From Candidatus Gastranaerophilales bacterium (lineage in GTDB: Bacteria > Cyanobacteriota > Vampirovibrionia > Gastranaerophilales > Gastranaerophilaceae): DNA of 64,000 nucleotides. Below the pieces are notes generated by a model. That model was given only the letters and a program-made list of their open reading frames with translations, was not told the DNA's origin and did not search any database. This document shows positions 1 to 64,000 of this stretch, piece by piece. Where the stretch lies: assembly GCA_944324305.1 (NCBI GenBank), contig CALUVV010000005.1:62001-126000 (forward strand), read 5' to 3'. Numbering within the stretch: position 1 is the stretch's first letter; each line of letters opens with the position of its first letter. The translations under genes were made by a program, and so were the position numbers.

Positions 1-358
1 CTTTTTGCGGTTCTTTATTTTTAACATATACAACAGCAAGATTTTTGTATGCATCAACATAACTGCTTCTTAATCTCAAGACTTCCGAATAAGCAGAGAT
101 TGCATGCAGATAATCATCCTGATTATCATAACAGTTTGCAAGATAAAACCAGCCTGTTGCATCATCGTTATATTTTACAACAGTTTCAAATACAGCCTGT
201 CCCTCTTTAAACTCATTAAGATTTATATGGCATAATCCCAAAAGTTTTAAAGCTTCCACATCTTTTTCTTCATCACTGATTAATGCTTTTAATTCTTCTT
301 TAGCTTCCGCATATTTTTTATTATTTATAAGCTCGTTAATTCTGTCTAAATTTTCCAT
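1..358 (-). CDS. TPR-repeat protein, C-terminal part outside the window
   Basis: The minus strand is open from an ATG at 358 to the left edge, giving about 119 residues that begin MENLDRINELINNKKYAEAK. The pattern of paired helices with A, G, Y and L at regular positions (for example LLGLCHINLNEFKEG, then FYLANCYDNQDDYLHAI) is that of tetratricopeptide repeats, which usually mediate protein-protein contacts. At least three repeats are visible. The gene is cut by the window edge, so its full length and any other domain are unknown. It is divergent from the gene at 472 and shares about 110 bases of upstream DNA with it. Confidence 0.75.
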   Translation of the reverse strand, partial: MENLDRINELINNKKYAEAKEELKALISDEEKDVEALKLLGLCHINLNEFKEGQAVFETVVKYNDDATGWFYLANCYDNQDDYLHAISAYSEVLRLRSSYVDAYKNLAVVYVKNKEPQK

Positions 359-387
359 AACATAATTATAGCTCAAACAAAAATTAC

Positions 388-417
388 TTTACAGATTTCA
401 AAAACACGTGGTATAAT
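388..417 (+). promoter_or_regulatory. probable sigma-70 type promoter
   Basis: TTTACA at 388-393 and TATAAT at 412-417 are separated by 18 bases and lie about 55 bases before the start codon at 472. This is by pattern only. Confidence 0.45.
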
Positions 418-471
418 ATTATATCAACGCCTTAAAAAATTCATTAAATTTTTGTTCGGAAAGGAACAAAA

Positions 472-1170
472 ATGGGAAAATCATCAAAATATCCTTCTTA
501 TTCATCGGGAAGCATTTACATAAACGGCCAGAATAAAGCAACTACAAGCAAAAACGGTAATACGGTTACGACCAATTATAATATGTCCGAAGATGAAAGA
601 AGAGCTTATGAATACGCACAAAAATCTTTTGCGGATTCTCTTTCAAAAGTAAATGTTTTTGATGAAGACACGAAAAAAAATCTTCAGTCACAGCTCGAAG
701 CCTACACGTTAAACGGGCAGAAAATCATTAATAATATATATGAACCCATGTTGGATGACCTTAAAACAGACGTTGCATCCCGTTTCGGAAACTTCGACAA
801 CTCTGTATTCATGGACAACCTGAATTCAATAGAAGAAAACAGAGCAGAATCCATTAACAATCTGGCACAGGATGTTATGGCAAAACGCGATGAACTGATA
901 AGCAACGAATTAGCTCAAAGATATACTTATCTCGGCTTCTTACAGGATATTCAAAATCAAATGAATTCAAATATTTTAAACTATATAGGAGCATCGCAGC
1001 AAAACAGCGCGTCCGGAAACAGCTATAATGCACAGGCTTACGCGGCAAATCAATCCGGAAGCAGCACTTTCGGCAACTACGCAAACCTTGCGTCCGGAGC
1101 ATTAAGTATGATGGGGCCTTACGGAATGGCCGCATCCGCAGCATTACAAATTGCAAAACAATACGTATAA
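472..1170 (+). CDS. hypothetical protein with coiled-coil and small-residue C-terminal segment
   Basis: I do not recognise a named family for this 232-residue protein. It starts at an ATG behind an AAAGGA site, has a Ser/Thr/Asn/Gly-rich N-terminus, a long charged helical middle (about residues 40-165) and an Ala/Gly/Met-rich hydrophobic C-terminal stretch (about 205-230). No signal peptide is seen. The central part (around VASRFGNFDNSVFMDNL and later LAQDVMAKRDEL) has the feel of helical phage internal or tail-type proteins, but no other phage gene is nearby, so this is only an impression. A strong terminator follows, so it looks monocistronic. Confidence 0.7.
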   Translation: MGKSSKYPSYSSGSIYINGQNKATTSKNGNTVTTNYNMSEDERRAYEYAQKSFADSLSKVNVFDEDTKKNLQSQLEAYTLNGQKIINNIYEPMLDDLKTDVASRFGNFDNSVFMDNLNSIEENRAESINNLAQDVMAKRDELISNELAQRYTYLGFLQDIQNQMNSNILNYIGASQQNSASGNSYNAQAYAANQSGSSTFGNYANLASGALSMMGPYGMAASAALQIAKQYV

Positions 1171-1178
1171 ATATTCTT

Positions 1179-1212
1179 AAAACGGGCTTTTTTATAAAAA
1201 GTCCGTTTTTTT
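1179..1212 (+). terminator. intrinsic terminator
   Basis: An inverted repeat (AAACGGGCTTTTT and AAAAAGTCCGTTT, with one G-T pair) is followed by a T run, just after the gene ending at 1170 and just before mnmE. Confidence 0.85.
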
Positions 1213-1228
1213 GATGTATAATTTGTTT

Positions 1229-2563
1229 ATGAATATCTTGCAGGAATTTGACACAATAGCAGCGATTGCTACGCCTATAGGCACAGGCGGGGTCGGAGTT
1301 ATACGTATTTCCGGAGATAAAAGTTTTGAAATTATTGATAAAATCTATTCAAAGCATAACCTTGAAGCAGGAAAAATTTCTCACGGATGGATTGTTGACG
1401 GAGATAAAAAAATAGATGAAGTTTTACTCCTGCCATTCAAAAATCCGCACAGCTACACGGGTGAAGATGTAATTGAAATTCACTGCCACGGCGGCATTAA
1501 CGTGGTAAGAAATGTTCTTGACGTTGTTTTAAAAAACGGGGCAAGAATTGCCGAACGCGGAGAATTTACAAAACGTGCATTTCTCAATAAAAAAATGGAT
1601 TTGTCACAGGCAGAAGCCGTTGCGGATTTAATTCATGCAAAAACAAAAGATTTTGCAAAACAGTCAGCAAAAAATCTTTCCGGAGTTTTAAGCACAAAAA
1701 TAAAAGAAATTCGTACAGATATATTTAATGTTTTATCAAAAATTATTGCGGGAATTGATTTTCCGGAAGACGTCGCAGAGCCTGAATATGATTATATAAT
1801 TTCGGAATTCGAAAAAGCACTTGATAAAATAAACAAAATACTATCCTGCGCAAATTCTTCAAACGTAATGCGACAGGGTGTAAAAATTGCTATTGTCGGG
1901 AAGCCTAATGTCGGGAAATCCTCACTTTTCAATACATTGTTAAATGTTGAACGTGCAATCGTTACAGATATTGCAGGCACTACACGGGATGTTTTAAAAG
2001 AAACTCTTGACTGGGATGTCGCAATCACCCTGATTGATACGGCAGGAATTCGCGATAATGATGAAGTCGGAAAAGTTGAAGAAATCGGGATTGAATATTC
2101 CAAACAATCCGCAGATGAAGCCGATCTTGTTTTGTTTTTGTTTGACGCATCAAAAGGAATGAACGAGGATGACATAGCAATTCTTGAAATGGTTAAAGCC
2201 AAGAATCACATTGTAATTGCTAACAAATGCGACCTGATTGAAAACCGAAATTTTGATGCTCTTTATCTGTCAACGGTTTCTAAAGAGGGTCTTGATGAAT
2301 TAAAAGAAAAAATCAAAGAAATTTCTTATAATTTTTCTTTGGAAGATACGGAATTTATAACAAACAACCGCCAGCAGGACTGCCTTATCAAATGCAGAGA
2401 AAGCTTAAATCAAGCTCTTGAAGCTGCAAAAATACATGAATTGCAAGACTTAATTTCAATTGATTTAAAATCAGCTTTATTATTTTTGGATGAGATTACA
2501 GGAGAAGTAATTACTGACGATATTTTAAACAATATCTTTGACCATTTTTGCATCGGAAAATGA
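1229..2563 (+). CDS. mnmE: tRNA modification GTPase MnmE
   Basis: The product (444 residues) is the GTPase that, with MnmG, installs the (carboxymethyl)aminomethyl group at wobble uridine 34 of several tRNAs. The N-terminal tetrahydrofolate-binding domain (GTGGVGVIRISG) is followed by the G domain with GKPNVGKSS near residue 223, AGTTRD, DTAG and NKCD. The protein ends in FCIGK, the C-x-GK end needed for catalysis in the family. Length is typical. I chose the ATG at 1229 because the upstream in-frame TTG gives only six extra unconserved residues. The TGA stop lies inside a perfect hairpin (2562-2577). Confidence 0.96.
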   Translation: MNILQEFDTIAAIATPIGTGGVGVIRISGDKSFEIIDKIYSKHNLEAGKISHGWIVDGDKKIDEVLLLPFKNPHSYTGEDVIEIHCHGGINVVRNVLDVVLKNGARIAERGEFTKRAFLNKKMDLSQAEAVADLIHAKTKDFAKQSAKNLSGVLSTKIKEIRTDIFNVLSKIIAGIDFPEDVAEPEYDYIISEFEKALDKINKILSCANSSNVMRQGVKIAIVGKPNVGKSSLFNTLLNVERAIVTDIAGTTRDVLKETLDWDVAITLIDTAGIRDNDEVGKVEEIGIEYSKQSADEADLVLFLFDASKGMNEDDIAILEMVKAKNHIVIANKCDLIENRNFDALYLSTVSKEGLDELKEKIKEISYNFSLEDTEFITNNRQQDCLIKCRESLNQALEAAKIHELQDLISIDLKSALLFLDEITGEVITDDILNNIFDHFCIGK

Positions 2564-2577
2564 AGCGTAGCCGCTTC
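2562..2577 (+). repeat. stop-codon hairpin (palindromic element)
   Basis: GAAGCGTAGCCGCTTC forms a six-base-pair stem with the loop TAGC. The mnmE stop codon (2561-2563) overlaps its left arm. There is no T run, so it does not look like a normal terminator. Similar hairpins overlap the stops at 20420, 28587 and 56536. Confidence 0.7.
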
Positions 2578-2627
2578 ACACGCCATAGCTAACCGGCAAA
2601 ACTTTATAAGGGCAATGCACGGGTAAA

Positions 2628-2945
2628 TTATAAAATAAAATCTTCTATAAATAATCGGACTTTTTCCAGTTTTTCGTTACTTAATTTAGTTAATTCAAAA
2701 TTTATATTATCAATGATTTCAGAATTTGTTCGTGTTCTGCTGTATCTGAATAAAATATTCAGCTCAATATCAAGAGCTCTGGCAATTTTCTCAAGAGAAT
2801 TTAATGTCGGAAAATTCCTTCCTGATTCAATAATACTTATAGAATTAGGCTCCATGCCGACAAGTTCCGCAAGCTGTTCCTGAGTAAGTTTTTTAGCTTT
2901 ACGAAAATACTTAATTCTCTGGCCTAAAAGTTTTTTGTTATCCAT
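2628..2945 (-). CDS. small XRE-family HTH regulator
   Basis: This 105-residue protein has a Cro/CI-type helix-turn-helix at about residues 6-62 (RIKYFRKAKKLTQEQLAELV, then NSISIIESGRNFPTLNSLEK), followed by a short charged tail that may dimerise. It resembles the small regulators at 13462, 33883 and 37011 in this window, all of them single genes next to a pseudopilin or metabolic gene. It lies convergent with mnmE and divergent from the pseudopilin at 3093, so the 147 bases between them may hold its operator; I could not identify one. Confidence 0.85.
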   Translation of the reverse strand: MDNKKLLGQRIKYFRKAKKLTQEQLAELVGMEPNSISIIESGRNFPTLNSLEKIARALDIELNILFRYSRTRTNSEIIDNINFELTKLSNEKLEKVRLFIEDFIL

Positions 2946-3063
2946 AATAATAATTTTACAATTTTTCGTATCAGTATCAACTAAAATCGATTAATGATTT
3001 TTATTAAAATTTATTAAATTATTTCAATATATATGAATTTATTTTATAATTATCGGGTAGAAT

Positions 3064-3069
3064 TATAAT
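3064..3069 (+). promoter_or_regulatory. -10 box for the pseudopilin at 3093
   Basis: TATAAT lies 23 bases before the start codon in an AT-rich stretch. No convincing -35 box is visible. Confidence 0.35.
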
Positions 3070-3092
3070 ATAAATTCACTGAAAGGATTATT

Positions 3093-3821
3093 ATGGAGAA
3101 AACTTACATTACATACAATACGTACAAGCACGCATTTACCCTTGCGGAAGTTTTGATTACTTTAGGAATTATCGGAGTTGTGGCAGCGTTAACCATGCCT
3201 GCACTTATTGCAAATCACAGAAAAACCGTTGTAGAAACCCGTCTGGCAAAATTCTACAGTACGATGAATCAGGCTGTTATACGTGCAGAAGTGGATTTTG
3301 GAGATAAAAAAGATTGGGGGACCATAGGAGAAGGATTTGCGGAAGATGAAGAAGGAAATGAGGATAAGTCTAAATCAATACCCCTTATCTGGTTTAACAC
3401 CTATATGCGTCCATACTTAAATCTTCTTGATGTAAAAACATCATCAGACGGACGCGTGCTTGCATATTTTCCCGATGGCAGCCTTGCAGTCATAAGCTCC
3501 TCGGCAATTATTTTTTATGTTGATGCAAAATATTACAGTGAATATGAAACAGACAGCGGTTCCTCTGCTCCGGATGAAATGCAGTCAGGCACAAAATGTT
3601 TTTTATTTGCTTTCTGGCCTTCAAACGAAGAGGAACAATCTCAATATCATTACAATAAAGGTGTTGAGCCATATACACACATGTGGGACGGCACAAGAGA
3701 AAGCTTATTTAAAGGTGAATACGGATGTAAAAAAGAAACAAGCCGTACAAGACCTTATTGTACTAAACTTATCCAAATGAACGGCTGGAAAATTCCGAAA
3801 GATTATCCGCTGAGAATTTAA
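3093..3821 (+). CDS. type IV pilin-like (pseudopilin) protein, without C-tract
   Basis: The 242-residue protein has a short leader ending in HAFTLAEVLITLGIIGVVAA, the class III prepilin signal cut before Phe by the prepilin peptidase and followed by a hydrophobic helix. The typical small subunit core follows and the C-terminus is NGWKIPKDYPLRI, a motif shared with other pseudopilins here. It starts with ATG after GAAAGGA and is in frame without any homopolymer, unlike five relatives in the window. It lacks the D-x-NG...PN..G.D.F block seen in the others and has a Ser/Gln-rich middle. The role is inferred: a minor subunit of a type IV pilus or type II secretion-like fibre. It overlaps the convergent gene at 3818 by four bases. 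Confidence 0.88.
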   Translation: MEKTYITYNTYKHAFTLAEVLITLGIIGVVAALTMPALIANHRKTVVETRLAKFYSTMNQAVIRAEVDFGDKKDWGTIGEGFAEDEEGNEDKSKSIPLIWFNTYMRPYLNLLDVKTSSDGRVLAYFPDGSLAVISSSAIIFYVDAKYYSEYETDSGSSAPDEMQSGTKCFLFAFWPSNEEEQSQYHYNKGVEPYTHMWDGTRESLFKGEYGCKKETSRTRPYCTKLIQMNGWKIPKDYPLRI

Positions 3822-4141
3822 TATGCAAAATATCTGTCAAAATCCACATCATCAAAACTGCATAAGAGTTTATAAACATCATCGTCCTCATCCATTCTCT
3901 GGAAACTGTAATCATCAAATTTCCAGTACTTAGGATTAATGCCTTTAACTCTGACAACTCCCGCATCTTTTAAAATAACAAGCTTTTTTTTGACAATGTC
4001 AACGGGAAGCTCAACCATTTTTGCAAGCTCGACTGCCGTAACCCAATTATCCGCTGCGCCTTTTTCAGGCGTCATAAACATTAATTCAAGTCCGACTTTT
4101 TTTAAATCTTTATCTTCTGTTTCGAGCTCGTAATCATACAT
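3818..4141 (-). CDS. hypothetical protein, winged-helix-like
   Basis: This 107-residue acidic protein is not one I can name. Residues about 30-75 (AVELAKMVELPVDIVKKKLV, then LKDAGVVRVKG) look like a winged helix-turn-helix, with a strand-like GVVRVKGINPKYW after the putative recognition helix. The C-terminus is Asp-rich. It is convergent with the pseudopilin at 3093, sharing four bases at the stops. DNA binding is only an inference. Confidence 0.7.
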   Translation of the reverse strand: MYDYELETEDKDLKKVGLELMFMTPEKGAADNWVTAVELAKMVELPVDIVKKKLVILKDAGVVRVKGINPKYWKFDDYSFQRMDEDDDVYKLLCSFDDVDFDRYFAY

Positions 4142-4302
4142 ACTAATATATTAAAACCAAACATAAAATTTTTTATCATTTTTTTAGAGTAAATAAGATT
4201 ACTATTCTTGTAACAATTTATTAATATTTCAGGGAATTAAAAAATTTTTCAGATAAATTAGTATATTATGGTAAAAAGAGTTAGTGTTAAAGGGGTATTA
4301 TT

Positions 4303-4743
4303 ATGAGAATTAATTTTAATCCGCAGAGCGGAAATAATTACAATCAGAATTTTCAAATGCGGCTTGTGCAAGACGCAAACTTAGGAAAATATATTGACGG
4401 TTTCCATTTCAAAAAACAGCAAGACAACTTAAAAAATGCAATAAATATAATAAAAGGTTATGTACAAAAAAATCCCGAAAACAAAACTCTTATAATAGGT
4501 GCTTTACACCCTTCAAAAGCTAATTATGTTAAAAACGGGACTTACGATGAATATTTTGTACTTCCGAAAAAAAGGTTTAAGAAAACATCGGACAGATTTG
4601 AACGTGAAAATATTTATATGCAGCTTGAAGGGAATGACAAAATTCAGGGATTTTACATGAACCCTGATGAAAATCCCAAAAATCTTGCCGCCTGGTTTAT
4701 GAACACTTTTAATTATTATAAAAGCAAATTACCCAAAAAGTAG
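4303..4743 (+). CDS. hypothetical protein
   Basis: The 146-residue basic protein has no family I recognise. The N-terminus is Asn/Gln-rich (INFNPQSGNNYNQNFQMR) and the rest looks globular, with strands near KTLIIGALHP and KIQGFYMNP. It starts with ATG behind a modest GGGG site, has no signal peptide and no membrane segment. Its stop codon touches the stop of the convergent pseudopilin at 4744. Confidence 0.7.
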   Translation: MRINFNPQSGNNYNQNFQMRLVQDANLGKYIDGFHFKKQQDNLKNAINIIKGYVQKNPENKTLIIGALHPSKANYVKNGTYDEYFVLPKKRFKKTSDRFERENIYMQLEGNDKIQGFYMNPDENPKNLAAWFMNTFNYYKSKLPKK

Positions 4744-5480
4744 CTACCATTCATAGTCTTTTGCAAACTGCCAGCCGTCTTTTATAATTTTTGCGGCACA
4801 GTAATCCATATCGGAAGCTCTTTTGCAGTTTCTGTCAATTTCATCTGACGTTTTATCATAACCGAAAGGTCTTATACTTCCCTCATCCGTTCGTGAGAAT
4901 AAATAAACGTCATGCCCGAACCTGTTAGGCTTTTTAGGGCCGTTTACATCTACAATAATTAAATTCTTTGCAAATTCATTTCCGCCTTTAACAGATATCG
5001 AATAAAGTATTCCGTCTGCGGTTAAAAACGGTCTCCGCCACGTAGAATCAATAAATTTTGTATAGTTACCGCCTCTGTTGTATCGTGACCATGGAGTATT
5101 ACTTTTGTAACCGCATACGGAATAATCAGTGCAAAGCAAATTTACATTTATATACGGCACCCAGTAATTATTCAAATATTCATCGGGTGATAAATCCGTA
5201 TCCCAATATTTATATTCGCCGTTATCATTTTCAGACATTTTTAAAGCCTGATTTATGACTGTATAAGATTTTTTTAAGCGAGAGAGAATTTCCTGTTTTT
5301 GATAATTTGCAATTAATGCAGGCATGGTTAATGCGGCAACAACACCGATAATCCCTAAAGTAATCAAAATTTCCGCCAGTGTAAAGCCATTCAAAGGTAC
5401 AAACGCCAAGCTTCCAAAGATTTTAGAGCTTAGATTTGCCCCCCCCCCGACATTCTCATGGTTTGGAATAATTGTTTCAT
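4744..5480 (-). CDS. pseudopilin with ten-base G/C tract; start out of frame by one base
   Basis: The prepilin body carries NGFTLAEILITLGIIGVVAA, the block VDVNGPKKPNRFGHD and the end IIKDGWQFAKDYEW. The only start with a good site (AAAGGAG, ATG at 5480) is followed by G10 on the coding strand (5439-5448 as C10) and reaches TAA at 5430 after 16 codons. Adding one base or removing two joins MKQLFQTMRMSGGG to the prepilin body with no stop. As assembled, expression would need the weak TTG at 5409 or a slip at the tract. I therefore give the whole locus and flag the frameshift. The role is inferred: a minor pilin. Confidence 0.8.
5430..5480 (-). repeat. C10 tract and out-of-frame leader, locus 1
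   Basis: The C10 run is at 5439-5448. The leader ORF reads 16 codons (MKQLFQTMRMSGGGQI) and stops at TAA. From this ATG to the prepilin frame the offset is two modulo three, so the tract is one base short of in-frame. It belongs to the class with an AAAGGAGCA-type site and G on the coding strand. Confidence 0.85.
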
Positions 5481-5511
5481 AAATGCTCCTTTCTACAATT
5501 TAACATTATAA

Positions 5512-6705
5512 TTATAGCAAGGTTTTAAAAATTTTTAAAGCTCTTGGCAAAATACCAAGGCAATAAGAAATTGCAACACCGTAATTTGTAATCGGAACAC
5601 CCGCCTGATTTGCGGTTAAAATACGCGATAAAACTTCACGCCTGTTTGTCATACAGGCACCGCAATGAATTATCAGCTTATAGTCTTTTACATCAGGGAA
5701 ATCATGTCCTGCATAATTATGGATAACCAAATTTTTACCGGTTCTTTTTCTCAAAAGATTTGGGATTTTAACCCTGCCGATATCATCTTCAATCGCATGA
5801 TGAGTACAGCTTTCAAGTATTAAAACCATATCGCCGTCTTTTAAGTTTTCAATAGCTTTTGCCCCGTTTGCAAACTCATCCAAATCGCCTTTTAATCGCG
5901 CAAAAAGAATTGAAAAAGATGTTAAAGGAATATCATCGGGTACAATTTCCGATACTTTTTTAAAAGCCTGACTGTCGGTAATTACTAAAGAAGGCTGAGT
6001 TTTTAAATTTGTAAGAGCCTGTTTTAATTCCGTTTCCTTAACAACATAAGGCATACAGTCACTGTCAAGCAAATCTCTTATTGTCTGAACCTGAGGTAAA
6101 ATAAGTCTTCCCTTCGGTGCTTCTTTATCAATCGGAGTAACAAGGATTACGGTACTGCCTGCAGGCACAAGGTCTCCTGCAATTTTCGGAGAATTCACAA
6201 AATCGTCGGGCAGAAGTTTTACAAGAGCTTCCTTAAACTTGAAAACAAGCCGTTCATCTGTTATTACTGATGTTTCAATAAAAGGCTTACTTAGCTGCTT
6301 AACTGCCTGGCTGCTTAGCCGACCTAAATCACACTTGTTTACAACAATTAAATAAGGAATTTTTAACTCATCAAATTTGCTTATAAGTTCTTTTTCATAT
6401 TCATCAATTCCGTTAAAATCACAAACAATTACCGCAACATCAATACGATTTACAACTTTCATTGTTTTCTCAATACGCTTTTCTGCCAGCTCCGTGCTAT
6501 CATCAAGCCCTGCCGTATCAAGAAAAGTTACGGGACCGACGGGCAAAAGCTCCATTGATTTTTCGACAACATCGGTAGTTGTTCCCGCAATATCGGAAAC
6601 TATTGAGATCTCCTGATTGGCAATCCTGTTTAAAAACGATGATTTTCCTGCATTCGTTTTGCCAAAAACTCCGATATGTAACCGCATTGATTTTAATGTT
6701 TTCAT
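5512..6705 (-). CDS. hydF: [FeFe]-hydrogenase maturation GTPase HydF
   Basis: HydF is the scaffold on which the two-iron subcluster of the H-cluster is assembled before transfer to the hydrogenase. The 397-residue protein has the GTPase P-loop GKTNAGKS at 15-22, DTAG at 63-66 and NKCD near 123, then a dimerisation region. The cluster-binding residues are visible as C300-T-H302 and H347-C348-G-A-C351, matching the family pattern. Length is typical. The radical-SAM partners HydE and HydG are not in this window. It fits with the two hydrogenases at 10234 and 14788. Confidence 0.95.
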   Translation of the reverse strand: MKTLKSMRLHIGVFGKTNAGKSSFLNRIANQEISIVSDIAGTTTDVVEKSMELLPVGPVTFLDTAGLDDSTELAEKRIEKTMKVVNRIDVAVIVCDFNGIDEYEKELISKFDELKIPYLIVVNKCDLGRLSSQAVKQLSKPFIETSVITDERLVFKFKEALVKLLPDDFVNSPKIAGDLVPAGSTVILVTPIDKEAPKGRLILPQVQTIRDLLDSDCMPYVVKETELKQALTNLKTQPSLVITDSQAFKKVSEIVPDDIPLTSFSILFARLKGDLDEFANGAKAIENLKDGDMVLILESCTHHAIEDDIGRVKIPNLLRKRTGKNLVIHNYAGHDFPDVKDYKLIIHCGACMTNRREVLSRILTANQAGVPITNYGVAISYCLGILPRALKIFKTLL

Positions 6706-6725
6706 TTACTCTAAACCTCTTATAT

Positions 6726-6755
6726 AAAAAAAGACCGTCATAATGACAGCCTTTT
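6726..6755 (-). terminator. intrinsic terminator after rpsO
   Basis: On the minus strand GGCTGTCA and TGACGGTC pair (with G-T pairs) around TTA and are followed by seven T. Confidence 0.75.
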
Positions 6756-6777
6756 AAACATTTTCATCAGCTTAAAA

Positions 6778-7041
6778 TTAGCCTCTGATACCCAATTTCT
6801 TGATTAATTCTCTGTATTCGTCAAGATTTTGAGATTTCAAATAAGAAAGTAATCTTTTTCTTTTACCTACCATCATTAAAAGACCTCTTTTTGTAGCAAA
6901 ATCTTTTTGATTAGATTTAAGGTGTTCGGTAAGTTCGGAAATCTTTTTGCTCATCATAGCAACTTGAACTGCTGTAGAGCCTGTATCCTTTTCGTTTTTA
7001 CCGTATTCTTTGATAATTTCTTGTTTGTTTTTTAAGTTCAT
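6778..7041 (-). CDS. rpsO: 30S ribosomal protein S15
   Basis: The 87-residue protein binds the central domain of 16S rRNA and helps to form the bridge to the large subunit. It carries the S15 signature ([20 protein letters not shown], then [20 protein letters not shown] and [10 protein letters not shown]) at normal length. It starts with ATG behind AAAGGA, is followed by its own terminator, and is a single-gene unit between hydF and a hypothetical gene. I saw no clear autoregulatory fold in the leader. Confidence 0.97.
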
Positions 7042-7154
7042 ATTAATTTTCCTTTACTTGTTGAGTGATTATTGGCGTAAGCACTCTACAAGCTGCATGA
7101 TAATATAGTAAAGGAAAAAATGCAAGCATGAAATCTCAAATATGTTACGGATTT

Positions 7155-7628
7155 TTAAACTATTCTGTGGGTTTGATAGTTAGCAGTCTGCAGTGCCGCA
7201 ATGAATTTTGTATAAGCTTCCGATACTGAATTTGATGTTTTGTTATAAAGTCCCTGATCATATATTGAATTATTTTCTGTCAGCGAACTCTGCAAATCAT
7301 TTTTATTAGAAACCTGATATTTTGACATCAAGCTGTTATTAATCGAGTTTTGCTGTTTCAACAAAGCTTCATACTGTGCTTCGAGTTCTTTATAATTCGC
7401 AATCAAAGCTTCCGATTGAGCCTGATGTTTGTCATAAGCTTCCATTCTCATATTAAAAAATGCTTCTGCAGGGTTATATGTATACTTATTAGGATTGGTC
7501 TGCGCAAAAGTATGAATTGACTGCGTTTTCAGCTGTGCAGCCAGATAATTTTCATAAGAACCGTAGATAGTTTTGAGTTCTTTATTTACCTCAAATTGTT
7601 CTCTGGAAATTTGATTAACTTTAGTCAT
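7155..7628 (-). CDS. hypothetical coiled-coil protein
   Basis: The 157-residue protein has no named family that I recognise. It is rich in Gln, Asn, Tyr and Ala, with a long probable coiled coil at about residues 60-110 (ALIANYKELEAQYEALLKQQ). There is no signal peptide or membrane segment. I chose the ATG at 7628 (GAGGATT eight bases upstream) over the earlier in-frame start at 7640. It is divergent from purB. Confidence 0.7.
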   Translation of the reverse strand: MTKVNQISREQFEVNKELKTIYGSYENYLAAQLKTQSIHTFAQTNPNKYTYNPAEAFFNMRMEAYDKHQAQSEALIANYKELEAQYEALLKQQNSINNSLMSKYQVSNKNDLQSSLTENNSIYDQGLYNKTSNSVSEAYTKFIAALQTANYQTHRIV

Positions 7629-7718
7629 AATAATCCTCAATCTCTTGTACTATATATATAAAGTATTTATTCCCGAAATAATTGCCTTTTTTGTAAAGTT
7701 TTATGATAAAATAAAAAT

Positions 7719-9011
7719 ATGATTGAAAGATATTCGCGTGAAGAAATGAAAAAAATATGGGATTTGCAATCCAAATTCCAATACTACCTTAATGTGGAAA
7801 TTGCTGCTGCCGAGGCTTATGCCGAACTCGGGACTTTTCCTAAAGATGATGTTGAAGAATTAAAAAAGAAAGCAAAATTCGACCTTAAAAGGATTGATGA
7901 GATTGAAGCGGAAGTCAGACATGATGTAATTGCTTTTTTGACCTGTGTTAATGAAAATTTGGGAAGTCTTGCAAAATATATGCATGTGGGGATGACAAGC
8001 TCCGATGTAATTGACACTGCTTTTGCGCTTCAAATTCAGGACAGCGGAAAAATTATCGTTAAGGATTTAGATGAGACAATTCAATCACTGAAAGAACTTG
8101 CAAACAAGCACAGAAATACGGTCTGCATAGGGCGTTCGCATGGTATTCATGCGGAAGTTATGACATTCGGGGTTAAAATTTGCAGCTGGATTGATATTCT
8201 TGAACGCCAGAGAGCAAACTTTATACATGCACTGGATGAAATTAACGTAGGGCAAATATCGGGTCCTGTCGGAACTTACAGTAATATTCCGCCCGAAGTC
8301 GAACAGATTACCTGCAGAAATCTCGGATTAAGACCTGCAAGAATTTCCACACAAATTATCGCAAGAGATTATCACGCATACTTTATGCAGTCTCTGGCAC
8401 TTATTGCAAGTGTAATAGAACAGTTTGCAACAGAAATCAGACATTTACAGAGAACTGAAGTTCTGGAAGTCGAGGAAGGTTTCGGCAAAAACCAGAAAGG
8501 TTCCTCTGCAATGCCGCATAAGAAAAATCCTGTTTTATCCGAAAATCTTTGCGGGCTTGCACGCGTTGTAAGAGCAAATTCAATTGCGGCTTTAGAAAAT
8601 ATTCCGCTATGGCATGAACGTGATATTTCACACAGTTCGGCCGAAAGAATTATTTTTCCAGACAGCTTAATTTTAGTAGATTTTATGCTCTCAAGATTTA
8701 ACGGTATTGTTCAAAATCTTAACGTACATGAAAGAAATATGCTTAAAAATACAGATAAATTCGGCGGCATAGTTTTTTCTCAAAAAGTTCTTTTAAAACT
8801 TATTGAAAAAGGCTTAACAAGAGAAGAAGCATACCGTATTGTTCAGAGAAACGCTATAGATGCCTTTGAGAATGACGGCGATTTCAGGGTTAATCTCTTA
8901 AATGACGCGGATGTCACAAAGTTATTAACCCCTGTTGAAATCGACGAAATATTTAACAAAGAAGAATTTTTGAAAAATATTAATGAGATATATGAACGTA
9001 TTTTAAATTAA
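7719..9011 (+). CDS. purB: adenylosuccinate lyase
   Basis: PurB splits SAICAR to AICAR and adenylosuccinate to AMP, both releasing fumarate, in purine synthesis. The 430-residue protein has the fumarase/aspartase superfamily signature GSSAMPHKKNP with the catalytic Ser loop, plus MTSSDVIDTA and GRSHGIHAEVMTFG, where the His acts as general acid. Length is normal. It stands alone among non-purine genes and its 3' end overlaps the convergent pseudopilin at 9008 by four bases. Confidence 0.96.
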   Translation: MIERYSREEMKKIWDLQSKFQYYLNVEIAAAEAYAELGTFPKDDVEELKKKAKFDLKRIDEIEAEVRHDVIAFLTCVNENLGSLAKYMHVGMTSSDVIDTAFALQIQDSGKIIVKDLDETIQSLKELANKHRNTVCIGRSHGIHAEVMTFGVKICSWIDILERQRANFIHALDEINVGQISGPVGTYSNIPPEVEQITCRNLGLRPARISTQIIARDYHAYFMQSLALIASVIEQFATEIRHLQRTEVLEVEEGFGKNQKGSSAMPHKKNPVLSENLCGLARVVRANSIAALENIPLWHERDISHSSAERIIFPDSLILVDFMLSRFNGIVQNLNVHERNMLKNTDKFGGIVFSQKVLLKLIEKGLTREEAYRIVQRNAIDAFENDGDFRVNLLNDADVTKLLTPVEIDEIFNKEEFLKNINEIYERILN

Positions 9012-9831
9012 CCTTTACAGCTTTTTGCCTTGTCCCAGCCTAACTTATCGGGGCAGCGCAGGTAATCCATGTTTTCGTTATAAATTACCCAGGCTGTATA
9101 ACCTTCATTTTTTCCGAACGGAGTAAGCGTATCGGTTTGCGTTCCGAAGGGTATAACACCCTCTGTTTTTAATTTGAAAGAAAATAAATCTCTGCCGTCC
9201 TGGTTAGGCCCTTTAAACCCGTTTACATCAACAAATATTTTTCCGTAAGTCCCGAAGCTTTCAATCGCAATAAGAGTGCCGTCCGATAAAATTGCTCTGT
9301 ATGCACGGCTGCCGGAACTGTCCAAATTGTACCAACCTGAGCCGTCTAAATAAGTATAGACTACATTCGCAGGAAAACAGCCTTTTTCAAAACCGCAATC
9401 TTTATTAAGTTTTAAATACGGCAATAATTTATCTGCAATAGCCTGAGCCCCGTCAGTAGAAAATTCTTTGTCCAACCCCCATTCTTTAATATCAAGATTT
9501 TCCGAAGATGCAGATACATAAGCCTGAGATAAAACGGAATAAGCCTTTTTCAAACGGGTTACCGTAACCTTTTCGCGATGATTTTGAATAAGTGCAGGCA
9601 TTGTCATCGCGGCAACAACACCGATAATCCCTAAAGTTACTAAAACTTCGGCAAGAGTAAATGCCAAGCGTGCCGCTTGACCCGACACAACAGGTTTGAA
9701 TAAGTCTTCAAAACACTGACATACACCTAAAAGCTGCCCCCCCCCCGAGCACTGCGTGCGTAGCCGCCACTACACAAGATTTGTAATACTTCTAACATTT
9801 TGGCAGCTGTTTGATTTAAATCTTTTCTCAT
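9008..9831 (-). CDS. pseudopilin with ten-base G/C tract; start out of frame by one base
   Basis: The body has LAFTLAEVLVTLGIIGVVAA, a globular domain with FVDVNGFKGPNQDGRD and a C-terminus with GWDKAKSCKG. The good start (AAAGGAGCAATT then ATG at 9831) opens a leader with two Cys that runs into G10 (9737-9746) and stops at TAG (9727). One extra base makes the leader continuous with FTLAE; the mature cut site would then lie about 55 residues from the start, long for a prepilin leader. As assembled, the first in-frame start is a GTG at 9688. The pilus or secretion role is inferred from the family. Confidence 0.8.
9727..9831 (-). repeat. C10 tract and out-of-frame leader, locus 2
   Basis: C10 lies at 9737-9746 with GAGCACTGCG directly to its right, a flank shared exactly with locus 5 (62392-62401). 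The leader ORF is 34 codons plus TAG. The sequence GCGTAGCCGC in the leader also matches the core of the stop-codon hairpin at 2562. Confidence 0.85.
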
Positions 9832-9956
9832 AATTGCTCCTTTCTTTAGATAACAGATTAATTATACCTGATTTATCAAATATATTCAATATTAACCTCT
9901 TGATATAATAAAAAATATGTTATAATATTTATATATACAAAAGGAAGTTAAATATA

Positions 9957-10205
9957 ATGGCTAAAATTAAAATTACTGTTTGTATGGGAAGTTCTTGTTT
10001 TGCACGCGGAAATCAACAAAACCTTGCGTTTATTGAGGCTTTTATTAAAGCTCATGATCTGGAAGCGGAAATTGACCTTGCGGGAGCGCGCTGTGAAAAC
10101 AAATGTGCATCCGGTCCTAACGTTATAATTAACGGGATTGAGTACAACAGCGTTAATGAAGCTAAACTTGAAGAAATTCTTACAAGATTAATAAATCAGA
10201 ATTAA
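9957..10205 (+). CDS. NuoE-like thioredoxin-fold [2Fe-2S] protein
   Basis: The 82-residue protein has the four cluster ligands of this family as CMGSSC and CENKC. Such proteins pass electrons to or from hydrogenases and NADH-oxidising subunits. It is the first gene of a co-directional set: 28 bases to the sensory hydrogenase, then phosphatase, then a second NuoE-like gene. It is shorter than true NuoE (about 160) and lacks the N-terminal helical part. A start ATG follows AAGGAAG. Its partner is inferred from position. Confidence 0.88.
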   Translation: MAKIKITVCMGSSCFARGNQQNLAFIEAFIKAHDLEAEIDLAGARCENKCASGPNVIINGIEYNSVNEAKLEEILTRLINQN

Positions 10206-10233
10206 AAAGCATCTTAATAACGGAGTTTAAAAA

Positions 10234-11952
10234 ATGGATAATCACTATCCTGTCTACACATTAACCAATGAATGTCATGACTGCTATAAATGTATTAGAG
10301 AATGTCCCGTAAAGGCAATTAAAATTGAAAACGGACATGCATCGGTAATTCCCGAAAAATGTATAGCCTGCGGCAATTGCGTAAAAGCCTGCCCGTCAAA
10401 TGCCAAAAGGGTAAGAAGCGATATTGCAAAGGCAAAGAATTTAATTCTGGCGCAAAAACGGGTTTTTGTATCGCTTGCCCCTTCCTGGAGCGGAGTTTTT
10501 GAACATTCTCCGAAAAAGATGATTTCTATTCTTAAAGCTCTCGGCTTCAGCGAAGTATCAGAAACCGCTCTCGGTGCTCAGGAAGTTTCCATAAAAACAG
10601 CTGAAATCCTTAACGGTTCACAAAGAGGATTATTTATATCAAGTGCCTGCCCTGTTATTGTTGATTACATCAGGCATTATCGTCCCGAATTCATAAAATG
10701 CATAACTCCTATCGGTTCTCCCGCAATGACACATGCAAAAATTCTCAGGGAAAAATACGGAGATGATATTTCAATTGTTTTCATCGGACCTTGTATCGGC
10801 AAAAAAAATGAAGTTTCATATACGGATTTAATAGATGCTGCTTTGACTTTTGAAGAATTAAAAATTTGGATTCATGATGAAGGTCTTGATACTGCGGGAA
10901 TTATTTCGGCAAGTGAAAATCAATTTGTACCGTATACAGCTTTCGAAGGTGCTTTGTACCCCGTCGACGGAGGAATGAATGAAACACTTAAAAGAATAGG
11001 GGTAAAAGACGGTATTCAGTTAATAGATGTCTGCGGCTTGCATGCATTTGAAAGAGCATTAAACAATCTTAACCCCGATAAAATCGACAAAACAATATTT
11101 GTAGAAGCCCTTGCCTGCGAAGGCGGATGTATCGGCGGTCCTTGCATTTCCACAAACAAAGCAAGCCTTTCCGTTGTATCGGATGTTTTATCTAAAGTTA
11201 AAAACAGAGATTATATACCTAAAAAAGCTGCTGCCGTTGTTGATTACGAAATGAAACCGTGCAAAGTTGTAACAAACGATTATCCGCTGGAAGACATTTT
11301 GAAAACTCTTAAAAGAATAGGCAAACATACTGTTGATGACGAACTTAACTGCGGAGGATGCGGTTATGCCACTTGCCGCGACCTTGCAAAAGCTTTGCTT
11401 GACGGAGATGCTGAACCTTCAATGTGCGTTTCTTATATGAGAAAAATTGCCGTAAGAAAAGCTGCCGCAATGATAAGATGTATGCCCGCAGCAGTTGTAA
11501 TGGTTGACAATAACATGAATATTCTTGAAGCCAATGAAAGTTTTATGAAAATGTTTACGGGCGATATGTACGAAGTTTTCAAAACACGCCCCGATGGTCT
11601 TGCAGGTGCCGCCATAGACAGAATTGTCGACTTCGCGGATATATTTAAAACAATCTTAAAAACAGGAAAAGATATTCATAAAGAACGTTATCACGTTAAA
11701 AACAGGCTCTATGATATATCTGCATTTACAATTGAAGAAAACGAAATTGTAGGTGCGGTAATTACCGACGTAACTTCGGCAGAAACAAACAGAGAAAAAA
11801 TTTCACAAAAAGCACATGAAGTTATATCAAAAAATATTTCAATTGTTCAGGAAATTGCCTGCCTGCTCGGTGAACACATGGTTGAAACAGAAACATTGTT
11901 AAGCTCAATAGCAGAAGACTACGACGATGACAACGACACAAAAAAAGAATAA
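10234..11952 (+). CDS. sensory-type [FeFe]-hydrogenase with PAS domain (HydS-like)
   Basis: The 572-residue protein has two ferredoxin clusters (C14, C17, C20, C24 and C43, C46, C49, C53), then an H-cluster domain. The L1 motif reads SSACP at 136-140, L2 has C187 in IGPCIGKK, and L3 has C295 and C299 in ALACEGGCIGG. The proton-relay Cys of catalytic enzymes is replaced by Ala138, as in known sensory hydrogenases. A four-Cys iron-sulfur domain (C373, C376, C381, C398) and a PAS-like region (about 420-530) follow. No membrane segment is seen. It probably senses H2 or redox state and signals to the phosphatase encoded next; that link is inference. Confidence 0.9.
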   Translation: MDNHYPVYTLTNECHDCYKCIRECPVKAIKIENGHASVIPEKCIACGNCVKACPSNAKRVRSDIAKAKNLILAQKRVFVSLAPSWSGVFEHSPKKMISILKALGFSEVSETALGAQEVSIKTAEILNGSQRGLFISSACPVIVDYIRHYRPEFIKCITPIGSPAMTHAKILREKYGDDISIVFIGPCIGKKNEVSYTDLIDAALTFEELKIWIHDEGLDTAGIISASENQFVPYTAFEGALYPVDGGMNETLKRIGVKDGIQLIDVCGLHAFERALNNLNPDKIDKTIFVEALACEGGCIGGPCISTNKASLSVVSDVLSKVKNRDYIPKKAAAVVDYEMKPCKVVTNDYPLEDILKTLKRIGKHTVDDELNCGGCGYATCRDLAKALLDGDAEPSMCVSYMRKIAVRKAAAMIRCMPAAVVMVDNNMNILEANESFMKMFTGDMYEVFKTRPDGLAGAAIDRIVDFADIFKTILKTGKDIHKERYHVKNRLYDISAFTIEENEIVGAVITDVTSAETNREKISQKAHEVISKNISIVQEIACLLGEHMVETETLLSSIAEDYDDDNDTKKE

Positions 11953-11961
11953 AGGATATTG

Positions 11962-13125
11962 ATGTTCATAGATATTGACTGCAGTCAGATGAAAAAATAT
12001 AATCAAAATGCTTACGGGGATTACTTTATTTCCAAAAGATACCCCGATGAGGCAAAACTGATTGCTGTTCTCTCTGACGGTCTCGGGAGCGGGATTAAAG
12101 CAAATATTCTTTCTTGCATGACAGCCACAATGCTTTTGAAATTCATTGAAGGCGACCAAATTCCCATAAGTAAAGCCGCAGAAATTATTATGAACTCGCT
12201 TCCCGTATGTCAGGTAAGAAAAATAAGCTATTCGACTTTCTCTGCCATTGAAGTCGATGACGACGGAAACGCAAAAATTGTTGAAGAAGGTAACCCGGAA
12301 TTCATATGGATTAGAGGGGATGAAGTGATGAAACCCGAATTTAAATCAATTCCTTCCAAAACATTCAAAAACAGATGCCTGAAAGTTTACAGGATTAATC
12401 TCAAACTGGGCGACAGACTTATTTTCTGTTCGGACGGCGTTACCCAGTCAGGGCTAGGCGGCGGAAGATTAAAACTCGGGCTTAGGCGGGAAGGCCTGAT
12501 TGTCCTTTTGCAGGATAAATTAAAAGAACACCCCGATATCTCAAGCACAGAACTTTCTCAATATATTGTAAATCAGGCAAGAAACATCGAAACGGACAGG
12601 CTACCGAAAGATGATATATCAGCCTGCGTCTTGTACTTCAGAGAACCAAGAGAAGCGCTTATATTTACGGGGCCGCCTTACCATCAGGAGAAAGACGCAG
12701 AATATGCCAAAATATTTGACAAATTTAAAGGCAAAAAAGCAATCTGCGGCGGCACAACAGCAAACCTGATTTCACGGGAACTTAACAGACCGATTACAAT
12801 GGACACGACAATAAGTATCGGAAAACTTCCTGCCTGCTCATATATGGACGGAGTTGACCTTGTAACCGAAGGAATTCTTACTCTTACAAAAACCTTAGAA
12901 TATTTGGAAGCCAATACTCCGAATATTGACAACGCGGCAGGAAAGCTGGTAAAATTTTTATTAGACAGCGACTGCATAACCTTCATGGTAGGTGCAAAGC
13001 TAAATCAGGCACATTACGATCCTGCGCTGCCAATAGAAATCGAGATTAGAAAAAATATAATCAAAAAAATGGCCAATGTACTTCAAGACAAGTATTTTAA
13101 GAAAATAAACATTCAGTATATGTAA
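11962..13125 (+). CDS. SpoIIE/PP2C-type serine phosphatase
   Basis: The 387-residue protein has a PPM-type phosphatase core (YGDYFISKRYPDEAKLIAVL, SDGLGSGIKAN, then RLIFCSDGVTQSGLGGG and DDISACVLYF), with Asp residues that bind the two metals. About 150 further C-terminal residues form a domain I do not recognise (GGTTANLISRELNRPITMDT onward). Start ATG follows AAAGGAT nine bases after the hydrogenase stop, so the two are surely co-transcribed. Phosphatases of this type accompany sensory [FeFe]-hydrogenases in anaerobes. The target is not visible; no anti-sigma partner is nearby. Confidence 0.88.
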   Translation: MFIDIDCSQMKKYNQNAYGDYFISKRYPDEAKLIAVLSDGLGSGIKANILSCMTATMLLKFIEGDQIPISKAAEIIMNSLPVCQVRKISYSTFSAIEVDDDGNAKIVEEGNPEFIWIRGDEVMKPEFKSIPSKTFKNRCLKVYRINLKLGDRLIFCSDGVTQSGLGGGRLKLGLRREGLIVLLQDKLKEHPDISSTELSQYIVNQARNIETDRLPKDDISACVLYFREPREALIFTGPPYHQEKDAEYAKIFDKFKGKKAICGGTTANLISRELNRPITMDTTISIGKLPACSYMDGVDLVTEGILTLTKTLEYLEANTPNIDNAAGKLVKFLLDSDCITFMVGAKLNQAHYDPALPIEIEIRKNIIKKMANVLQDKYFKKINIQYM

Positions 13126-13164
13126 AAATAAATCTGAAAGTAATGTATAAGAAAGGATAAGATA

Positions 13165-13425
13165 ATGAGTGAAAAAATTAGTGTTAAAGTATGTTTAGGA
13201 ACAACTTGCTTTGTAATGGGGTCATCAAATTTGCAGGAATTAATCGAAACAGTGCCGAAAAAATACGGTGAAAAAGTTGAAGTTTCAGGAGTTCCCTGCC
13301 TCGGTTTATGCTCAATTGACTGGGAATTTTCAAAAGCACCTTATGTAAAAGTTGATGATGATGTTATCAAAGAAGCAACCGTTGAAAAAGTTTTAAAAGC
13401 AATTGACGAAAAATTGAATAAATAA
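13165..13425 (+). CDS. second NuoE-like [2Fe-2S] protein
   Basis: The 86-residue protein has cluster ligands in CLGTTC and CLGLC, as in the gene at 9957, to which it is a diverged paralogue. It follows the phosphatase by 39 bases with a strong AGAAAGGATAAG site and ends the operon at a two-way terminator. With the first copy it brackets the sensory hydrogenase and phosphatase, which suggests two electron carriers for one sensor. Confidence 0.88.
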   Translation: MSEKISVKVCLGTTCFVMGSSNLQELIETVPKKYGEKVEVSGVPCLGLCSIDWEFSKAPYVKVDDDVIKEATVEKVLKAIDEKLNK

Positions 13426-13430
13426 AAATT

Positions 13431-13463
13431 AAAAAAAAGAGGTCATAACAGACCTCTTTTTTT
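13431..13463. terminator. bidirectional terminator
   Basis: A-run, AAGAGGTC, loop ATAACA, GACCTCTT, T-run. It serves the hydrogenase operon from the left and the regulator at 13462 from the right. Confidence 0.88.
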
Positions 13464-13791
13464 AATCATTTTCAACAAAAAATTTTATCATTTTATATAT
13501 TCTCTCAAGTCTCAGACTGTCATCTTTTACACTGTTTAAAATGTCATAAATCGAATTCAACAATTCTTCAGGTTTCTTTATATGGTCATTTGCAAATAAA
13601 TCTTCCGTAGAAATATTTAATGACTTTAGAATTTTTTCAAGTGTTTCGGCTTTTGGAAAGTTTTGCCCCACCTCAATATTACTCAGGTTTCTTGATGAAA
13701 TATCAATCATTTCAGCCAGCTGCTCCTGGGTTAAGCCGCGCTTTTTTCTCTCTCTTTTAATTTTTTCACCTAATTCTTGCTTTATATTCAT
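13462..13791 (-). CDS. small XRE-family HTH regulator
   Basis: The 109-residue protein has a Cro/CI helix-turn-helix at about residues 8-64 (KKRGLTQEQLAEMIDISSRN, then LSNIEVGQNFPKAETLEK) and a C-terminal helical tail. It belongs to the same small-regulator type as those at 2628 and 33883. It lies convergent with the hydrogenase sensor operon; whether it controls that or the divergent gene at 14010 is unknown. Confidence 0.85.
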   Translation of the reverse strand: MNIKQELGEKIKRERKKRGLTQEQLAEMIDISSRNLSNIEVGQNFPKAETLEKILKSLNISTEDLFANDHIKKPEELLNSIYDILNSVKDDSLRLERIYKMIKFFVEND

Positions 13792-14009
13792 AAAATTCCC
13801 TATTATACATCTGATTTTTACGAAAATATGATTTACTTTTTCATAGTATATTAATTTTTGTAAAGCCTGAATGTCGCATTATTTCTATATTATTAAATAT
13901 TTCAATGCAATACATTGAATTTTTTAGCAATTTCATCAGGTATTATTTTTTTATAAAAGAGTAAGATGTGCACATAAAAATTAGAACAAGATATTAAGGA
14001 GACTAAATT

Positions 14010-14669
14010 ATGACAGAACCTGTAAAACCAATCGGAAAAAGTACAGCAGCATCGCAAAAAAAAGCAGTACAAAAACAAAAATCAAACAAAGTAAATATAG
14101 GCGGAGTTATATTTGATAAAAATCAAATAGATGCTGATAAAACAAGCTCTTACACATTAAACGGCAAAAAAATAAACACTGTATTTGTAAAGCCCGGAAT
14201 ACAAATTGATTTTCCCGACCAGAAAGACCCGAACAAAAAATCTTCAGTAGAAAGTCTAGGGCTGAGAAAAGAATGGTATAATCCGGACGATTCATATATT
14301 TCAATAACAGATTTGGAAAATGCAAAAATATACGGAAATCCTGATAAAACAGATTTTATTAATTTAAAAGGGAAATCAAGCGGTAACGAAATTTTTGTTG
14401 ACAAAAAAGAAAGCTGGTATATAAACGGCAATATGCGAAAAGATTATATCGAATTAGGGCCTGATACACAAAATAATACTGTTCATATGGATGAGAAAGA
14501 CGAAGCTAAGATTTGGTATAACCAATTCGGAGTTGAAATGGACGGAGAAACAGTGCAGCCTGAAATAGGATTTGTTCAAGTTGAGGGAAAAGGTGAAAGT
14601 TCACAGGAAGAACAGCTAAAAGCATCTTTAAGCAAATATCAGTACAATTATCATAAAATGGAACAATAA
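14010..14669 (+). CDS. hypothetical protein, probably beta-rich
   Basis: I do not recognise this 219-residue protein. It has a Lys/Gln-rich N-terminus (about 1-30), then a polar region with repeated short strands and NG or D-rich turns (NIGGVIFDKNQI, SYTLNGKKINTVFV, SWYINGNMRKDYIEL), which suggests a beta-solenoid or sandwich. No signal peptide is present. ATG follows AAGGAGACT. It is monocistronic, with its own terminator, between the sensor hydrogenase operon and the catalytic hydrogenase. Confidence 0.7.
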   Translation: MTEPVKPIGKSTAASQKKAVQKQKSNKVNIGGVIFDKNQIDADKTSSYTLNGKKINTVFVKPGIQIDFPDQKDPNKKSSVESLGLRKEWYNPDDSYISITDLENAKIYGNPDKTDFINLKGKSSGNEIFVDKKESWYINGNMRKDYIELGPDTQNNTVHMDEKDEAKIWYNQFGVEMDGETVQPEIGFVQVEGKGESSQEEQLKASLSKYQYNYHKMEQ

Positions 14670-14673
14670 AAAA

Positions 14674-14710
14674 TAAAAAACAGCGGTCTTAATATTAAGA
14701 CCGCTGTTTT
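14674..14710 (+). terminator. intrinsic terminator
   Basis: AACAGCGGTCTTAA, ATTAAGACCGCTGTTTT: a 14-base-pair inverted repeat ending in T, after the gene at 14010. Confidence 0.85.
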
Positions 14711-14787
14711 GCATAAATTTGGAAAAATTTTATGTTCATGCCATAATATAAATATATTATTTAAAGAATAGTAAGAGGTGTAGAAAT

Positions 14788-16272
14788 ATGGCAATGAATA
14801 CCAATACCCCAAAACAGACATCACACTTAAAAAGAGAAATATTGGTAAGACTGATAAAAGCTTATTTAAGTGATAATTTCGAAGAAAATACAAGACTTAT
14901 TCCTTATGATATGCGCCCTAAAGGTCATGAAGTGCCTTACAGATGCTGTATTTTTAAGGAAAGAGCAATCCTTAGAGACAGAGCAATTGCAGGTTTAGGT
15001 TTCTCTATTGAAGACACTGACGACAGCACACTTCTTTCTCAGCTGGCTTCTAAGGCTCAGGACAGAAAAGAACCGGATGAAAATCCTTTAACGGTTCTTA
15101 CAACCGCTTGCAAAGGCTGTGTACCTTCAAGAATTTATGTAACAGATTTATGCCAGGGCTGCGTTGCAAGACCCTGCGTAAATACCTGCAAATTCGGAGC
15201 AATCTCAATTCAAAACGGCAAATCCGTAATTGACCCCGCAAAATGCAAAAACTGCGGAATGTGTGCACAGGTTTGTCCTTATCAGGCAATTCAAAAAATT
15301 ATTGTCCCCTGCGAAAGTGCCTGTCCTGTAGGTGCGATTGCAAAAGATGAGGACGGCCATGCAAGAATTGATTTTGATAAATGTATTTCATGCGGAAAAT
15401 GTGCATCAGCTTGTCCTTTCGGTGCTGTTCACGAAAAAAGCCAAATTATCGATGTGTTAAAAAATATCAGAAGCGGCAAAAAAGTTATTGCAATGGTTGC
15501 TCCTGCTATGTTCGGGCAGCTTCCTTGCACTCCCAAACAGTTAAAAGAAGCCATAATGAAATTAGGTTTCTCGGATGTTTATGAAGTTGCTCAAGGTGCC
15601 GATGTTACTACAAAAACCGAAGCGGCCGAATTTGTGGAAAGACTTGAACATGGCGCCGAATTTATGACAACATCCTGCTGTGCGGGCTACAACGAACTTG
15701 TAGACAAGCATATTCCGGAAATGAAACCTTTCCGCTCCGATACAAAAACTCCGATGTATTATACTGCGGAAATAGTAAAAAAAGAAAATCCGGATGCGGT
15801 TACCGTATTCTTCAGCCCCTGCGTTGCTAAAAAACGTGAAGCATTAAATAATCCGAATGTTGATTATGTTCTTAACTATGAAGAAATCGGTGCATGGATG
15901 ATTGCATTAAATATTCAGGTTGCAGAATGCGGCGAAAGTGAATTCAAAACACAAGCATCAGCAGAAAGCAGAAATTACTGCGTAACAGGCGGTGTTGCAA
16001 AAGCGGTTCAAACATTACTTCCTGAAGAAATTCCCGCTCATCCCGTTATAATTGACGGCTTAACAAAACAAACAGTCAGAGATTTGAAAAAATACGCTAA
16101 AAACGGAATGTGTGATTTAGGAAACCTGATTGAAGTAATGGCTTGTACAGGGGGCTGCCTTGGCGGTAATTCAACGGTTAATGCAATGAAACCGGCACTT
16201 AAACAAGTTGCAAATTACGTTAACTCAAGCAGTTCCATAAAAGAACAGGTTGAAGAAACGGTTAAACAATAA
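14788..16272 (+). CDS. [FeFe]-hydrogenase, catalytic, group B-like
   Basis: The 494-residue enzyme makes or uses H2, normally with ferredoxin. N-terminal iron-sulfur regions are Cys-rich (CKGCVPSRIYVTDLCQGC, then CKNCGMCAQVCP and CISCGKCASACP). The H-cluster motifs are intact: TSCCAGY with C297 (proton relay) and C298 (cluster ligand), FSPCVAKK with C345, and EVMACTGGCLGG with C453 and C457. The L1 variant CCAGY instead of CCPAW and the overall length fit group B, which is known mainly from Clostridia-like and gut anaerobes. It is a single-gene unit with its own terminator. HydF at 5512 would serve its maturation. Confidence 0.93.
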   Translation: MAMNTNTPKQTSHLKREILVRLIKAYLSDNFEENTRLIPYDMRPKGHEVPYRCCIFKERAILRDRAIAGLGFSIEDTDDSTLLSQLASKAQDRKEPDENPLTVLTTACKGCVPSRIYVTDLCQGCVARPCVNTCKFGAISIQNGKSVIDPAKCKNCGMCAQVCPYQAIQKIIVPCESACPVGAIAKDEDGHARIDFDKCISCGKCASACPFGAVHEKSQIIDVLKNIRSGKKVIAMVAPAMFGQLPCTPKQLKEAIMKLGFSDVYEVAQGADVTTKTEAAEFVERLEHGAEFMTTSCCAGYNELVDKHIPEMKPFRSDTKTPMYYTAEIVKKENPDAVTVFFSPCVAKKREALNNPNVDYVLNYEEIGAWMIALNIQVAECGESEFKTQASAESRNYCVTGGVAKAVQTLLPEEIPAHPVIIDGLTKQTVRDLKKYAKNGMCDLGNLIEVMACTGGCLGGNSTVNAMKPALKQVANYVNSSSSIKEQVEETVKQ

Positions 16273-16276
16273 AAAG

Positions 16277-16307
16277 AAAGCGGGAATTAAAAATCCCGCT
16301 TTTTTAT
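16277..16307 (+). terminator. intrinsic terminator
   Basis: AAAGCGGGAT and ATCCCGCTTT flank a short A-rich loop and run into T, after the hydrogenase. Confidence 0.85.
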
Positions 16308-16321
16308 TATATAATTGAATT

Positions 16322-17431
16322 ATGGAAAATAAGAAGAGAAAAATAAGCATTATAGGTTCCACAGGCTCAATCGGAACTCAGGCTCTGGAAGTTATTGAAA
16401 AATTACAGGATAAATTTGAGATTATTGCCCTTGCAGGCGGTCATAATAAAGAACTTTTGCAAAAACAGGCGGAAAAATTTAAGCCAAAATATACCTGCCT
16501 TGGAGAAGACGGGTTGGAAAAAATTTGCTCTGACAAAGAAAATGACATTATACTTGTTGCCTGTTCCGGAAAAATCGGACTTCGTCCGACGTTGACGGCT
16601 ATAAGAAACGGAATTGACATAGCACTTGCCAACAAAGAAACTCTTGTGATGGCAGGTGATATAGTGATGGCGGAAGCAAAAAAATACGGAGTAAAAATAA
16701 TTCCCGTAGACAGCGAACACTGTGCAATCCACCAGTGCATAAAAGATATTAAGCAGGTTGATAAATTGATAATAACGGCATCAGGCGGACCTTTTCTTCA
16801 CAAATCCGTTGAAGATATGAAAAATGCAACGGTTGAACAGGCACTTGCACATCCGCGTTGGAATATGGGTAAAAAAATTACCGTTGACAGCGCAACTTTA
16901 ATGAATAAAGGTTTGGAAATTATTGAAGCTCACCATTTATTCGGATTTGACTACGATAAAATAGATGTTGTTGTGCACCCACAAAGTATTGTTCATTCAG
17001 CAATCGAATATGTTGACGGAAGCATTATTGCACAAATAGGCCTTCCGAGTATGCATATTCCTATCCAGTATGCAATTACTTACCCCGAACGCTTTGAAGG
17101 CATTAAATCAAAAAGTTTCAGCTTTGCGGATATTGCAAAATTAGACTTTGAAAAACCTGATTATGAAAAATTCCCGACAGTTAAATTAGCTTATGAAATG
17201 GGGAAACTCGGCGGTACTGCAACGGTTTGTATGAACGCGGCTAATGAAGAAGCTGTATTTGCGTTTCTTGACGGAAAAATAAAGCTTTATGATATTTATA
17301 AAATCACGAAGAAAATGTGTGATGAACATAAAGTTATTCAAAATTCGACAATTGATGAAATATTTACTGTAGATAAAGAAGTTCGCGAAAATACAAAAGA
17401 ACTGATTAAGTTGCAATTTGCAGTAAAATAA
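16322..17431 (+). CDS. dxr: 1-deoxy-D-xylulose 5-phosphate reductoisomerase
   Basis: Dxr (IspC) converts DXP to methylerythritol 4-phosphate with NADPH in the non-mevalonate isoprenoid pathway. The 369-residue protein has the NADPH site GSTGSIGTQAL, the metal and substrate residues in DSEHCAIHQC and SGGPF, and MNKGLEIIEAHHLF. Length is slightly below the common 390-400 but complete. ispE of the same pathway is at 49657. Confidence 0.96.
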   Translation: MENKKRKISIIGSTGSIGTQALEVIEKLQDKFEIIALAGGHNKELLQKQAEKFKPKYTCLGEDGLEKICSDKENDIILVACSGKIGLRPTLTAIRNGIDIALANKETLVMAGDIVMAEAKKYGVKIIPVDSEHCAIHQCIKDIKQVDKLIITASGGPFLHKSVEDMKNATVEQALAHPRWNMGKKITVDSATLMNKGLEIIEAHHLFGFDYDKIDVVVHPQSIVHSAIEYVDGSIIAQIGLPSMHIPIQYAITYPERFEGIKSKSFSFADIAKLDFEKPDYEKFPTVKLAYEMGKLGGTATVCMNAANEEAVFAFLDGKIKLYDIYKITKKMCDEHKVIQNSTIDEIFTVDKEVRENTKELIKLQFAVK

Positions 17432-17462
17432 TCTATACTTATAAAAAAAGGAGGCTAAAATT

Positions 17463-17525
17463 ATGAATTTTAAAGCGTTAAGGGTTGCCCCCCCCCCGCA
17501 AAGGTCGCTTGCAGTAAGGGGTTAA
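17463..17525 (+). repeat. C10 tract and out-of-frame leader, locus 3
   Basis: C10 is at 17488-17497. The leader (MNFKALRVAPPP in the first frame, 20 codons plus TAA) is closely related to that of locus 4 (MNICKALRIAPPP). It is one base short of the prepilin frame. Confidence 0.85.
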
Positions 17526-18172
17526 ACGGGTTTACACTCGCAGAAGTTTTAATTACTCTCGGCATCATAGGTGTTGTTGCGGCAATGACAATGCCGTCCT
17601 TAATTCAAAATTCCAAAAAACAGGAAACAAGTGCAAGGTTAAAAAAATTTTATTCCATGATGAGCCAGGCACTTGTTATGTCGCAGGAAGATAACGGAAT
17701 GATAGAGGATTGGGGAAAACCATCCAACATTTATGATGATGACGGCAAATATGACGAAGATGCAAACAGTGAAATATCAGATGCCTTTTTTACAAAATAT
17801 ATTGCCCCGTATTTTAAATATGTTTCGGCAGAAAAGGCCGCTAATTTTCATAAATATACAAAAGTAATCCTTACTGACGGGTCGATTTTTTATGTAAGAA
17901 ACGGAGGATGTTATGATATCTTATATGATACAAACGGAGACAGAAAACCTAATACGGAAGGCAGAGATCAATTTTATTTTGTAATTTGCACCAAAAAAGG
18001 TTTTGAAGCTAATTCACTTACAAATACGTATTTCGGAGCATATTGTCCCGTTGCATACTGCAATACACGAGAAAAAGCCATACAACAATGCAAAAACCAT
18101 AATGATCAATGTGCAGGAATTTTGCAGCTTGATAATTGGGAAGTCAAAGATGACTATCCTATAAGGTTATAA
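17463..18172 (+). CDS. pseudopilin with ten-base C tract; start out of frame by one base
   Basis: The body has NGFTLAEVLITLGIIGVVAA (FTLAE at 17531), a domain with YDTNGDRKPNTEGRD and the end LQLDNWEVKDDYPIRL. The ATG at 17463 has a near-perfect AAAGGAGG site, but C10 at 17488-17497 leads to TAA at 17523. One more base gives MNFKALRVAPPPAK in frame with FTLAE. In the assembled sequence no ATG, GTG or TTG exists in the pilin frame before FTLAE; the next ATG (17585) is already inside the signal helix. So this gene can only be made intact if the tract length changes or slips. Confidence 0.82.
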
Positions 18173-20368
18173 AATATCCAGCGGATCCACATCTATAGCC
18201 AGCTTAATATCTTTAGGCATAATTATTTTGTTCAGAAAACTTGAAACAAATTGGTGTCCTTTTTCACCAAGCTTGTTTTTAATCAAAATCTGGAAGCGAT
18301 ATTGACCGTTAATGCGTTCAATAACACAAGGGGTTGGACCAAGAATATCCAAGCGTTCGGAAATACCGTATTTTTCAATCATTGTACAGAGGCGCAGGGC
18401 TATTTCCTGCGCTGATTTTTCAGCACGAAAGTTATTTTGAGAGCTTAAAATTAATCTTATAATCTGACTGAAAGGCGGGTAATCAAATTCTTCACGTGCT
18501 GCAATTTCCGCCGTGAAAAACTCTCCGTAATTCTGAGATTTTGCACTTTCCAATGCGTAAAAATCAGGATTATAGGTTTGAAAAAGAACTTTTCCGGCAA
18601 ACTCTCCGCGTCCCGCACGACCCGCAACCTGTGTGAGAAGCTGAAAACCGCGTTCGGATGCCCTGAAATCAGGCAGGTTAAAACTTGCATCGGCAGAAAT
18701 TACACCTACAAGTGTTACGTTAGGGTTGTCCAGCCCCTTTGCAATCATCTGGGTTCCGACTAAGATATCAATACCCCCGCGCTGAAATTTCTCCAAAAGT
18801 CTTACATGTTCGCCCTTTCTTACAAGAATATCACTGTCTATACGCTCGACATTATTTTCAGGGAAAATTTCTTTTACATACTGCTCTATTTTTTGTGTTC
18901 CCGTTCCGCTGTTCTTAAAAGCATCGGAGCCGCATTCGGGACAAACATCCGGGAAATATTGGGCATGATTACAATAGTGGCATTTAAGCATCTGGTCTTT
19001 TGAATGCCAAATCATCGGAATTGCGCAGTTTGGGCACTGAATAACATGACCGCATGCCTGACATTGTGTAAATGTTGAAAAGCCGCGGCGGTTTATAAGT
19101 AAAATTACCTGTTGTCCTTTAGAAAGTGTTTCTTTAATTTCGGTCTGCAAAGGCATTGAAAGAACGTTCCTGTACGCTGCACGCCCGTGCTCCTGCATAT
19201 TTATAACCGTTACGGGCGGAACTTTCGCATCGTTATATCGTTTTTTAAGTTCAAACAGATTACCCGAATTTACAGCCCTGTAATACGTAGCAATATCAGG
19301 AGTTGCCGAACCTAAAAGCAACGGACAGTTATGGAATTCCGACAATTTTCGGGAAACAACACGCGCATCATATCTCGGAGCAGGTGTAGTTTGTTTGTAT
19401 GCTCCTTCATGTTCTTCGTCAATAATTATCAAACCTATATTTTTTAAAGGAGCAAAAACAGCCGAACGCGCACCCGCAAGAATTTTTATTTCATCTTTAT
19501 AAAGCTTTTGCCAGACATCGTAACGCTCGCCGTCTGAAATACTGCTGTGCCAGATTGCAACATCTTTCGTCCCGAATTTTTTTGCAAGACGTTTTGTTAA
19601 CTGCGATGCAAGCGCAATTTCGGGAGCAAGAAAGAGTACATTTTTACCTGATTTTATTGTATCGTCAATAAGCTTAAAATAAACTTCTGTTTTTCCTGAT
19701 GCAGTTACGCCGTGCAGTAAAATTTCATTCCCGCCGCTAATTTTATTTTTTATACCTTCATACACTTTTTTTTGATCGCCGGAAAGTTCAAACAAAGGTT
19801 CGCGTTCAGTAATCCTCAAAACATCAAGAGGATTTCTGTATAATTCTTCCTGAATAAGTTTAATACATCCTGTTTGTTCAAGTTTTTTTATTGTGGCTCT
19901 TGTAGTCTTAGCGTACTTTTCAAAGAGTATCAAAGGCATTTTACCTGATTTTTGAAGCAATTCGAGCACTTGAACCTGACGTTTGGTTGCTCCGTCAAAT
20001 TTTACAAACTCAATAATCTGTTCGGTTTTGGATGCCTTCTCAATTAACTTAAGAGGAATTGCGGCATTGAGCACCGTGACAAGATCACAGCAGTAATAAT
20101 TCGCAACCCACTCGAGAAGTTTTAAGTATTCTATTGAAAAAAGCGGGGTTTCATCAAGGATTTTGTTAATCTTTTTAACCTTAAAATCCCCCGGTAAATA
20201 GTCCGAAAACCCCACACAAAAGGCATTAACCAGCCCCTGCCTGCCAAACGGGACAAGAATAGCCTGTCCGATTTGAATTTTGTCTTTCATCTCGTCAGGG
20301 ATTAAGTAGCTGAATGTCTTAACCCCCAATCCTTTGATATTAACAAGCGCTGATGCGTATTTACTCAA
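18167..20368 (-). CDS. priA: primosomal helicase PriA
   Basis: PriA restarts stalled replication forks by loading the primosome. The 733-residue protein has an N-terminal DNA-binding domain, Walker A TASGKTE, the DEEH box (IIDEEHEGAYKQ), a zinc-binding region with CQACG, CPNC, CHYC and CPEC pairs, and helicase motifs GTQMIAKGLD and QVAGRAGRG. The start is the TTG at 20368, which lies six bases after AAAGGAG; no ATG fits as well. It is convergent with the pseudopilin at 17463 with a six-base overlap. Confidence 0.96.
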   Translation of the reverse strand: MSKYASALVNIKGLGVKTFSYLIPDEMKDKIQIGQAILVPFGRQGLVNAFCVGFSDYLPGDFKVKKINKILDETPLFSIEYLKLLEWVANYYCCDLVTVLNAAIPLKLIEKASKTEQIIEFVKFDGATKRQVQVLELLQKSGKMPLILFEKYAKTTRATIKKLEQTGCIKLIQEELYRNPLDVLRITEREPLFELSGDQKKVYEGIKNKISGGNEILLHGVTASGKTEVYFKLIDDTIKSGKNVLFLAPEIALASQLTKRLAKKFGTKDVAIWHSSISDGERYDVWQKLYKDEIKILAGARSAVFAPLKNIGLIIIDEEHEGAYKQTTPAPRYDARVVSRKLSEFHNCPLLLGSATPDIATYYRAVNSGNLFELKKRYNDAKVPPVTVINMQEHGRAAYRNVLSMPLQTEIKETLSKGQQVILLINRRGFSTFTQCQACGHVIQCPNCAIPMIWHSKDQMLKCHYCNHAQYFPDVCPECGSDAFKNSGTGTQKIEQYVKEIFPENNVERIDSDILVRKGEHVRLLEKFQRGGIDILVGTQMIAKGLDNPNVTLVGVISADASFNLPDFRASERGFQLLTQVAGRAGRGEFAGKVLFQTYNPDFYALESAKSQNYGEFFTAEIAAREEFDYPPFSQIIRLILSSQNNFRAEKSAQEIALRLCTMIEKYGISERLDILGPTPCVIERINGQYRFQILIKNKLGEKGHQFVSSFLNKIIMPKDIKLAIDVDPLDIL

Positions 20369-20403
20369 AACTTCTCCTTTAAAGTGCTTAGTTAGTCTGA
20401 GTG

Positions 20404-20428
20404 GAAGGGTAGGCTTCGCCTACTCTTC
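20404..20428 (-). repeat. stop-codon hairpin
   Basis: GAAGAGTAGGC and GCCTACCCTTC pair around GAA (with a G-T pair) to give an 11-base-pair stem. The TAG stop of the PC4-like gene (20420-20422) lies in its left arm. There is no T run. Confidence 0.7.
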
Positions 20429-20653
20429 AGACATAAATTCTTGTCTTGCAGCCTGAATAGCTTCTTCCAACAAATCAAGCTGGTCAGGAGAAAAAGTTAC
20501 ACCTTTTTTTGTCGGAAGCCATGTTGCACCGTCATCGGTTGTATAAAATATTCTCATGTTTAAGTAACTTCTTCCTTTGTATTCGCTTACTGAAATTTGT
20601 AACTGTTCTGTTTCACTTCTTTCAATTGTAGCCAAAATTTTAGCATCTGCCAT
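20420..20653 (-). CDS. PC4/YdbC-like single-strand nucleic acid-binding protein
   Basis: The 77-residue protein (MADAKILATIERSETEQLQI onward) resembles the transcriptional coactivator p15/PC4 fold: four strands with SYLNMRIFYTTDDG and WLPTKKGVTF, then an amphipathic helix (LDLLEEAIQAARQEF). Bacterial relatives bind single-stranded DNA or RNA. I chose the inner ATG at 20653 because GGAGAG lies at the right distance; the ATG at 20686 gives an 11-residue basic extension with no site. It sits 51 bases upstream of priA on the same strand. Confidence 0.8.
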   Translation of the reverse strand: MADAKILATIERSETEQLQISVSEYKGRSYLNMRIFYTTDDGATWLPTKKGVTFSPDQLDLLEEAIQAARQEFMSEE

Positions 20654-20745
20654 CTTTTTTCTCTCCTTCTTACCATTACATATCATATTTTAACACAGAC
20701 AATTTATTTTTATGATAAAGTTAAAGAAAAGTAAGGAGAAAAGTT

Positions 20746-21495
20746 ATGATTAAAGTAGCTGTATGCGGAGCTTTAGGAAAAATGGGACAGGAAGTTGTTC
20801 AGGCCGTAACGGAATGCCCCGATACCGAACTGGTTGCAAAAATTGACATAGCAAGCTCGGAAATGTATCACCATATAGAAGATGCGGCAAGAGTAACAGA
20901 TATTGATGTTCTTGTTGATTTTACACAGCCAAAATCTATTTTTGAAAACGCAAAATACTGCTTAAATAACGGAATAAAAATAGTCATAGGTACAACAGGT
21001 TTGACAGATGAGCAGATTGAAGAGCTAAAAAAACTTTCACAGGAAAAAAATACAGGCTGTCTTATTGCTCCTAATTTTTCAACAGGTGCCGTATTAATGA
21101 TGATGTTTGCAAAACAGGCATCAAAATATTTTGATAATGCGGAAATTATCGAGCTTCATCATAACCAGAAGAAAGACGCTCCCTCAGGTACTGCAATTAA
21201 AACTGCTGCAATGATGGCAGAAGTTAAAGATGATTTTACAAAAGGAAACTGCCCCGAAACAGAAACAATTGAAGGCGCAAGAGGCGGAAATGCCTACTCT
21301 AATATTCACATTCACTCAGTAAGAATGCCGGGTTACATTGCATCTCAGGAAGTAATATTCGGTTCATCAGGCCAGATTATGACAATAAGACATGATTCAA
21401 TGGACAGAAAATGTTATATGCAGGGCGTTTTGCTTGCAGTAAAACATGTTGCAAAAAATAATGATTTCATATATGGTTTAGATAATATTATGTAA
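20746..21495 (+). CDS. dapB: 4-hydroxy-tetrahydrodipicolinate reductase
   Basis: DapB reduces the dapA product to tetrahydrodipicolinate for lysine and peptidoglycan. The 249-residue protein has the nucleotide site GALGKMGQEV, GTTGLTDEQ and the catalytic motif ELHHNQKKDAPSGTA with the active-site His pair and Lys. Length is typical. ATG follows AAGGAGA. asd of the same pathway lies 0.5 kb downstream, with an opposite-strand gene in between. Confidence 0.96.
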   Translation: MIKVAVCGALGKMGQEVVQAVTECPDTELVAKIDIASSEMYHHIEDAARVTDIDVLVDFTQPKSIFENAKYCLNNGIKIVIGTTGLTDEQIEELKKLSQEKNTGCLIAPNFSTGAVLMMMFAKQASKYFDNAEIIELHHNQKKDAPSGTAIKTAAMMAEVKDDFTKGNCPETETIEGARGGNAYSNIHIHSVRMPGYIASQEVIFGSSGQIMTIRHDSMDRKCYMQGVLLAVKHVAKNNDFIYGLDNIM

Positions 21496-21520
21496 AAAAG
21501 AGGGGATTTTCCTCTCTTAT
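21494..21520 (+). terminator. weak terminator after dapB
   Basis: AGAGGGGA and TCCTCTCT form a hairpin, but the T run is interrupted (TTATAATTT). Confidence 0.5.
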
Positions 21521-21855
21521 AATTTACTTGAGACTTTGTACACAATTTCCAGAATTGCATTAGATAATATTATTACATTTGTAAGACTATCTGTCATTAA
21601 ATCAATTATGTATTTTTCATCATGATTTAATTTTTCGTACTTTTTTTTGTTATCTTTTATGCCCGCACTAAAACTTTTCAATATTTCTAATGTCATGATT
21701 GACGGATGAAAATTTTTCAGCCAGTTTTTTATAAGACTGTGAGCTATGTAGTTATAATTTTTTTTCTTTTGAAAATGTTTACTACATTTTTCTAAATATC
21801 TATTAATCAACCCTTCACATTCAGCTTCAAAGTGTTCGTATGACATATCCTGCAT
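21517..21855 (-). CDS. hypothetical helical protein
   Basis: The 112-residue protein is predicted to be all-helical and basic with aromatic residues (LINRYLEKCSKHFQKKKNYN, then LSNAILEIVYKVSSKL). I do not recognise a family. ATG follows AAGGAGAAAAATT. There is no signal peptide. It is convergent with dapB and divergent from asd. Confidence 0.7.
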   Translation of the reverse strand: MQDMSYEHFEAECEGLINRYLEKCSKHFQKKKNYNYIAHSLIKNWLKNFHPSIMTLEILKSFSAGIKDNKKKYEKLNHDEKYIIDLMTDSLTNVIILSNAILEIVYKVSSKL

Positions 21856-22020
21856 AATTTTTCTCCTTACCTTAAGTTCTTTCTATAAAAAAAATATAGG
21901 TGTTATGTAAAACAATGTCAACATCGTCTATCACATACGATAATTGTGTAAACTTTCATTAAGACAAATTTATATATGCATACTTTTTTAGATATAATAA
22001 ATTTTACAAAAGGAGAAGAT

Positions 22021-23037
22021 ATGAGAAAACCAAACATCGCAATTCTCGGAGCAACAGGCGTTGTAGGCAGAGAAATTACAAAAATAGTTGACGAACTTAA
22101 AATTGATTTCAACGAAATCAAATTCTTATCAAGCGCAAAATCAGCAGGTATCAAATTGGAATTTCAAGGCAAAACCTACACGGTTGAAGAAGCTAAACCA
22201 GAAAGTTTCGACGGAGTAAACATTGTACTTGCATCAGCAGGCGGAACGACATCTCAAAAATTTGCACCCGAAATTGTTAAAAGGGGAGGAGTACTCATTG
22301 ACAACTCATCTGCTTTCAGAATGGATGAAAATGTACCTCTTGTAATCGCTTATGTAAACGACGATGATTTGAAAAAACACAAAGGTATTATTGCAAACCC
22401 TAACTGCTCAACTTCCCAGTTAATGCTTGTTTTAAAACCACTTCATGAAAAAGCTAAAATAAAAAGATTAATTGTATCAACTTATCAGGCTGTTTCAGGT
22501 GCCGGACTTGCAGCAATTAATGAGCTTACCGATAACACGAAGGCAACGCTTGCAGGTGAAGAATTTGAAAATAAATGTTTTAAAAAACCGATTTCCTTTA
22601 ATGTAATCCCTCAAATAGATGTATTCTGTCAAAACGGTTACACAAAAGAAGAAATGAAAGTTGTTAAAGAAACAAAAAAAATTCTTCATCTACCCGAAAA
22701 TTTACCGATTTCATGTACAGCAGCCCGTGTCCCCGTTTATAACGGACACTCGGAAGCCGTTGATATAGAATTTGAAAATGAAATTTCGCCTGATGAAGTT
22801 CGTGAAATATTAAAAAATTCATTCGGCGTAAAAGTTATTGATAACCCCGATAACTTTGAATATCCGACAACACGCGATGCATCAGGTGTTGACCCTGTAT
22901 TTGCCGGCAGGATAAGAAAAAATCTTGCATTTAATAACGGTATTTCACTATGGTGCGTTGCAGATAACCTCAGAATAGGCGCAGCATTAAATACTGTAAG
23001 AATTTGTCAAAAAGTAATAGAAATGGAGCTTTATTAA
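22021..23037 (+). CDS. asd: aspartate-semialdehyde dehydrogenase
   Basis: Asd reduces aspartyl phosphate to aspartate semialdehyde, the branch point to lysine/diaminopimelate, threonine and methionine. The 338-residue protein has ILGATGVVGREI for NADP and the catalytic Cys in ANPNCSTSQL, followed by RVPVYNGHSEAVDIEF. I set the start at the ATG at 22021 behind AAAGGAGAAG; the upstream ATG at 21976 has no site. It overlaps no gene, and the next small gene's ribosome site is inside its 3' end. Confidence 0.95.
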   Translation: MRKPNIAILGATGVVGREITKIVDELKIDFNEIKFLSSAKSAGIKLEFQGKTYTVEEAKPESFDGVNIVLASAGGTTSQKFAPEIVKRGGVLIDNSSAFRMDENVPLVIAYVNDDDLKKHKGIIANPNCSTSQLMLVLKPLHEKAKIKRLIVSTYQAVSGAGLAAINELTDNTKATLAGEEFENKCFKKPISFNVIPQIDVFCQNGYTKEEMKVVKETKKILHLPENLPISCTAARVPVYNGHSEAVDIEFENEISPDEVREILKNSFGVKVIDNPDNFEYPTTRDASGVDPVFAGRIRKNLAFNNGISLWCVADNLRIGAALNTVRICQKVIEMELY

Positions 23038-23039
23038 CA

Positions 23040-23273
23040 ATGCAAATTAAAAAATTAACAATTACCCCGCTTTCTAAAGGCTGGGCTTCAACAGTCATGG
23101 AAAAACCTTCGGCAGAAAATGCCGGCAGATTAATCAAAGAAAGATTAAATTCTGGTTACGCAGGTGATAGCGGAACTGCAAAAGTGTTCAAGAAAATCCC
23201 CAAATTCTTAAAAGGCTTTGTTAACCCGGCAAGTAAAGTCGCTAAAGAACGTAAATTTACAATGTACAGTTAA
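23040..23273 (+). CDS. small basic hypothetical protein
   Basis: The 77-residue basic protein (MQIKKLTITPLSKGWASTVM onward) starts two bases after the asd stop, with GGAG inside the end of asd, so it is probably translationally coupled. The C-terminal half is Lys-rich (KVFKKIPKFLKGFVNPASKV). I do not recognise it. It has no membrane segment. Confidence 0.6.
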   Translation: MQIKKLTITPLSKGWASTVMEKPSAENAGRLIKERLNSGYAGDSGTAKVFKKIPKFLKGFVNPASKVAKERKFTMYS

Positions 23274-23363
23274 TATATATTAATAAAATAAATTTAATAT
23301 AACAATTTCGGGCTTCTGATTGTTTTTATAATAATAGGGAAAAACTATGGAGATTATATTATT

Positions 23364-23501
23364 ATGAAAAAAAATGAAGCAGAAAAATGTCAGGAAGCAA
23401 AAATTGATTCCGTAAAGAATCCTTCCAAAAGTCTGAAAAAAGAAGTTGACATCCCGCGTCTCACTTCTGACTTTTTAGAAGAAACTTTACAAATTGCTTA
23501 A
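23364..23501 (+). CDS. small peptide with C-terminal ETLQIA motif
   Basis: The 45-residue product starts MKKNEAEKCQEAK and ends IPRLTSDFLEETLQIA. It has an upstream GGAG and a terminator directly after it. Its last 17 residues align without gaps with those of the next peptide gene (MPRTTFEMLEQTCQIA). The family is unknown to me. A charged, variable N-terminus with a fixed short C-terminus is seen in some modified-peptide precursors or secreted signals, but no modifying enzyme or exporter is adjacent. Confidence 0.6.
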   Translation: MKKNEAEKCQEAKIDSVKNPSKSLKKEVDIPRLTSDFLEETLQIA

Positions 23502-23510
23502 GAGTTTAAA

Positions 23511-23533
23511 AAGCCCGTTACAAGCGGGCTTTT
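23511..23533 (+). terminator. intrinsic terminator
   Basis: AAGCCCG, loop TTACAAG, CGGGCTT, then T, ten bases after the first small peptide. Confidence 0.8.
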
Positions 23534-23682
23534 ACATTGTAAAACAATAAAAAATAAAATATTACCCATTCAGGTTGTATTCAAATCAGTTTTTTAATGT
23601 ATAATATATATACAATAGATATCAGATTGGGAAGAAAACAATAATTTACCCCACAAAATCCTTAAGAAAGGAAATATATATT

Positions 23683-23832
23683 ATGGATAATAAATTAAAA
23701 AATGTCGGAGATGATGAAAAAGACATTACCCTGAAATCCGCAGAGTTGAACGGGGTTAAAGTAAATGCCGAAGATTATGAAATGCCCCGCACTACATTTG
23801 AAATGCTGGAACAAACCTGCCAGATTGCTTAA
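23683..23832 (+). CDS. small peptide with C-terminal EQTCQIA motif
   Basis: The 49-residue product starts MDNKLKNVGDDEKDITLK and ends MPRTTFEMLEQTCQIA. ATG follows AGAAAGGAAA. It is a paralogue of the peptide at 23364 by its C-terminus only; a Cys replaces Leu in the T-x-QIA end. A TATAAT at 23600-23605 may be its own promoter. The function is unknown. Confidence 0.6.
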   Translation: MDNKLKNVGDDEKDITLKSAELNGVKVNAEDYEMPRTTFEMLEQTCQIA

Positions 23833-23950
23833 TTTTATGTATCGGCGTGTTTCTTCCCGCGCTGATGCAGCTCTGTTTAATATTACTTTTTGTTAAACCG
23901 ATGCAACTTTCTTACCTGTTTTTGGTACAATTATGTTAAGGAACAGGGAT

Positions 23951-24412
23951 ATGTTAGTAAAAAGAGAAGATTTAAGAGCTTTAATCGATACTATTCATCA
24001 TTCAGGCAAAACAGTCGTTACCACTAACGGTTGCTTTGATATTCTGCATGTGGGGCATGTCAGATATCTTGAGAAAACAAAAACTTTCGGCGATTTTTTA
24101 ATAGTATTATTGAATTCGGACAAATCCGTAAAAAGCATAAAGGGTCCGTCGCGTCCGATTAATACCGAGCAGGATCGTGCAGAAATATTAAGTGCTTTGA
24201 GATGCGTAGATTATGTGGTATTATTTGATGAAGACAGTCCTAAAAATCTCTTGGATGAAATGAAGCCTGATGTTTATACCAAAGGGGCGGATTACACTAT
24301 GGAAACGCTTCCTGAAGCTGATATTATGAAAAAAAACGGAACAAGGGTTGAATTTATCGAATTTGTAGACGGTAAATCAACAACAAATGTTATTAACAAA
24401 ATGAAAAATTAA
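23951..24412 (+). CDS. rfaE2: D-glycero-beta-D-manno-heptose 1-phosphate adenylyltransferase-like
   Basis: The product (153 residues) is a nucleotidyltransferase with the TTNGCFDILHVGHVRYL signature, where HVGH binds ATP, and the second motif KSTTNVI. The family activates heptose 1-phosphate to ADP-heptose for the LPS inner core; glycerol-3-phosphate cytidylyltransferases are close relatives. The ATG at 23951 has AAGGA in front; an ATG at 23933 would add six residues. It heads the lipid A cluster with lpxD only 21 bases on, which supports the LPS role. Confidence 0.85.
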   Translation: MLVKREDLRALIDTIHHSGKTVVTTNGCFDILHVGHVRYLEKTKTFGDFLIVLLNSDKSVKSIKGPSRPINTEQDRAEILSALRCVDYVVLFDEDSPKNLLDEMKPDVYTKGADYTMETLPEADIMKKNGTRVEFIEFVDGKSTTNVINKMKN

Positions 24413-24433
24413 TTTATATAAGGAGATAAGTTT

Positions 24434-25537
24434 ATGAAAACCTTTACATTAGAAGAAATTACACATATCACGGGCGGTATGTTGACAAAGGTGCAAGACG
24501 TTAAAATTTCACAAATTGCACCGCCGTTGTTATCTGATGAAAATACGCTTGCTCTGGCTTTAGGTGAAGAAGAAATTGCAAATCTCGCAAAATCTAATGC
24601 TAAAGCAGCACTTGTTCCGCTGGGGGTTCAAATAGACGGGCTTACTACGATTGAGGTGGAAAGACCAAGGTTAGCAATGATGAAACTTTTAAATATGTTT
24701 TACGTTGCACCCGAGGTTAACAAAGGCGTTCACCCGACAGCAACAGTTCATGAAACTGCTAAATTAGGGGAAAATGTTCAAATAGGACCTAATGTAGTTA
24801 TATCACGGGATGCTGTTATCGGTGACAATACTAAAATCCTTGCAAATTCTTACATCGGCGGCGGTGTTAAAATAGGTAAAAATTGTTTCTTCCATGCAGG
24901 GGTTAATATAGGTGACAGAGTTCAGGTCGGAGATGATGTAATCCTTCATCACGGCGTATCTTTAGGTGCGGACGGTTTCAGCTTCGTAACCGAAAATCCC
25001 GACAACATTGAACAGGCAAGAAAAGACGGTGAAATTAAAGAAAATAATGCAAAACATGTTATCTTTAAAATTCCTTCAATCGGTGCGGTTGTAATAGGCA
25101 ACAATGTAGAAATCGGTGCTAACACTACTATTGACAGAGGAACAATTGAAAATACAACCATCGGAAATAACACAAAAATTGATGACCTTGTTATGATCGG
25201 CCATAACTGTAAAATCGGCGAAGGATGCTTAATAGTTTCGCAGGTCGGTATTGCAGGAAGCTGTGTAATCGGCGACAGAGTTGTTATTGCAGGTCAGGCA
25301 GGTCTTGCTGATCATATCGAAATAGGTTCTGATACAATTATCACGGCAAAAGCAGGGGTTACAAAATCATTCCCAGAAAAATCAATTGTTGTCGGTATTC
25401 CTGCTATGCCGAGAAAAGATTTCATTAAACAACTGAAAACTTTGAAAGATGCACAGGAAATCTTTGCAAAATTCAGAAAATACGAACCGCTGTTAAAAGA
25501 ATTTGAGGATAACATAAATAATGACCACAATTCTTAA
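24434..25537 (+). CDS. lpxD: UDP-3-O-acylglucosamine N-acyltransferase
   Basis: LpxD adds the second acyl chain in lipid A synthesis. The 367-residue protein has a UDP-binding N-terminal domain ([16 protein letters not shown]) and a left-handed beta helix of hexapeptide repeats from about residue 95 to 310 ([20 protein letters not shown] and so on), with the catalytic His in [13 protein letters not shown] and a C-terminal helix. ATG follows AAGGAGATAAG. It overlaps lpxC by 17 bases. Confidence 0.94.
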
Positions 25538-26339
25538 AGAAACATCAATATCAGGTAACGGTTTAATGAAAAATAAACCGTGTACCGTAAATTTTTTCCC
25601 GTCAAAAACAGGAAAAATAAGGTATTTCGTTAACGGAGCTGAACCGTTTGAAGCTTGCGTAGACAATGTATTAGCAACAGATCACTGCGTTGTCTTGGGA
25701 AACAAAAAATCCAAAGCAATGCTGACGGAACATTTAACTGCGGCTCTGGCATTTTGCGGAATTGACAGCATTGATATTTGTATGGATGAGATGGAAGTTC
25801 CCGCGCTTGACGGAAGTTCTAAAAAATGGGTTGAGCTTTTTGAAAAAGCAGGTGTTGAAAAACATTTATTTGAAAAACCAAAACGCTACACGGTATCCGA
25901 ACCTGTTTATTATCTGAACGGTAAAACAAGTCTTGTAATTCTGCCTTCGGATGAGCTTTATATTTCTTATGCGGTAAATTATGACCATCCTGACTTGACA
26001 AGACGCTGGGCTGCTTATAACCCCAAAAACAAACAGGAAATAATTGAAGCAAGAACTTTCGGATTTTATAAAGATTTAAGAAAGTTTCAAATGCTCGGAT
26101 TTGCTCAGGGGGTTACCGTTGAAAACACTCTCGGGCTTCAGGACAAGGGGTACACATCGGAATTGCGTTCGGAGAACGAACCTGTTAAACATAAAATTTT
26201 GGATTTAATAGGTGATTTATACTTAACCGGTGTAAATCCGTTAAATATGAAATGCCAGATACTTGTAAAAGAGGCAGGTCATGCAGTTCATATTAAAGCC
26301 GCAAAAATCTTAAAAGACAAATTAATTGAATGTAAATAA
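25521..26339 (+). CDS. lpxC: UDP-3-O-acyl-N-acetylglucosamine deacetylase
   Basis: LpxC is the zinc deacetylase that commits UDP-GlcNAc derivatives to lipid A. The 272-residue protein has the metal-site motif [15 protein letters not shown] and the later [13 protein letters not shown] with the zinc Asp, and [15 protein letters not shown] at the substrate channel. It is shorter than the 300 or so of enterobacteria, as in cyanobacteria. Its start lies inside lpxD and its end just before fabZ. Confidence 0.94.
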
Positions 26340-26349
26340 GGAGAAAAAA

Positions 26350-26802
26350 ATGACAGAAGAAACTAAACAAGAAGTTTTGCAATTTGACACAATGCAGATT
26401 ATGGAAATGATTCCGCATCGTTATCCGTTTTTACTGGTAGACAGAATTACCGAATGTGTTCCGGGCAAATACGCAAAAGGTTACAAAAACATGACAATGA
26501 ACGAACAATTCTTTCAAGGTCATTTCCCGAACAACCCGATTATGCCAGGCGTATTGCAGCTTGAAGCTATGGCTCAATGTTCTGCTCCTGTGTTAATGAC
26601 AATGCCTGAATTCAAAGGGAAATTAACTCTATATGCGGGAGTTGACGGCGTTAGATTTAAAAATATCGTAAGACCCGGTGACAGATTTGATATGGAAATC
26701 GAACTTACAAAGGTAAAAGGCCCTATCTGCAAGGCTCACGGTATAGGAAAAGTTGACGGCAAAGTTTGTGTTGAAGCCGACATGACTTTTGCACTTAAAT
26801 AA
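26350..26802 (+). CDS. fabZ: 3-hydroxyacyl-ACP dehydratase FabZ
   Basis: FabZ dehydrates 3-hydroxyacyl-ACP in fatty acid synthesis and competes with lipid A synthesis for the same intermediate. The 150-residue hotdog-fold protein has the catalytic His in PHRYPFLLVDR and the Glu in PGVLQLEAMAQ. ATG at 26350 follows AAGGAGA, ten bases after the lpxC stop. Its place within the lpx set is the common arrangement. Confidence 0.95.
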   Translation: MTEETKQEVLQFDTMQIMEMIPHRYPFLLVDRITECVPGKYAKGYKNMTMNEQFFQGHFPNNPIMPGVLQLEAMAQCSAPVLMTMPEFKGKLTLYAGVDGVRFKNIVRPGDRFDMEIELTKVKGPICKAHGIGKVDGKVCVEADMTFALK

Positions 26803-26813
26803 TTTACGTAAAC

Positions 26814-26849
26814 TAAAAAAAAGACTTGAGAATAATCTCAAGTCTTTTT
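26814..26849. terminator. bidirectional terminator
   Basis: A-run, AAGACTTGAG, AATAAT, CTCAAGTCTT, T-run, between fabZ and the convergent gene at 26852. Confidence 0.88.
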
Positions 26850-26851
26850 CG

Positions 26852-27646
26852 TTATTCAAAATCTAAACCAAACCTGAGAGCTTCGTCCTCATCATCGAAT
26901 TTTTTAGCCAGTGTTATGCCGTCTTTTTCATAATATGAAATTTGGGAGAATTCACCGTTTTTATATTTTCTGACAGCTTTTACTGATGTGTCATTACGGA
27001 ATTCAACATCCATAATCCTTACGCCGTTATCGTCGAATTCGGAATAAAAATTCAAATGCTCGCCGTCATCAGCTGCAAATTCACGTTTCACTTTTCCGTT
27101 TTCTATTTGTCTGACAACATTATCTTTGCGTTCTCCTTCGATTTTTGAAAAATCAAAATATTTTTTATCAAGCACAAAAGGCTTTTTTGCGTCCGGAATA
27201 TCAGACGGATTTATTTTATGTTCAGTTGTTTCCTTAAGTTTTTTTCTGCCCCGTCTTTTTGCTTTCGGTCTTTCAGGTTCAACTGTTTCCTCAACATTTT
27301 CAGGTTTTACATCCGGTGTGTCATCCGTCTTAACTTTTTTAGGCGTTTCTTCAATTACGTTTCCGAGTTTCACGGGTTTTTCGGTCTTTTCCGGTTTAAC
27401 GTGCACCGACGATGCTTCTTCTGTTAACTTTGTATTCTTAACAACTTTACCGCCGCGGCGTCCGAGGTAATAAAGTCCGCCGATTACAACAGCTGCTGCC
27501 GCTGCTGCGGCAATTGAATACTTAATAATTTTTTCCTTTTTTTCTTTTTTTGCATCAGTGCTTTGTAAGCCCGCAGCTTTTTCAGGTTTTCTTTCTACAG
27601 ATGCAAAATTAATATAAGATTTAATACTTTGTACTTTCATATTCAT
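26852..27646 (-). CDS. hypothetical membrane-anchored protein
   Basis: The protein is about 264 residues. After a short N-terminal stretch (MKVQSIKSYINF) there is a basic region and one membrane helix (IIKYSIAAAAAAAVVIGGLY), then a Lys/Pro/Glu/Thr-rich linker with a basic KAKRRGRKK patch, and a C-terminal domain with repeated strands (EHLNFYSEFDDNGVRIMDVE) resembling short repeat units of toxin-antitoxin-like or MORN-like folds. I do not recognise a family. It splits the lpx cluster on the opposite strand. The first residues resemble those of the gene at 53260. Confidence 0.65.
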   Translation of the reverse strand: MNMKVQSIKSYINFASVERKPEKAAGLQSTDAKKEKKEKIIKYSIAAAAAAAVVIGGLYYLGRRGGKVVKNTKLTEEASSVHVKPEKTEKPVKLGNVIEETPKKVKTDDTPDVKPENVEETVEPERPKAKRRGRKKLKETTEHKINPSDIPDAKKPFVLDKKYFDFSKIEGERKDNVVRQIENGKVKREFAADDGEHLNFYSEFDDNGVRIMDVEFRNDTSVKAVRKYKNGEFSQISYYEKDGITLAKKFDDEDEALRFGLDFE

Positions 27647-27780
27647 ATTAAAATACAAACAAAAATTTTTTTGCTAAAAAAATGCCGCTGTTTTTATATA
27701 TTAAAATAATATAAAAAATATTGTGACTATATAAGATTTGTACTATAATTGATTTTATAGTATTGAGAGAGGATAAAAAG

Positions 27781-28587
27781 ATGATAGACAAAACCGCAAT
27801 TATACATCCGTCAGCAAAAATCGCAGATGATGCAATTATAGGACCATACGTTGTTATAGGTGAAAACGTTACAATAGGACACAGAACACGTGTAATTTCA
27901 AATGCTCATATTGAGTTTGCAGAAATCGGCGATGATTGTACAATTTCTCCGTTTGCAACAATCGGTTCGGAACCTCAGGATTTGGGCTACAAAGGCGAAC
28001 CGACAAAAGTTGTTATAGGCGACGGAACAATTATTAAAGAAAACGTAACTGTTCACAGAGGTGCGGCTTGCGGTGATTTTACAACAAGAATAGGTAAAAA
28101 ATGTCTTTTAATGGTAGGCTCACATGTTGCACATAATTGCGTGCTTGAAGATGAAGTTATTCTTGCTAACCTCGTAACCTTAGGAGGACATGTTCATGTA
28201 GGTTTCGGAGCATTTGTCGGCGGTATGAGCGTATTCCACCAGAATATAAGAATAGGCGATATGGCTATCATAAGCGGATTTTCAGCATCCCGTCAGGATA
28301 TACTTCCGTATTCAAAAGGCGAAGGTAGACCGCCTGTTCCGAGAGGATTAAATGTCATTGCAATGAAACGCCGCGGAGTGCCTCTGGAAGTCAGAACACA
28401 TACTAACGAAGCTTTCAAATTGTTAATTTCAGAGGAATATAATACAACTCAGGCAATTGAAAAAATTAAAGCAGAAATTCCTATGAACGAATACATTGAA
28501 AAAATGATTGAATTTATCCAAACATCTAAACGGGGAGTGCTTTTAAAAACTCATAAATCAGGACATGAATGCTTACAAGACGACTAA
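27781..28587 (+). CDS. lpxA: UDP-N-acetylglucosamine O-acyltransferase
   Basis: LpxA adds the first 3-hydroxyacyl chain to UDP-GlcNAc. The 268-residue protein is a hexapeptide-repeat beta helix (IHPSAKIADDAIIGPYVVIG onward) with the catalytic His in MVGSHVAHNCVLEDEV and the GGHVHVG region, ending in a helical domain. ATG at 27781 follows GAGAGGAT. The stop codon TAA lies inside a hairpin (28585-28600). Separated from lpxD-lpxC-fabZ by an opposite-strand gene. Confidence 0.95.
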   Translation: MIDKTAIIHPSAKIADDAIIGPYVVIGENVTIGHRTRVISNAHIEFAEIGDDCTISPFATIGSEPQDLGYKGEPTKVVIGDGTIIKENVTVHRGAACGDFTTRIGKKCLLMVGSHVAHNCVLEDEVILANLVTLGGHVHVGFGAFVGGMSVFHQNIRIGDMAIISGFSASRQDILPYSKGEGRPPVPRGLNVIAMKRRGVPLEVRTHTNEAFKLLISEEYNTTQAIEKIKAEIPMNEYIEKMIEFIQTSKRGVLLKTHKSGHECLQDD

Positions 28588-28663
28588 GCGCAGCCGCTTA
28601 ACCCGCCAATCAGGAGTTTAGTTAAAATTACACTGGCTAAACTAAAGATAAGCTCAGCCGCTC
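28585..28663 (+). repeat. intergenic element with stop-codon hairpin, copy A
   Basis: It begins with TAAGCGCAGCCGCTTA (28585-28600), which includes the lpxA stop codon, then ACCCGCCAATCAGG (28601-28614), a spacer, and CTAAACTAAAGATAAG (28637-28652), then a weaker copy of the hairpin. The same blocks in the same order occur at 56534-56614. Confidence 0.75.
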
Positions 28664-28686
28664 AGGTAAAATTCATAGGAGAAAAC

Positions 28687-29793
28687 ATGCAAAAAACAAT
28701 TTGGGAAAAATACGCAGAAGTTCTTGTCGATTATTCAACTAACGTTCAAAAGGGCGACCTTGTGCAAATCAGAGCTGCAAGTATTTATGCAAAAGACCTT
28801 GTAAAAGCTGTTTACAAAAGAGTTATTGAAAAAGGCGCACACCCGATTTTGAGAACTTCTTTTGAAGATATGTCGGATATTTTTATTAAATACGCTTCTG
28901 ACGAACAGCTTGATTATATTGACCCGATTATAAAACTTGAATATGAAACCGTAGATAAGTTTATTTCTATCGGTGCGCCAATGAACACAAAAAATATGGC
29001 GCGTGCGGATTTGAGAAAACTTTCAAGACGTTCAAAAGCTTCACAGGGGTTATCAAAAACTCTCATGGAGCGCTCGGCAAAAGGCGACGCTTCATGGGTT
29101 GTGGCAGATGTTCCGACGCACGCTCTTGCGCAGGAAGCAAAAATGTCTTTTGATGAATATTCCGAATTTCTTTTTAATTCTTGTTACCTGAATTTGGACG
29201 ACCCTGTTGCAAAACTTCGCGAACTTGACGAAAAGCAGACCAAATGGGCAAATTATCTGAACGGTGTTAAAAAACTCCGCATAACAGGCGAAAAAACAGA
29301 TATAACCTTTAATGTTGAAGGCAGAAAATGGATAAGCTGTTCAGGCATAAACAATTACCCTGACGGTGAAGTTTTCACATCGCCCGTTGAAGACGGTATT
29401 AACGGCGAAATTTATTTTGATTTTCCGCAGAATTACCGCGGCAATTCTGCCACAGGCGTACACTTATGGATTGAAAACGGTCAGATTGTGAAATTTGATG
29501 CCGATACAGGAAAAGATTATCTCGAAGCCATGTTTAATATGGACGAAGGCTCAAAAGGCATCGGAGAAATTGCAATCGGAACAAACGATGAAATTCAGGA
29601 AGTTACGGGAAATATTCTTTTTGATGAAAAAATCGGCGGTTCTATTCACATGGCAGTCGGTGCATCTTACCCTGAAACAGGCGGGAAGAATGTTTCAGGA
29701 CTTCACTGGGACATGATTAAAAACATGAAACATAATTCATCAATATATGCTGACGACAAACTTATCTATGAAAACGGAAAATTCTTAATATGA
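28687..29793 (+). CDS. M29-family metallo-aminopeptidase
   Basis: The 368-residue protein fits the thermophilic aminopeptidase family (AmpS/PepS), cytoplasmic enzymes that release N-terminal residues with a two-metal site. Motifs include YADLVKAVYKRV-type N-terminal region, the Glu in FTSPVEDGINGEIYFD, GSKGIGEIAIGTNDEI and the metal-binding region GGSIHMAVGASYPETGGKN with SGLHWDMI. ATG follows AGGAGAAAAC. It overlaps the next gene by four bases. Confidence 0.9.
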   Translation: MQKTIWEKYAEVLVDYSTNVQKGDLVQIRAASIYAKDLVKAVYKRVIEKGAHPILRTSFEDMSDIFIKYASDEQLDYIDPIIKLEYETVDKFISIGAPMNTKNMARADLRKLSRRSKASQGLSKTLMERSAKGDASWVVADVPTHALAQEAKMSFDEYSEFLFNSCYLNLDDPVAKLRELDEKQTKWANYLNGVKKLRITGEKTDITFNVEGRKWISCSGINNYPDGEVFTSPVEDGINGEIYFDFPQNYRGNSATGVHLWIENGQIVKFDADTGKDYLEAMFNMDEGSKGIGEIAIGTNDEIQEVTGNILFDEKIGGSIHMAVGASYPETGGKNVSGLHWDMIKNMKHNSSIYADDKLIYENGKFLI

Positions 29794-30374
29794 TAATCAG
29801 AAACTTCAAGAATAGCGATATTGAGGAAGCCGAAAAAATTACACACCTTGTATGGGGTGATTTATATGCAAACGAAAACAGCAGGTTACAAAAGCTTATC
29901 TATGACTTTACGCTGGAATACTATTATTTAAACGAAACATTTTCTTTTGCACTCGATGAAAACGGGCTTAAGGGATTTGTTTTTGCAGCCTTAAAAAAAG
30001 ATAAAAATAACAGCAGCGAAAAAATCAAAACAAAAATCAATACACTTAACGAACAGGATAAAATAACTGCCCTCAACCTTCTTGATTACGTAGAAAGTAC
30101 AGGGAAAGAAGTTAAAGGCGTAATGAATGAAAATGATTTAATGATGGGGCTTTTTATCAGCACGCAAAAAGGCGGAGGTAAAATGCTTCTGTCAAAACTT
30201 GTTGAAAATGCATGTGAAAACGGGATTAAAAATATTTATCTCTGGACAGATACGACCTGCGATTTTGATTACTATCAAAAAAATAATTTTACGCTTGTTA
30301 AAGAGTTTGAATGTATTGTAAATAATAAAAAAATCAATACATTAATTTTTAAAAAACCATTATTAAACACATAA
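29790..30374 (+). CDS. GNAT-family acetyltransferase
   Basis: The 194-residue protein begins with a GNAT-like MIIRNFKNSDIEEAEKI and has the acetyl-CoA region as LMMGLFISTQKGGGKMLLSK, with a C-terminal YYQKNNFTLVKEFE typical of the fold. The substrate is unknown. It starts inside the stop of the aminopeptidase gene (ATGA), so the two are translationally coupled. Confidence 0.8.
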   Translation: MIIRNFKNSDIEEAEKITHLVWGDLYANENSRLQKLIYDFTLEYYYLNETFSFALDENGLKGFVFAALKKDKNNSSEKIKTKINTLNEQDKITALNLLDYVESTGKEVKGVMNENDLMMGLFISTQKGGGKMLLSKLVENACENGIKNIYLWTDTTCDFDYYQKNNFTLVKEFECIVNNKKINTLIFKKPLLNT

Positions 30375-30384
30375 AGGAGTAATT

Positions 30385-30723
30385 ATGGTAAAAATTTCAA
30401 TTGATCTGGCATCCCCCGTTACAAAAAGATTAATTCAATTAAAATCCGATTTGGTATTTTCTGCAGCAACAGGAAATTACAAGGGATTTAAAAATGCGGT
30501 GAAAGAACACGCAAAATTGGCAGTCGATAATTTTGAGTTATCAAAATCAATTAAAGCTCCTCAAATTAAAGCTCCTTTATTTTCCAAAACCGGTATGAGA
30601 ATGGCAAAAGTCTGGTTTTTAAATTTGTTCAGGATAAAAACACCTGAAGAAAAAGCCCTGAAACAAATGGCTAAACAAGAAAAATTAAAACGTGAAGCAC
30701 AAAAATATATGAGTAAAGTATAA
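30385..30723 (+). CDS. small basic hypothetical protein
   Basis: The 112-residue protein is strongly basic with repeated KAPQIKAP and a C-terminal Lys-rich helix (EEKALKQMAKQEKLKREAQK). No family is recognised. ATG follows AAAGGAG ten bases after the GNAT gene, so it is probably the third gene of that operon. Confidence 0.65.
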   Translation: MVKISIDLASPVTKRLIQLKSDLVFSAATGNYKGFKNAVKEHAKLAVDNFELSKSIKAPQIKAPLFSKTGMRMAKVWFLNLFRIKTPEEKALKQMAKQEKLKREAQKYMSKV

Positions 30724-30927
30724 TTAATCCGGTTCATATCTGAACAAATCATTAGGCGTGCAGTCAAGCGCGAAACACAGTTTGTTCAATGTTGCAAACT
30801 CTATACCTTTAGTTTTGTCATTATAAATATTATATAAAGTTTTTCTACTAATACCAGTTAGAGTTACTATTTCATGTGGCTTAATTCTTTTATAGCCCAT
30901 TATTGTTGATAAACGATTTTTAATCAT
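30724..30927 (-). CDS. minimal XRE-family HTH protein
   Basis: The 67-residue protein is only a helix-turn-helix (MGYKRIKPHEIVTLTGISRK, then TLYNIYNDKTKGIEFATLNK), as in the YozG/HTH_26 type of small regulators. It lies tail to tail with the gene at 30385 and divergent from the one at 31040, whose promoter it could control. Confidence 0.8.
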   Translation of the reverse strand: MIKNRLSTIMGYKRIKPHEIVTLTGISRKTLYNIYNDKTKGIEFATLNKLCFALDCTPNDLFRYEPD

Positions 30928-31039
30928 ACATAAATGTTACTCTATATGATTATTAGAGCACCCATTCAAGAAAAATAATACCCACTTGGGTAATATACAA
31001 CTCATTATTATTAATATATATTAATAGCGGAGGTAAGAA

Positions 31040-31255
31040 ATGGATAACAAAAAACTTAAAACTATTGGGGTTATTGAAACTGCTGCGGTTGAACTGAAAA
31101 ATTTACTCGATATTGCCCAGACTTTTACTGACGGAAAATCCCACAACGAAGATTTAAAAGAGGTTGATTTCTGCTTATCCAAAATGGAAGAACAAGTTAA
31201 CAAATTAAACGATTTGTTCCTGAACGGAAATATCGAAAATCTTCTTAATTCCTAA
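31040..31255 (+). CDS. small acidic helical protein
   Basis: The 71-residue product (MDNKKLKTIGVIETAAVELK onward) is helical and acidic, with heptad-like spacing (EEQVNKLNDLFLNGNIENLL). ATG follows GGAGG. It is not a family I recognise. It ends directly at the holB stop. Confidence 0.6.
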   Translation: MDNKKLKTIGVIETAAVELKNLLDIAQTFTDGKSHNEDLKEVDFCLSKMEEQVNKLNDLFLNGNIENLLNS

Positions 31256-32116
31256 TTATAATATTAATTTAAAACTCAAAGTTTCAACTATCGTTTGAAT
31301 ATTCATATTCAGGCGATATTCTTTTTTTGCTGTTTCTACAGCTTTAATATCAGAAATTAATTTAACTTTTAAAGACAAATTATCAAGGTTTGATTTTAAA
31401 AGTGCGGACATATAATTTTGCATCTGGGTAAATACTTCTTCCCCGTCTACCATTTTTGCAATATCAAGAATTTTGTCATTAAAATCCAAAACCTCATTAC
31501 GTTCAAGCTCAAGATAGCCGTCCATAGCATCTTTTACAAGAGAAAAATCTCTTTCTTCATCCTTCATAGACGGAACGTAAAAACATTGAGCGCGTGAAAC
31601 GACAGTTGTAATCATATCAGATTTATCTTTTGTTAAAAAGAAAAATGTAGTATTTGAAGGCGGTTCCTCAAAAGTTTTTAAAAGTGCATTTGCGGCATCA
31701 GCCTGAAAATTCTGCTGGTTAAGACCGCAAACATTACCTTCTTTATCCTTATCACAAAAAATTAAAACCCTGTGATAATCGGAAGTTACAAGCAAATCGT
31801 TTTTAATCATCCTTGCCTGCTCAATGGAAATAACGGTTTTTGAATTATCGTCGGAAGGTTTATTGTCAACCTTCGAAATCGTCAAAACAGCAGGATGATT
31901 ATTTTCTTTTATCCATTTACAGTTAAGACACTGACAGGCTTGGGTGCGGTCGCCGGTACAATTAAGCATTCTGGCAATTTCAAGTGCTAAATCATATTGT
32001 GCTTGAATATCTGTACCGTAAAACAAAATACAATGTGCAATATTTTTTTTATCTGCATTAATTCCTCTGTTAAAATATTTCATTAAAAACGGATATTTTT
32101 CATCTAAAGAGCGCAT
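31256..32116 (-). CDS. holB: DNA polymerase III delta-prime-like subunit
   Basis: The 286-residue protein is a clamp-loader AAA+ subunit: ILFYGTDIQAQYDLALEIAR stands where Walker A would be but lacks GKT, as in delta-prime; a Cys cluster (CQCLNCKWI) and the sensor motif TVVSRAQCF follow, with LLKTFEEPPSNTTFFFLT. ATG at 32116 follows GAGGTGG inside holA, which ends at 32100, a 17-base overlap that suggests coupled synthesis of two subunits of the same complex. Confidence 0.9.
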   Translation of the reverse strand: MRSLDEKYPFLMKYFNRGINADKKNIAHCILFYGTDIQAQYDLALEIARMLNCTGDRTQACQCLNCKWIKENNHPAVLTISKVDNKPSDDNSKTVISIEQARMIKNDLLVTSDYHRVLIFCDKDKEGNVCGLNQQNFQADAANALLKTFEEPPSNTTFFFLTKDKSDMITTVVSRAQCFYVPSMKDEERDFSLVKDAMDGYLELERNEVLDFNDKILDIAKMVDGEEVFTQMQNYMSALLKSNLDNLSLKVKLISDIKAVETAKKEYRLNMNIQTIVETLSFKLIL

Positions 32117-33056
32117 TTTCCACCTCTTTTTCAACATCAAGCGCGAGCCCTGATTTAATTCTGTATTCCGCTTCGGTCAAATTTTTCTTTAATTTTACCA
32201 GATCTTTAAGATTAGTTTTTTTCAGCTTTTGCAAATTCAATTTAACCACATATTCATGCATTCCGGTCATTCGTGACAATTCCATAGGCGTTGCACTTTG
32301 TGATTTTGCTTTGAGAATAATCCACCGTCTAAGCATTGTCTGCAAAGTAGACAAAATCTCAAGGGGATATCTTGTATCAAGCAGTTTTCTGTATTCCAAA
32401 AGAGCTTTATCTTTTTCGTTTTCCATTAAAAAGTCTGAAAAAGCAAATAAATCTTCATTAGAAATACAAATTTCTCTAACCATTGGAACTGTTACAGTAT
32501 CGTTCGGATAAGCGAAAAGTTTGAGTTTATCAAGTTCTCCGTCAATCTGGCGCAAGTTATTTCCTATTTGGGTAATTATTGCCGTAAGCGCATCTTTTTC
32601 AAGCTTTATACCTTTTGCCTTTCCCTGTTTAGTAATCCAGCTTTCAAGTTCGGCTGTTTTATAGGTCGGAATAAGCGGGCATTCCATAGAATTAAACTTT
32701 TTCAGCAGTTTAAATAACTTTTTACGGCTGTCAAGTTTTTTACCTTCGTTTCTCGGAAGCTGTGCAGCAAAGACAATATCAAGGTTTTCACTGTTTCCCT
32801 CAAGGGCTTTTTCAATCTCTTTAATCTCTTTATCTTCAAAAGTTTTGGAAAAATAATCAAGGCAGTTAATAACAATGAGCATTTTACCGAACATCATAGG
32901 CTGCGAACGCAGAATTGAAATTAAATCGGGAAACTTAGGATTATCGTAAGTTTTGAAAGACATTTCAAGAAAATTCTTATCAAGACCTTTTTTAAGTTTG
33001 CCGATTTCCTGTTCGATATTATAATCTTCTTCACCGTAAAAAAAGTATACTGCCAT
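32100..33056 (-). CDS. holA: DNA polymerase III delta subunit
   Basis: The 318-residue protein has the delta signature start (MAVYFFYGEEDYNIEQEIGK), the region that opens the sliding clamp, and the C-terminal collar (LNLQKLKKTNLKDLVKLKKN, then LTEAEYRIKSGLALD). It is the first gene of a holA-holB pair. Length is normal for the YqeN-type delta. Confidence 0.9.
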   Translation of the reverse strand: MAVYFFYGEEDYNIEQEIGKLKKGLDKNFLEMSFKTYDNPKFPDLISILRSQPMMFGKMLIVINCLDYFSKTFEDKEIKEIEKALEGNSENLDIVFAAQLPRNEGKKLDSRKKLFKLLKKFNSMECPLIPTYKTAELESWITKQGKAKGIKLEKDALTAIITQIGNNLRQIDGELDKLKLFAYPNDTVTVPMVREICISNEDLFAFSDFLMENEKDKALLEYRKLLDTRYPLEILSTLQTMLRRWIILKAKSQSATPMELSRMTGMHEYVVKLNLQKLKKTNLKDLVKLKKNLTEAEYRIKSGLALDVEKEVENALFR

Positions 33057-33092
33057 ACTTAATTTTTAACAAAAACATATATAATATTCAAA

Positions 33093-33803
33093 TTACCACG
33101 GATAATCTTTGCTCATCTGCCATCCGTCCTGCATAATTAATGCAGAACAAAATTTTCCGTCACTTTTACATGAACGTAAATTTTTTTCTCTGGTGGAAGT
33201 ACCTAAAGGAATAAATTTATTGTCTTTCTGTATAATGAAAATAAATGCATCCCTGCCCCAGATATTTTTCTTTTTATTACCATCCGTATCAATATAAATT
33301 AACAACCCTCCGCTTGAATTTCTTGTAAAAAAATAAGTTATTGAATCAGCAGTCAGTATCATATAAGCTTGGTAGTTAACTGTAGATAAATTTGTATTGG
33401 TTTCTCCTTTAACGGTGTAATAAGGCGAATACCCGAAATCCTTTAAAGATCCGTATTTAGCTTCTATTACATTGCTCAGATACGGAAGAATATAAGTTTC
33501 AACATCCTTTACTACTTTGGCATCATCTTTATCATCATCTACACTATCTGTTGCCAGGCTGTCCCAAACACTAATATCGCCATTATCAACCTGTGCACGG
33601 GTCAGTGCCTGTGAAATGGTAGTATAAGCTTTTTTCAAACGGGAAACACTTTCCAGCCTTTTATGATTTGCTATTACAGCAGGCAGTGTTAATGCTGCAA
33701 CAACACCTATTACACCAAGTGTTATCAAAACTTCAGCTAATGTAAATGCATAATATTTCACTTTTTTATTATTAAACTGATACATCATATCACTATTATA
33801 CAT
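33093..33803 (-). CDS. type IV pilin-like protein, without C-tract
   Basis: The 236-residue protein has a leader of about 18 residues ending KVKYYAFTLAEVLITLGVIG, a helix, a globular part with YIDTDGNKKKNIWGRDAFIF and the C-terminal motif IMQDGWQMSKDYPW shared with other pseudopilins here. It is in frame from its start without any homopolymer. A minor pilin role is inferred. It follows holA on the same strand after 36 bases. Confidence 0.87.
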   Translation of the reverse strand: MYNSDMMYQFNNKKVKYYAFTLAEVLITLGVIGVVAALTLPAVIANHKRLESVSRLKKAYTTISQALTRAQVDNGDISVWDSLATDSVDDDKDDAKVVKDVETYILPYLSNVIEAKYGSLKDFGYSPYYTVKGETNTNLSTVNYQAYMILTADSITYFFTRNSSGGLLIYIDTDGNKKKNIWGRDAFIFIIQKDNKFIPLGTSTREKNLRSCKSDGKFCSALIMQDGWQMSKDYPW

Positions 33804-33882
33804 TTTTATGTCGGTTTTGTCAATATAAACTGATATAAAAAATCATAACAAGATTTATCCAAACATTGTATATATATTTATT

Positions 33883-34188
33883 ATGGAAAGCATAAAAGTT
33901 TTATTCGGAAAAAGAATTAAAGAATTACGCAAAGAACGTTCACTCACACAAGAACAGCTTGCTGAACTTATCGGTATTGATACAAGAAATCTGATAAAAA
34001 TAGAAAACGGACAAACTTTTCCGCGTGCAAACACACTTGACAGACTTATTGAAGTATTTGAAATTGCGCCTGATGAAATTCTTAAAACGGAACACCTGAA
34101 AGATATCAGAATTCTGAAAAACAAAATAATAGACAAGCTTAACAGTGATGAAAAGCTTGTCCGAATGGTGTATAAAATTTTATTTTAA
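33883..34188 (+). CDS. small XRE-family HTH regulator
   Basis: The 101-residue protein has a helix-turn-helix (RIKELRKERSLTQEQLAELI, then RNLIKIENGQTFPRANTLDR) and a helical tail, nearly the same pattern as the genes at 2628 and 13462. It lies divergent from the pseudopilin at 33093, with about 80 bases of shared upstream DNA. Confidence 0.85.
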   Translation: MESIKVLFGKRIKELRKERSLTQEQLAELIGIDTRNLIKIENGQTFPRANTLDRLIEVFEIAPDEILKTEHLKDIRILKNKIIDKLNSDEKLVRMVYKILF

Positions 34189-34198
34189 CATTCTGTTT

Positions 34199-35152
34199 TT
34201 AACTTTCAATAAGCAGGCTTGCACCGATTACGCCCGCATTATTGCCAAGCTGCGCGGGAACAACTTCAACAACAGAACCTGCAACTTTCATTGCACGCTT
34301 CATAAGAGTTTCTTTCAACGGCACCATAAGAAAATCGCCTGCATCAGCAACTCCGCCGCCTACAATAATTCTTTCGGGATTTAAAAGATTTACGACACTT
34401 GCCATTCCTATTCCTATGTATTGACCCATTATTGTGAAAATTCTTTGAGCAACAGGGTCACCCGCTTTTGCGGCTTCGCATACTATGTAAGGAGTAATAG
34501 CTCCGCCTTCTGCCATTTCTCTGAATTTAGCGGACTTTCCTCCTCTTATGTAATCATTAGCCATAGCAACTATAGAAGGACCTGACGCAAAAGCTTCCAT
34601 ACATCCTGTATCTCCGCAGCCGCACAAAGGACCGTCATTCATTTGCAGTTTAATATGACCGATTTCACCTGCTGCATTTGATGCTCCGCGTACAAGTTTT
34701 CCGTTTACAATAAGTCCTGACCCTATACCCGTACCGACCGTAATACAAATAAGGTTTTCGCAGCCTTTGCCTGCACCGTAGTTTAATTCACCGAGCGCCG
34801 CGCATCTTACGTCGTTATCAACGCGGGTCGGGATATGAAATTCATCTTCAATTAATTTTGCAATAGGAACTTCCACCCACCCGGGAATATTCGGAGCGTT
34901 TCTGACAATTCCCGCCTTGTAATCAACCTGCCCCGGAAAGCCGAAACCGATGCCTTCAATATCTTTTGTTGAAAGTTTTGTTTCTTTTAACAAATCGTGT
35001 ATTGCCTGTTTAATATTATTAACCGTGTATTCATAACCTAATTCCGCACGTGTCGGCACTGAATTTGAATAAACAATATTCCCCTTGTCATCAACAAGAG
35101 CAATCTTAACATTAGTACCGCCGACATCAATTCCTATTCTATTCTTTCCCAT
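34199..35152 (-). CDS. ROK-family glucokinase
   Basis: The 317-residue protein has the ATP phosphate loop GIDVGGTNVKIALVD, the ROK signature with zinc-binding CGCGDTGCMEAFASG, GTGIGSGLIVNG and the catalytic Asp in RVDNDVRCAALGE. Such kinases phosphorylate glucose to glucose 6-phosphate; N-acetyl sugar kinases are an alternative. It lies next to PPi-dependent phosphofructokinase, which fits a glycolytic role. Confidence 0.9.
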   Translation of the reverse strand: MGKNRIGIDVGGTNVKIALVDDKGNIVYSNSVPTRAELGYEYTVNNIKQAIHDLLKETKLSTKDIEGIGFGFPGQVDYKAGIVRNAPNIPGWVEVPIAKLIEDEFHIPTRVDNDVRCAALGELNYGAGKGCENLICITVGTGIGSGLIVNGKLVRGASNAAGEIGHIKLQMNDGPLCGCGDTGCMEAFASGPSIVAMANDYIRGGKSAKFREMAEGGAITPYIVCEAAKAGDPVAQRIFTIMGQYIGIGMASVVNLLNPERIIVGGGVADAGDFLMVPLKETLMKRAMKVAGSVVEVVPAQLGNNAGVIGASLLIES

Positions 35153-35275
35153 TTATAATATCTCCCTTTATCTGGCTGTAATATTATAATAGGACAAACA
35201 TAAAAATTTTTAAAATATTATTTTTGTTGTAAAATGTTGTTGTAAACAGTAATACTTAACATAAGGAAAAGAAAT

Positions 35276-36958
35276 ATGGAAAAACTTTCACCTTTACAAA
35301 TCGAAAGATTAAAGTATCAGCCAAAACTCCCGTCCTGCCTTTCTAACGGCATTAACAGTCTGGAAATGGTTGAAGGTTCCGCTACTCAATCAGTAAGAGA
35401 TCAGGAACAAATTCAGGATTTATTCAAAAATACTTACGGAAAACCTGTTGTAACATTTAAAACTGCTTCTTCTTCAAAATCTTCCGAAGTAAGAAACGTA
35501 GGAGTTATTCTTTCAGGCGGTCAGGCTCCCGGCGGGCACAACGTAATCGCAGGTTTATATGATGCTTTGAAACAAGCTAATTCAAATAATAAATTATACG
35601 GTTTCTTAGGCGGTCCTTCAGGTATCATCGACGGAAAATACGTTGAATTCGATGACAAATTTATGGACGCTTACAGAAATACAGGTGGTTTTGATATTAT
35701 CGGTTCAGGCAGAACTAAATTAGAAACCGAAGAACAATTCCAAAAATCTTTGGAAGTCTGCAAAAAATTAAATATTTCTGCAGTCGTAATTATCGGCGGC
35801 GACGATTCAAACACTAACGCTGCACTTCTTGCAGAATGGTTTGTAAAAAATAACACAGGTATTCAGGTTATCGGCTGTCCGAAAACAATTGACGGCGATT
35901 TGAAAAACGACCAGATTGAAATTTCTTTCGGTTTCGATACCGCAACCAAAACTTATGCAGAACTTATCGGAAACATCCAGCGTGACGCAAATTCAGCTAA
36001 AAAATACTGGCACTTTGTAAAAATTATGGGCAGAAGTGCTTCTCACGTTGCACTTGAAGCTGCTTTGCAGACACAGCCGAACATTACTTTAATTTCAGAA
36101 GAAGTTGAAGAAAAGAAAATGTCGCTTGAAAGCATTATTAATTACATGTGCGATATTATCGTTAAACGTGCAGATATGGGTAAAAACTTTGGTATAGCAA
36201 TCATTCCTGAAGGCTTAATCGAATTTATCCCTGAAATGAAATCTATGATTTCAAACCTTAACGATATTATGGCAACATTGGAAAATGACCCTGATTTTGT
36301 AAACGCAACAACAATTCGTGACAAATTCGATATCGTTGAAAACAGACTTGAACCTGCAAACGCAAAAGTTTACAACTCACTTCCCGCTTTAATCAAAGGC
36401 CAGTTACTTGCAGACCGCGACCCGCACGGAAACGTTCAGGTTTCTAAAATCGAAACAGAAAAATTGTTAATCGAAATGATTTCAACAAGATTAGATGAAT
36501 TAAAATCACAGGGTGATTACATCGGCAAATTCAACGCTCAATCACATTTCTTCGGTTATGAAGGAAGATGCGCATTCCCTTCTAACTTTGATGCTGATTA
36601 CTGTTACTCTTTAGGCTTTAACGCTTTTGCTTTAATCAATTTCGGATTGACAGGCTACTTATCATCTGTAAGAAACTTAACTCAACCTGCAGATCAATGG
36701 GTTGCAGGCGGTGTTCCTCTTACAATGATGATGAACATGGAAAAACGCCACGGCGAAATGAAACCTGTTATTCAAAAAGCTCTTGTTAAACTTGACGGAC
36801 CTGTATTCAAACAATTGGAAGAACACAGAGAAGACTGGGCTTTAAATGACAGATATTTATTCCCCGGCGCAATTCAGTATTTCGGACCGTCTTGTGTATG
36901 CGACGTTACAACATGCACTTTGCAATTGGAAAGAGCAAAAGAATTAGTTAACGCGTAA
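35276..36958 (+). CDS. pfp: pyrophosphate-dependent 6-phosphofructokinase
   Basis: The 560-residue protein is of the long PPi-dependent type, which interconverts fructose 6-phosphate and the 1,6-bisphosphate with pyrophosphate instead of ATP and is reversible. Motifs are [34 protein letters not shown] with the catalytic Asp, [14 protein letters not shown] and [15 protein letters not shown]. The Asp in GGDDSN, where ATP enzymes have Gly, marks the PPi form. ATG follows AAGGAAAAG and a strong terminator follows the gene. Confidence 0.93.
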
Positions 36959-36974
36959 ATTGATTAAAATAAGT

Positions 36975-37009
36975 TAAAAAACACTCCTGATACCAGGAGT
37001 GTTTTTTTT
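36975..37009. terminator. bidirectional terminator
   Basis: AAAAAACACTCCTG, ATAC, CAGGAGTGTTTTTT: perfect inverted repeat with A and T runs. Confidence 0.9.
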
Positions 37010-37010
37010 G

Positions 37011-37220
37011 TTAATCAAAGTTTAAAAGCTCAGGAAGATCAACATCAAGAGCCTTTGCTATTTTTTGAAGCGTCCAAAATTGATAAATAATCTGCCCGTT
37101 TTCAATTTCTTCAAGCCTTGCGGCTGTCATAAAAGTCCTTTTTGCAGGCATTTTTTGTGACAAACCGCGTTTTTCTCTATAGTACCTTATTTTTTCTCCG
37201 ATTTTTTTAAATCCGCTCAT
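37011..37220 (-). CDS. small XRE-family HTH regulator
   Basis: The 69-residue protein has one helix-turn-helix (KIRYYREKRGLSQKMPAKRT, then ARLEEIENGQIIYQFWTLQK). The usual QxxLA of the first helix is altered to QKMPA, so DNA binding may be weakened. I chose the ATG at 37220 because AAGGAGAAG lies in front; an upstream start at 37256 lacks a site. Confidence 0.75.
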   Translation of the reverse strand: MSGFKKIGEKIRYYREKRGLSQKMPAKRTFMTAARLEEIENGQIIYQFWTLQKIAKALDVDLPELLNFD

Positions 37221-37301
37221 AACTTCTCCTTCTTTTCCGACAACATTTTGACACATGTTTAAAAAATTGCCCGCTCATTTTTATTGAAATATAATATTTA
37301 T

Positions 37302-38960
37302 ATGAAAAAATTTGATATTTTCAGACAGTTCAGGGATGCTGTCATAATCTTAAACAGAAAGCAGGAAGTTGTTTACAGAAACCACACTTTTAAAAGGTGG
37401 TTTAAAGACTTTACAAATATAAAAAAGCTTTCATATCACTCAAGTTTTGACATCTGTCCGCTTAATTCCGAAAATATTGAAATATATTCTCCAATATACC
37501 ATGCAGTCAGCTCAAAAGAAAATTTCTTTGCAAGAATTTCTTACCAATCAGAGCTTAACAGAATTTTTTATTACGACCTGCAGGCTGTCAAAAAAGGAAA
37601 TTATACAATAATATTCTTCACAGACGTAAGCGCACAGAACAAGCTTAATGATACGTCAAAAGAAAACGAAAAATTAAAAGAGAAAATAAATAAGCTTGTT
37701 GAAGAAAATGAAGATTTGCAAAAAATTAAAAGGAAAGCTCAAAGTCAGGCCATCCGAATTGCACTCATAAACAAGGTTTCCAATAATATAAGAGAAAGCA
37801 TTGATATATCCCAAATCCTTCAATCTGCTTTAAAAGAACTTGCGTTAATGTTCGGAGCTTTTAAAGCTTATTATGCGGAAGCCTGGGGAAATGATTTTAT
37901 AATCAAAGAAGTTTACGGCGGTAAAAAATCAAAAAATGACAAAACAATTCAATTTGATGTACTGACCTCGAAAACTATTGCGGCAAAAGAGATTTCGGTT
38001 TCTAACTCATTAACCGAATTCGTTAATGCAAAACCTTTTAAACAACCCGTATTAAGAATAATCGTCCCCGTTCATCATATGCAAAACCTAATGGGGGTCA
38101 TAGTTTTACTCAGCTATCAAAAACGCGAGCTTAACGAAGAAATTGAAATTCTTGAAGCGATTTCCTCACAATTATCAAACGCAATTACACGTGCCGAACT
38201 TTATCAAAAGAATATTCGCACGGTAAACGAATTAAAGAATACCTTAAAAGAGCTTAAAGAAACTCAAATTCAACTGATAAATTCCGAAAAAATGGCTTCA
38301 CTCGGCCAGCTTGTCGCAGGCGTCGCCCATGAAATTAATACTCCCGTAGCCTCTATAAAATCAAATAACGGAATAGTCGCAAAGCTGCTCGGCTCAATAG
38401 AAGACAACGAATTAAAAGAGATGCTGACGGATATAAATGAAATTGACAAAGAGGCGGTAAACAGAATAAGCAGTATAGTTACATCTCTGAAAAAATTTGT
38501 CCGCCTTGATGAGGCAGAACTGCAGGAAGCAGACATAAATAAAGAACTTGATTTAACATTAGAACTCATCAGACACGAAACAAAAAACAGAATAGAAGTA
38601 ATAAAAAATTACGGTGAAATCCCCGTCATTAAATGTTTTCCAAACATGCTTAATCAGGTGTTTACCAACATTTTAATCAATGCCTGTCAGGCAATTGAAG
38701 GCAGCGGAAAAATTACAATAACTACAGAATTTAAAGACAAAAAGCTAATAGTAAAGATAAAAGATAACGGCAGAGGAATACCCCAAAATCAGCTCAGCAA
38801 GATATTTACAGCAGGATTTACAACCAAAGGAGCAGGCGTCGGAACAGGGCTCGGTTTAGCAATTTGTTCAAAGATAATCGAAAAGCATAACGGTGAAATC
38901 ATTGTAAACAGCGAGGAAGGTAAGGGGAGCGAGTTTATTATTACTATCTGTAGTGAGTAG
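37302..38960 (+). CDS. soluble PAS-GAF sensor histidine kinase
   Basis: The 552-residue protein has a PAS-like N-terminus (AVIILNRKQEVVYRNHTFKR), a coiled coil near residues 115-150, a GAF-like domain (about 165-305), a HisKA box with His343 (LVAGVAHEINTPVASIKSN) and an ATPase domain with NACQAIEGSG, DNGRGIP and GTGLGLAIC. No membrane helix exists, so it senses something in the cytoplasm. No response regulator is adjacent. It is divergent from the regulator at 37011. Confidence 0.9.
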   Translation: MKKFDIFRQFRDAVIILNRKQEVVYRNHTFKRWFKDFTNIKKLSYHSSFDICPLNSENIEIYSPIYHAVSSKENFFARISYQSELNRIFYYDLQAVKKGNYTIIFFTDVSAQNKLNDTSKENEKLKEKINKLVEENEDLQKIKRKAQSQAIRIALINKVSNNIRESIDISQILQSALKELALMFGAFKAYYAEAWGNDFIIKEVYGGKKSKNDKTIQFDVLTSKTIAAKEISVSNSLTEFVNAKPFKQPVLRIIVPVHHMQNLMGVIVLLSYQKRELNEEIEILEAISSQLSNAITRAELYQKNIRTVNELKNTLKELKETQIQLINSEKMASLGQLVAGVAHEINTPVASIKSNNGIVAKLLGSIEDNELKEMLTDINEIDKEAVNRISSIVTSLKKFVRLDEAELQEADINKELDLTLELIRHETKNRIEVIKNYGEIPVIKCFPNMLNQVFTNILINACQAIEGSGKITITTEFKDKKLIVKIKDNGRGIPQNQLSKIFTAGFTTKGAGVGTGLGLAICSKIIEKHNGEIIVNSEEGKGSEFIITICSE

Positions 38961-39273
38961 TATTTATGAATTTTTGTTACAAATTTGGCATTAATATAAT
39001 TGAAAGACACTAATTATTAATTAAACAAACAAAGCACTTTTTTAAATATTTACTTAAAATTGAGACAAACGTTAAAAAACATGTTATATTGTTAATATAA
39101 AGTGTCAGTTTTACCCTTAAAGAATAATTTAACCCGCAACTGCACTTTCTTAAAGTTAATGTAATAAAAGTTAATATAAAGTAGGTAAAAAAGGCAATAT
39201 TTTATTCTCAATATTTTTTATTAAATCATAAGGTGTAGTAGAATTTAATATTGTGTGTCGGAGGAAAAATTTA
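38961..39273 (+). promoter_or_regulatory. 313-base AT-rich upstream region with direct repeat
   Basis: GTTAATATAAAGT occurs at 39091-39103 and again at 39170-39182, 79 bases apart, with a related GTTAATGTAATAAAA between. No ORF with a ribosome site is visible. The repeats could be regulator sites or two promoters for the HEAT-repeat gene. Confidence 0.4.
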
Positions 39274-40131
39274 ATGACAATTAGTGTGAACAGCAAGAAA
39301 AAACAAGTTAAAAAATCTTTTGAAGAATTATTGACAGATTTAAAAACGAGCAATTCGGAAAAAGTAAGATATAATGCTGCGCGTGTTCTCGGTGAAATGG
39401 GTGATTCCAAAGCCGTTGAACCGTTAATTGAAGTTTTAAAACACGACAAAAACGGCTCCGTAAGACTTTATGCAGCACGTGCACTCGGTGAACTCGGGGA
39501 TTCTAAAGCAACAGTACATTTAATTGAATCTTTACGCGAAGACAGAAACGTAGATGTAAGAGTTCGTGCAGCACGTGCATTAGGACGTTTGGGCGGTGCA
39601 ATCGTTGTTGAACCTCTTGTTGAAGCTTTGAATGACGAAAACCCTCAAGTTTGTATTACTGCAACTGATGCTTTGATTGAAATCGGTGATGTTGCAACTG
39701 ATGCTTTAATCGCTTCTTTAGACCATGAAAAAGTTAACGTAAGATGTGATGCAACAAGAGCTTTAGGAGAAATAGGAAACAAAAAAGCTGTTGATAAAGT
39801 TATTAATATGTTATATGATGAATGGGTTAACGTAAGAATTTATGCGGTAACTTCATTAGGAAAATTAAACGATACAAAAGCTGTTCCGGCATTAATTGAT
39901 GTTATGAAAAACCGTTCTGAAAATGAACTTGTAAGAGCAGGTGCTGCTGCTGCATTAGGTGTTCTCAGAGATCAAAGAGCATTGCTTCCTTTAAGAGAAT
40001 TAATTATGGAAGCCGAAGAATTAGGCGAATTGGAAGATACAGCATTGAAGTCATTCAAAAAAATCATGGCTGCAAACTGGCAGTCAATTCCGGGTGCTAC
40101 AGCTCAGAAAAAACCTGCAGCTACATTCTAA
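39274..40131 (+). CDS. HEAT/PBS-lyase-like repeat protein
   Basis: The 285-residue protein is made of about seven helical repeats of some 31 residues with the pattern VRYNAARVLGEMGDSKAVEP, starting near residue 28. Such repeats are found in phycocyanobilin lyase subunits of Cyanobacteria and in many scaffold proteins. With no phycobiliproteins here, a scaffold role is more likely. ATG at 39274 follows GGAGGAAAAA. The long upstream region is unusual in this dense window. Confidence 0.88.
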   Translation: MTISVNSKKKQVKKSFEELLTDLKTSNSEKVRYNAARVLGEMGDSKAVEPLIEVLKHDKNGSVRLYAARALGELGDSKATVHLIESLREDRNVDVRVRAARALGRLGGAIVVEPLVEALNDENPQVCITATDALIEIGDVATDALIASLDHEKVNVRCDATRALGEIGNKKAVDKVINMLYDEWVNVRIYAVTSLGKLNDTKAVPALIDVMKNRSENELVRAGAAAALGVLRDQRALLPLRELIMEAEELGELEDTALKSFKKIMAANWQSIPGATAQKKPAATF

Positions 40132-40160
40132 GAAAGAATTTTAAAACAAAAAGGATTAAA

Positions 40161-40194
40161 AATACTCACCGAATATTCGGTGAGTATTTTATTT
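40161..40194 (+). terminator. intrinsic terminator
   Basis: AATACTCACCGAATATTCGG and its complement form a 13-base-pair stem followed by TTTTATTT, after the HEAT-repeat gene. Confidence 0.85.
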
Positions 40195-40253
40195 AGATAT
40201 TGACTTTTTATAAAAAATAATTCAAAATAAATATAATAACAAGGAGGTCAAGA

Positions 40254-40307
40254 ATGAATATTTGTAAAGCTTTAAGGATTGCCCCCCCCCCGCAAAGTCA
40301 ATTATAA
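40254..40307 (+). repeat. C10 tract and out-of-frame leader, locus 4
   Basis: C10 lies at 40282-40291, followed by GCAAAG as in locus 3. The leader ORF is 17 codons plus TAA. It is one base short of the prepilin frame. Confidence 0.85.
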
Positions 40308-41026
40308 TCAAGTTTTTCAAGAAACCTATTTACTTTATTAATTTTATATGCAATAATAGTGATATGCATCATCACAGTTATAGCAAAAAATTTGCATTTA
40401 CGTTGGCAGAAGTTTTAATTACACTCGGGATTATCGGAGTTGTTGCGGCGATGACACTGCCAACGCTTATTAACGATAAGCAAAACAAAGAGTTAGAAGC
40501 AGGCTTTAAAAAGGCATACTCAATATTGCAGGCAGCCTTTAATAAAATGAGTTATGATGAAGGTCAAATTATAAACAGTGAAAATTACCCGAGTTGGAAT
40601 TTTGTAGACAAATTCAAAACTTATTTCCAAGATACATGCGAAAATAATACAAATTGTAATATAACAATAAATAATGGCGATTATAAATCTTATAATAACG
40701 GTCATATGGAACTGTCATGGTTAGATGACGGCAAAATAATGCTTCCTGACGGGATGCTAATAATGATTGAAGATCCATATAACGGCGGAAAGTTATACAT
40801 TACTGTTGATGTAAACGGGCTGAAAAAGAGACCGAACAGATGGGGTTATGATTTATTTACATTCCAGGTAACCAACGACGGCAAATTGCTTCCGGGTGGA
40901 GCAAAAGGAACAGACATGGAAGCCGAAGAGTTCTGTTCTATATCAAAAACATCTATATATAACGGATTTGGTTGTGCATACAGAGCAATTGCAGAAAGTG
41001 ATTACTTTAAAAAATTGCCGAGATAA
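40254..41026 (+). CDS. pseudopilin with ten-base C tract; start out of frame by one base
   Basis: The body has KKFAFTLAEVLITLGIIGVV, a globular domain with VDVNGLKKRPNRWGYDLF and a C-terminus ending in YFKKLPR. The ATG at 40254 has a strong AAGGAGG site but the C10 run (40282-40291) leads to TAA at 40305. One added base gives MNICKALRIAPPPAK and an open frame to FTLAE. As assembled, the first in-frame ATG is at 40364 (MHHHSYSKKFAFT), which would give a short normal leader but has no visible ribosome site. Here both routes to the protein seem possible. Confidence 0.82.
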
Positions 41027-41028
41027 AT

Positions 41029-41814
41029 TTATTTAAAGTAATATTCAATTTCGGTTGATAAATCAAGCTTTTTAGCATCAGGTTTGAAAATTTTTGACTT
41101 CAAACCCATTTTTGCCAGTCTGTATTTCAAACTTACCGCCAGAACTCCAAGTCCGTATTTACAAGAGCGGACAAAATTTATTGAAGAAGCTTCTTTAAAG
41201 TATTTTGTCGGGCACGAAACTTCACCTATTTTAAAATTATTATAAAAAAGCAATGCAATCATTTCATTATCAAAAATGAAATCATCATCGCATTCAGCAA
41301 GCGGAAGCGTCTCAAGGACTTCTTTTGTAAAACCTCTGAAACCTGTATGATATTCGGTTAAATTTTCACCCGTAAATAAATTTTCAAACCAGGTTAAAAA
41401 CTTATTTGCAACGAACTTATACAAAGGCATTCCGCCTTTAATAGCAGAATTTCCGAGCATTCTGGAAGCCATAACGGCGTCATACTGACCGAACGCCATC
41501 ATGGAAACAATTGCGGGGATTAGTTTAGGAGTATACTGATAGTCGGGATGAAGCATTACGACAATATCCGCACCGGCTTTTAATGCAGCTTTGTAGCAGG
41601 ATTTCTGATTACCGCCGTAACCTTTATTTTCTTTGTGCACAATTGTCGTAATATTTAATTCTTTAGAAACGAGTTTGGTATTATCCTGCGAGTTATCATC
41701 AACAAGAATTACCTCATCGACAAAATCTTTATAAATTTCATCATAGGTTTGTTTAAGGGTTTTTTCTGCGTTATACGCAGGCATAATTACAACTACTTTT
41801 TTATTGTTTATCAT
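41029..41814 (-). CDS. family 2 glycosyltransferase
   Basis: The 261-residue protein has the GT2 fold with VVVIMPAYNAEKTL, the DDNSQDNT region for UDP or GDP sugar, KGYGGNQKS, and the metal-binding VMLHPDYQYTP in place of DxD. Relatives are dolichol/undecaprenyl-phosphate mannosyl- or glucosyltransferases. No membrane segment is apparent. The acceptor is not known. It lies convergent with the pseudopilin at 40254 with two bases between. Confidence 0.88.
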   Translation of the reverse strand: MINNKKVVVIMPAYNAEKTLKQTYDEIYKDFVDEVILVDDNSQDNTKLVSKELNITTIVHKENKGYGGNQKSCYKAALKAGADIVVMLHPDYQYTPKLIPAIVSMMAFGQYDAVMASRMLGNSAIKGGMPLYKFVANKFLTWFENLFTGENLTEYHTGFRGFTKEVLETLPLAECDDDFIFDNEMIALLFYNNFKIGEVSCPTKYFKEASSINFVRSCKYGLGVLAVSLKYRLAKMGLKSKIFKPDAKKLDLSTEIEYYFK

Positions 41815-41825
41815 AAGCTATTCTA

Positions 41826-41853
41826 AAACAAGAGGTGCTTTCGCACCCCTTAT
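41826..41853 (-). terminator. intrinsic terminator after hpf
   Basis: On the minus strand GGGGTGC, GAAA, GCACCTC leads to TTGTTTT. Confidence 0.7.
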
Positions 41854-41859
41854 AATTAA

Positions 41860-42222
41860 TTATTCTTCAACTGCTTCTGCAGTTTCTTCAACACCTGCAT
41901 CAGTTCTGATAGAAGATTTATCCGAACCCAGGCTTTTATCTTTGAATTTTTTAACCTGTCTGTCTAATTTATCAGCAAGTAAATCAATACTTTCATACAT
42001 AGAGTCAGCAGCTTCTTCACAGCGGATAACTCCCGTATTCATTTTACAATTTACTTCTGCAACGTGTTTTCCGGAAGCTGCGGGGTTTTTAATAACCGAA
42101 AGCACCACGTCTATACCTTGAATTTGATCATAGTGGTTAGCTACTTTACCGATTTTTTCTTTCACATAAGCTTTGATAGCGTCAGTGATTTCAATATTTC
42201 TTCCGTTTACATAAATGTGCAT
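41860..42222 (-). CDS. hpf: ribosome hibernation promoting factor, short form
   Basis: The 120-residue protein has the HPF/YfiA fold (MHIYVNGRNIEITDAIKAYV, then KEKIGKVANHYDQI and HVAEVNCKMNTGVIRCEEAA), which binds the small subunit decoding site and silences ribosomes. It has no long C-terminal dimerisation domain; an acidic tail (GVEETAEAVEE) replaces it. ATG follows GGAGGTTC and TATAAT lies about 35 bases upstream. Confidence 0.9.
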   Translation of the reverse strand: MHIYVNGRNIEITDAIKAYVKEKIGKVANHYDQIQGIDVVLSVIKNPAASGKHVAEVNCKMNTGVIRCEEAADSMYESIDLLADKLDRQVKKFKDKSLGSDKSSIRTDAGVEETAEAVEE

Positions 42223-42289
42223 GTGAACCTCCTATAACATACTGCTTGTATATTATAACACATTTCAGACTATTTTCATAGCCCTAAAA

Positions 42290-42547
42290 TTAATCTTCAA
42301 TAATAAACTGCTGTAATTCAACGTTAGGAGTTCCGATAACGCGCACCAATTCAAGCACTGAAGCTTTCATCTGGCATTTTTGCGAAGAACCGCTGAAAAA
42401 ATCTCTGTAAAAACATCCTTCACAATTGCAGCCTCTTTTATAACATTCAAGAGCCGTAGGTGTCCATCTTCTGACTGCAACAGCTCTGCCCATATCCCTA
42501 CTTCTAAACAATTTATATAATCTCCACTTATTAACTATCTCACCCAA
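42290..42547 (-). CDS. small Cys-containing hypothetical protein
   Basis: The 85-residue ORF starts with TTG at 42547; the ATG at 42496 (MGRAVAVRRW) would give 68 residues and may be the true start. It has a cluster of five Cys (CYKRGCNCEGCFYRDF, then a later C), which could bind a metal, and a C-terminal hydrophobic helix region. I do not know the family. A good promoter and a structured leader lie upstream. Confidence 0.65.
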   Translation of the reverse strand: MGEIVNKWRLYKLFRSRDMGRAVAVRRWTPTALECYKRGCNCEGCFYRDFFSGSSQKCQMKASVLELVRVIGTPNVELQQFIIED

Positions 42548-42868
42548 GGCACGAAAAATCAGCCGGCTTAATCCGTCACAATCCCCTTATCAGAGGCGGT
42601 TTCACCTCTCCACTCGTCCTTAATTACATTATAAAAAATAAGGGAATTATTTCAAGGGCGCGGCATGAGATTATGAACATTTGTAACAAACCCCGTAAAT
42701 AGTACAGTACAGCCGTTTTTCAAAAGTCAATCATGCCAAAAATTAAGCTGTCACATGGTTTGCAGACTTTAAAACATGAAAACATGCTCATGCCATGGTT
42801 TTCCATGATTTTCTAATGTATTAAGATTTGTAAAAGATTTAACAACCATGCCTGTTTCGGGCATGCCT
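42548..42868 (-). promoter_or_regulatory. 321-base gap with promoter and leader hairpin
   Basis: On the minus strand TTGAAA (42650-42655) and TATAAT (42628-42633) are 16 bases apart. Downstream, AGAGG and CCTCT form a hairpin at 42592-42609 in the leader of the gene at 42290. On the mntP side, GCATGCC and AGGCATG (about 42848-42867) form a possible terminator for mntP. The rest has no supported feature. Confidence 0.5.
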
Positions 42869-43411
42869 TTATATAAAAACATTTTTAAATGCAAGCAATA
42901 TCAAAATAATACCGCCTGAAATTTCAAGATATTTTGAAGGCAGTTTTTTAAAGAAATTCCCGAGCCAAAAACCGGAAACAGACATAAAAAATGACATAAA
43001 GCCGATTATCAGAACAGAAAGTATTAACGGGGTTTTAGTTAAATTAAGGCTTACGCCCGATACTAGCGCGTCAATACTTGTTGCCAGCCCCATACCGAGA
43101 AGGCATTTCAAGTCTATACAGCAAATATTTTCATCTTTTTCATTAAAAGCTTCATATATAAGTTTTGCACCGAGAGCAAAAAAGATTATAAAAACAAGCC
43201 ATTTAGCGTAAGGTTCAATGTATCTGCTTATTGCTCCCGTAAAAAAATAACCTATACAGGGCATAATTCCTTGAGAAAGCCCCATTGTAAATGCAAGTGC
43301 AAGAGAATTTTTTGTTCTGTTACGGGTAAAAACCAATCCTTGCGAAAAAGAAACAACAAGGCAATCAACACCTAATGCGGCAGCTAAAAATAATATTTCT
43401 ATTAAGTGCAA
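42869..43411 (-). CDS. mntP: putative manganese efflux pump MntP
   Basis: The 180-residue protein has six membrane helices in two related halves, with the family Asp residues in LGVDCLVVSFSQ and GLATSIDALVSG. MntP exports Mn2+ in enteric bacteria. It overlaps the upstream DUF4127 gene by ten bases, so no room is left for the manganese riboswitch that controls it elsewhere. The function is from family knowledge. Confidence 0.88.
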   Translation of the reverse strand: MHLIEILFLAAALGVDCLVVSFSQGLVFTRNRTKNSLALAFTMGLSQGIMPCIGYFFTGAISRYIEPYAKWLVFIIFFALGAKLIYEAFNEKDENICCIDLKCLLGMGLATSIDALVSGVSLNLTKTPLILSVLIIGFMSFFMSVSGFWLGNFFKKLPSKYLEISGGIILILLAFKNVFI

Positions 43412-44727
43412 ACCTCTACCTCAAACAATCTGTCCCATGGAAATTTATAACTTATATCGTATTTTACTCCAAGTTTTTCAAAAATTCTATTCTCAAATGG
43501 TTTCATTTTTTGTTCAACCAGGATTTCATCGGGTTTTGAAAGCTGCTGCCTGACATTTGCCTGATAAGCCCAGTCATCAAGAAATCTTACTGTCTGCAGT
43601 TTTTTGAAACTAGCGTCATTATAACTTTTTGCAAAATATTTAACTTTCGCCGCACAAATAAGGCTTCCCAGAGAATTTGCAGAAGTATTCCACGCGGAAT
43701 ATCCGTAAAAGTTGTCATCAAAATCTTTTTCAAAAAGCTTTTCCACAAATGCATTATCCGAGCCGTTTGCATATCTGACATCCGCAATCATATAAGGCTT
43801 ATCGGGCTTTTGCCATAAACCGTCATAAGGAGCCGCAGGGACTTTCATAACGATTTCCCCCTGACGTTCCTTAAAATTATTCACATACAATAAAATGTCC
43901 GCATCCTGAGGCTCACAGACCTCGCATCCAGCGAGTTCAAGCTGCCCCCTGACGGAATTTTCTATTGAAACATCTTCATAATTTGAAATTAAATTTTTAT
44001 ATTCAGGCTCAAGAAATATCGGAGAAACTTTTAATTTTCCCTTAATCGACCGTGCAAGAAGCGTCAAGGGAATTTCATCCGCTCCGGTTTTTACAAAACC
44101 GCCGAGCTTTTCAAGTTCACGCGCTTCCTGAACATTAAAACCGTATTCCGCACAGTCATCTTTTGAAAAAACAAGAGTATCAAAAAAATTCCCCCATTGT
44201 AAATATGTTTTATTTATTTCAAAATTTCTTCTGCGTGTCGCAAGATAGTCGTCGAGAATATCTGAAGGAACTTCATTTTTACATACGGTTCCGAATTTAT
44301 CCATGCAGAATGAATAATTAAAAATTTTCTTTCCCCATTTGTTCCAGTATTCTTTTTCTTCTTCATTAATATTATTATTTGAAATTCTCATTATGCTTGA
44401 AAATGCATAAATTTTAGCATTCTTTTCAGAGAGAATGTCTTTTAATTTTTCAATACGTTCTTTAATCTTTTCAAACGTATCCGTCGAACGCCTTGATGAT
44501 ATTAAACCGCCGTACGCAACAGTATCTAACGGCAGAATTACCGCATCTACAGGCGGCAAGTTTTTTAACCATTGAAAAATTTTATCAACATCGGCATATT
44601 TATTTAAACCCCCGAGCCATTCCCGTTGCGGCATAAATAATTTTATACTGTCATCCGCGGCACAAATCTGCTCCGGAAGGGTATAGCATACGGGTCTGTT
44701 ATCTATAGGTATAAAAGCTATGTTCAT
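43402..44727 (-). CDS. DUF4127 family protein
   Basis: The 441-residue protein begins MNIAFIPIDNRPVCYTLPEQ, the typical start of DUF4127, and has GLNKYADVDKIFQWL, YGGLISSRRS and the later AAPYDGLW and ADVRYANGSDNAF. The family is of unknown function; some relatives occur with surface glycan genes. I set the start at 44727 because the family conservation begins there. It overlaps mntP and may form an operon with it. It is divergent from ubiE with only 47 bases between starts. Confidence 0.85.
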   Translation of the reverse strand: MNIAFIPIDNRPVCYTLPEQICAADDSIKLFMPQREWLGGLNKYADVDKIFQWLKNLPPVDAVILPLDTVAYGGLISSRRSTDTFEKIKERIEKLKDILSEKNAKIYAFSSIMRISNNNINEEEKEYWNKWGKKIFNYSFCMDKFGTVCKNEVPSDILDDYLATRRRNFEINKTYLQWGNFFDTLVFSKDDCAEYGFNVQEARELEKLGGFVKTGADEIPLTLLARSIKGKLKVSPIFLEPEYKNLISNYEDVSIENSVRGQLELAGCEVCEPQDADILLYVNNFKERQGEIVMKVPAAPYDGLWQKPDKPYMIADVRYANGSDNAFVEKLFEKDFDDNFYGYSAWNTSANSLGSLICAAKVKYFAKSYNDASFKKLQTVRFLDDWAYQANVRQQLSKPDEILVEQKMKPFENRIFEKLGVKYDISYKFPWDRLFEVEVCT

Positions 44728-44774
44728 AAATCTATTATATGTTAAGATTAAATTTAAACAAAAAGGTAACAATT

Positions 44775-45467
44775 ATGACACATAATAACCCGCTTGATAA
44801 ATCACCCGAAAAAATTCATATAATGTTCAATACGGTTTCCAGAAAATATGACCTGATGAATAATATCATGTCTTTCGGAACCCACCATTACGTAAAGTAC
44901 AGAAGCATAAAAAGCCTTAATATAAAGCCGCATGATAATGTTATAGACCTATGCTGCGGAACCGGAGATCTTGCGCGAATTATAAAACGCATTCAGCCTG
45001 ATGCATGCGTTACGGGAATTGATTTTTCTGAGGAAATGCTTAAAATTGCAAAAAGTAAATCTTCGAAAGGCAAAATAAGATACCTGCAGGGAGATGTTAC
45101 AAATCTTCCGTATGAAGATAATTCTTTTGATATTGTCACAATGGGTTTCGGACTGCGTAATATTGCAAACGCAGAAAAAGCAGTCGAAGAAGCTTACAGA
45201 ATTTTGAGACCGAACGGAAGTTTTCTGCATCTGGATTTTGGCAGAAAAAATTTTTTAAGCAAAATCTATGATAAAATTACACCTGTTTTAGCCAAAATGT
45301 TTACGGATAACGGATTTTCGTACGAATACCTGATTGCATCCAAACAAAATTTCCCTTCACCCGAAGATTTAATAAAAGATTTCGAAAGTAAAGGATTTAA
45401 ATTCAAAAAACGCAATGATTTTCTTTTGGGCGTAATTTCAGCGCAAATAATGACTAAAAAAGCTTAA
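44775..45467 (+). CDS. ubiE: UbiE/MenG-type C-methyltransferase
   Basis: The 230-residue protein is the class I methyltransferase that methylates demethylmenaquinone (or the ubiquinone precursor). Motifs are VIDLCCGTGDLARI for SAM, MSFGTHHYVKYRSI-type N-terminus, GFGLRNIANAEKAV and LDFGRKNFLSKIYD. No other quinone gene is nearby. In an apparently fermentative organism its real substrate is open. Confidence 0.88.
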   Translation: MTHNNPLDKSPEKIHIMFNTVSRKYDLMNNIMSFGTHHYVKYRSIKSLNIKPHDNVIDLCCGTGDLARIIKRIQPDACVTGIDFSEEMLKIAKSKSSKGKIRYLQGDVTNLPYEDNSFDIVTMGFGLRNIANAEKAVEEAYRILRPNGSFLHLDFGRKNFLSKIYDKITPVLAKMFTDNGFSYEYLIASKQNFPSPEDLIKDFESKGFKFKKRNDFLLGVISAQIMTKKA

Positions 45468-45470
45468 ATT

Positions 45471-46496
45471 TTAATAAACCCTGTATAAGTTACCGCCTTT
45501 TATGATGTCCGAAATTGCTATAAAAGAAACTCCGAGAATATAATCAACAGCTTCTTGAGTATCATATGCAATATGGGGGGTGATAATTACATCGGGATGT
45601 TGTGCGAGTTCCTGAATAATTTTTGCCTCTTCAATACACTCTAAACTGTTATTCAAATTTTTTGATAATCCGGTGCACTTAAAGCTTAAATCCTCACAAG
45701 TTACAACATCTAAAGCCGCACCCTTTATTATGCCCTTAGAAACTGCATTGGACAAATCTTTTATATTAACAATCTCTCCCCGCGAAGTGTTTATAAGATA
45801 AGATGTATTTTTCATAATGCTAAACTGTTCGGAAGCGAACATATGATAATTATTGCCTGTATAAGGAATATGAAGCGTTATAATATCCGACTCTCTCAAA
45901 AGTGTATTAAAATCAACATAAGAAACATTATATTTGGCCGAAAATTCCTGTTTTTCAACTATATCATATGCAAGTACTTTCATACCGAAAGCTTTTGCCA
46001 GTTTACATACAGCAACCCCTATATTGCCCGTGCCTACAACCCCCAGGTTAAACATAGAAACATCACGTCCGATAAAATCCTTAGAAATACATTCCTTATT
46101 CAATACATAACCGGAAGCAGGAATAATATGCCGCACAAGTGCAAGAATTAATCCCATAGTAAATTGTGCCACGGATTTTGCCCCGTAAGCTTCTACATTA
46201 ACAACCGCTATATTTTTTTCTTCGGCAGCTTTTAAGTTTATATGATCAATCCCCGTTGAACGTGTCGAAATTATCCTGAGATTTTTAAAAGAATTTATAA
46301 CATATTCTGTAAGTTTAGAGTCTACAAAAACACTTACGACTGCTGTATTATCCAGATCTTCCCGCGGCAGTCCGGATATTATCTCATCGTTTAAACTTTC
46401 TGTATAAAAAGTTATATCAAAATTATCCAATTCATGCGTTCTGAAAAACTCTTTCTCGCTTTCACGGTAATCAAACACCAACATTTTTACTGCCAT
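45471..46496 (-). CDS. ldhA: D-lactate dehydrogenase / D-2-hydroxyacid dehydrogenase
   Basis: The 341-residue protein has the NAD-binding motif GVVGTGNIGVAVCKLAKAFG, the catalytic Arg in ISTRSTGIDHIN, Glu region NTSRGEIVN and the His in ITPHIAYDTQEAVDY. It probably reduces pyruvate to D-lactate to recycle NADH in fermentation. Other 2-hydroxyacid dehydrogenases cannot be excluded. It is convergent with ubiE. Confidence 0.9.
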   Translation of the reverse strand: MAVKMLVFDYRESEKEFFRTHELDNFDITFYTESLNDEIISGLPREDLDNTAVVSVFVDSKLTEYVINSFKNLRIISTRSTGIDHINLKAAEEKNIAVVNVEAYGAKSVAQFTMGLILALVRHIIPASGYVLNKECISKDFIGRDVSMFNLGVVGTGNIGVAVCKLAKAFGMKVLAYDIVEKQEFSAKYNVSYVDFNTLLRESDIITLHIPYTGNNYHMFASEQFSIMKNTSYLINTSRGEIVNIKDLSNAVSKGIIKGAALDVVTCEDLSFKCTGLSKNLNNSLECIEEAKIIQELAQHPDVIITPHIAYDTQEAVDYILGVSFIAISDIIKGGNLYRVY

Positions 46497-46642
46497 TAAT
46501 TGTACCTCCTGACAGCATTATTAAATAAACCATCATTTATTCTATTGCACAAAAGTGTAAATATTCAGAACAATTAATTAATAAAAGGTTGAATGAAATC
46601 ACCCTTTAAAAAGTTTATTCTAAAAATGTGAAAGGAGTAAAT

Positions 46643-47125
46643 ATGAAACACGACTTGATAATCCGCGAGCCTGAACTGTATTTTGACAGTATACATAACG
46701 AATTAAATAATTTTCTACGCGATACACTGCTCATTCATTCAATGGCTAATCCGCTTAATATAAAGAAAAATTCTGTCTGGCGTCCCGCAATAGAAGTCAA
46801 GCAGAATGATCAAAATTATAAAGTAAAAGTTCAACTCCCCGGTGTAAGTAAAGATGACATTGAAGTCGAACTTGATAACGATTTTATGACAATCTCCGCT
46901 GAAATTAAAGAAGAAGCGGAAGAAAAAGAAGAAAAAGCAAAAAATGAACGCTATCATACATCAGAATTTCGTTACGGCCGCTATCAGAGAACAATCTCTT
47001 TTGATCAGCCCGTGAAAACAGACGAAAGTACAGCGGTTTATGACAAAGGCGTTTTAACAATAACAATTCCTAAGGTTCAGATTGAAAACAAAGAACCGAA
47101 AAAACTTGAAATAAAAGAAAAATAG
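46643..47125 (+). CDS. Hsp20/alpha-crystallin small heat shock protein
   Basis: The 160-residue chaperone has an alpha-crystallin domain (about 50-150) with VQLPGVSKDDIEVELDNDFM and the GVLTITIPK end, and an extended acidic, Lys/Glu loop (EEAEEKEEKAKNERYHTSEF). ATG at 46643 follows AAAGGAG. The 275 bases after the stop are GC-rich and structured, which is unusual here. Confidence 0.93.
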   Translation: MKHDLIIREPELYFDSIHNELNNFLRDTLLIHSMANPLNIKKNSVWRPAIEVKQNDQNYKVKVQLPGVSKDDIEVELDNDFMTISAEIKEEAEEKEEKAKNERYHTSEFRYGRYQRTISFDQPVKTDESTAVYDKGVLTITIPKVQIENKEPKKLEIKEK

Positions 47126-47411
47126 GTTTCGTATCTTAAAGCCGGATCATCCGGGATATTTCCGGGCCCGGGGCTGTAATATCGTATTATTACAGTGTAT
47201 TCGAAGCAGATGACAGTGATAATCTGCATAATTCCCGGGAAATTAGCGGCGGGATACGGACGGTTACCCGATGGGTGAAACTTTACTAAAAACTGATGAT
47301 TATATATAGCAGATTTTAAGGAAAGCCGAGCGCATCGCCGCAAATCCCAAATGACGGTAATCGATAAACAAGACACGGGGTGTAGATATAGTGGCATTCC
47401 GTGTCTTTTTT
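47126..47411 (+). ncRNA. unidentified GC-rich structured RNA candidate
   Basis: The region has no ORF but is clearly richer in G and C than its surroundings and full of inverted repeats: CTGTAATA/TATTACAG (47174-47181 with 47188-47195), GCAGAT/ATCTGC (47206-47211 with 47222-47227), CCCGGGG with TCCCGGG enclosing both, and ACCC/GGGT (47266-47276). It ends in a terminator (47372-47411). I tested it by eye against tmRNA, RNase P, SRP, 6S, cobalamin and glmS patterns and found no match. It could be an independent RNA or the long 3' end of the hsp20 message. Confidence 0.45.
47372..47411 (+). terminator. intrinsic terminator
   Basis: GACACGG and CCGTGTC flank a 20-base loop and lead into TTTTTT; it ends the structured region after hsp20. 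Confidence 0.8.
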
Positions 47412-47414
47412 ATT

Positions 47415-48740
47415 CTATTCACTTACAAATTTTATTAACTTTTTAACATCTTTGTTCCACAAGCCGTTCCAATTTCGGATTATTACATCCGCAGGACTTA
47501 TGCCGCTTAATGTGTACTCTTTTATTGCATCCAGATATTGTTCTTCGCCTGTGTCCATTTCTATTAACGATTTTTCGGCTATATACAGAATTTCTTTTGC
47601 AATATCTTTTACTGAATATTTACCGATACGTGCATTCAGAGCACTTTTGGGAACATTATACCGAAGCTCAGAAAAATCTCTGTATTCAAACGGTTTAAAT
47701 AATTCTTCTATTTCAATCATTGCCGAACGGTTATACAAAATGCCCTTATAAATTGCAAGAATTGAATACTGTAAATCCCTGCCTGCACAGTCATGATTTC
47801 TTATTTCAACAAAATTACGCATACGCACTTCCGGAAAATATAAATTAGCATGAAGGTTAAAATCTTCTATACCGGCGTTAAAACCGTTAAAACCGTTTTC
47901 CATGAATTCCGAAAAGCTTAATTTACCGTTAACGGGAACAGCACCTGTTTCGCGATTAATGAATATCATAGGAGCCTCAAGGACATAATCAACATATTCT
48001 TCAAATGAAAATCTGTCATCAATCTGCCCGACAAAACCGCATCTGTCATTATCCGTATTAAGCCAGCTCAGTGCCCGAAAACTTTTATAACCCGTTTCAA
48101 CACCGCCTCTTATAGGTGAATTTGCAAACATTGCAGTCATAAAAGGAGTTAATTTATTTGCGATACGGAATTTGTCCGTTGCATCTTCTTCACTCTCAAA
48201 GTCAATACAGCATTGAATACCCGCTGTTTCTCTCATCATAACGTCAGACAAAATTCCCCATAAATATTTTGCCATAATATGATATCTTTGTTTCGGAATA
48301 AGACTTATGGATTTATGTGTGGACAACGGGGAAACTCCGTAATTTAAAAGGCTGATACCTGATTTATCAAGAACGGGTTTCATTTTTTTATCCAAATCAT
48401 TTATTTTATTTTTAAGCCCGCCGATTGTTTTTTCAGGCTTTAAGCTTAATTCGAGCTGGCATCCCGGTTCAAGAGTAATAGTGTCATGTTCCTGCTTCAA
48501 GCCTATAATATTGTAATCATCGGTAATATAGTCCCAGTTTTCTTCTTTTGCAAAATTTCTCAGAAAGTTACACACTCCGAATTCCGAGGAGTAATCCGCA
48601 GCCTTTGAAGTCACAGAAAAAACAGGCAGTCTTTCATATTCTATACCGATTTTATGCTCCGAGGAAGGTTTGCAGCCGTCCTTAAATAATTTTACAATCT
48701 CTTTTTTGTCTAATTTTTCCTGTGTTTGAATGTTACTCAC
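47415..48740 (-). CDS. gshA: glutamate-cysteine ligase, plant/GCS2 type
   Basis: The 441-residue protein has GIEYERLPVFSVTSKAADYS, then ITLEPGCQLELSLKP and the later MRNFVEIRNHDCAGRD, as in plant-type and proteobacterial glutamate-cysteine ligases that make gamma-glutamylcysteine, the first step of glutathione. gshB is not in the window. The related EgtA role cannot be excluded. It lies convergent with the structured region and divergent from rsmA. Confidence 0.87.
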   Translation of the reverse strand: MSNIQTQEKLDKKEIVKLFKDGCKPSSEHKIGIEYERLPVFSVTSKAADYSSEFGVCNFLRNFAKEENWDYITDDYNIIGLKQEHDTITLEPGCQLELSLKPEKTIGGLKNKINDLDKKMKPVLDKSGISLLNYGVSPLSTHKSISLIPKQRYHIMAKYLWGILSDVMMRETAGIQCCIDFESEEDATDKFRIANKLTPFMTAMFANSPIRGGVETGYKSFRALSWLNTDNDRCGFVGQIDDRFSFEEYVDYVLEAPMIFINRETGAVPVNGKLSFSEFMENGFNGFNAGIEDFNLHANLYFPEVRMRNFVEIRNHDCAGRDLQYSILAIYKGILYNRSAMIEIEELFKPFEYRDFSELRYNVPKSALNARIGKYSVKDIAKEILYIAEKSLIEMDTGEEQYLDAIKEYTLSGISPADVIIRNWNGLWNKDVKKLIKFVSE

Positions 48741-48830
48741 ATTTACCCCCTATTCCATTATAACATCCACAAAATTATCAAAAACATTTTGTTAAAACAT
48801 TTACCTGTGTGTGGTATTATTATAGGTAAG

Positions 48831-49667
48831 ATGAACTACTTCGAACGGGCAAAATACTTCAGAACAAAAAAAAGACTGGGACAAAATTTTCTCATTGACG
48901 GCCAAACAATTGCCGATATCATTGATTTTGCGGACATCAAACCCGATGATACCGTTATTGAAATCGGACCGGGTGTAGGCTTTGTGACAGAGCAGTTAAT
49001 TAAGCATGCCAAACGCGTAATTGCAATCGAGCTTGACGAGGAAGCAATAAAAGAACTCAAAAAACTTGATGCGCCAAATCTTGAAATTATACATAATGAC
49101 ATTCTGAAACAGGATTTGTCTGAGCTGTGTGAAGGGAAAGTTAAAGTTGTAGCAAATATTCCTTATTACATTACAAGTCCCATTATTGCACATCTTTTGG
49201 GTGAAGTTGACGATTTAAACAACAAAAACAGAAACAAAATCACTGATATTCTGCTTATGGTTCAGGAAGAAGTTGCAGGAAGAATGGCGGCAAATGAAAA
49301 TTCATCAGGCAAACAATACGGACTTTTAACAATTTTGTCGCAGTTCTGGGCAGATGTAAAAATTATGAAACTTGTCGGCAGACGCTCTTTTTACCCCGCG
49401 CCTAAAGTTAATTCGGCTCTTGTAAAACTTGATGTAAGAGAAAAACCGCTTCTTGAATTAAAAGATTATACACATTTCAGAAAAACAGTTAAAGCGGCAT
49501 TTTCACAGCGCAGAAAAAATATTAAAAACTGCCTTCTATCAGGCGGTTTCTCAAAAGAAAATATTCAAAAAGCTCTAACAAAACTCGGGCTTGACGAAAA
49601 TATCAGAGGCGAAAAACTTTCAATCGAAACTTTCGGAAAACTTTCGGAGGCACTTAATGAAAATTAA
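48831..49667 (+). CDS. rsmA: 16S rRNA dimethyladenosine transferase
   Basis: RsmA (KsgA) dimethylates two adjacent adenosines near the 3' end of 16S rRNA. The 278-residue protein has KKRLGQNFLIDGQTIADIID, SAM motif VIEIGPGVGFVTEQL and the catalytic VVANIPYYITSPII. The start at 48831 fits the family; an upstream in-frame start at 48726 adds 35 residues that look unlike any conserved part. It overlaps ispE by 11 bases. Confidence 0.95.
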   Translation: MNYFERAKYFRTKKRLGQNFLIDGQTIADIIDFADIKPDDTVIEIGPGVGFVTEQLIKHAKRVIAIELDEEAIKELKKLDAPNLEIIHNDILKQDLSELCEGKVKVVANIPYYITSPIIAHLLGEVDDLNNKNRNKITDILLMVQEEVAGRMAANENSSGKQYGLLTILSQFWADVKIMKLVGRRSFYPAPKVNSALVKLDVREKPLLELKDYTHFRKTVKAAFSQRRKNIKNCLLSGGFSKENIQKALTKLGLDENIRGEKLSIETFGKLSEALNEN

Positions 49668-50466
49668 AATCCAGTGTCCCGCAAAAATTAATTTAACGCT
49701 GAAAGTTTTAGGGAAACGCGATGACGGTTTTCATAATATAGAAAGTATAATGCAGACAATCAGTCTGTATGATTATTTGACGATAAGCGCGGATGCGTCG
49801 GAAAAGTTTGAAATTAAACTTTCGGGAAACAGCACGGAAATCCCTTATAACGAAAAAAACCTTGTTTATAAAGCAGCAATGCTTTTTATTGAACATACAA
49901 ATCTTCCGCCGCACAAAATTGAAATTTATATAGATAAAAATATTCCCGTTGCCGCAGGGCTTGCAGGCGGAAGTACGGATGCGGCAGGGACTTTATACGG
50001 CTTAAATAAGATATTTAACGAGCCCCTGTCATTGACTGAGCTTCATAAATTATGTGCAAAACTCGGCTCGGATTTAAATTTCTGTCTTGAAGGCGGACGG
50101 CAAATGACAAAAGGCAGAGGGGAAATTTTAGAAAAACTTCCGTTTGAAGAAATGTCCGTTTCTTTAATTAAACCAAAAAATCTCGGAATAAGCGCAAAAG
50201 AGGCTTACACGAAATTTTCACAAAAGCAATCGGCAGATTTTCAGTCTGAATACGGTTTGAAAGACAATTTTAAAAATGACCTTGAATGGGCTTTGATTGA
50301 CGATTACAAAGAATTACAGAATATAAAAGGCTTATATCCCGAAGCTGTAATGTCAGGTTCGGGTTCTACTTATTTTAGTGTTAATGCGGAGTTTTGCCCC
50401 ACAGATGATTATTGGACTGCAAACAACCTTGTCACAACAGAACATGGTATTTGTGTCTCAAATTAA
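49657..50466 (+). CDS. ispE: 4-diphosphocytidyl-2-C-methyl-D-erythritol kinase
   Basis: IspE is the GHMP kinase of the non-mevalonate isoprenoid pathway. The 269-residue protein has KIQCPAKINLTLKVLGKRDD, the ATP motif PVAAGLAGGSTDAAGTLYGL and the C-terminal MSGSGSTYFSV. ATG at 49657 lies inside rsmA behind CGGAGG, so the pair is co-translated, as is common in bacteria. Confidence 0.95.
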   Translation: MKIKIQCPAKINLTLKVLGKRDDGFHNIESIMQTISLYDYLTISADASEKFEIKLSGNSTEIPYNEKNLVYKAAMLFIEHTNLPPHKIEIYIDKNIPVAAGLAGGSTDAAGTLYGLNKIFNEPLSLTELHKLCAKLGSDLNFCLEGGRQMTKGRGEILEKLPFEEMSVSLIKPKNLGISAKEAYTKFSQKQSADFQSEYGLKDNFKNDLEWALIDDYKELQNIKGLYPEAVMSGSGSTYFSVNAEFCPTDDYWTANNLVTTEHGICVSN

Positions 50467-50498
50467 AAGACCTTCCTGACAGCGGAAGGTCTTTTTTT
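50465..50498 (+). terminator. intrinsic terminator
   Basis: AAAAGACCTTCC, loop, GGAAGGTCTTTT and a T run after ispE. Confidence 0.88.
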
Positions 50499-50533
50499 AT
50501 TATATAAAGGAGACGTAATTCAGTTGATATGTT

Positions 50534-52129
50534 TTAAGCTGCTTTTGCGGGTGTTCCTGCTGCTTCCATTGCGGCATCGCGTTCTTCTTTTGTTTTAAAG
50601 AACTGACTTCTGTTACCGTTGCAGTCTGTGTAGAAATATCTTACGGTACCGTCTGCGGCTTTACCTTTGTATCTCTTGAATGATGTTGAGAAATCTTCCG
50701 GTTTTGCTGCTTTTTCTTTAACCTCAGCATCGCAGTCCACATTATATTTTTTGCCGTTAAGTTCTGTGTATAAACGCATTACAGAAGGCTGCGTATTTTT
50801 TGTAAAATCGGTAATACCATGTTTGCGTTTTAACTCGTGAACTATTGCAACTTCTTCATCCGGAGTTAATTTAGAACCGTCTTCATGAGTATATTTTGCT
50901 TTGACAATTCCGCGCCAGTATTCACCTTTTTTAACTTCATAGTCGCAGTATTCTTCTTTTTCTTCACCCGGAGTAAGCGGGCAAGGAGGAACTTCCGGTT
51001 CTGGTTTTACGGGAGCCGGATCAGGTTCCGTTACAGGCTGGGGTTCAGGCTGATTTACAATTTCTTCTGCTTTACCTGGTGTATAAATTTGAGCTTCTTT
51101 GTTGCCTTTGTCTTTGATAAAGCCCATTGTACTTAAACCTAAGCCAAGACCGATTAATGCACCTGCCGCTGCACCCTGTCCTGCTTTGCTTAAACCTGAT
51201 TTCGCTTTAGCTGTAGCTGTGTCGGTAGCTGTAGCAGTATCGGTTGCTGTTGAAGATTCTATGATGTTGCCTGCACTGTCATAAATATTTGCGGTTGCAT
51301 TAGATGTTGATGTTGCTGTTGAAGTTGCGGTTGCAACAACATTACCGGCAAGTATGCCTGATGCTCCGAGTGCTGCGCCTAAACCTGCGCCGACACCTGT
51401 TACACCTGCAACATACAGACCTCTGTAAAGATTTGTATTATCTTTTTCGTATCCGAGGTTTGATTTTTTAGCTATATTTTTAATTACGCTTGCTTTAACA
51501 TTTTCTTTTTCTGCAGCTTCGCGTCTTTCTTTAAGGCTTAAATAATGGTTTTCGGCTTCACCTTCCTGTGTATGGGTATTAGCGAATTTTAAAGCTGTTT
51601 GTTTGAATTTATCGCTTGAGAAGTTACCGTTTTCGTCATAGAACAAATCTTTATTGCCTTCGACGTATTTACGTGTTTTCTTACCGCTTACATATTCATT
51701 TTCAACTAATTGAGCATCGGCTTTTTGTTTTGCTTCTTTTCTGCTTAAACCTTCGTTTCTGTACTGTTCAACTAAATCTTTTCTCTGTTCTTTGCGTTCT
51801 TTTTCGGCGGCTTTGTAAGCTTGTTTATCCATAAATACCTGAGTAGCATCCGATTTTTCTTCATAATATTTATCTTTTACGTAGTTTTCAGCCATTTTTT
51901 GAGCTTCTTTTTCGGATTCAATTTTTTTACCTTCAACGGTGCCGAATTTTAAGTATGCCTGTTTTGCTTCTTCAACAGCTTCTTTTCTGGCTTTTTTTGT
52001 TGCAAGTTCTCTTTGAATTTCAGCATTTAATTTTGCTTTTTCTGCTTTTTCTTTTTCAACCGGATCTGTAACTGCTTGTTTTTGAGTATTTTTAGCAGAT
52101 ACTAAATCAACTTTTTTTACGTCTGTCAT
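50534..52129 (-). CDS. large repetitive hypothetical protein with hydrophobic Gly/Ala segments
   Basis: The protein is 531 residues from the ATG at 52129 (GGGAAG site; an upstream start at 52225 gives 32 extra residues). Residues 1-230 are Lys/Glu/Ala-rich coiled coil. Then come two Gly/Ala hydrophobic segments (GLYVAGVTGVGAGLGAALGA, later AAAGALIGLGLGLSTMG) on either side of a Thr/Ala/Asp-repeat (TATDTATATDTATAK). A Pro/Glu linker (EPQPVTEPDPAPVKPEPEVP) leads to a LysM-like stretch (YEVKKGEYWRGIVKAKY). I do not recognise a family. It may be a membrane-associated or surface scaffold; that is inference. Confidence 0.75.
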   Translation of the reverse strand: MTDVKKVDLVSAKNTQKQAVTDPVEKEKAEKAKLNAEIQRELATKKARKEAVEEAKQAYLKFGTVEGKKIESEKEAQKMAENYVKDKYYEEKSDATQVFMDKQAYKAAEKERKEQRKDLVEQYRNEGLSRKEAKQKADAQLVENEYVSGKKTRKYVEGNKDLFYDENGNFSSDKFKQTALKFANTHTQEGEAENHYLSLKERREAAEKENVKASVIKNIAKKSNLGYEKDNTNLYRGLYVAGVTGVGAGLGAALGASGILAGNVVATATSTATSTSNATANIYDSAGNIIESSTATDTATATDTATAKAKSGLSKAGQGAAAGALIGLGLGLSTMGFIKDKGNKEAQIYTPGKAEEIVNQPEPQPVTEPDPAPVKPEPEVPPCPLTPGEEKEEYCDYEVKKGEYWRGIVKAKYTHEDGSKLTPDEEVAIVHELKRKHGITDFTKNTQPSVMRLYTELNGKKYNVDCDAEVKEKAAKPEDFSTSFKRYKGKAADGTVRYFYTDCNGNRSQFFKTKEERDAAMEAAGTPAKAA

Positions 52130-52312
52130 TTTTCTTCCCTTTCTAATTTTCCCCGTGACAAGAAAATTAAACTTTTGAATATCCCCTATGCTTTTATAAA
52201 AAATTTTTGAGTGTGAAAATTGCATGAAATATAAAAGTTTTCTTAATATTTGTTAACAAAAGCACCCGACAAGACTATTCACATATTACGGATTATGATG
52301 TATTATAGGCTT

Positions 52313-53263
52313 ATGCCGATATTAGAGGTCAAAAATTTAAATTTGGGGTTTAATTGCGAATGCGGCTTTCGTCAGGCGTTGTTTAACGTTTCTTTCTCGC
52401 TTGAAAAAGGGAAAATGCATGCACTTGTAGGAGAATCAGGATGCGGTAAAACCGTCAGTGCCATGAGCATTTTGCAATTACTGCCGAAAACGGCAAAGAT
52501 TACGGGCGGAGAAATTTTATTTGACGGAAATAACCTGCTTGAAGCTTCAGCAAAAGAATTACAACACACCAGAGGAGCTAAAATAGCACTTATCCCGCAA
52601 GACCCGATGACATCTTTAAACCCTCTGTACACCGTCGGCAATCAGCTTTTGGAAGTTATCAAAATTCATCAGCACCTCAAAGGCAAAGAAGCTTACAACA
52701 AAGCCGTAGAAGCCCTTGAAGCCGTTCAAATTCCCTGTGCCGAAGAAAGAATGAAGGCTTATCCTCACGAGTTTTCGGGCGGTATGAAACAAAGAGCAAT
52801 AATTGCAATGGCACTTGCCTGCAACGCTGAAATATTAATCGCAGACGAGCCCACAACCGCTCTTGACGTAACCATTCAGGCACAGATAATGAAGCTTTTG
52901 AAAGAAATTCAGACAAACACAAACACTGCAGTGCTTTTAATCACACATGACTTAGCTCTTGTGGGAGAAAACGCCGATTATGTATCCGTAATGTACGCAG
53001 GAAGAATTGTCGAAACAGGACCTGCAAAAGAATTTTTTGCAAATCCGCGCCACCCATACTCTACCGCGCTTTTACGTTCTCTTCCCTCAAACAGGTCGTC
53101 AAAGCTTGAAACAATTCAAGGACAGCCGCCTAATATTATGCAGGATATAAAGGGATGCAGATTTCACCCCAGATGCCCGAAATGTATTGAAGTTTGCACC
53201 GAAGAAGTTCCGAAGCTCGATAATGTAGGTGTAAACCATTATTCAGCCTGTTTTTGCAATTAG
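52313..53263 (+). CDS. peptide ABC transporter ATPase, OppD/DppD type
   Basis: The 316-residue ATPase has Walker A GESGCGKT, signature FSGGMKQRAI, Walker B ILIADEPTTALD and the H-loop ITHDLALVGE, then the oligopeptide-transporter C-terminal extension with HPYSTALLRSLP and CRFHPRCPKC. The ATG at 52313 starts at the conserved part. No permease, binding protein or OppF partner is adjacent, so it must work with subunits encoded elsewhere. Confidence 0.9.
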   Translation: MPILEVKNLNLGFNCECGFRQALFNVSFSLEKGKMHALVGESGCGKTVSAMSILQLLPKTAKITGGEILFDGNNLLEASAKELQHTRGAKIALIPQDPMTSLNPLYTVGNQLLEVIKIHQHLKGKEAYNKAVEALEAVQIPCAEERMKAYPHEFSGGMKQRAIIAMALACNAEILIADEPTTALDVTIQAQIMKLLKEIQTNTNTAVLLITHDLALVGENADYVSVMYAGRIVETGPAKEFFANPRHPYSTALLRSLPSNRSSKLETIQGQPPNIMQDIKGCRFHPRCPKCIEVCTEEVPKLDNVGVNHYSACFCN

Positions 53264-54348
53264 TGTTTAACGACTTTAGACGGGTTATTTTCGGCTGCTT
53301 TAGCTTTTTTAGCGTCATCACAGAGTGATTTGACAGTCAATGCAATGATGCCAATGGCAGCAGCTCCCGCAGCTATCCATAAGCCTTTTTTGCAAGACGA
53401 AGATTTTACTTCTTTTGTGAAAGGTTTTTGATACCATTTTTTATTAATAAATACTTCTTCCGCATTATCATAAAAAATATTGTTTAAGGCTTTTTCGGCA
53501 TCTTCGGGCTTGTCCTTGTAGAATTCTTTTACGGTATCTTCCACGAAATCTGCAAATTTGCCGTATTTCTCTTTGTCGCCCATTTCCGCGATAGGAGTAT
53601 CGGAACCGAATAAAATTCTTTCAGGTCCTATTTTTTCAAGAGCCTGCTTAATTGTATTTTTATTTTGTTCGGCATTATCAAACAGCCCCGTCAGCCAGGA
53701 TATGTCAACAAAAATATTTGATTTACCGCTTTTTACGGAACTTGAAATATTATCAATTGTTTTGCCCATCTGCTCCGGTGATGCCATTAAATCAATATGG
53801 TAAAGCACTACAGGAAGTTTCGGATGCTTTTCAGCCAATTTCATAATCTCAACAGGGTCTGATTTCCCGTCGCTAATTGAATGAAATACGCAAGGCAGTC
53901 CTTTTTCTTCGGCAAGAGATAAATATTTAGAATACGCTTCAAAATTATCTTTCACAGATTTTTGTGTATTAGTCGGGTGAAATTTCATCCCGTAAAACTT
54001 ACCGCCTTCAATTAACTTTTCAACAACGCCGCTGTCTTTTGAAATTCCAGGCTGACAGGATATCAGCGGATAAATCTTAACGTTTCCGTTTCCTGTCACA
54101 ATTTCCATTTCTTTAGCGGCATTAAACTCAGATTGGAAAACATCACTGCCATGCGGGTTCAAGCCTGAAAGAGAACTCACAAGAATTTTTTTGACATTAT
54201 TGCTCTCAACAGCGTCGATTATATTTTGAGAATTATAACTCTGCCTGCAATTGTGCAGGTTATCATACATTGACCCAACATGCCCCTGAACATCAAACTT
54301 CGGTCTGCTGTTTCCAAAAGAGGGACTTTGTAATGATTGAATTTTCAT
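53260..54348 (-). CDS. amidohydrolase-family protein with C-terminal membrane anchor
   Basis: The 362-residue protein has an amidohydrolase-2-like barrel: FDVQGHVGSM near the start, MKFHPTN, VVLYHID and RILFGSDTPIAEM at the ends of strands. The first motif lacks one His of the usual HxH. A membrane helix near the C-terminus (GLWIAAGAAAIGIIALTVKS) and a basic tail follow. The N-terminus MKIQSLQSPSFG resembles that of the gene at 26852. The substrate is unknown. Confidence 0.82.
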   Translation of the reverse strand: MKIQSLQSPSFGNSRPKFDVQGHVGSMYDNLHNCRQSYNSQNIIDAVESNNVKKILVSSLSGLNPHGSDVFQSEFNAAKEMEIVTGNGNVKIYPLISCQPGISKDSGVVEKLIEGGKFYGMKFHPTNTQKSVKDNFEAYSKYLSLAEEKGLPCVFHSISDGKSDPVEIMKLAEKHPKLPVVLYHIDLMASPEQMGKTIDNISSSVKSGKSNIFVDISWLTGLFDNAEQNKNTIKQALEKIGPERILFGSDTPIAEMGDKEKYGKFADFVEDTVKEFYKDKPEDAEKALNNIFYDNAEEVFINKKWYQKPFTKEVKSSSCKKGLWIAAGAAAIGIIALTVKSLCDDAKKAKAAENNPSKVVKH

Positions 54349-54359
54349 AAATTAACTCC

Positions 54360-55019
54360 TTACATAAAAAACCATAGAATAATCTTTGCGTACTTTGCAA
54401 CAAATACCGCTGCAAAACTAAAAACGAAATCATAAATAATTTTGACACCGCTCTGAGCAGCAATCCAACCCAGCATAAATTCAGAGCCTTCATGTCTAAG
54501 CCCTGCAATAAAAAGCATATATAAAACACCTATCAGATGGATTGTTAAAACTCCGACCAGAACAGCATGCAGCATATTTCTGTTTGTATAACCGCTTTTT
54601 AAAATAGAGCCTGCAAAAAATACCGCAGGAATATAAGCTAATATATACCCGAAACTGTATTCAAAAATATATTTAGGTCCTCCGCCAAGTGCAAATACGG
54701 GAATGATAAACAAACCGAGCAAAATATATAATAAAATACTTGCTATACCGTATCTTCTGCCTAGAAAAGCTCCTATAAACATAATAACGGGAACCTGCGG
54801 GATAAGTCTGTATGTATGAATATAGTCGCTGAATACAAGCGGCTCCCCCTTAAAAAGTCCCATCGGAAGGGTAAAATGACTTACGTTAAACTGCACAAAC
54901 GTCGCAAGTATGATTAAAAACGTACAGCATAAAACCAGTAGCAAGCTTCCGAAAGTTAATCTTATACCTTCAATCTGTTTTTTAATTACTCTTATTTTCG
55001 GCGCGGCAGTGTCTGTCAT
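54360..55019 (-). CDS. bioY: BioY-like biotin transporter substrate-binding component
   Basis: The 219-residue membrane protein has about six helices and the BioY features IPQVPVIMFIGAFLGRRYG, YILLGLFIIPVFALGGG and FGYILAYIPAVFFAG. BioY is the substrate-binding S component of ECF biotin transporters. No ECF ATPase or EcfT is in the window. It shares four bases with rimI, from which it is co-transcribed. Confidence 0.87.
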   Translation of the reverse strand: MTDTAAPKIRVIKKQIEGIRLTFGSLLLVLCCTFLIILATFVQFNVSHFTLPMGLFKGEPLVFSDYIHTYRLIPQVPVIMFIGAFLGRRYGIASILLYILLGLFIIPVFALGGGPKYIFEYSFGYILAYIPAVFFAGSILKSGYTNRNMLHAVLVGVLTIHLIGVLYMLFIAGLRHEGSEFMLGWIAAQSGVKIIYDFVFSFAAVFVAKYAKIILWFFM

Positions 55020-55537
55020 AAGATATTAATTTTCCCCTTTAGAACAGCGACATTTTTTTCATATCCTGATTTAAATTTATCGTAAAAAATATTTTCTGTC
55101 CACATTATTAAAGCATCTTCATTATTGTCCTGATAGTAACCTTTTCTTGAACCGAGAGATTTAAAACCGTATTTTTCATACAGCGAAATTGCAGGCTTGT
55201 TGCTTACACGAACCTCAAGCGTTATATATTTGGCCATATTTCTGTAACACTCATCGATTATCGTTGTTAATAAAGCCTCGCCAATATGTTTGCGCCTGTA
55301 ATCAGGCGACACCGCAATATTTGTTATATGAGCTTCTTCCAAAATCTGCCAGCAGCCGCAGTATGCTATCAGCTTTCCGTCACTGTTAAACACACTGAAA
55401 TATTTTGCCAGATCATTGGATAATTCACTCATAAAAGATTCCTTAGACCAGTGATGCGGTCCGTATGCCTGAGCCTCAATCGAAATTACATCGTCAAGAT
55501 CGTCTTTTTGCATCGGTTTTATTTTTACGCTTAGCAT
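55016..55537 (-). CDS. rimI: ribosomal-protein-alanine N-acetyltransferase
   Basis: The 173-residue GNAT protein has the RimI-like ISIEAQAYGPHHWSKESFMS, the acetyl-CoA motif VSPDYRRKHIGEALL and LEVRVSNKPAISLYEKYGF. It acetylates the N-terminal Ala of S18 in enteric bacteria; other RimI members act on other proteins. It overlaps bioY by four bases. Confidence 0.88.
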   Translation of the reverse strand: MLSVKIKPMQKDDLDDVISIEAQAYGPHHWSKESFMSELSNDLAKYFSVFNSDGKLIAYCGCWQILEEAHITNIAVSPDYRRKHIGEALLTTIIDECYRNMAKYITLEVRVSNKPAISLYEKYGFKSLGSRKGYYQDNNEDALIMWTENIFYDKFKSGYEKNVAVLKGKINIL

Positions 55538-55663
55538 ATACTGATTTTAGCATGGAAAAAGCGTGTACGGCATTTTATTAAATTTTATTTACCTATTGAT
55601 TTAAACTGCTCAATATGGTATAAAGAAAGAACGGAGAGAGTAAAAAGTTTAGGAATTACAAAA

Positions 55664-56536
55664 ATGAAAAACGTTGTTGTTTATACAGATAAAAACGAAT
55701 CAAAACTCGCAGATGTTTTAGCACAGATAGATGATACAAACGTACGAATTGAAAGCGCCGAAAATCTTAAAGATTACGAAACGCTTAACCCGGGACTTGT
55801 GGTTATAGAAAGCGTTCCGAATATTAAAGACGTTTTAATGACAACAAAATTCAAAGCTCCGACATTATTTATCGGCGACGTTTTCAAAGGCACAACAGTA
55901 AGAGCTGTCATTTTTGACTTCATAAAAACTCCCGTAGACAACATGGAATTGGTTATCAGAGCTAATGCTCTTTTAAAATATAAAGAATTGCGAGACAAAC
56001 TTAAAGTTGTATCTACAACAGACGAATTGACAGGCCTGCACAACAGAAAATATATGCAGGAACGTCTTGATCAGGAAATTTCAAGAGCAAGACGCTACGG
56101 TACAAAACTTTCCTGCCTGCTTTTTGACCTTGACTTTTTCAAAGTGGTAAATGACATTTACGGTTACGAATGGGGCGACGTTCTGCTTCGTTCTATTGCC
56201 GATAAATTAAAACAGCTTATCAGAAAAGAAGATATTCTTACAAGATACGGCGATGAAGAATTTTTGTTAATCCTTCCGAATACTTCTGAAGAAAATGCAT
56301 TTTTATTTGCGGAAAGATTTAGAAAAGATATTGAAAGAATGGAATTTATACCCGCCGGAGAAGAAGAAAGACATCCTATTACAATTTCAGGCGGCATAGC
56401 AACTTATCCGTGCATAGAAAATACGGAAGAAGATGCAAATACAATAATTCGTTACGCAGAGCACGCATTATACAACGCTAAAAAACGCGGTAAAAACAAA
56501 ATCGTTCAATTCTCGCAAATAAATCTGGGCGAATAG
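55664..56536 (+). CDS. GGDEF-domain protein with altered active-site motif
   Basis: The 290-residue protein has an N-terminal receiver-like domain (about 1-115, KNVVVYTDKNESKLADVLAQ onward) and a GGDEF-like domain with TTDELTGLHNRKYMQERL and LSCLLFDLDFFKVVND. The signature is GDEEF at 196-200 instead of GG[DE]EF. That replaces the second Gly and would strongly impair cyclic di-GMP synthesis in known enzymes. It may be a receptor or degenerate. Stop codon TAG touches a hairpin at 56536. Confidence 0.88.
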   Translation: MKNVVVYTDKNESKLADVLAQIDDTNVRIESAENLKDYETLNPGLVVIESVPNIKDVLMTTKFKAPTLFIGDVFKGTTVRAVIFDFIKTPVDNMELVIRANALLKYKELRDKLKVVSTTDELTGLHNRKYMQERLDQEISRARRYGTKLSCLLFDLDFFKVVNDIYGYEWGDVLLRSIADKLKQLIRKEDILTRYGDEEFLLILPNTSEENAFLFAERFRKDIERMEFIPAGEEERHPITISGGIATYPCIENTEEDANTIIRYAEHALYNAKKRGKNKIVQFSQINLGE

Positions 56537-56614
56537 GAGCGTGCCGCTCCACCCGCCAATCAGGTTTTGAATAAACTTGCACAATCTAAACTAAAGACAA
56601 GAGCGCGCCGCTCC
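56534..56614 (+). repeat. intergenic element with stop-codon hairpin, copy B
   Basis: TAG then GGAGCGTGCCGCTCC (56536-56550, six-base-pair stem) runs into ACCCGCCAATCAGG (56551-56564), a spacer, CTAAACTAAAGACAAG and a second hairpin GAGCGCGCCGCTC (56601-56613). The same order of blocks is found after lpxA (28585-28663). Confidence 0.75.
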
Positions 56615-56657
56615 ACCCGATACAAAGGTGTTGTATATATTTATCCGGTATTCACTA

Positions 56658-56680
56658 AAGAAAAAGCGCAGCCGTTTTTA
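56658..56680 (-). repeat. stop-codon hairpin, imperfect
   Basis: AAAAAGCG, CAGC, CGTTTTT with a bulge. The complement of TTA at 56678-56680 is the TAA stop of the gene at 56678, so this copy overlaps a stop on the opposite strand. Confidence 0.5.
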
Positions 56681-57160
56681 ATAATCATTTTGCGGATTAA
56701 AATAAAAATTAGCTAAACTGATTAATAAACAAACCGCTAAAAACAGCATTATTTTGCGAAACGTTCTTGCCTGTCCTTTATCTGTATATTTAAATTCTTG
56801 TTCATCCGACTTTAAGTAAGCATCAAATTTATTGCCTGTACCTTTGGCATCATGCAATGTCGGGAAGCTGAATTGTACAAAGATATTATCATCACGGCTT
56901 TTGTCATAATCAATAAGGTACATTAAATCATCATGCCTGCCTCGTCCATAAAATGAAGTATATTTAGCGTTTGAAAGCGAGCTTAACTTAGCCGTTTTAG
57001 TATATTTTTTGTTAAAAACGGAAACACGCTCATATCTGCAAATATTTTGCAATCTGTCACAAGAAAAATAACCTTTAAAGGGATAAAAGATTATAACTCC
57101 CGCAAACAGAGTGAGGACAAGAATAATATATATGCCAGTACTAAGAATACTTTTTTTCAT
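56678..57160 (-). CDS. hypothetical membrane protein
   Basis: The 160-residue protein has one helix near each end (IYIILVLTLFAGVIIFYPFK and IMLFLAVCLLISLANFYF), with an exported or cytoplasmic middle of about 90 residues that has two Cys (FSCDRLQNICRYERV). No family is recognised. It starts three bases after the DUF2400 gene's stop and may be co-transcribed. Confidence 0.7.
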   Translation of the reverse strand: MKKSILSTGIYIILVLTLFAGVIIFYPFKGYFSCDRLQNICRYERVSVFNKKYTKTAKLSSLSNAKYTSFYGRGRHDDLMYLIDYDKSRDDNIFVQFSFPTLHDAKGTGNKFDAYLKSDEQEFKYTDKGQARTFRKIMLFLAVCLLISLANFYFNPQNDY

Positions 57161-57163
57161 ACA

Positions 57164-57913
57164 TTATCCTTTGTTATTAACCCCGTATCCGAACATTGCA
57201 AAGTCATACTTTACGGGATCCTCGGGGTCAAATTTACGAAGATTTTCGGTAATTTCAAGAACTGATTTAAAATCATTTGCATTTCTTGTCAGAAGCCCCA
57301 TTTCTCTTGAAAGCCTTGCAACATGAGTATCAAGAGGAATTAAGAGTTCGGAAGGCTTCATGAAATTCCACAACCCGAAATCAACAGGCCCTTTTCTGAC
57401 CATCCACCGCAGATACATACACATACGCTTCATGGCACTGCCCTTGCGTGCATCGGGTATCATAAACCGAAATCCCTGTGCGGTATTATCTTTTGCATGC
57501 GAATAAAAATAATCCGTAACAGGTATAAACATATTGTCATTTATCGGATTTTCATAGCCGTATTTAAAAAGTTCTTCAAGACCGCCGCTTTTCGAATACA
57601 AATCACGCATTATCATAAAAATCTGAGCAAAATCTTCAGGCTTTCCGAAACGATAATTAAAATCCCCGAGAATTTTCGGTTCAAAATTCAGAATAAAATT
57701 TAACGGTTCATTCTGAGCAATCGCAAAAAGAGTGTCCAGCTTTTTCAGGAAAACTTCACGTCTGCCGTATGCCACAAGAGATGCAATAAAACCTGCTATT
57801 TCAATATCTTTTTTTTCGGTAAATCTGTTTGGCACTCTCACAGGGTCATCTTTTATAAAATCAACGGTTTCATAAGTTTCAGCCAATTTATCAATTTCAT
57901 TTTTTGTAATCAT
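57164..57913 (-). CDS. DUF2400 / TIGR02757 family protein
   Basis: The 249-residue protein begins LAETYETVDFIKDDPVRVPN and has FTEKKDIEIAGFIASLVAYG, MCMYLRWMVRKGPVDFG and LLIPLDTHVARLSRE, which are the conserved blocks of TIGR02757. The family's biochemical role is unknown; the blocks hint at a helix-hairpin-helix-like DNA glycosylase fold. It overlaps tadA by 17 bases. Confidence 0.9.
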   Translation of the reverse strand: MITKNEIDKLAETYETVDFIKDDPVRVPNRFTEKKDIEIAGFIASLVAYGRREVFLKKLDTLFAIAQNEPLNFILNFEPKILGDFNYRFGKPEDFAQIFMIMRDLYSKSGGLEELFKYGYENPINDNMFIPVTDYFYSHAKDNTAQGFRFMIPDARKGSAMKRMCMYLRWMVRKGPVDFGLWNFMKPSELLIPLDTHVARLSREMGLLTRNANDFKSVLEITENLRKFDPEDPVKYDFAMFGYGVNNKG

Positions 57914-58328
57914 CTCTCAGCTCCTTGAAATATTCCTTTAATATTTTATCACAATCTTCTTCCATAATCCCGCCGTAAACTTTCATTTTTGAATTAGCAA
58001 GTTCTCTTACATCGATAACAGAGCCTAAAGCTCCGTAATTAGTGTCATAAGAACCGAAGTAGACAGCTTTAATTCTCGCCGAAACTATTGCCCATGCACA
58101 CATCGGACAGGGCTCAAGAGTAACATACATTTCACAGTCATCCAAACGCCAGCGGCCGAGCTTTTGTTCGGCTTCGCGGATTGCAAGAATTTCCGCATGT
58201 GCGGTTACATCATTAAGCGTTTCTTTTTGATTAAAGGTTTCAGCTATAATCTCGCCGTCTTTAACTATCAAAGCTCCGACAGGAATTTCTCCGTTAGCAT
58301 TTTTTGCAAGCTTTATTGCACGCTTCAT
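57897..58328 (-). CDS. tadA: tRNA-specific adenosine deaminase
   Basis: TadA changes adenosine 34 to inosine in tRNA-Arg(ACG). The 143-residue protein has the zinc site HAEILAIREAE (with catalytic Glu) and PCPMCAWAIV, and GEIPVGALIV. Length is a little short at the N-terminus. It starts one base after the histidine kinase stop. Confidence 0.93.
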   Translation of the reverse strand: MKRAIKLAKNANGEIPVGALIVKDGEIIAETFNQKETLNDVTAHAEILAIREAEQKLGRWRLDDCEMYVTLEPCPMCAWAIVSARIKAVYFGSYDTNYGALGSVIDVRELANSKMKVYGGIMEEDCDKILKEYFKELRDDYKK

Positions 58329-60002
58329 TTATACATTCTCCGTCACTTTGGCAAGTTTCAGCGTAAGTTCAACACAAAAACCGCATTTTTTATCACTATG
58401 CAATTTAATTTCGCCGTTCATGGCTTCGATTAAACCTTTAACGATAAACAGTCCCAGACCCGTTCCGCGAGTAGTTCGTGTTGTGTTGTCATCAAGGCGC
58501 ATAAATTTCTCAAATAATTTATTTAACTTTTTAGGCGGAATAACTTCACAATCATTTTTAACAAACAGTTTTGCACTGTCATCTGTGAATGCAGTATCCA
58601 CAATAATTTTCGAACCTTCCGAAGCATATTTTGCGGCATTTTCAAGAAGATTTACAAAAACCTGCAGCAGTCTGTCTTTGTCGGCTTCAACAAGCGGGAA
58701 ATCCTCGCTTATATTAAATATTATTTCTTTATTATCTTTATTCTTAATTAGAATTCTTGCTTCTTCCAGAACTTCGGGAATCCAAACCTGCTCAACTTTT
58801 GTTCTCAAACGCATTCCCTCTATATCCGGAATTGTCAGCAAGTCCTCAATAAGACGTTTAAGACGCTCTGATTGTTCTTTTATTATTCTCAAAGATTTTT
58901 GTCTTGTTTCCTCATCAATTTTAATATCCTGACGCATCAGCCTTGATGTGTATCCCTGAATACTTGTTAAAGGTGTACGGAGTTCATGGCTTACGGTGTC
59001 AATAAGGTTTGAACGGAATTCATTTAGCTGTTTTAATTCAACGTTGTTTTTCTTTAATTGAATATATGATTTATGAATTTCCGTTGCCATACGGTTAAAT
59101 TCAAAGGCAAGAAATATAATTTCATGCGGTGTAAACGCGGTTGTCAAAAGCCTTATTTGACGTTCGTAATTTCCTTTTGAAATTGCAATAATCCCTTTAA
59201 ACAGCTGTCTTATGTTGATATAAAGGTAATATGTGTATAATGCGACCACAAAAATAATTGTAAAGGTTGCAAAAAGACAGGATAAAATAATTTTCAAACT
59301 GTTGTTTGTAATAGCTCTTTGAGTAACTTTTTCCGTTGTATTTACGATTATGGTAATTTTGGGATCGTCTTTTGAAACATAAACAAGAGGCTGGTTTTTC
59401 ACATCTCCGAATATTACGGGTTTATTTTTTCTCAGCCTGTCGGGCAAAAGAGAAACCGTTTTTTTATAAGCTTCCTCTGTATAATTATGTTCCGCAATTA
59501 AATCTCCGTCGCCTGTCAGGACATAAATTTGTCTTTTATCATCCGCAAGCGAGCGGAATAATTCGTCTTTTATCGCATCTAATTTATAAGTTGCCACAAG
59601 GTATTGATTATCGGAAATTTTATATGGAAAAGTAGCCTTTTTATTTGTTTTGTTTTGATTTTCAATTTGTTCTAACCTTGCATTATCCGCAATTTCCAGC
59701 CCTTCACAATCAGGGAGCGTTTTTGCAATTGACTTCAGGTAAGCATTTTTTGATTTTTCGGTCGGGAAATACTGCAAAGAAAAAATTGCCTGCTCAAGAT
59801 TGCTGGTTACAGTCTTATTGAAAAAGTCAATTTCATCCGATACCATATTCGCAATCAAAACGGCAGATTCTCTCAGCTGATATCTCATTGACTGCTGGTT
59901 AATATTGTTTATGATAAACCCGCTTATTGTCATAGGGACAATAACCGCAAAAATAAATACGATTGCAATTTGTTCTACAATTTTCAAGTGTTTAGAGAAC
60001 AT
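58329..60002 (-). CDS. membrane sensor histidine kinase
   Basis: The 557-residue kinase has two membrane helices (about 12-35 and 230-255) with a periplasmic sensor domain between, a HAMP region, HisKA with His339 (LIDTVSHELRTPLTSIQGY) and an ATPase domain (NLLENAAKYAS, TRGTGLGLFIVKG). I set the start at ATG 60002; a GTG at 60017 is also possible. It overlaps the end of the response regulator, its likely partner. Confidence 0.92.
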   Translation of the reverse strand: MFSKHLKIVEQIAIVFIFAVIVPMTISGFIINNINQQSMRYQLRESAVLIANMVSDEIDFFNKTVTSNLEQAIFSLQYFPTEKSKNAYLKSIAKTLPDCEGLEIADNARLEQIENQNKTNKKATFPYKISDNQYLVATYKLDAIKDELFRSLADDKRQIYVLTGDGDLIAEHNYTEEAYKKTVSLLPDRLRKNKPVIFGDVKNQPLVYVSKDDPKITIIVNTTEKVTQRAITNNSLKIILSCLFATFTIIFVVALYTYYLYINIRQLFKGIIAISKGNYERQIRLLTTAFTPHEIIFLAFEFNRMATEIHKSYIQLKKNNVELKQLNEFRSNLIDTVSHELRTPLTSIQGYTSRLMRQDIKIDEETRQKSLRIIKEQSERLKRLIEDLLTIPDIEGMRLRTKVEQVWIPEVLEEARILIKNKDNKEIIFNISEDFPLVEADKDRLLQVFVNLLENAAKYASEGSKIIVDTAFTDDSAKLFVKNDCEVIPPKKLNKLFEKFMRLDDNTTRTTRGTGLGLFIVKGLIEAMNGEIKLHSDKKCGFCVELTLKLAKVTENV

Positions 60003-60006
60003 AATT

Positions 60007-60717
60007 TTAACCTTCACCGAACGGAGTTAATTTATAACCTACATTAGTGACTGTATGCAGGTACTTAGGATGTTTTGTATCCGGCTCGATTTTATTTCTT
60101 AAACCGCCTACATGAACTCTGAGCATTCTTACATCTTCATTGCTGTCATAACCCCATACTTCATCCAGCAATGTTGCAAGCGTAACAGGATTGTTAAAGT
60201 GCTGCATCAGACAGTACAATATTTCAAATTCGGTCGGGGTAAGCTTAACTTTTTTATTAACTATTACGGCTTCAAGAGTTTCGGGGAAAATCTCAATATC
60301 TCCCGCTTTCAAAACCTCGTCGGATAAAGCGGTTGTATCTTCAATCTGGTTTCTTCTCAACAAAACCCTTATTCTCAAAAGGACTTCCTGAATATCAAAA
60401 GGTTTGACTAGATAATCGTCAGCCCCGCAGTCAAAGCCTTCTGTTTTGTCATCAATGGTTCCTTTCGCCGTAAGCATTAAAATCGGAATTGCAAGTCTTG
60501 CCTGACGGATATTTTTGCATACGTCAAAGCCGTTCATCTTAGGCATCATAACATCAAGAAGAATTAAGTCATAAGTATTGTTCAAAGCTTTGTTAAGCCC
60601 TTCCAAACCGTCGCATGCGGTATCTACAAAATAACCGCTTGCTCTTACGTCAAACTCCAAAAGTTCTCTGATTTCGTCATCGTCGTCAACAATTAATATA
60701 CGTTTTTCAGTTGTCAT
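60007..60717 (-). CDS. OmpR-family response regulator
   Basis: The 236-residue protein has a receiver domain with acidic pocket DDDDE near residue 12, phospho-acceptor Asp55 (LILLDVMMPKMNGFDV), and KPFD, then an OmpR winged helix (VKLTPTEFEILYCLMQHF, LRVHVGGLRNKIEPDT). ATG at 60717 follows AAAGAGGAA. It pairs with the kinase at 58329. Confidence 0.95.
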   Translation of the reverse strand: MTTEKRILIVDDDDEIRELLEFDVRASGYFVDTACDGLEGLNKALNNTYDLILLDVMMPKMNGFDVCKNIRQARLAIPILMLTAKGTIDDKTEGFDCGADDYLVKPFDIQEVLLRIRVLLRRNQIEDTTALSDEVLKAGDIEIFPETLEAVIVNKKVKLTPTEFEILYCLMQHFNNPVTLATLLDEVWGYDSNEDVRMLRVHVGGLRNKIEPDTKHPKYLHTVTNVGYKLTPFGEG

Positions 60718-60919
60718 GCAAAATTCCTCTTTCAGAACCTTAACCCTTTTCATAATCTTATAAAAATACACCTGATTTTGCAATTGATTATAAAGAAATA
60801 AAAACTTAAAAATAATAAATCACCATATTTTACTATTTAATGCTTATACCTAAAGGGGATTATTTTAAAAGAAAAAAGCTTTACAATTTACATATAACAT
60901 ATTTGTGGAGTAATTTAAC

Positions 60920-61228
60920 ATGTTAATGGGAAATGATTGTCATGATTGCAGCAAGTACAATCGCTTGGAAATGAAAAATGTGAATAAGGACATTCTCGCG
61001 TGGCTTGAAGATATTGTAGAAGAAAACAACAGCCGCATCGAAAGAAAGGAGTGGAAAAGCAAATACAACAGCTATGTGGTATATGATTACGAACCTTTCT
61101 GCACCGACGGATTTGAAATAAATTTGGTAATAACTTCTTACAATGCAGCATATTTGAATTTCATCAAGTACTTGTACGACGAAAAAATAAGCACAATAGA
61201 ATACTTAAACAGCTGTATAGGCGTTTAA
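60920..61228 (+). CDS. hypothetical protein
   Basis: The 102-residue protein starts with a Cys pair (MLMGNDCHDCSKY) and ends in a helical part (AAYLNFIKYLYDEKISTIEY). No family is recognised. ATG follows GGAG at eight bases. It has its own terminator. It is divergent from the response regulator, with about 200 bases between them that hold nothing I can name. Confidence 0.65.
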   Translation: MLMGNDCHDCSKYNRLEMKNVNKDILAWLEDIVEENNSRIERKEWKSKYNSYVVYDYEPFCTDGFEINLVITSYNAAYLNFIKYLYDEKISTIEYLNSCIGV

Positions 61229-61232
61229 TAAC

Positions 61233-61266
61233 AAAACAGACCGTTTATTTTAACGGTCTGTTTTTG
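61233..61266 (+). terminator. intrinsic terminator
   Basis: AAACAGACCGTT, ATTTT, AACGGTCTGTTTTT: an 11-base-pair stem with a T run. Confidence 0.88.
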
Positions 61267-61288
61267 TATATATTATTTAATTTTATAA

Positions 61289-61567
61289 TTATACTGTTTC
61301 CTGTTCTTTAGTAAAGCAATCTTTGCAATAGACTTCTTTTCCCGGAATAGGTTTGAAAGGAACCTGAGTTTGAGCTCCGCATTTTGAGCAGACAGCTTCA
61401 TACATTTTTCTTGCTCTTCTGTTGTTTTTTCTGCGTGCTTTTCTGCATTCCGGACATCTTTTCGGTTTGTTTACCAAACCCTTTTCAGCATAAAATTCCT
61501 GTTCACCTGCAGTGAAGTTGAATTCTGCGCCGCAATCTTCACATACAAGTTTTTCATCTTGGTACAT
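61289..61567 (-). CDS. zinc-ribbon protein
   Basis: The 92-residue protein has two zinc-binding parts: CEDCGAEFNFT with CPECRKARR, and CSKCGAQTQVPF with YCKDC. It is like the probable zinc-ribbon family zf-trcl, usually of unknown role, sometimes next to CxxC cold-shock-like proteins. It is highly basic in the middle (KARRKNNRRARK), which hints at nucleic acid contact. ATG follows AGGAGAAG. Confidence 0.88.
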   Translation of the reverse strand: MYQDEKLVCEDCGAEFNFTAGEQEFYAEKGLVNKPKRCPECRKARRKNNRRARKMYEAVCSKCGAQTQVPFKPIPGKEVYCKDCFTKEQETV

Positions 61568-61666
61568 TTTTCTTCTCCTGATTTAAATTGGTACTTTAAA
61601 GAAACCTCTTGCAAAATTCCTTTAATTCTTATCATTATACACTATTTTCGAAATTATGCAAGCGGC

Positions 61667-62475
61667 TTACTTTAAAAAGTCCTTCCAGTAGCTTTTCGAA
61701 GCATCTTGAGGGCTTATGTCAGCTAACGCATAATAACTGCACGATGCAGGATTGCTTATACCGGAATAACTGCATTGCTCAGCAGGATTTTCAAGTTCTT
61801 CGACTGTTTGGTTAACAGACCATTTATATTTAAACGGAACAACTTTACCGTCTTTTGTAAAAATAAATACAAAAAGGTCATATCCGTATGCATTCGGACC
61901 TGATATTCCGTTTATATCTATACAAAGTTTAGGATCAGCAATACTTTCATCTTTTGGAAGATCGTCCATTGAATAAAATATTCCGTTTGACGTCCTGTAA
62001 ACATTAGTACTATCGCAATATTGACCTGCTTTATCAATTTTATTTAACAACTTGGGGTGATAAAATGTTCTTACAAAGTTCAAATAAGTCGATGAACCTT
62101 CCAGTACTACAGCCCCTTGCAGCTGAGACATTAATATGTCAAGCGCCCGCTGACTAGTGTAAGATTTAGCGTATTCAAAAATATTTATTTCTTCTTTAGT
62201 CTGCAAAAGAAGTGCTGCCTGCGAAATCTCGCTATATGCCTTTTTAAATTGCGCTCTGAGAACTTCTTTTCTATAATTTGCTATAAGCGAAGGCATTGTA
62301 AGTGCGGCAACTACGCCGATTACTCCGAGGGTAATCAATACTTCCGCCAGCGTAAATCCTTGAGAAGAAGCCTTTAAGCTGCCCCCCCCCCGAGCACTGC
62401 GAACGCAGGCACTTCAACACAAGTACGGTGAAATTTGCAAAACTCATGTGCCTGTTCTGATTGAATTTCTTTCAT
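61667..62475 (-). CDS. pseudopilin with ten-base G/C tract; start out of frame by one base
   Basis: The body has SSQGFTLAEVLITLGVIGVV, a domain with CIDINGISGPNAYGYDLF and the C-terminus SYWKDFLK. The ATG at 62475 has AAAGGAGCAATA but the G10 (62382-62391 as C10) leads to TAA at 62374. Adding one base opens it to FTLAE. In the assembled sequence there is no start codon in the pilin frame before FTLAE; the nearest, a TTG at 62338, is inside the signal helix. So an intact protein requires a change or slip at the tract. Confidence 0.82.
62374..62475 (-). repeat. C10 tract and out-of-frame leader, locus 5
   Basis: C10 lies at 62382-62391 with GAGCACTGCG to its right, exactly as in locus 2. CTGCG and CGCAG beside it form a short hairpin. 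The leader ORF is 33 codons plus TAA and has two Cys. Confidence 0.85.
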
Positions 62476-62513
62476 TATTGCTCCTTTCTTTTAAACTATT
62501 ATATTATAAAATT

Positions 62514-64000
62514 TTATATACTCGTTGATAAAGACGGAGCAATACTGATAAACTGGCGGACAAGGTCGGGGTCCCATTGTTTTCCCGCGCCGTCTTTTAA
62601 AATTTCGCAGGCTTTTTCGACACTCATGCCCTTGCGGTAAGGTCTGTCGGAAATAAGAGCATGATATGTATCAGCTACTGCAACAATCCGTGCTGCCAGA
62701 GGAATTTCATCTCCTTTTAAATGTTCGGGATAGCCGCTTCCGTCCAAATGTTCATGGTGATATTTTACAATCGGAATTAAATCCCTCAAGGCTTCATTGG
62801 GACGTAAAACTTTTTCTGCACCGATTACAGGGTGCTGTTTCATAATTTCCCATTCTTCGCCTTCAAGTTTACCCGGTTTTTTCAAAACATTTTCGGGAAT
62901 ACCGATTTTACCTACATCGTGTAACAACGCGCCGAGTTTAATTCTCTGAACTTCATCTTCAGGAAGATTAATAGCGCGTGCAAGAGCTTCAGAGTATCTT
63001 GAAACGGACGTAGAATGACCTTTTGTATACGGGTCTTTTGCATCAATCGCACCCGCAAGAGAGTTTGCAAGCTCCATAAGGTGATTTTGGGAAACTATTT
63101 GTTCGTTATTAAATTTATGAACAAGTTCTTCTTCAAAATCAATTCCGAGCTGCGCATGCCGTTTTGCAACGACTTCCGCAAAAGAATTAAGAGCGTCATC
63201 ATCCCAGAAGTTAAAGTCTGATGAGCTTATAATAGCCGACATGCCTTCCTTATAACCCTTTGCCTGAGAAATATACATTGCCTGTTCCGCAAGAATAAGC
63301 AATTTTTCCTGATCTCTGCTGCATTCGGGATAAGTCGCAATACCGACTGAAACCTTTACAGGCCCTACATCGTCCACAAAACAGCAGGATAAGCAATAGG
63401 TAATATATTCAGCCAGATACTTGGCATCGGGTGTATTAGTATCGGGAAGAATAATTGCAATTTCGTCACCGCCGTAACGTCCCGCTTTATCAGTGCTTCT
63501 TATGTTCTGCTTAACCTTTTCGGCAAGAAGTTTAATAACTTCATCACCTTTTGCATGCCCGAGTTCTCTGTTAATCTTTGAAATGTTATTAACATCGAGC
63601 ATAATTATGGAAAGATTGGATTCGTTATCTTCCGCTCTTTTAAGCTCCGCTTTAAGAACTTCCTGAAATCCTCTGTGGGTATAAAGTCCTGTTAAGGTAT
63701 CGGTATTTGCGAATTTATTTGTCTGCTCCAAAAGCTCAACATTCTGAATAAACATCGCGCAGTAATTTGATATGAAAGAAAAAAGTCCGATACGATTTTC
63801 AGGAAAGTCCTTACCGATTATCATAACCCCTTTACAGCCGTTAACTGATATCAGCGGCAGTAATACGGAAGGAGATTTTTGCAGATACGGAATGTTCAAA
63901 AAGCTGTTATCATCTTTTAGTACGGGTATACTACCGTTAAAACACTGAATAACAGGGTTATTTTCATCAGAAAGAAAAATTTTTGACGTGTAAGAACTTC
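62514..64000 (-). CDS. GAF-GGDEF-HD-GYP protein, 5' end outside the window
   Basis: The reading frame runs from the stop at 62514 to the right edge without interruption (at least 495 residues); the in-frame TTG at 63899 is probably internal. Order: GAF-like region, GGDEF domain with NTDTLTGLYTHRGFQEVL and GGDEI in place of GGDEF (last residue Ile), then HD-GYP with HDVGKIGIPE, HPVIGAE and YHHEHLDGSGYP. It would make or bind and break down cyclic di-GMP; with the Ile variant the synthesis half may be weak. It is divergent in type from the gene at 55664. Confidence 0.9.
   Translation of the reverse strand, partial: SSYTSKIFLSDENNPVIQCFNGSIPVLKDDNSFLNIPYLQKSPSVLLPLISVNGCKGVMIIGKDFPENRIGLFSFISNYCAMFIQNVELLEQTNKFANTDTLTGLYTHRGFQEVLKAELKRAEDNESNLSIIMLDVNNISKINRELGHAKGDEVIKLLAEKVKQNIRSTDKAGRYGGDEIAIILPDTNTPDAKYLAEYITYCLSCCFVDDVGPVKVSVGIATYPECSRDQEKLLILAEQAMYISQAKGYKEGMSAIISSSDFNFWDDDALNSFAEVVAKRHAQLGIDFEEELVHKFNNEQIVSQNHLMELANSLAGAIDAKDPYTKGHSTSVSRYSEALARAINLPEDEVQRIKLGALLHDVGKIGIPENVLKKPGKLEGEEWEIMKQHPVIGAEKVLRPNEALRDLIPIVKYHHEHLDGSGYPEHLKGDEIPLAARIVAVADTYHALISDRPYRKGMSVEKACEILKDGAGKQWDPDLVRQFISIAPSLSTSI

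Follow-up and report, generated by a model that had tools for sequence, protein, structure and literature searches.

What is the role of an RNA that cells keep while discarding the heat-shock gene that stands before it? The question is raised by a short intergenic region in an uncultured gut bacterium of Candidatus Gastranaerophilales, which belongs to the Melainabacteria. The region is contained in the 64-kb stretch of DNA that was analyzed here (the window). The region follows hsp20A, the gene of a small heat-shock protein. The stop codon of the gene ends at position 47125 and the conserved RNA begins at 47127, 1 nt beyond the stop. The predicted RNA is about 285 bases long and is comprised of domain I (47128-47260), domain II (47261-47363) and a terminator (47364-47413). 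Of the family features, the window carries the P1-P2-P3 core, P7 directly after P1, the terminator and the context of a dehydrogenase gene, a promoter and hsp20A. The coordinates are collected in Table 1.

Table 1. Features of the RNA locus and helices of the predicted fold (window coordinates)
Feature	Position	Strand	Remarks
D-2-hydroxyacid dehydrogenase, divergent	45471..46496	-	PF02826; constant upstream neighbor at the checked RNA loci, whether or not hsp20A is present
Putative promoter of hsp20A and (by read-through) the RNA	46592..46621	+	AATGAAA 46592-46598, 17 nt, TATTCT 46616-46621; exact pattern match
hsp20A, small heat-shock protein, 160 aa	46643..47125	+	Pfam PF00011 HSP20, E=5e-18; adjoins the RNA in 48 genomes
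Structured RNA	47127..47411	+	kept in 75/383 family genomes; fold z=-4.4; covariation
P1, closes domain I	47128-47137 with 47251-47260	+	94.5% of cells paired; 7/10 pairs changed on both sides (37 sequences)
P2	GCCG 47141-47144 with CGGC 47247-47250	+	97.9% paired, nearly invariant (37 sequences)
P3 hairpin	47151-47154 with 47162-47165	+	4/4 pairs changed on both sides (37 sequences)
P4	47167-47172 with 47234-47239	+	6/6 pairs changed on both sides; 82% of cells paired
P5, within P4	47174-47181 with 47188-47195	+	fold and inspection only
P6, within P4	47206-47211 with 47222-47227	+	96% paired; 2/6 changed on both sides
P7, base of domain II	CGGTTACC 47261-47268 with GGTAATCG 47356-47363	+	compensatory pairs; found without a preset fold
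P7b, inside P7	TGGG 47272-47275 with CCCA 47346-47349	+	inspection
Intrinsic terminator	47364..47413	+	arms 47364-47378 and 47399-47413 (15 bp, 93% complementary), T run
Glutamate-cysteine ligase family 2, convergent	47415..48740	-	PF04107, E=2e-39; neighbor, outside the RNA system

The region had been singled out in an earlier note as much richer in G and C than its surroundings. It is indeed richer, with 44.1% G+C against 36.1% over the window and 23-25% just upstream of hsp20, but "much" is slightly too strong a word; 2.9% of all 286-nt windows have an equal or higher content. Two cores reach 68% (47142-47172) and 61% (47232-47262). The same note had counted at least five inverted repeats. 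The actual number exceeds five, but many are 6-nt chance matches; the fair test is the fold energy compared with shuffled sequences. For the RNA strand this energy is -96.4 kcal/mol, compared with -74.7 +/- 5.0 kcal/mol for 200 dinucleotide shuffles, none of which folds as well. The terminator is as good as had been described, and its 10-bp stem contains compensatory changes in its pairs.

The covariation that the earlier note had proposed to look for in relatives is strong. When 27 relatives were aligned with MAFFT, 92% of the cells paired and 11 of the 30 pairs were changed on both sides, a result equaled by none of 500 shuffles. In a 37-sequence alignment from several genera, which was made to the covariance model and hence leans towards it, both sides are changed in 20 of the 30 pairs, and pairing falls from 92% to less than 47% when the partner is slid. 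When every pair of alignment columns in the window's genus was scanned without a preset fold, the top-ranking covarying stems were those of the terminator, P7, P1 and P6. P7 and the terminator covary. P1 and P2 are separated by a conserved AAA bulge, the P3 loop (GATATTT, consensus GAUWWU) is alike across genera, and P7 abuts P1 so that there is no spacer between domains I and II. The P4-P6 arm (47167..47239) is variable and is missing or different in compact relatives. The inner part of domain II, like P5 and P7b, was assigned by folding and inspection. Comparison establishes as conserved a predicted fold with a P1-P2-P3 core, P7 directly after P1 and a terminator of its own.

The compact relatives contain a pseudoknot. 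The five bases right after P3 match a hairpin loop of domain II in 25 of 25 sequences and at the same offset. The set covers seven genera (sampled: g7, g9, g13, g17, g20, g27, g35 and g38). Five types of pairing occur (CGUAC/GUACG, CGUGG/CCACG, CGUGC/GCACG, CAUGC/GCAUG and CAUGU/ACAUG), the changes among them being compensatory, and when the 3' parts were dealt anew none of 2000 permutations was as good. The location of the 5' bases and the bounds of the 3' parts were set by hand, and any 5-base match is found in 22% of cases with shuffled 3' parts. Since a lone match of this length is not rare, it is the offset common to all sequences, together with the matched changes, that gives the pseudoknot its weight. 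A search for the pseudoknot in the window's own genus found none, and the P4-P6 arm occupies that place.

Two covariance models, R1 and R2, find the RNA in 75 of the 383 genomes of the family, in nine genera and as a single copy in each genome. R1 detects it in 28 of the 33 genomes of the window's genus, across which it is also found by blastn; eight further genera were added by the covariance models, and three g22 genomes among the 75 were counted on R1 alone. No credible match outside the family was obtained in the phylum and class samples, and a search for a phage or plasmid origin gave no match. Two R1 matches (L092 and L098; E 0.0003 and 0.003, per genome 0.003 and 0.02) are coding-like and have no terminator, and were omitted. 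An exact-pattern match on a Spirosomataceae contig (L112), where R1 is silent and the R2 E of 0.02-0.5 falls in the range of false matches, was taken as chance. The RNA is also carried by an entry named 'Fusobacterium sp. CAG:439' (L121, FR900472.1), which appears to be the genome with a copy 92% identical to that of the window, and appears to be a mislabelled member of the family.

In four genera, g9, g27, g35 and g38, a look-alike RNA is located behind hsp20A. Its R2 score is weak or nil, and its membership is based on inspection and the pseudoknot. In genus g9 (L148, L154 and L180), further structured sequence precedes or interrupts the core of the RNA that follows hsp20A. Other short, hairpin-rich 3' ends of hsp20A, often with ACCGC...GCGGU and a terminator, are present in g24, g29, g34 and g40 (L158, L160-L163). 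Homology of these short ends to the RNA could not be demonstrated; they may be shortened forms of it or have no relation to it.

The order of the locus is the same whether hsp20A is present or lost: the dehydrogenase gene, the promoter, hsp20A where it is retained, and the RNA. The glutamate-cysteine ligase gene, among the loci checked, adjoins the RNA only in the window's genus. The putative promoter, AATGAAA-N17-TATTCT, is found with its 17-nt spacing in many relatives, either ahead of hsp20A or immediately ahead of the RNA. It is conserved across genera of the family, at 46592-46621 of the window and at the same place in L009-L032, L076, L078, L149, L150 and L152. No enrichment that would define a regulon was detected in the window's genome (20 sites with at most one mismatch vs 24 for the reversed control), and the pattern is absent upstream of groES. 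Farther along, the window encodes a 563-aa lysine/glutamate-rich protein with Ala-Thr-rich repeats (50534-52225, minus strand).

The relationship between the RNA and the heat-shock gene is asymmetric. Among the 75 genomes with the RNA, hsp20A lies directly before it in 48 (0-89 nt, same strand) and is absent in 27; in none of the 75 is hsp20A found elsewhere. In the window's genus, the RNA is present in each of the 17 genomes with hsp20A, and the 16 without hsp20A divide into 11 that keep the RNA and five that lack both. Absence of hsp20A was read from MAGs, many of which are 96-99% complete, with the locus itself assembled without the gene. On a tree of the neighboring dehydrogenase, which was sampled by the RNA and hence does not include loci lacking both RNA and hsp20A, the presence of hsp20A changes state at least 14 times. 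Well-supported close pairs on this tree are L011/L012, L073/L074, L080/L083, L090/L091, L094/L097, L016/L019 and L076/L081-L082. The changes are read as losses of hsp20A because repeated gains at one exact spot are implausible. At many of the loci without hsp20A the promoter stands directly before the RNA, with no gene in between. Since the RNA has been kept through many losses of hsp20A, it is not merely the 3' UTR of that gene. The five genomes that lack both indicate that it is dispensable in some lineages.

These findings are best explained, with a probability of about 0.7, by a structured non-coding RNA that represents a new family in Candidatus Gastranaerophilales, is transcribed from a promoter, acts in trans and most likely functions as an RNP. 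The RNA very probably has a job of its own, so far undescribed. It would be transcribed from the hsp20A promoter at the 3' end of a joint transcript with that gene, and processing would then release it or its own fold would preserve it; alternatively, it could be a stand-alone RNA of ~150-330 nt. In either form it would be made with, or instead of, the small heat-shock protein. The terminator and the fusions of promoter and RNA in species without hsp20A argue for a transcript. Retention in the absence of hsp20A points to action in trans, and the RNA may work by binding a protein or complex under the conditions that induce hsp20A. An RNP is favored over base pairing because what is conserved is the helices, the junctions, the P3 loop and, in relatives, the pseudoknot, rather than a long open seed. 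The term "stress-induced" derives from hsp20A, since the promoter pattern is unenriched in the genome and lacking at groES. More tentatively, the RNA could be a stress-linked partner that shares promoter and locus with the small heat-shock protein, has an RNP function of its own, for example in the protection of proteins or ribosomes, and has repeatedly outlived the protein, leaving the hsp20A locus as an RNA-only gene in some gut bacteria. This fuller picture is possible rather than probable.

The alternative that survives best, an unlikely one, is a base-pairing sRNA derived from the 3' UTR, which would repress target mRNAs in trans via an exposed seed. The terminator and the 3'-terminal position in a stress-type transcript fit such sRNAs (PMC8625941), and by sequence this location (same strand, gap of 0-89 nt, terminator) is found in 48 genomes. 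The conserved letters, however, lie in a compact fold with short loops, and no long single-stranded seed is common across genera. It is improbable that the RNA is a cis-acting element in the 3' UTR of hsp20A that serves mRNA stability, 3'-end tuning or termination and has no function of its own. Such an element would account for the close association with hsp20A, which is never found elsewhere in the RNA genomes and which in the window's genus is accompanied by the RNA in every case, but not for the 27 genomes that have kept the RNA across many independent losses, nor for loci in which no gene is left between the promoter and the RNA. It is conceivable that the RNA has a different cis role at the locus. 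Slightly less probable still is a ribozyme or a ligand-binding, riboswitch-like RNA. The conserved junction letters, the spacerless connection of P1 and P7 and the pseudoknot of the relatives resemble compact functional folds, but the terminator at the end and the convergent gene in the window's genus leave no conserved downstream gene to control, and no known ribozyme or riboswitch family is matched.

The earlier note had recognized no known RNA family in the region, and Rfam 15 agrees: at the gathering score neither the window nor any of 20 related loci was matched, and at E<=10 the region gave chance-level matches only (best E=0.17). A ROSE-type RNA thermometer was rejected, as it needs a position in the 5' UTR where it masks the ribosome-binding site, and the RNA sits after the hsp20A stop. 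A diverged housekeeping RNA (6S, RNase P, tmRNA or SRP) would agree with the size and the single copy, but is very improbable, as candidates for three of these are located elsewhere in the genome: RNase P RNA (RF00010, E=4e-74) and tmRNA (RF00023, E=1e-49; ARAGORN finds none in the window) on contig C2, and the only 6S-like site (RF00013), which is below threshold, on contig C3. The latter candidate (G000, C3:208713-208891, minus strand, L038; 39.4 bits, E=1.4e-6, gathering score 46.4) is probably the diverged 6S RNA of the group, missed by the Rfam cut-off. That the region is a coding sequence or a repeat, GC-rich by chance, has almost no probability left, since the 106-aa minus-strand frame that spans it varies in length among relatives, as do all other frames on both strands, base-pair covariation is strong, and the region occurs once per genome and is absent from phages and plasmids. 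The unclassified structured RNA suspected in the earlier note is thereby supported; the promoter link and the survival of the RNA after loss of hsp20 go beyond what had been suspected.

Bacterial structured RNAs that are this conserved often have central functions, and the Melainabacteria are common, mostly uncultured gut relatives of Cyanobacteria. The history of the locus provides an unusually clean natural experiment, in which one RNA is found with or without the heat-shock protein, under the same promoter, in dozens of species. A covariance model is ready for use, and the fold with its pseudoknot is testable. No description of an RNA at this locus, and none of such RNAs from Melainabacteria, was found in the literature searched.

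OLE, GOLLD, ROOL and raiA RNA are orphan structured RNAs that were first found by comparison of intergenic regions. The RNA described here is likewise orphan, structured and found by intergenic comparison; it differs from OLE, GOLLD, ROOL (PMC12286853) and raiA in its smaller size, its restriction to a single bacterial family, its link to hsp20 and its lack of an Rfam match. The unnamed candidates of a human-microbiome screen were found in gut bacteria by the same kind of signal; its main text names neither Melainabacteria nor heat-shock genes, and an unnamed entry for this RNA in the supplementary list is possible (PMC8040213). Like the 3' UTR-derived sRNAs (PMC8625941), the RNA forms the 3' end of a coding transcript and ends at its intrinsic terminator. 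It differs from them in being large, multi-helical and, in many relatives, pseudoknotted, in having no seed-type region that could be seen, and in that the unit of promoter and RNA stays after repeated loss of the coding gene. ROSE-type thermometers sit in the 5' UTR of small heat-shock genes and govern the translation of the mRNA to which they belong (PMC3669281), and IbpA regulates its own synthesis via its own mRNA, again in the 5' UTR and at the translation of that mRNA (PMC10474464). In these systems, as here, a structured RNA is attached to a small heat-shock gene, but the present RNA lies behind the gene and persists where the gene has been lost. The RNA is filed as a new family within the broad kind of orphan structured bacterial non-coding RNAs, with an unusual locus history.
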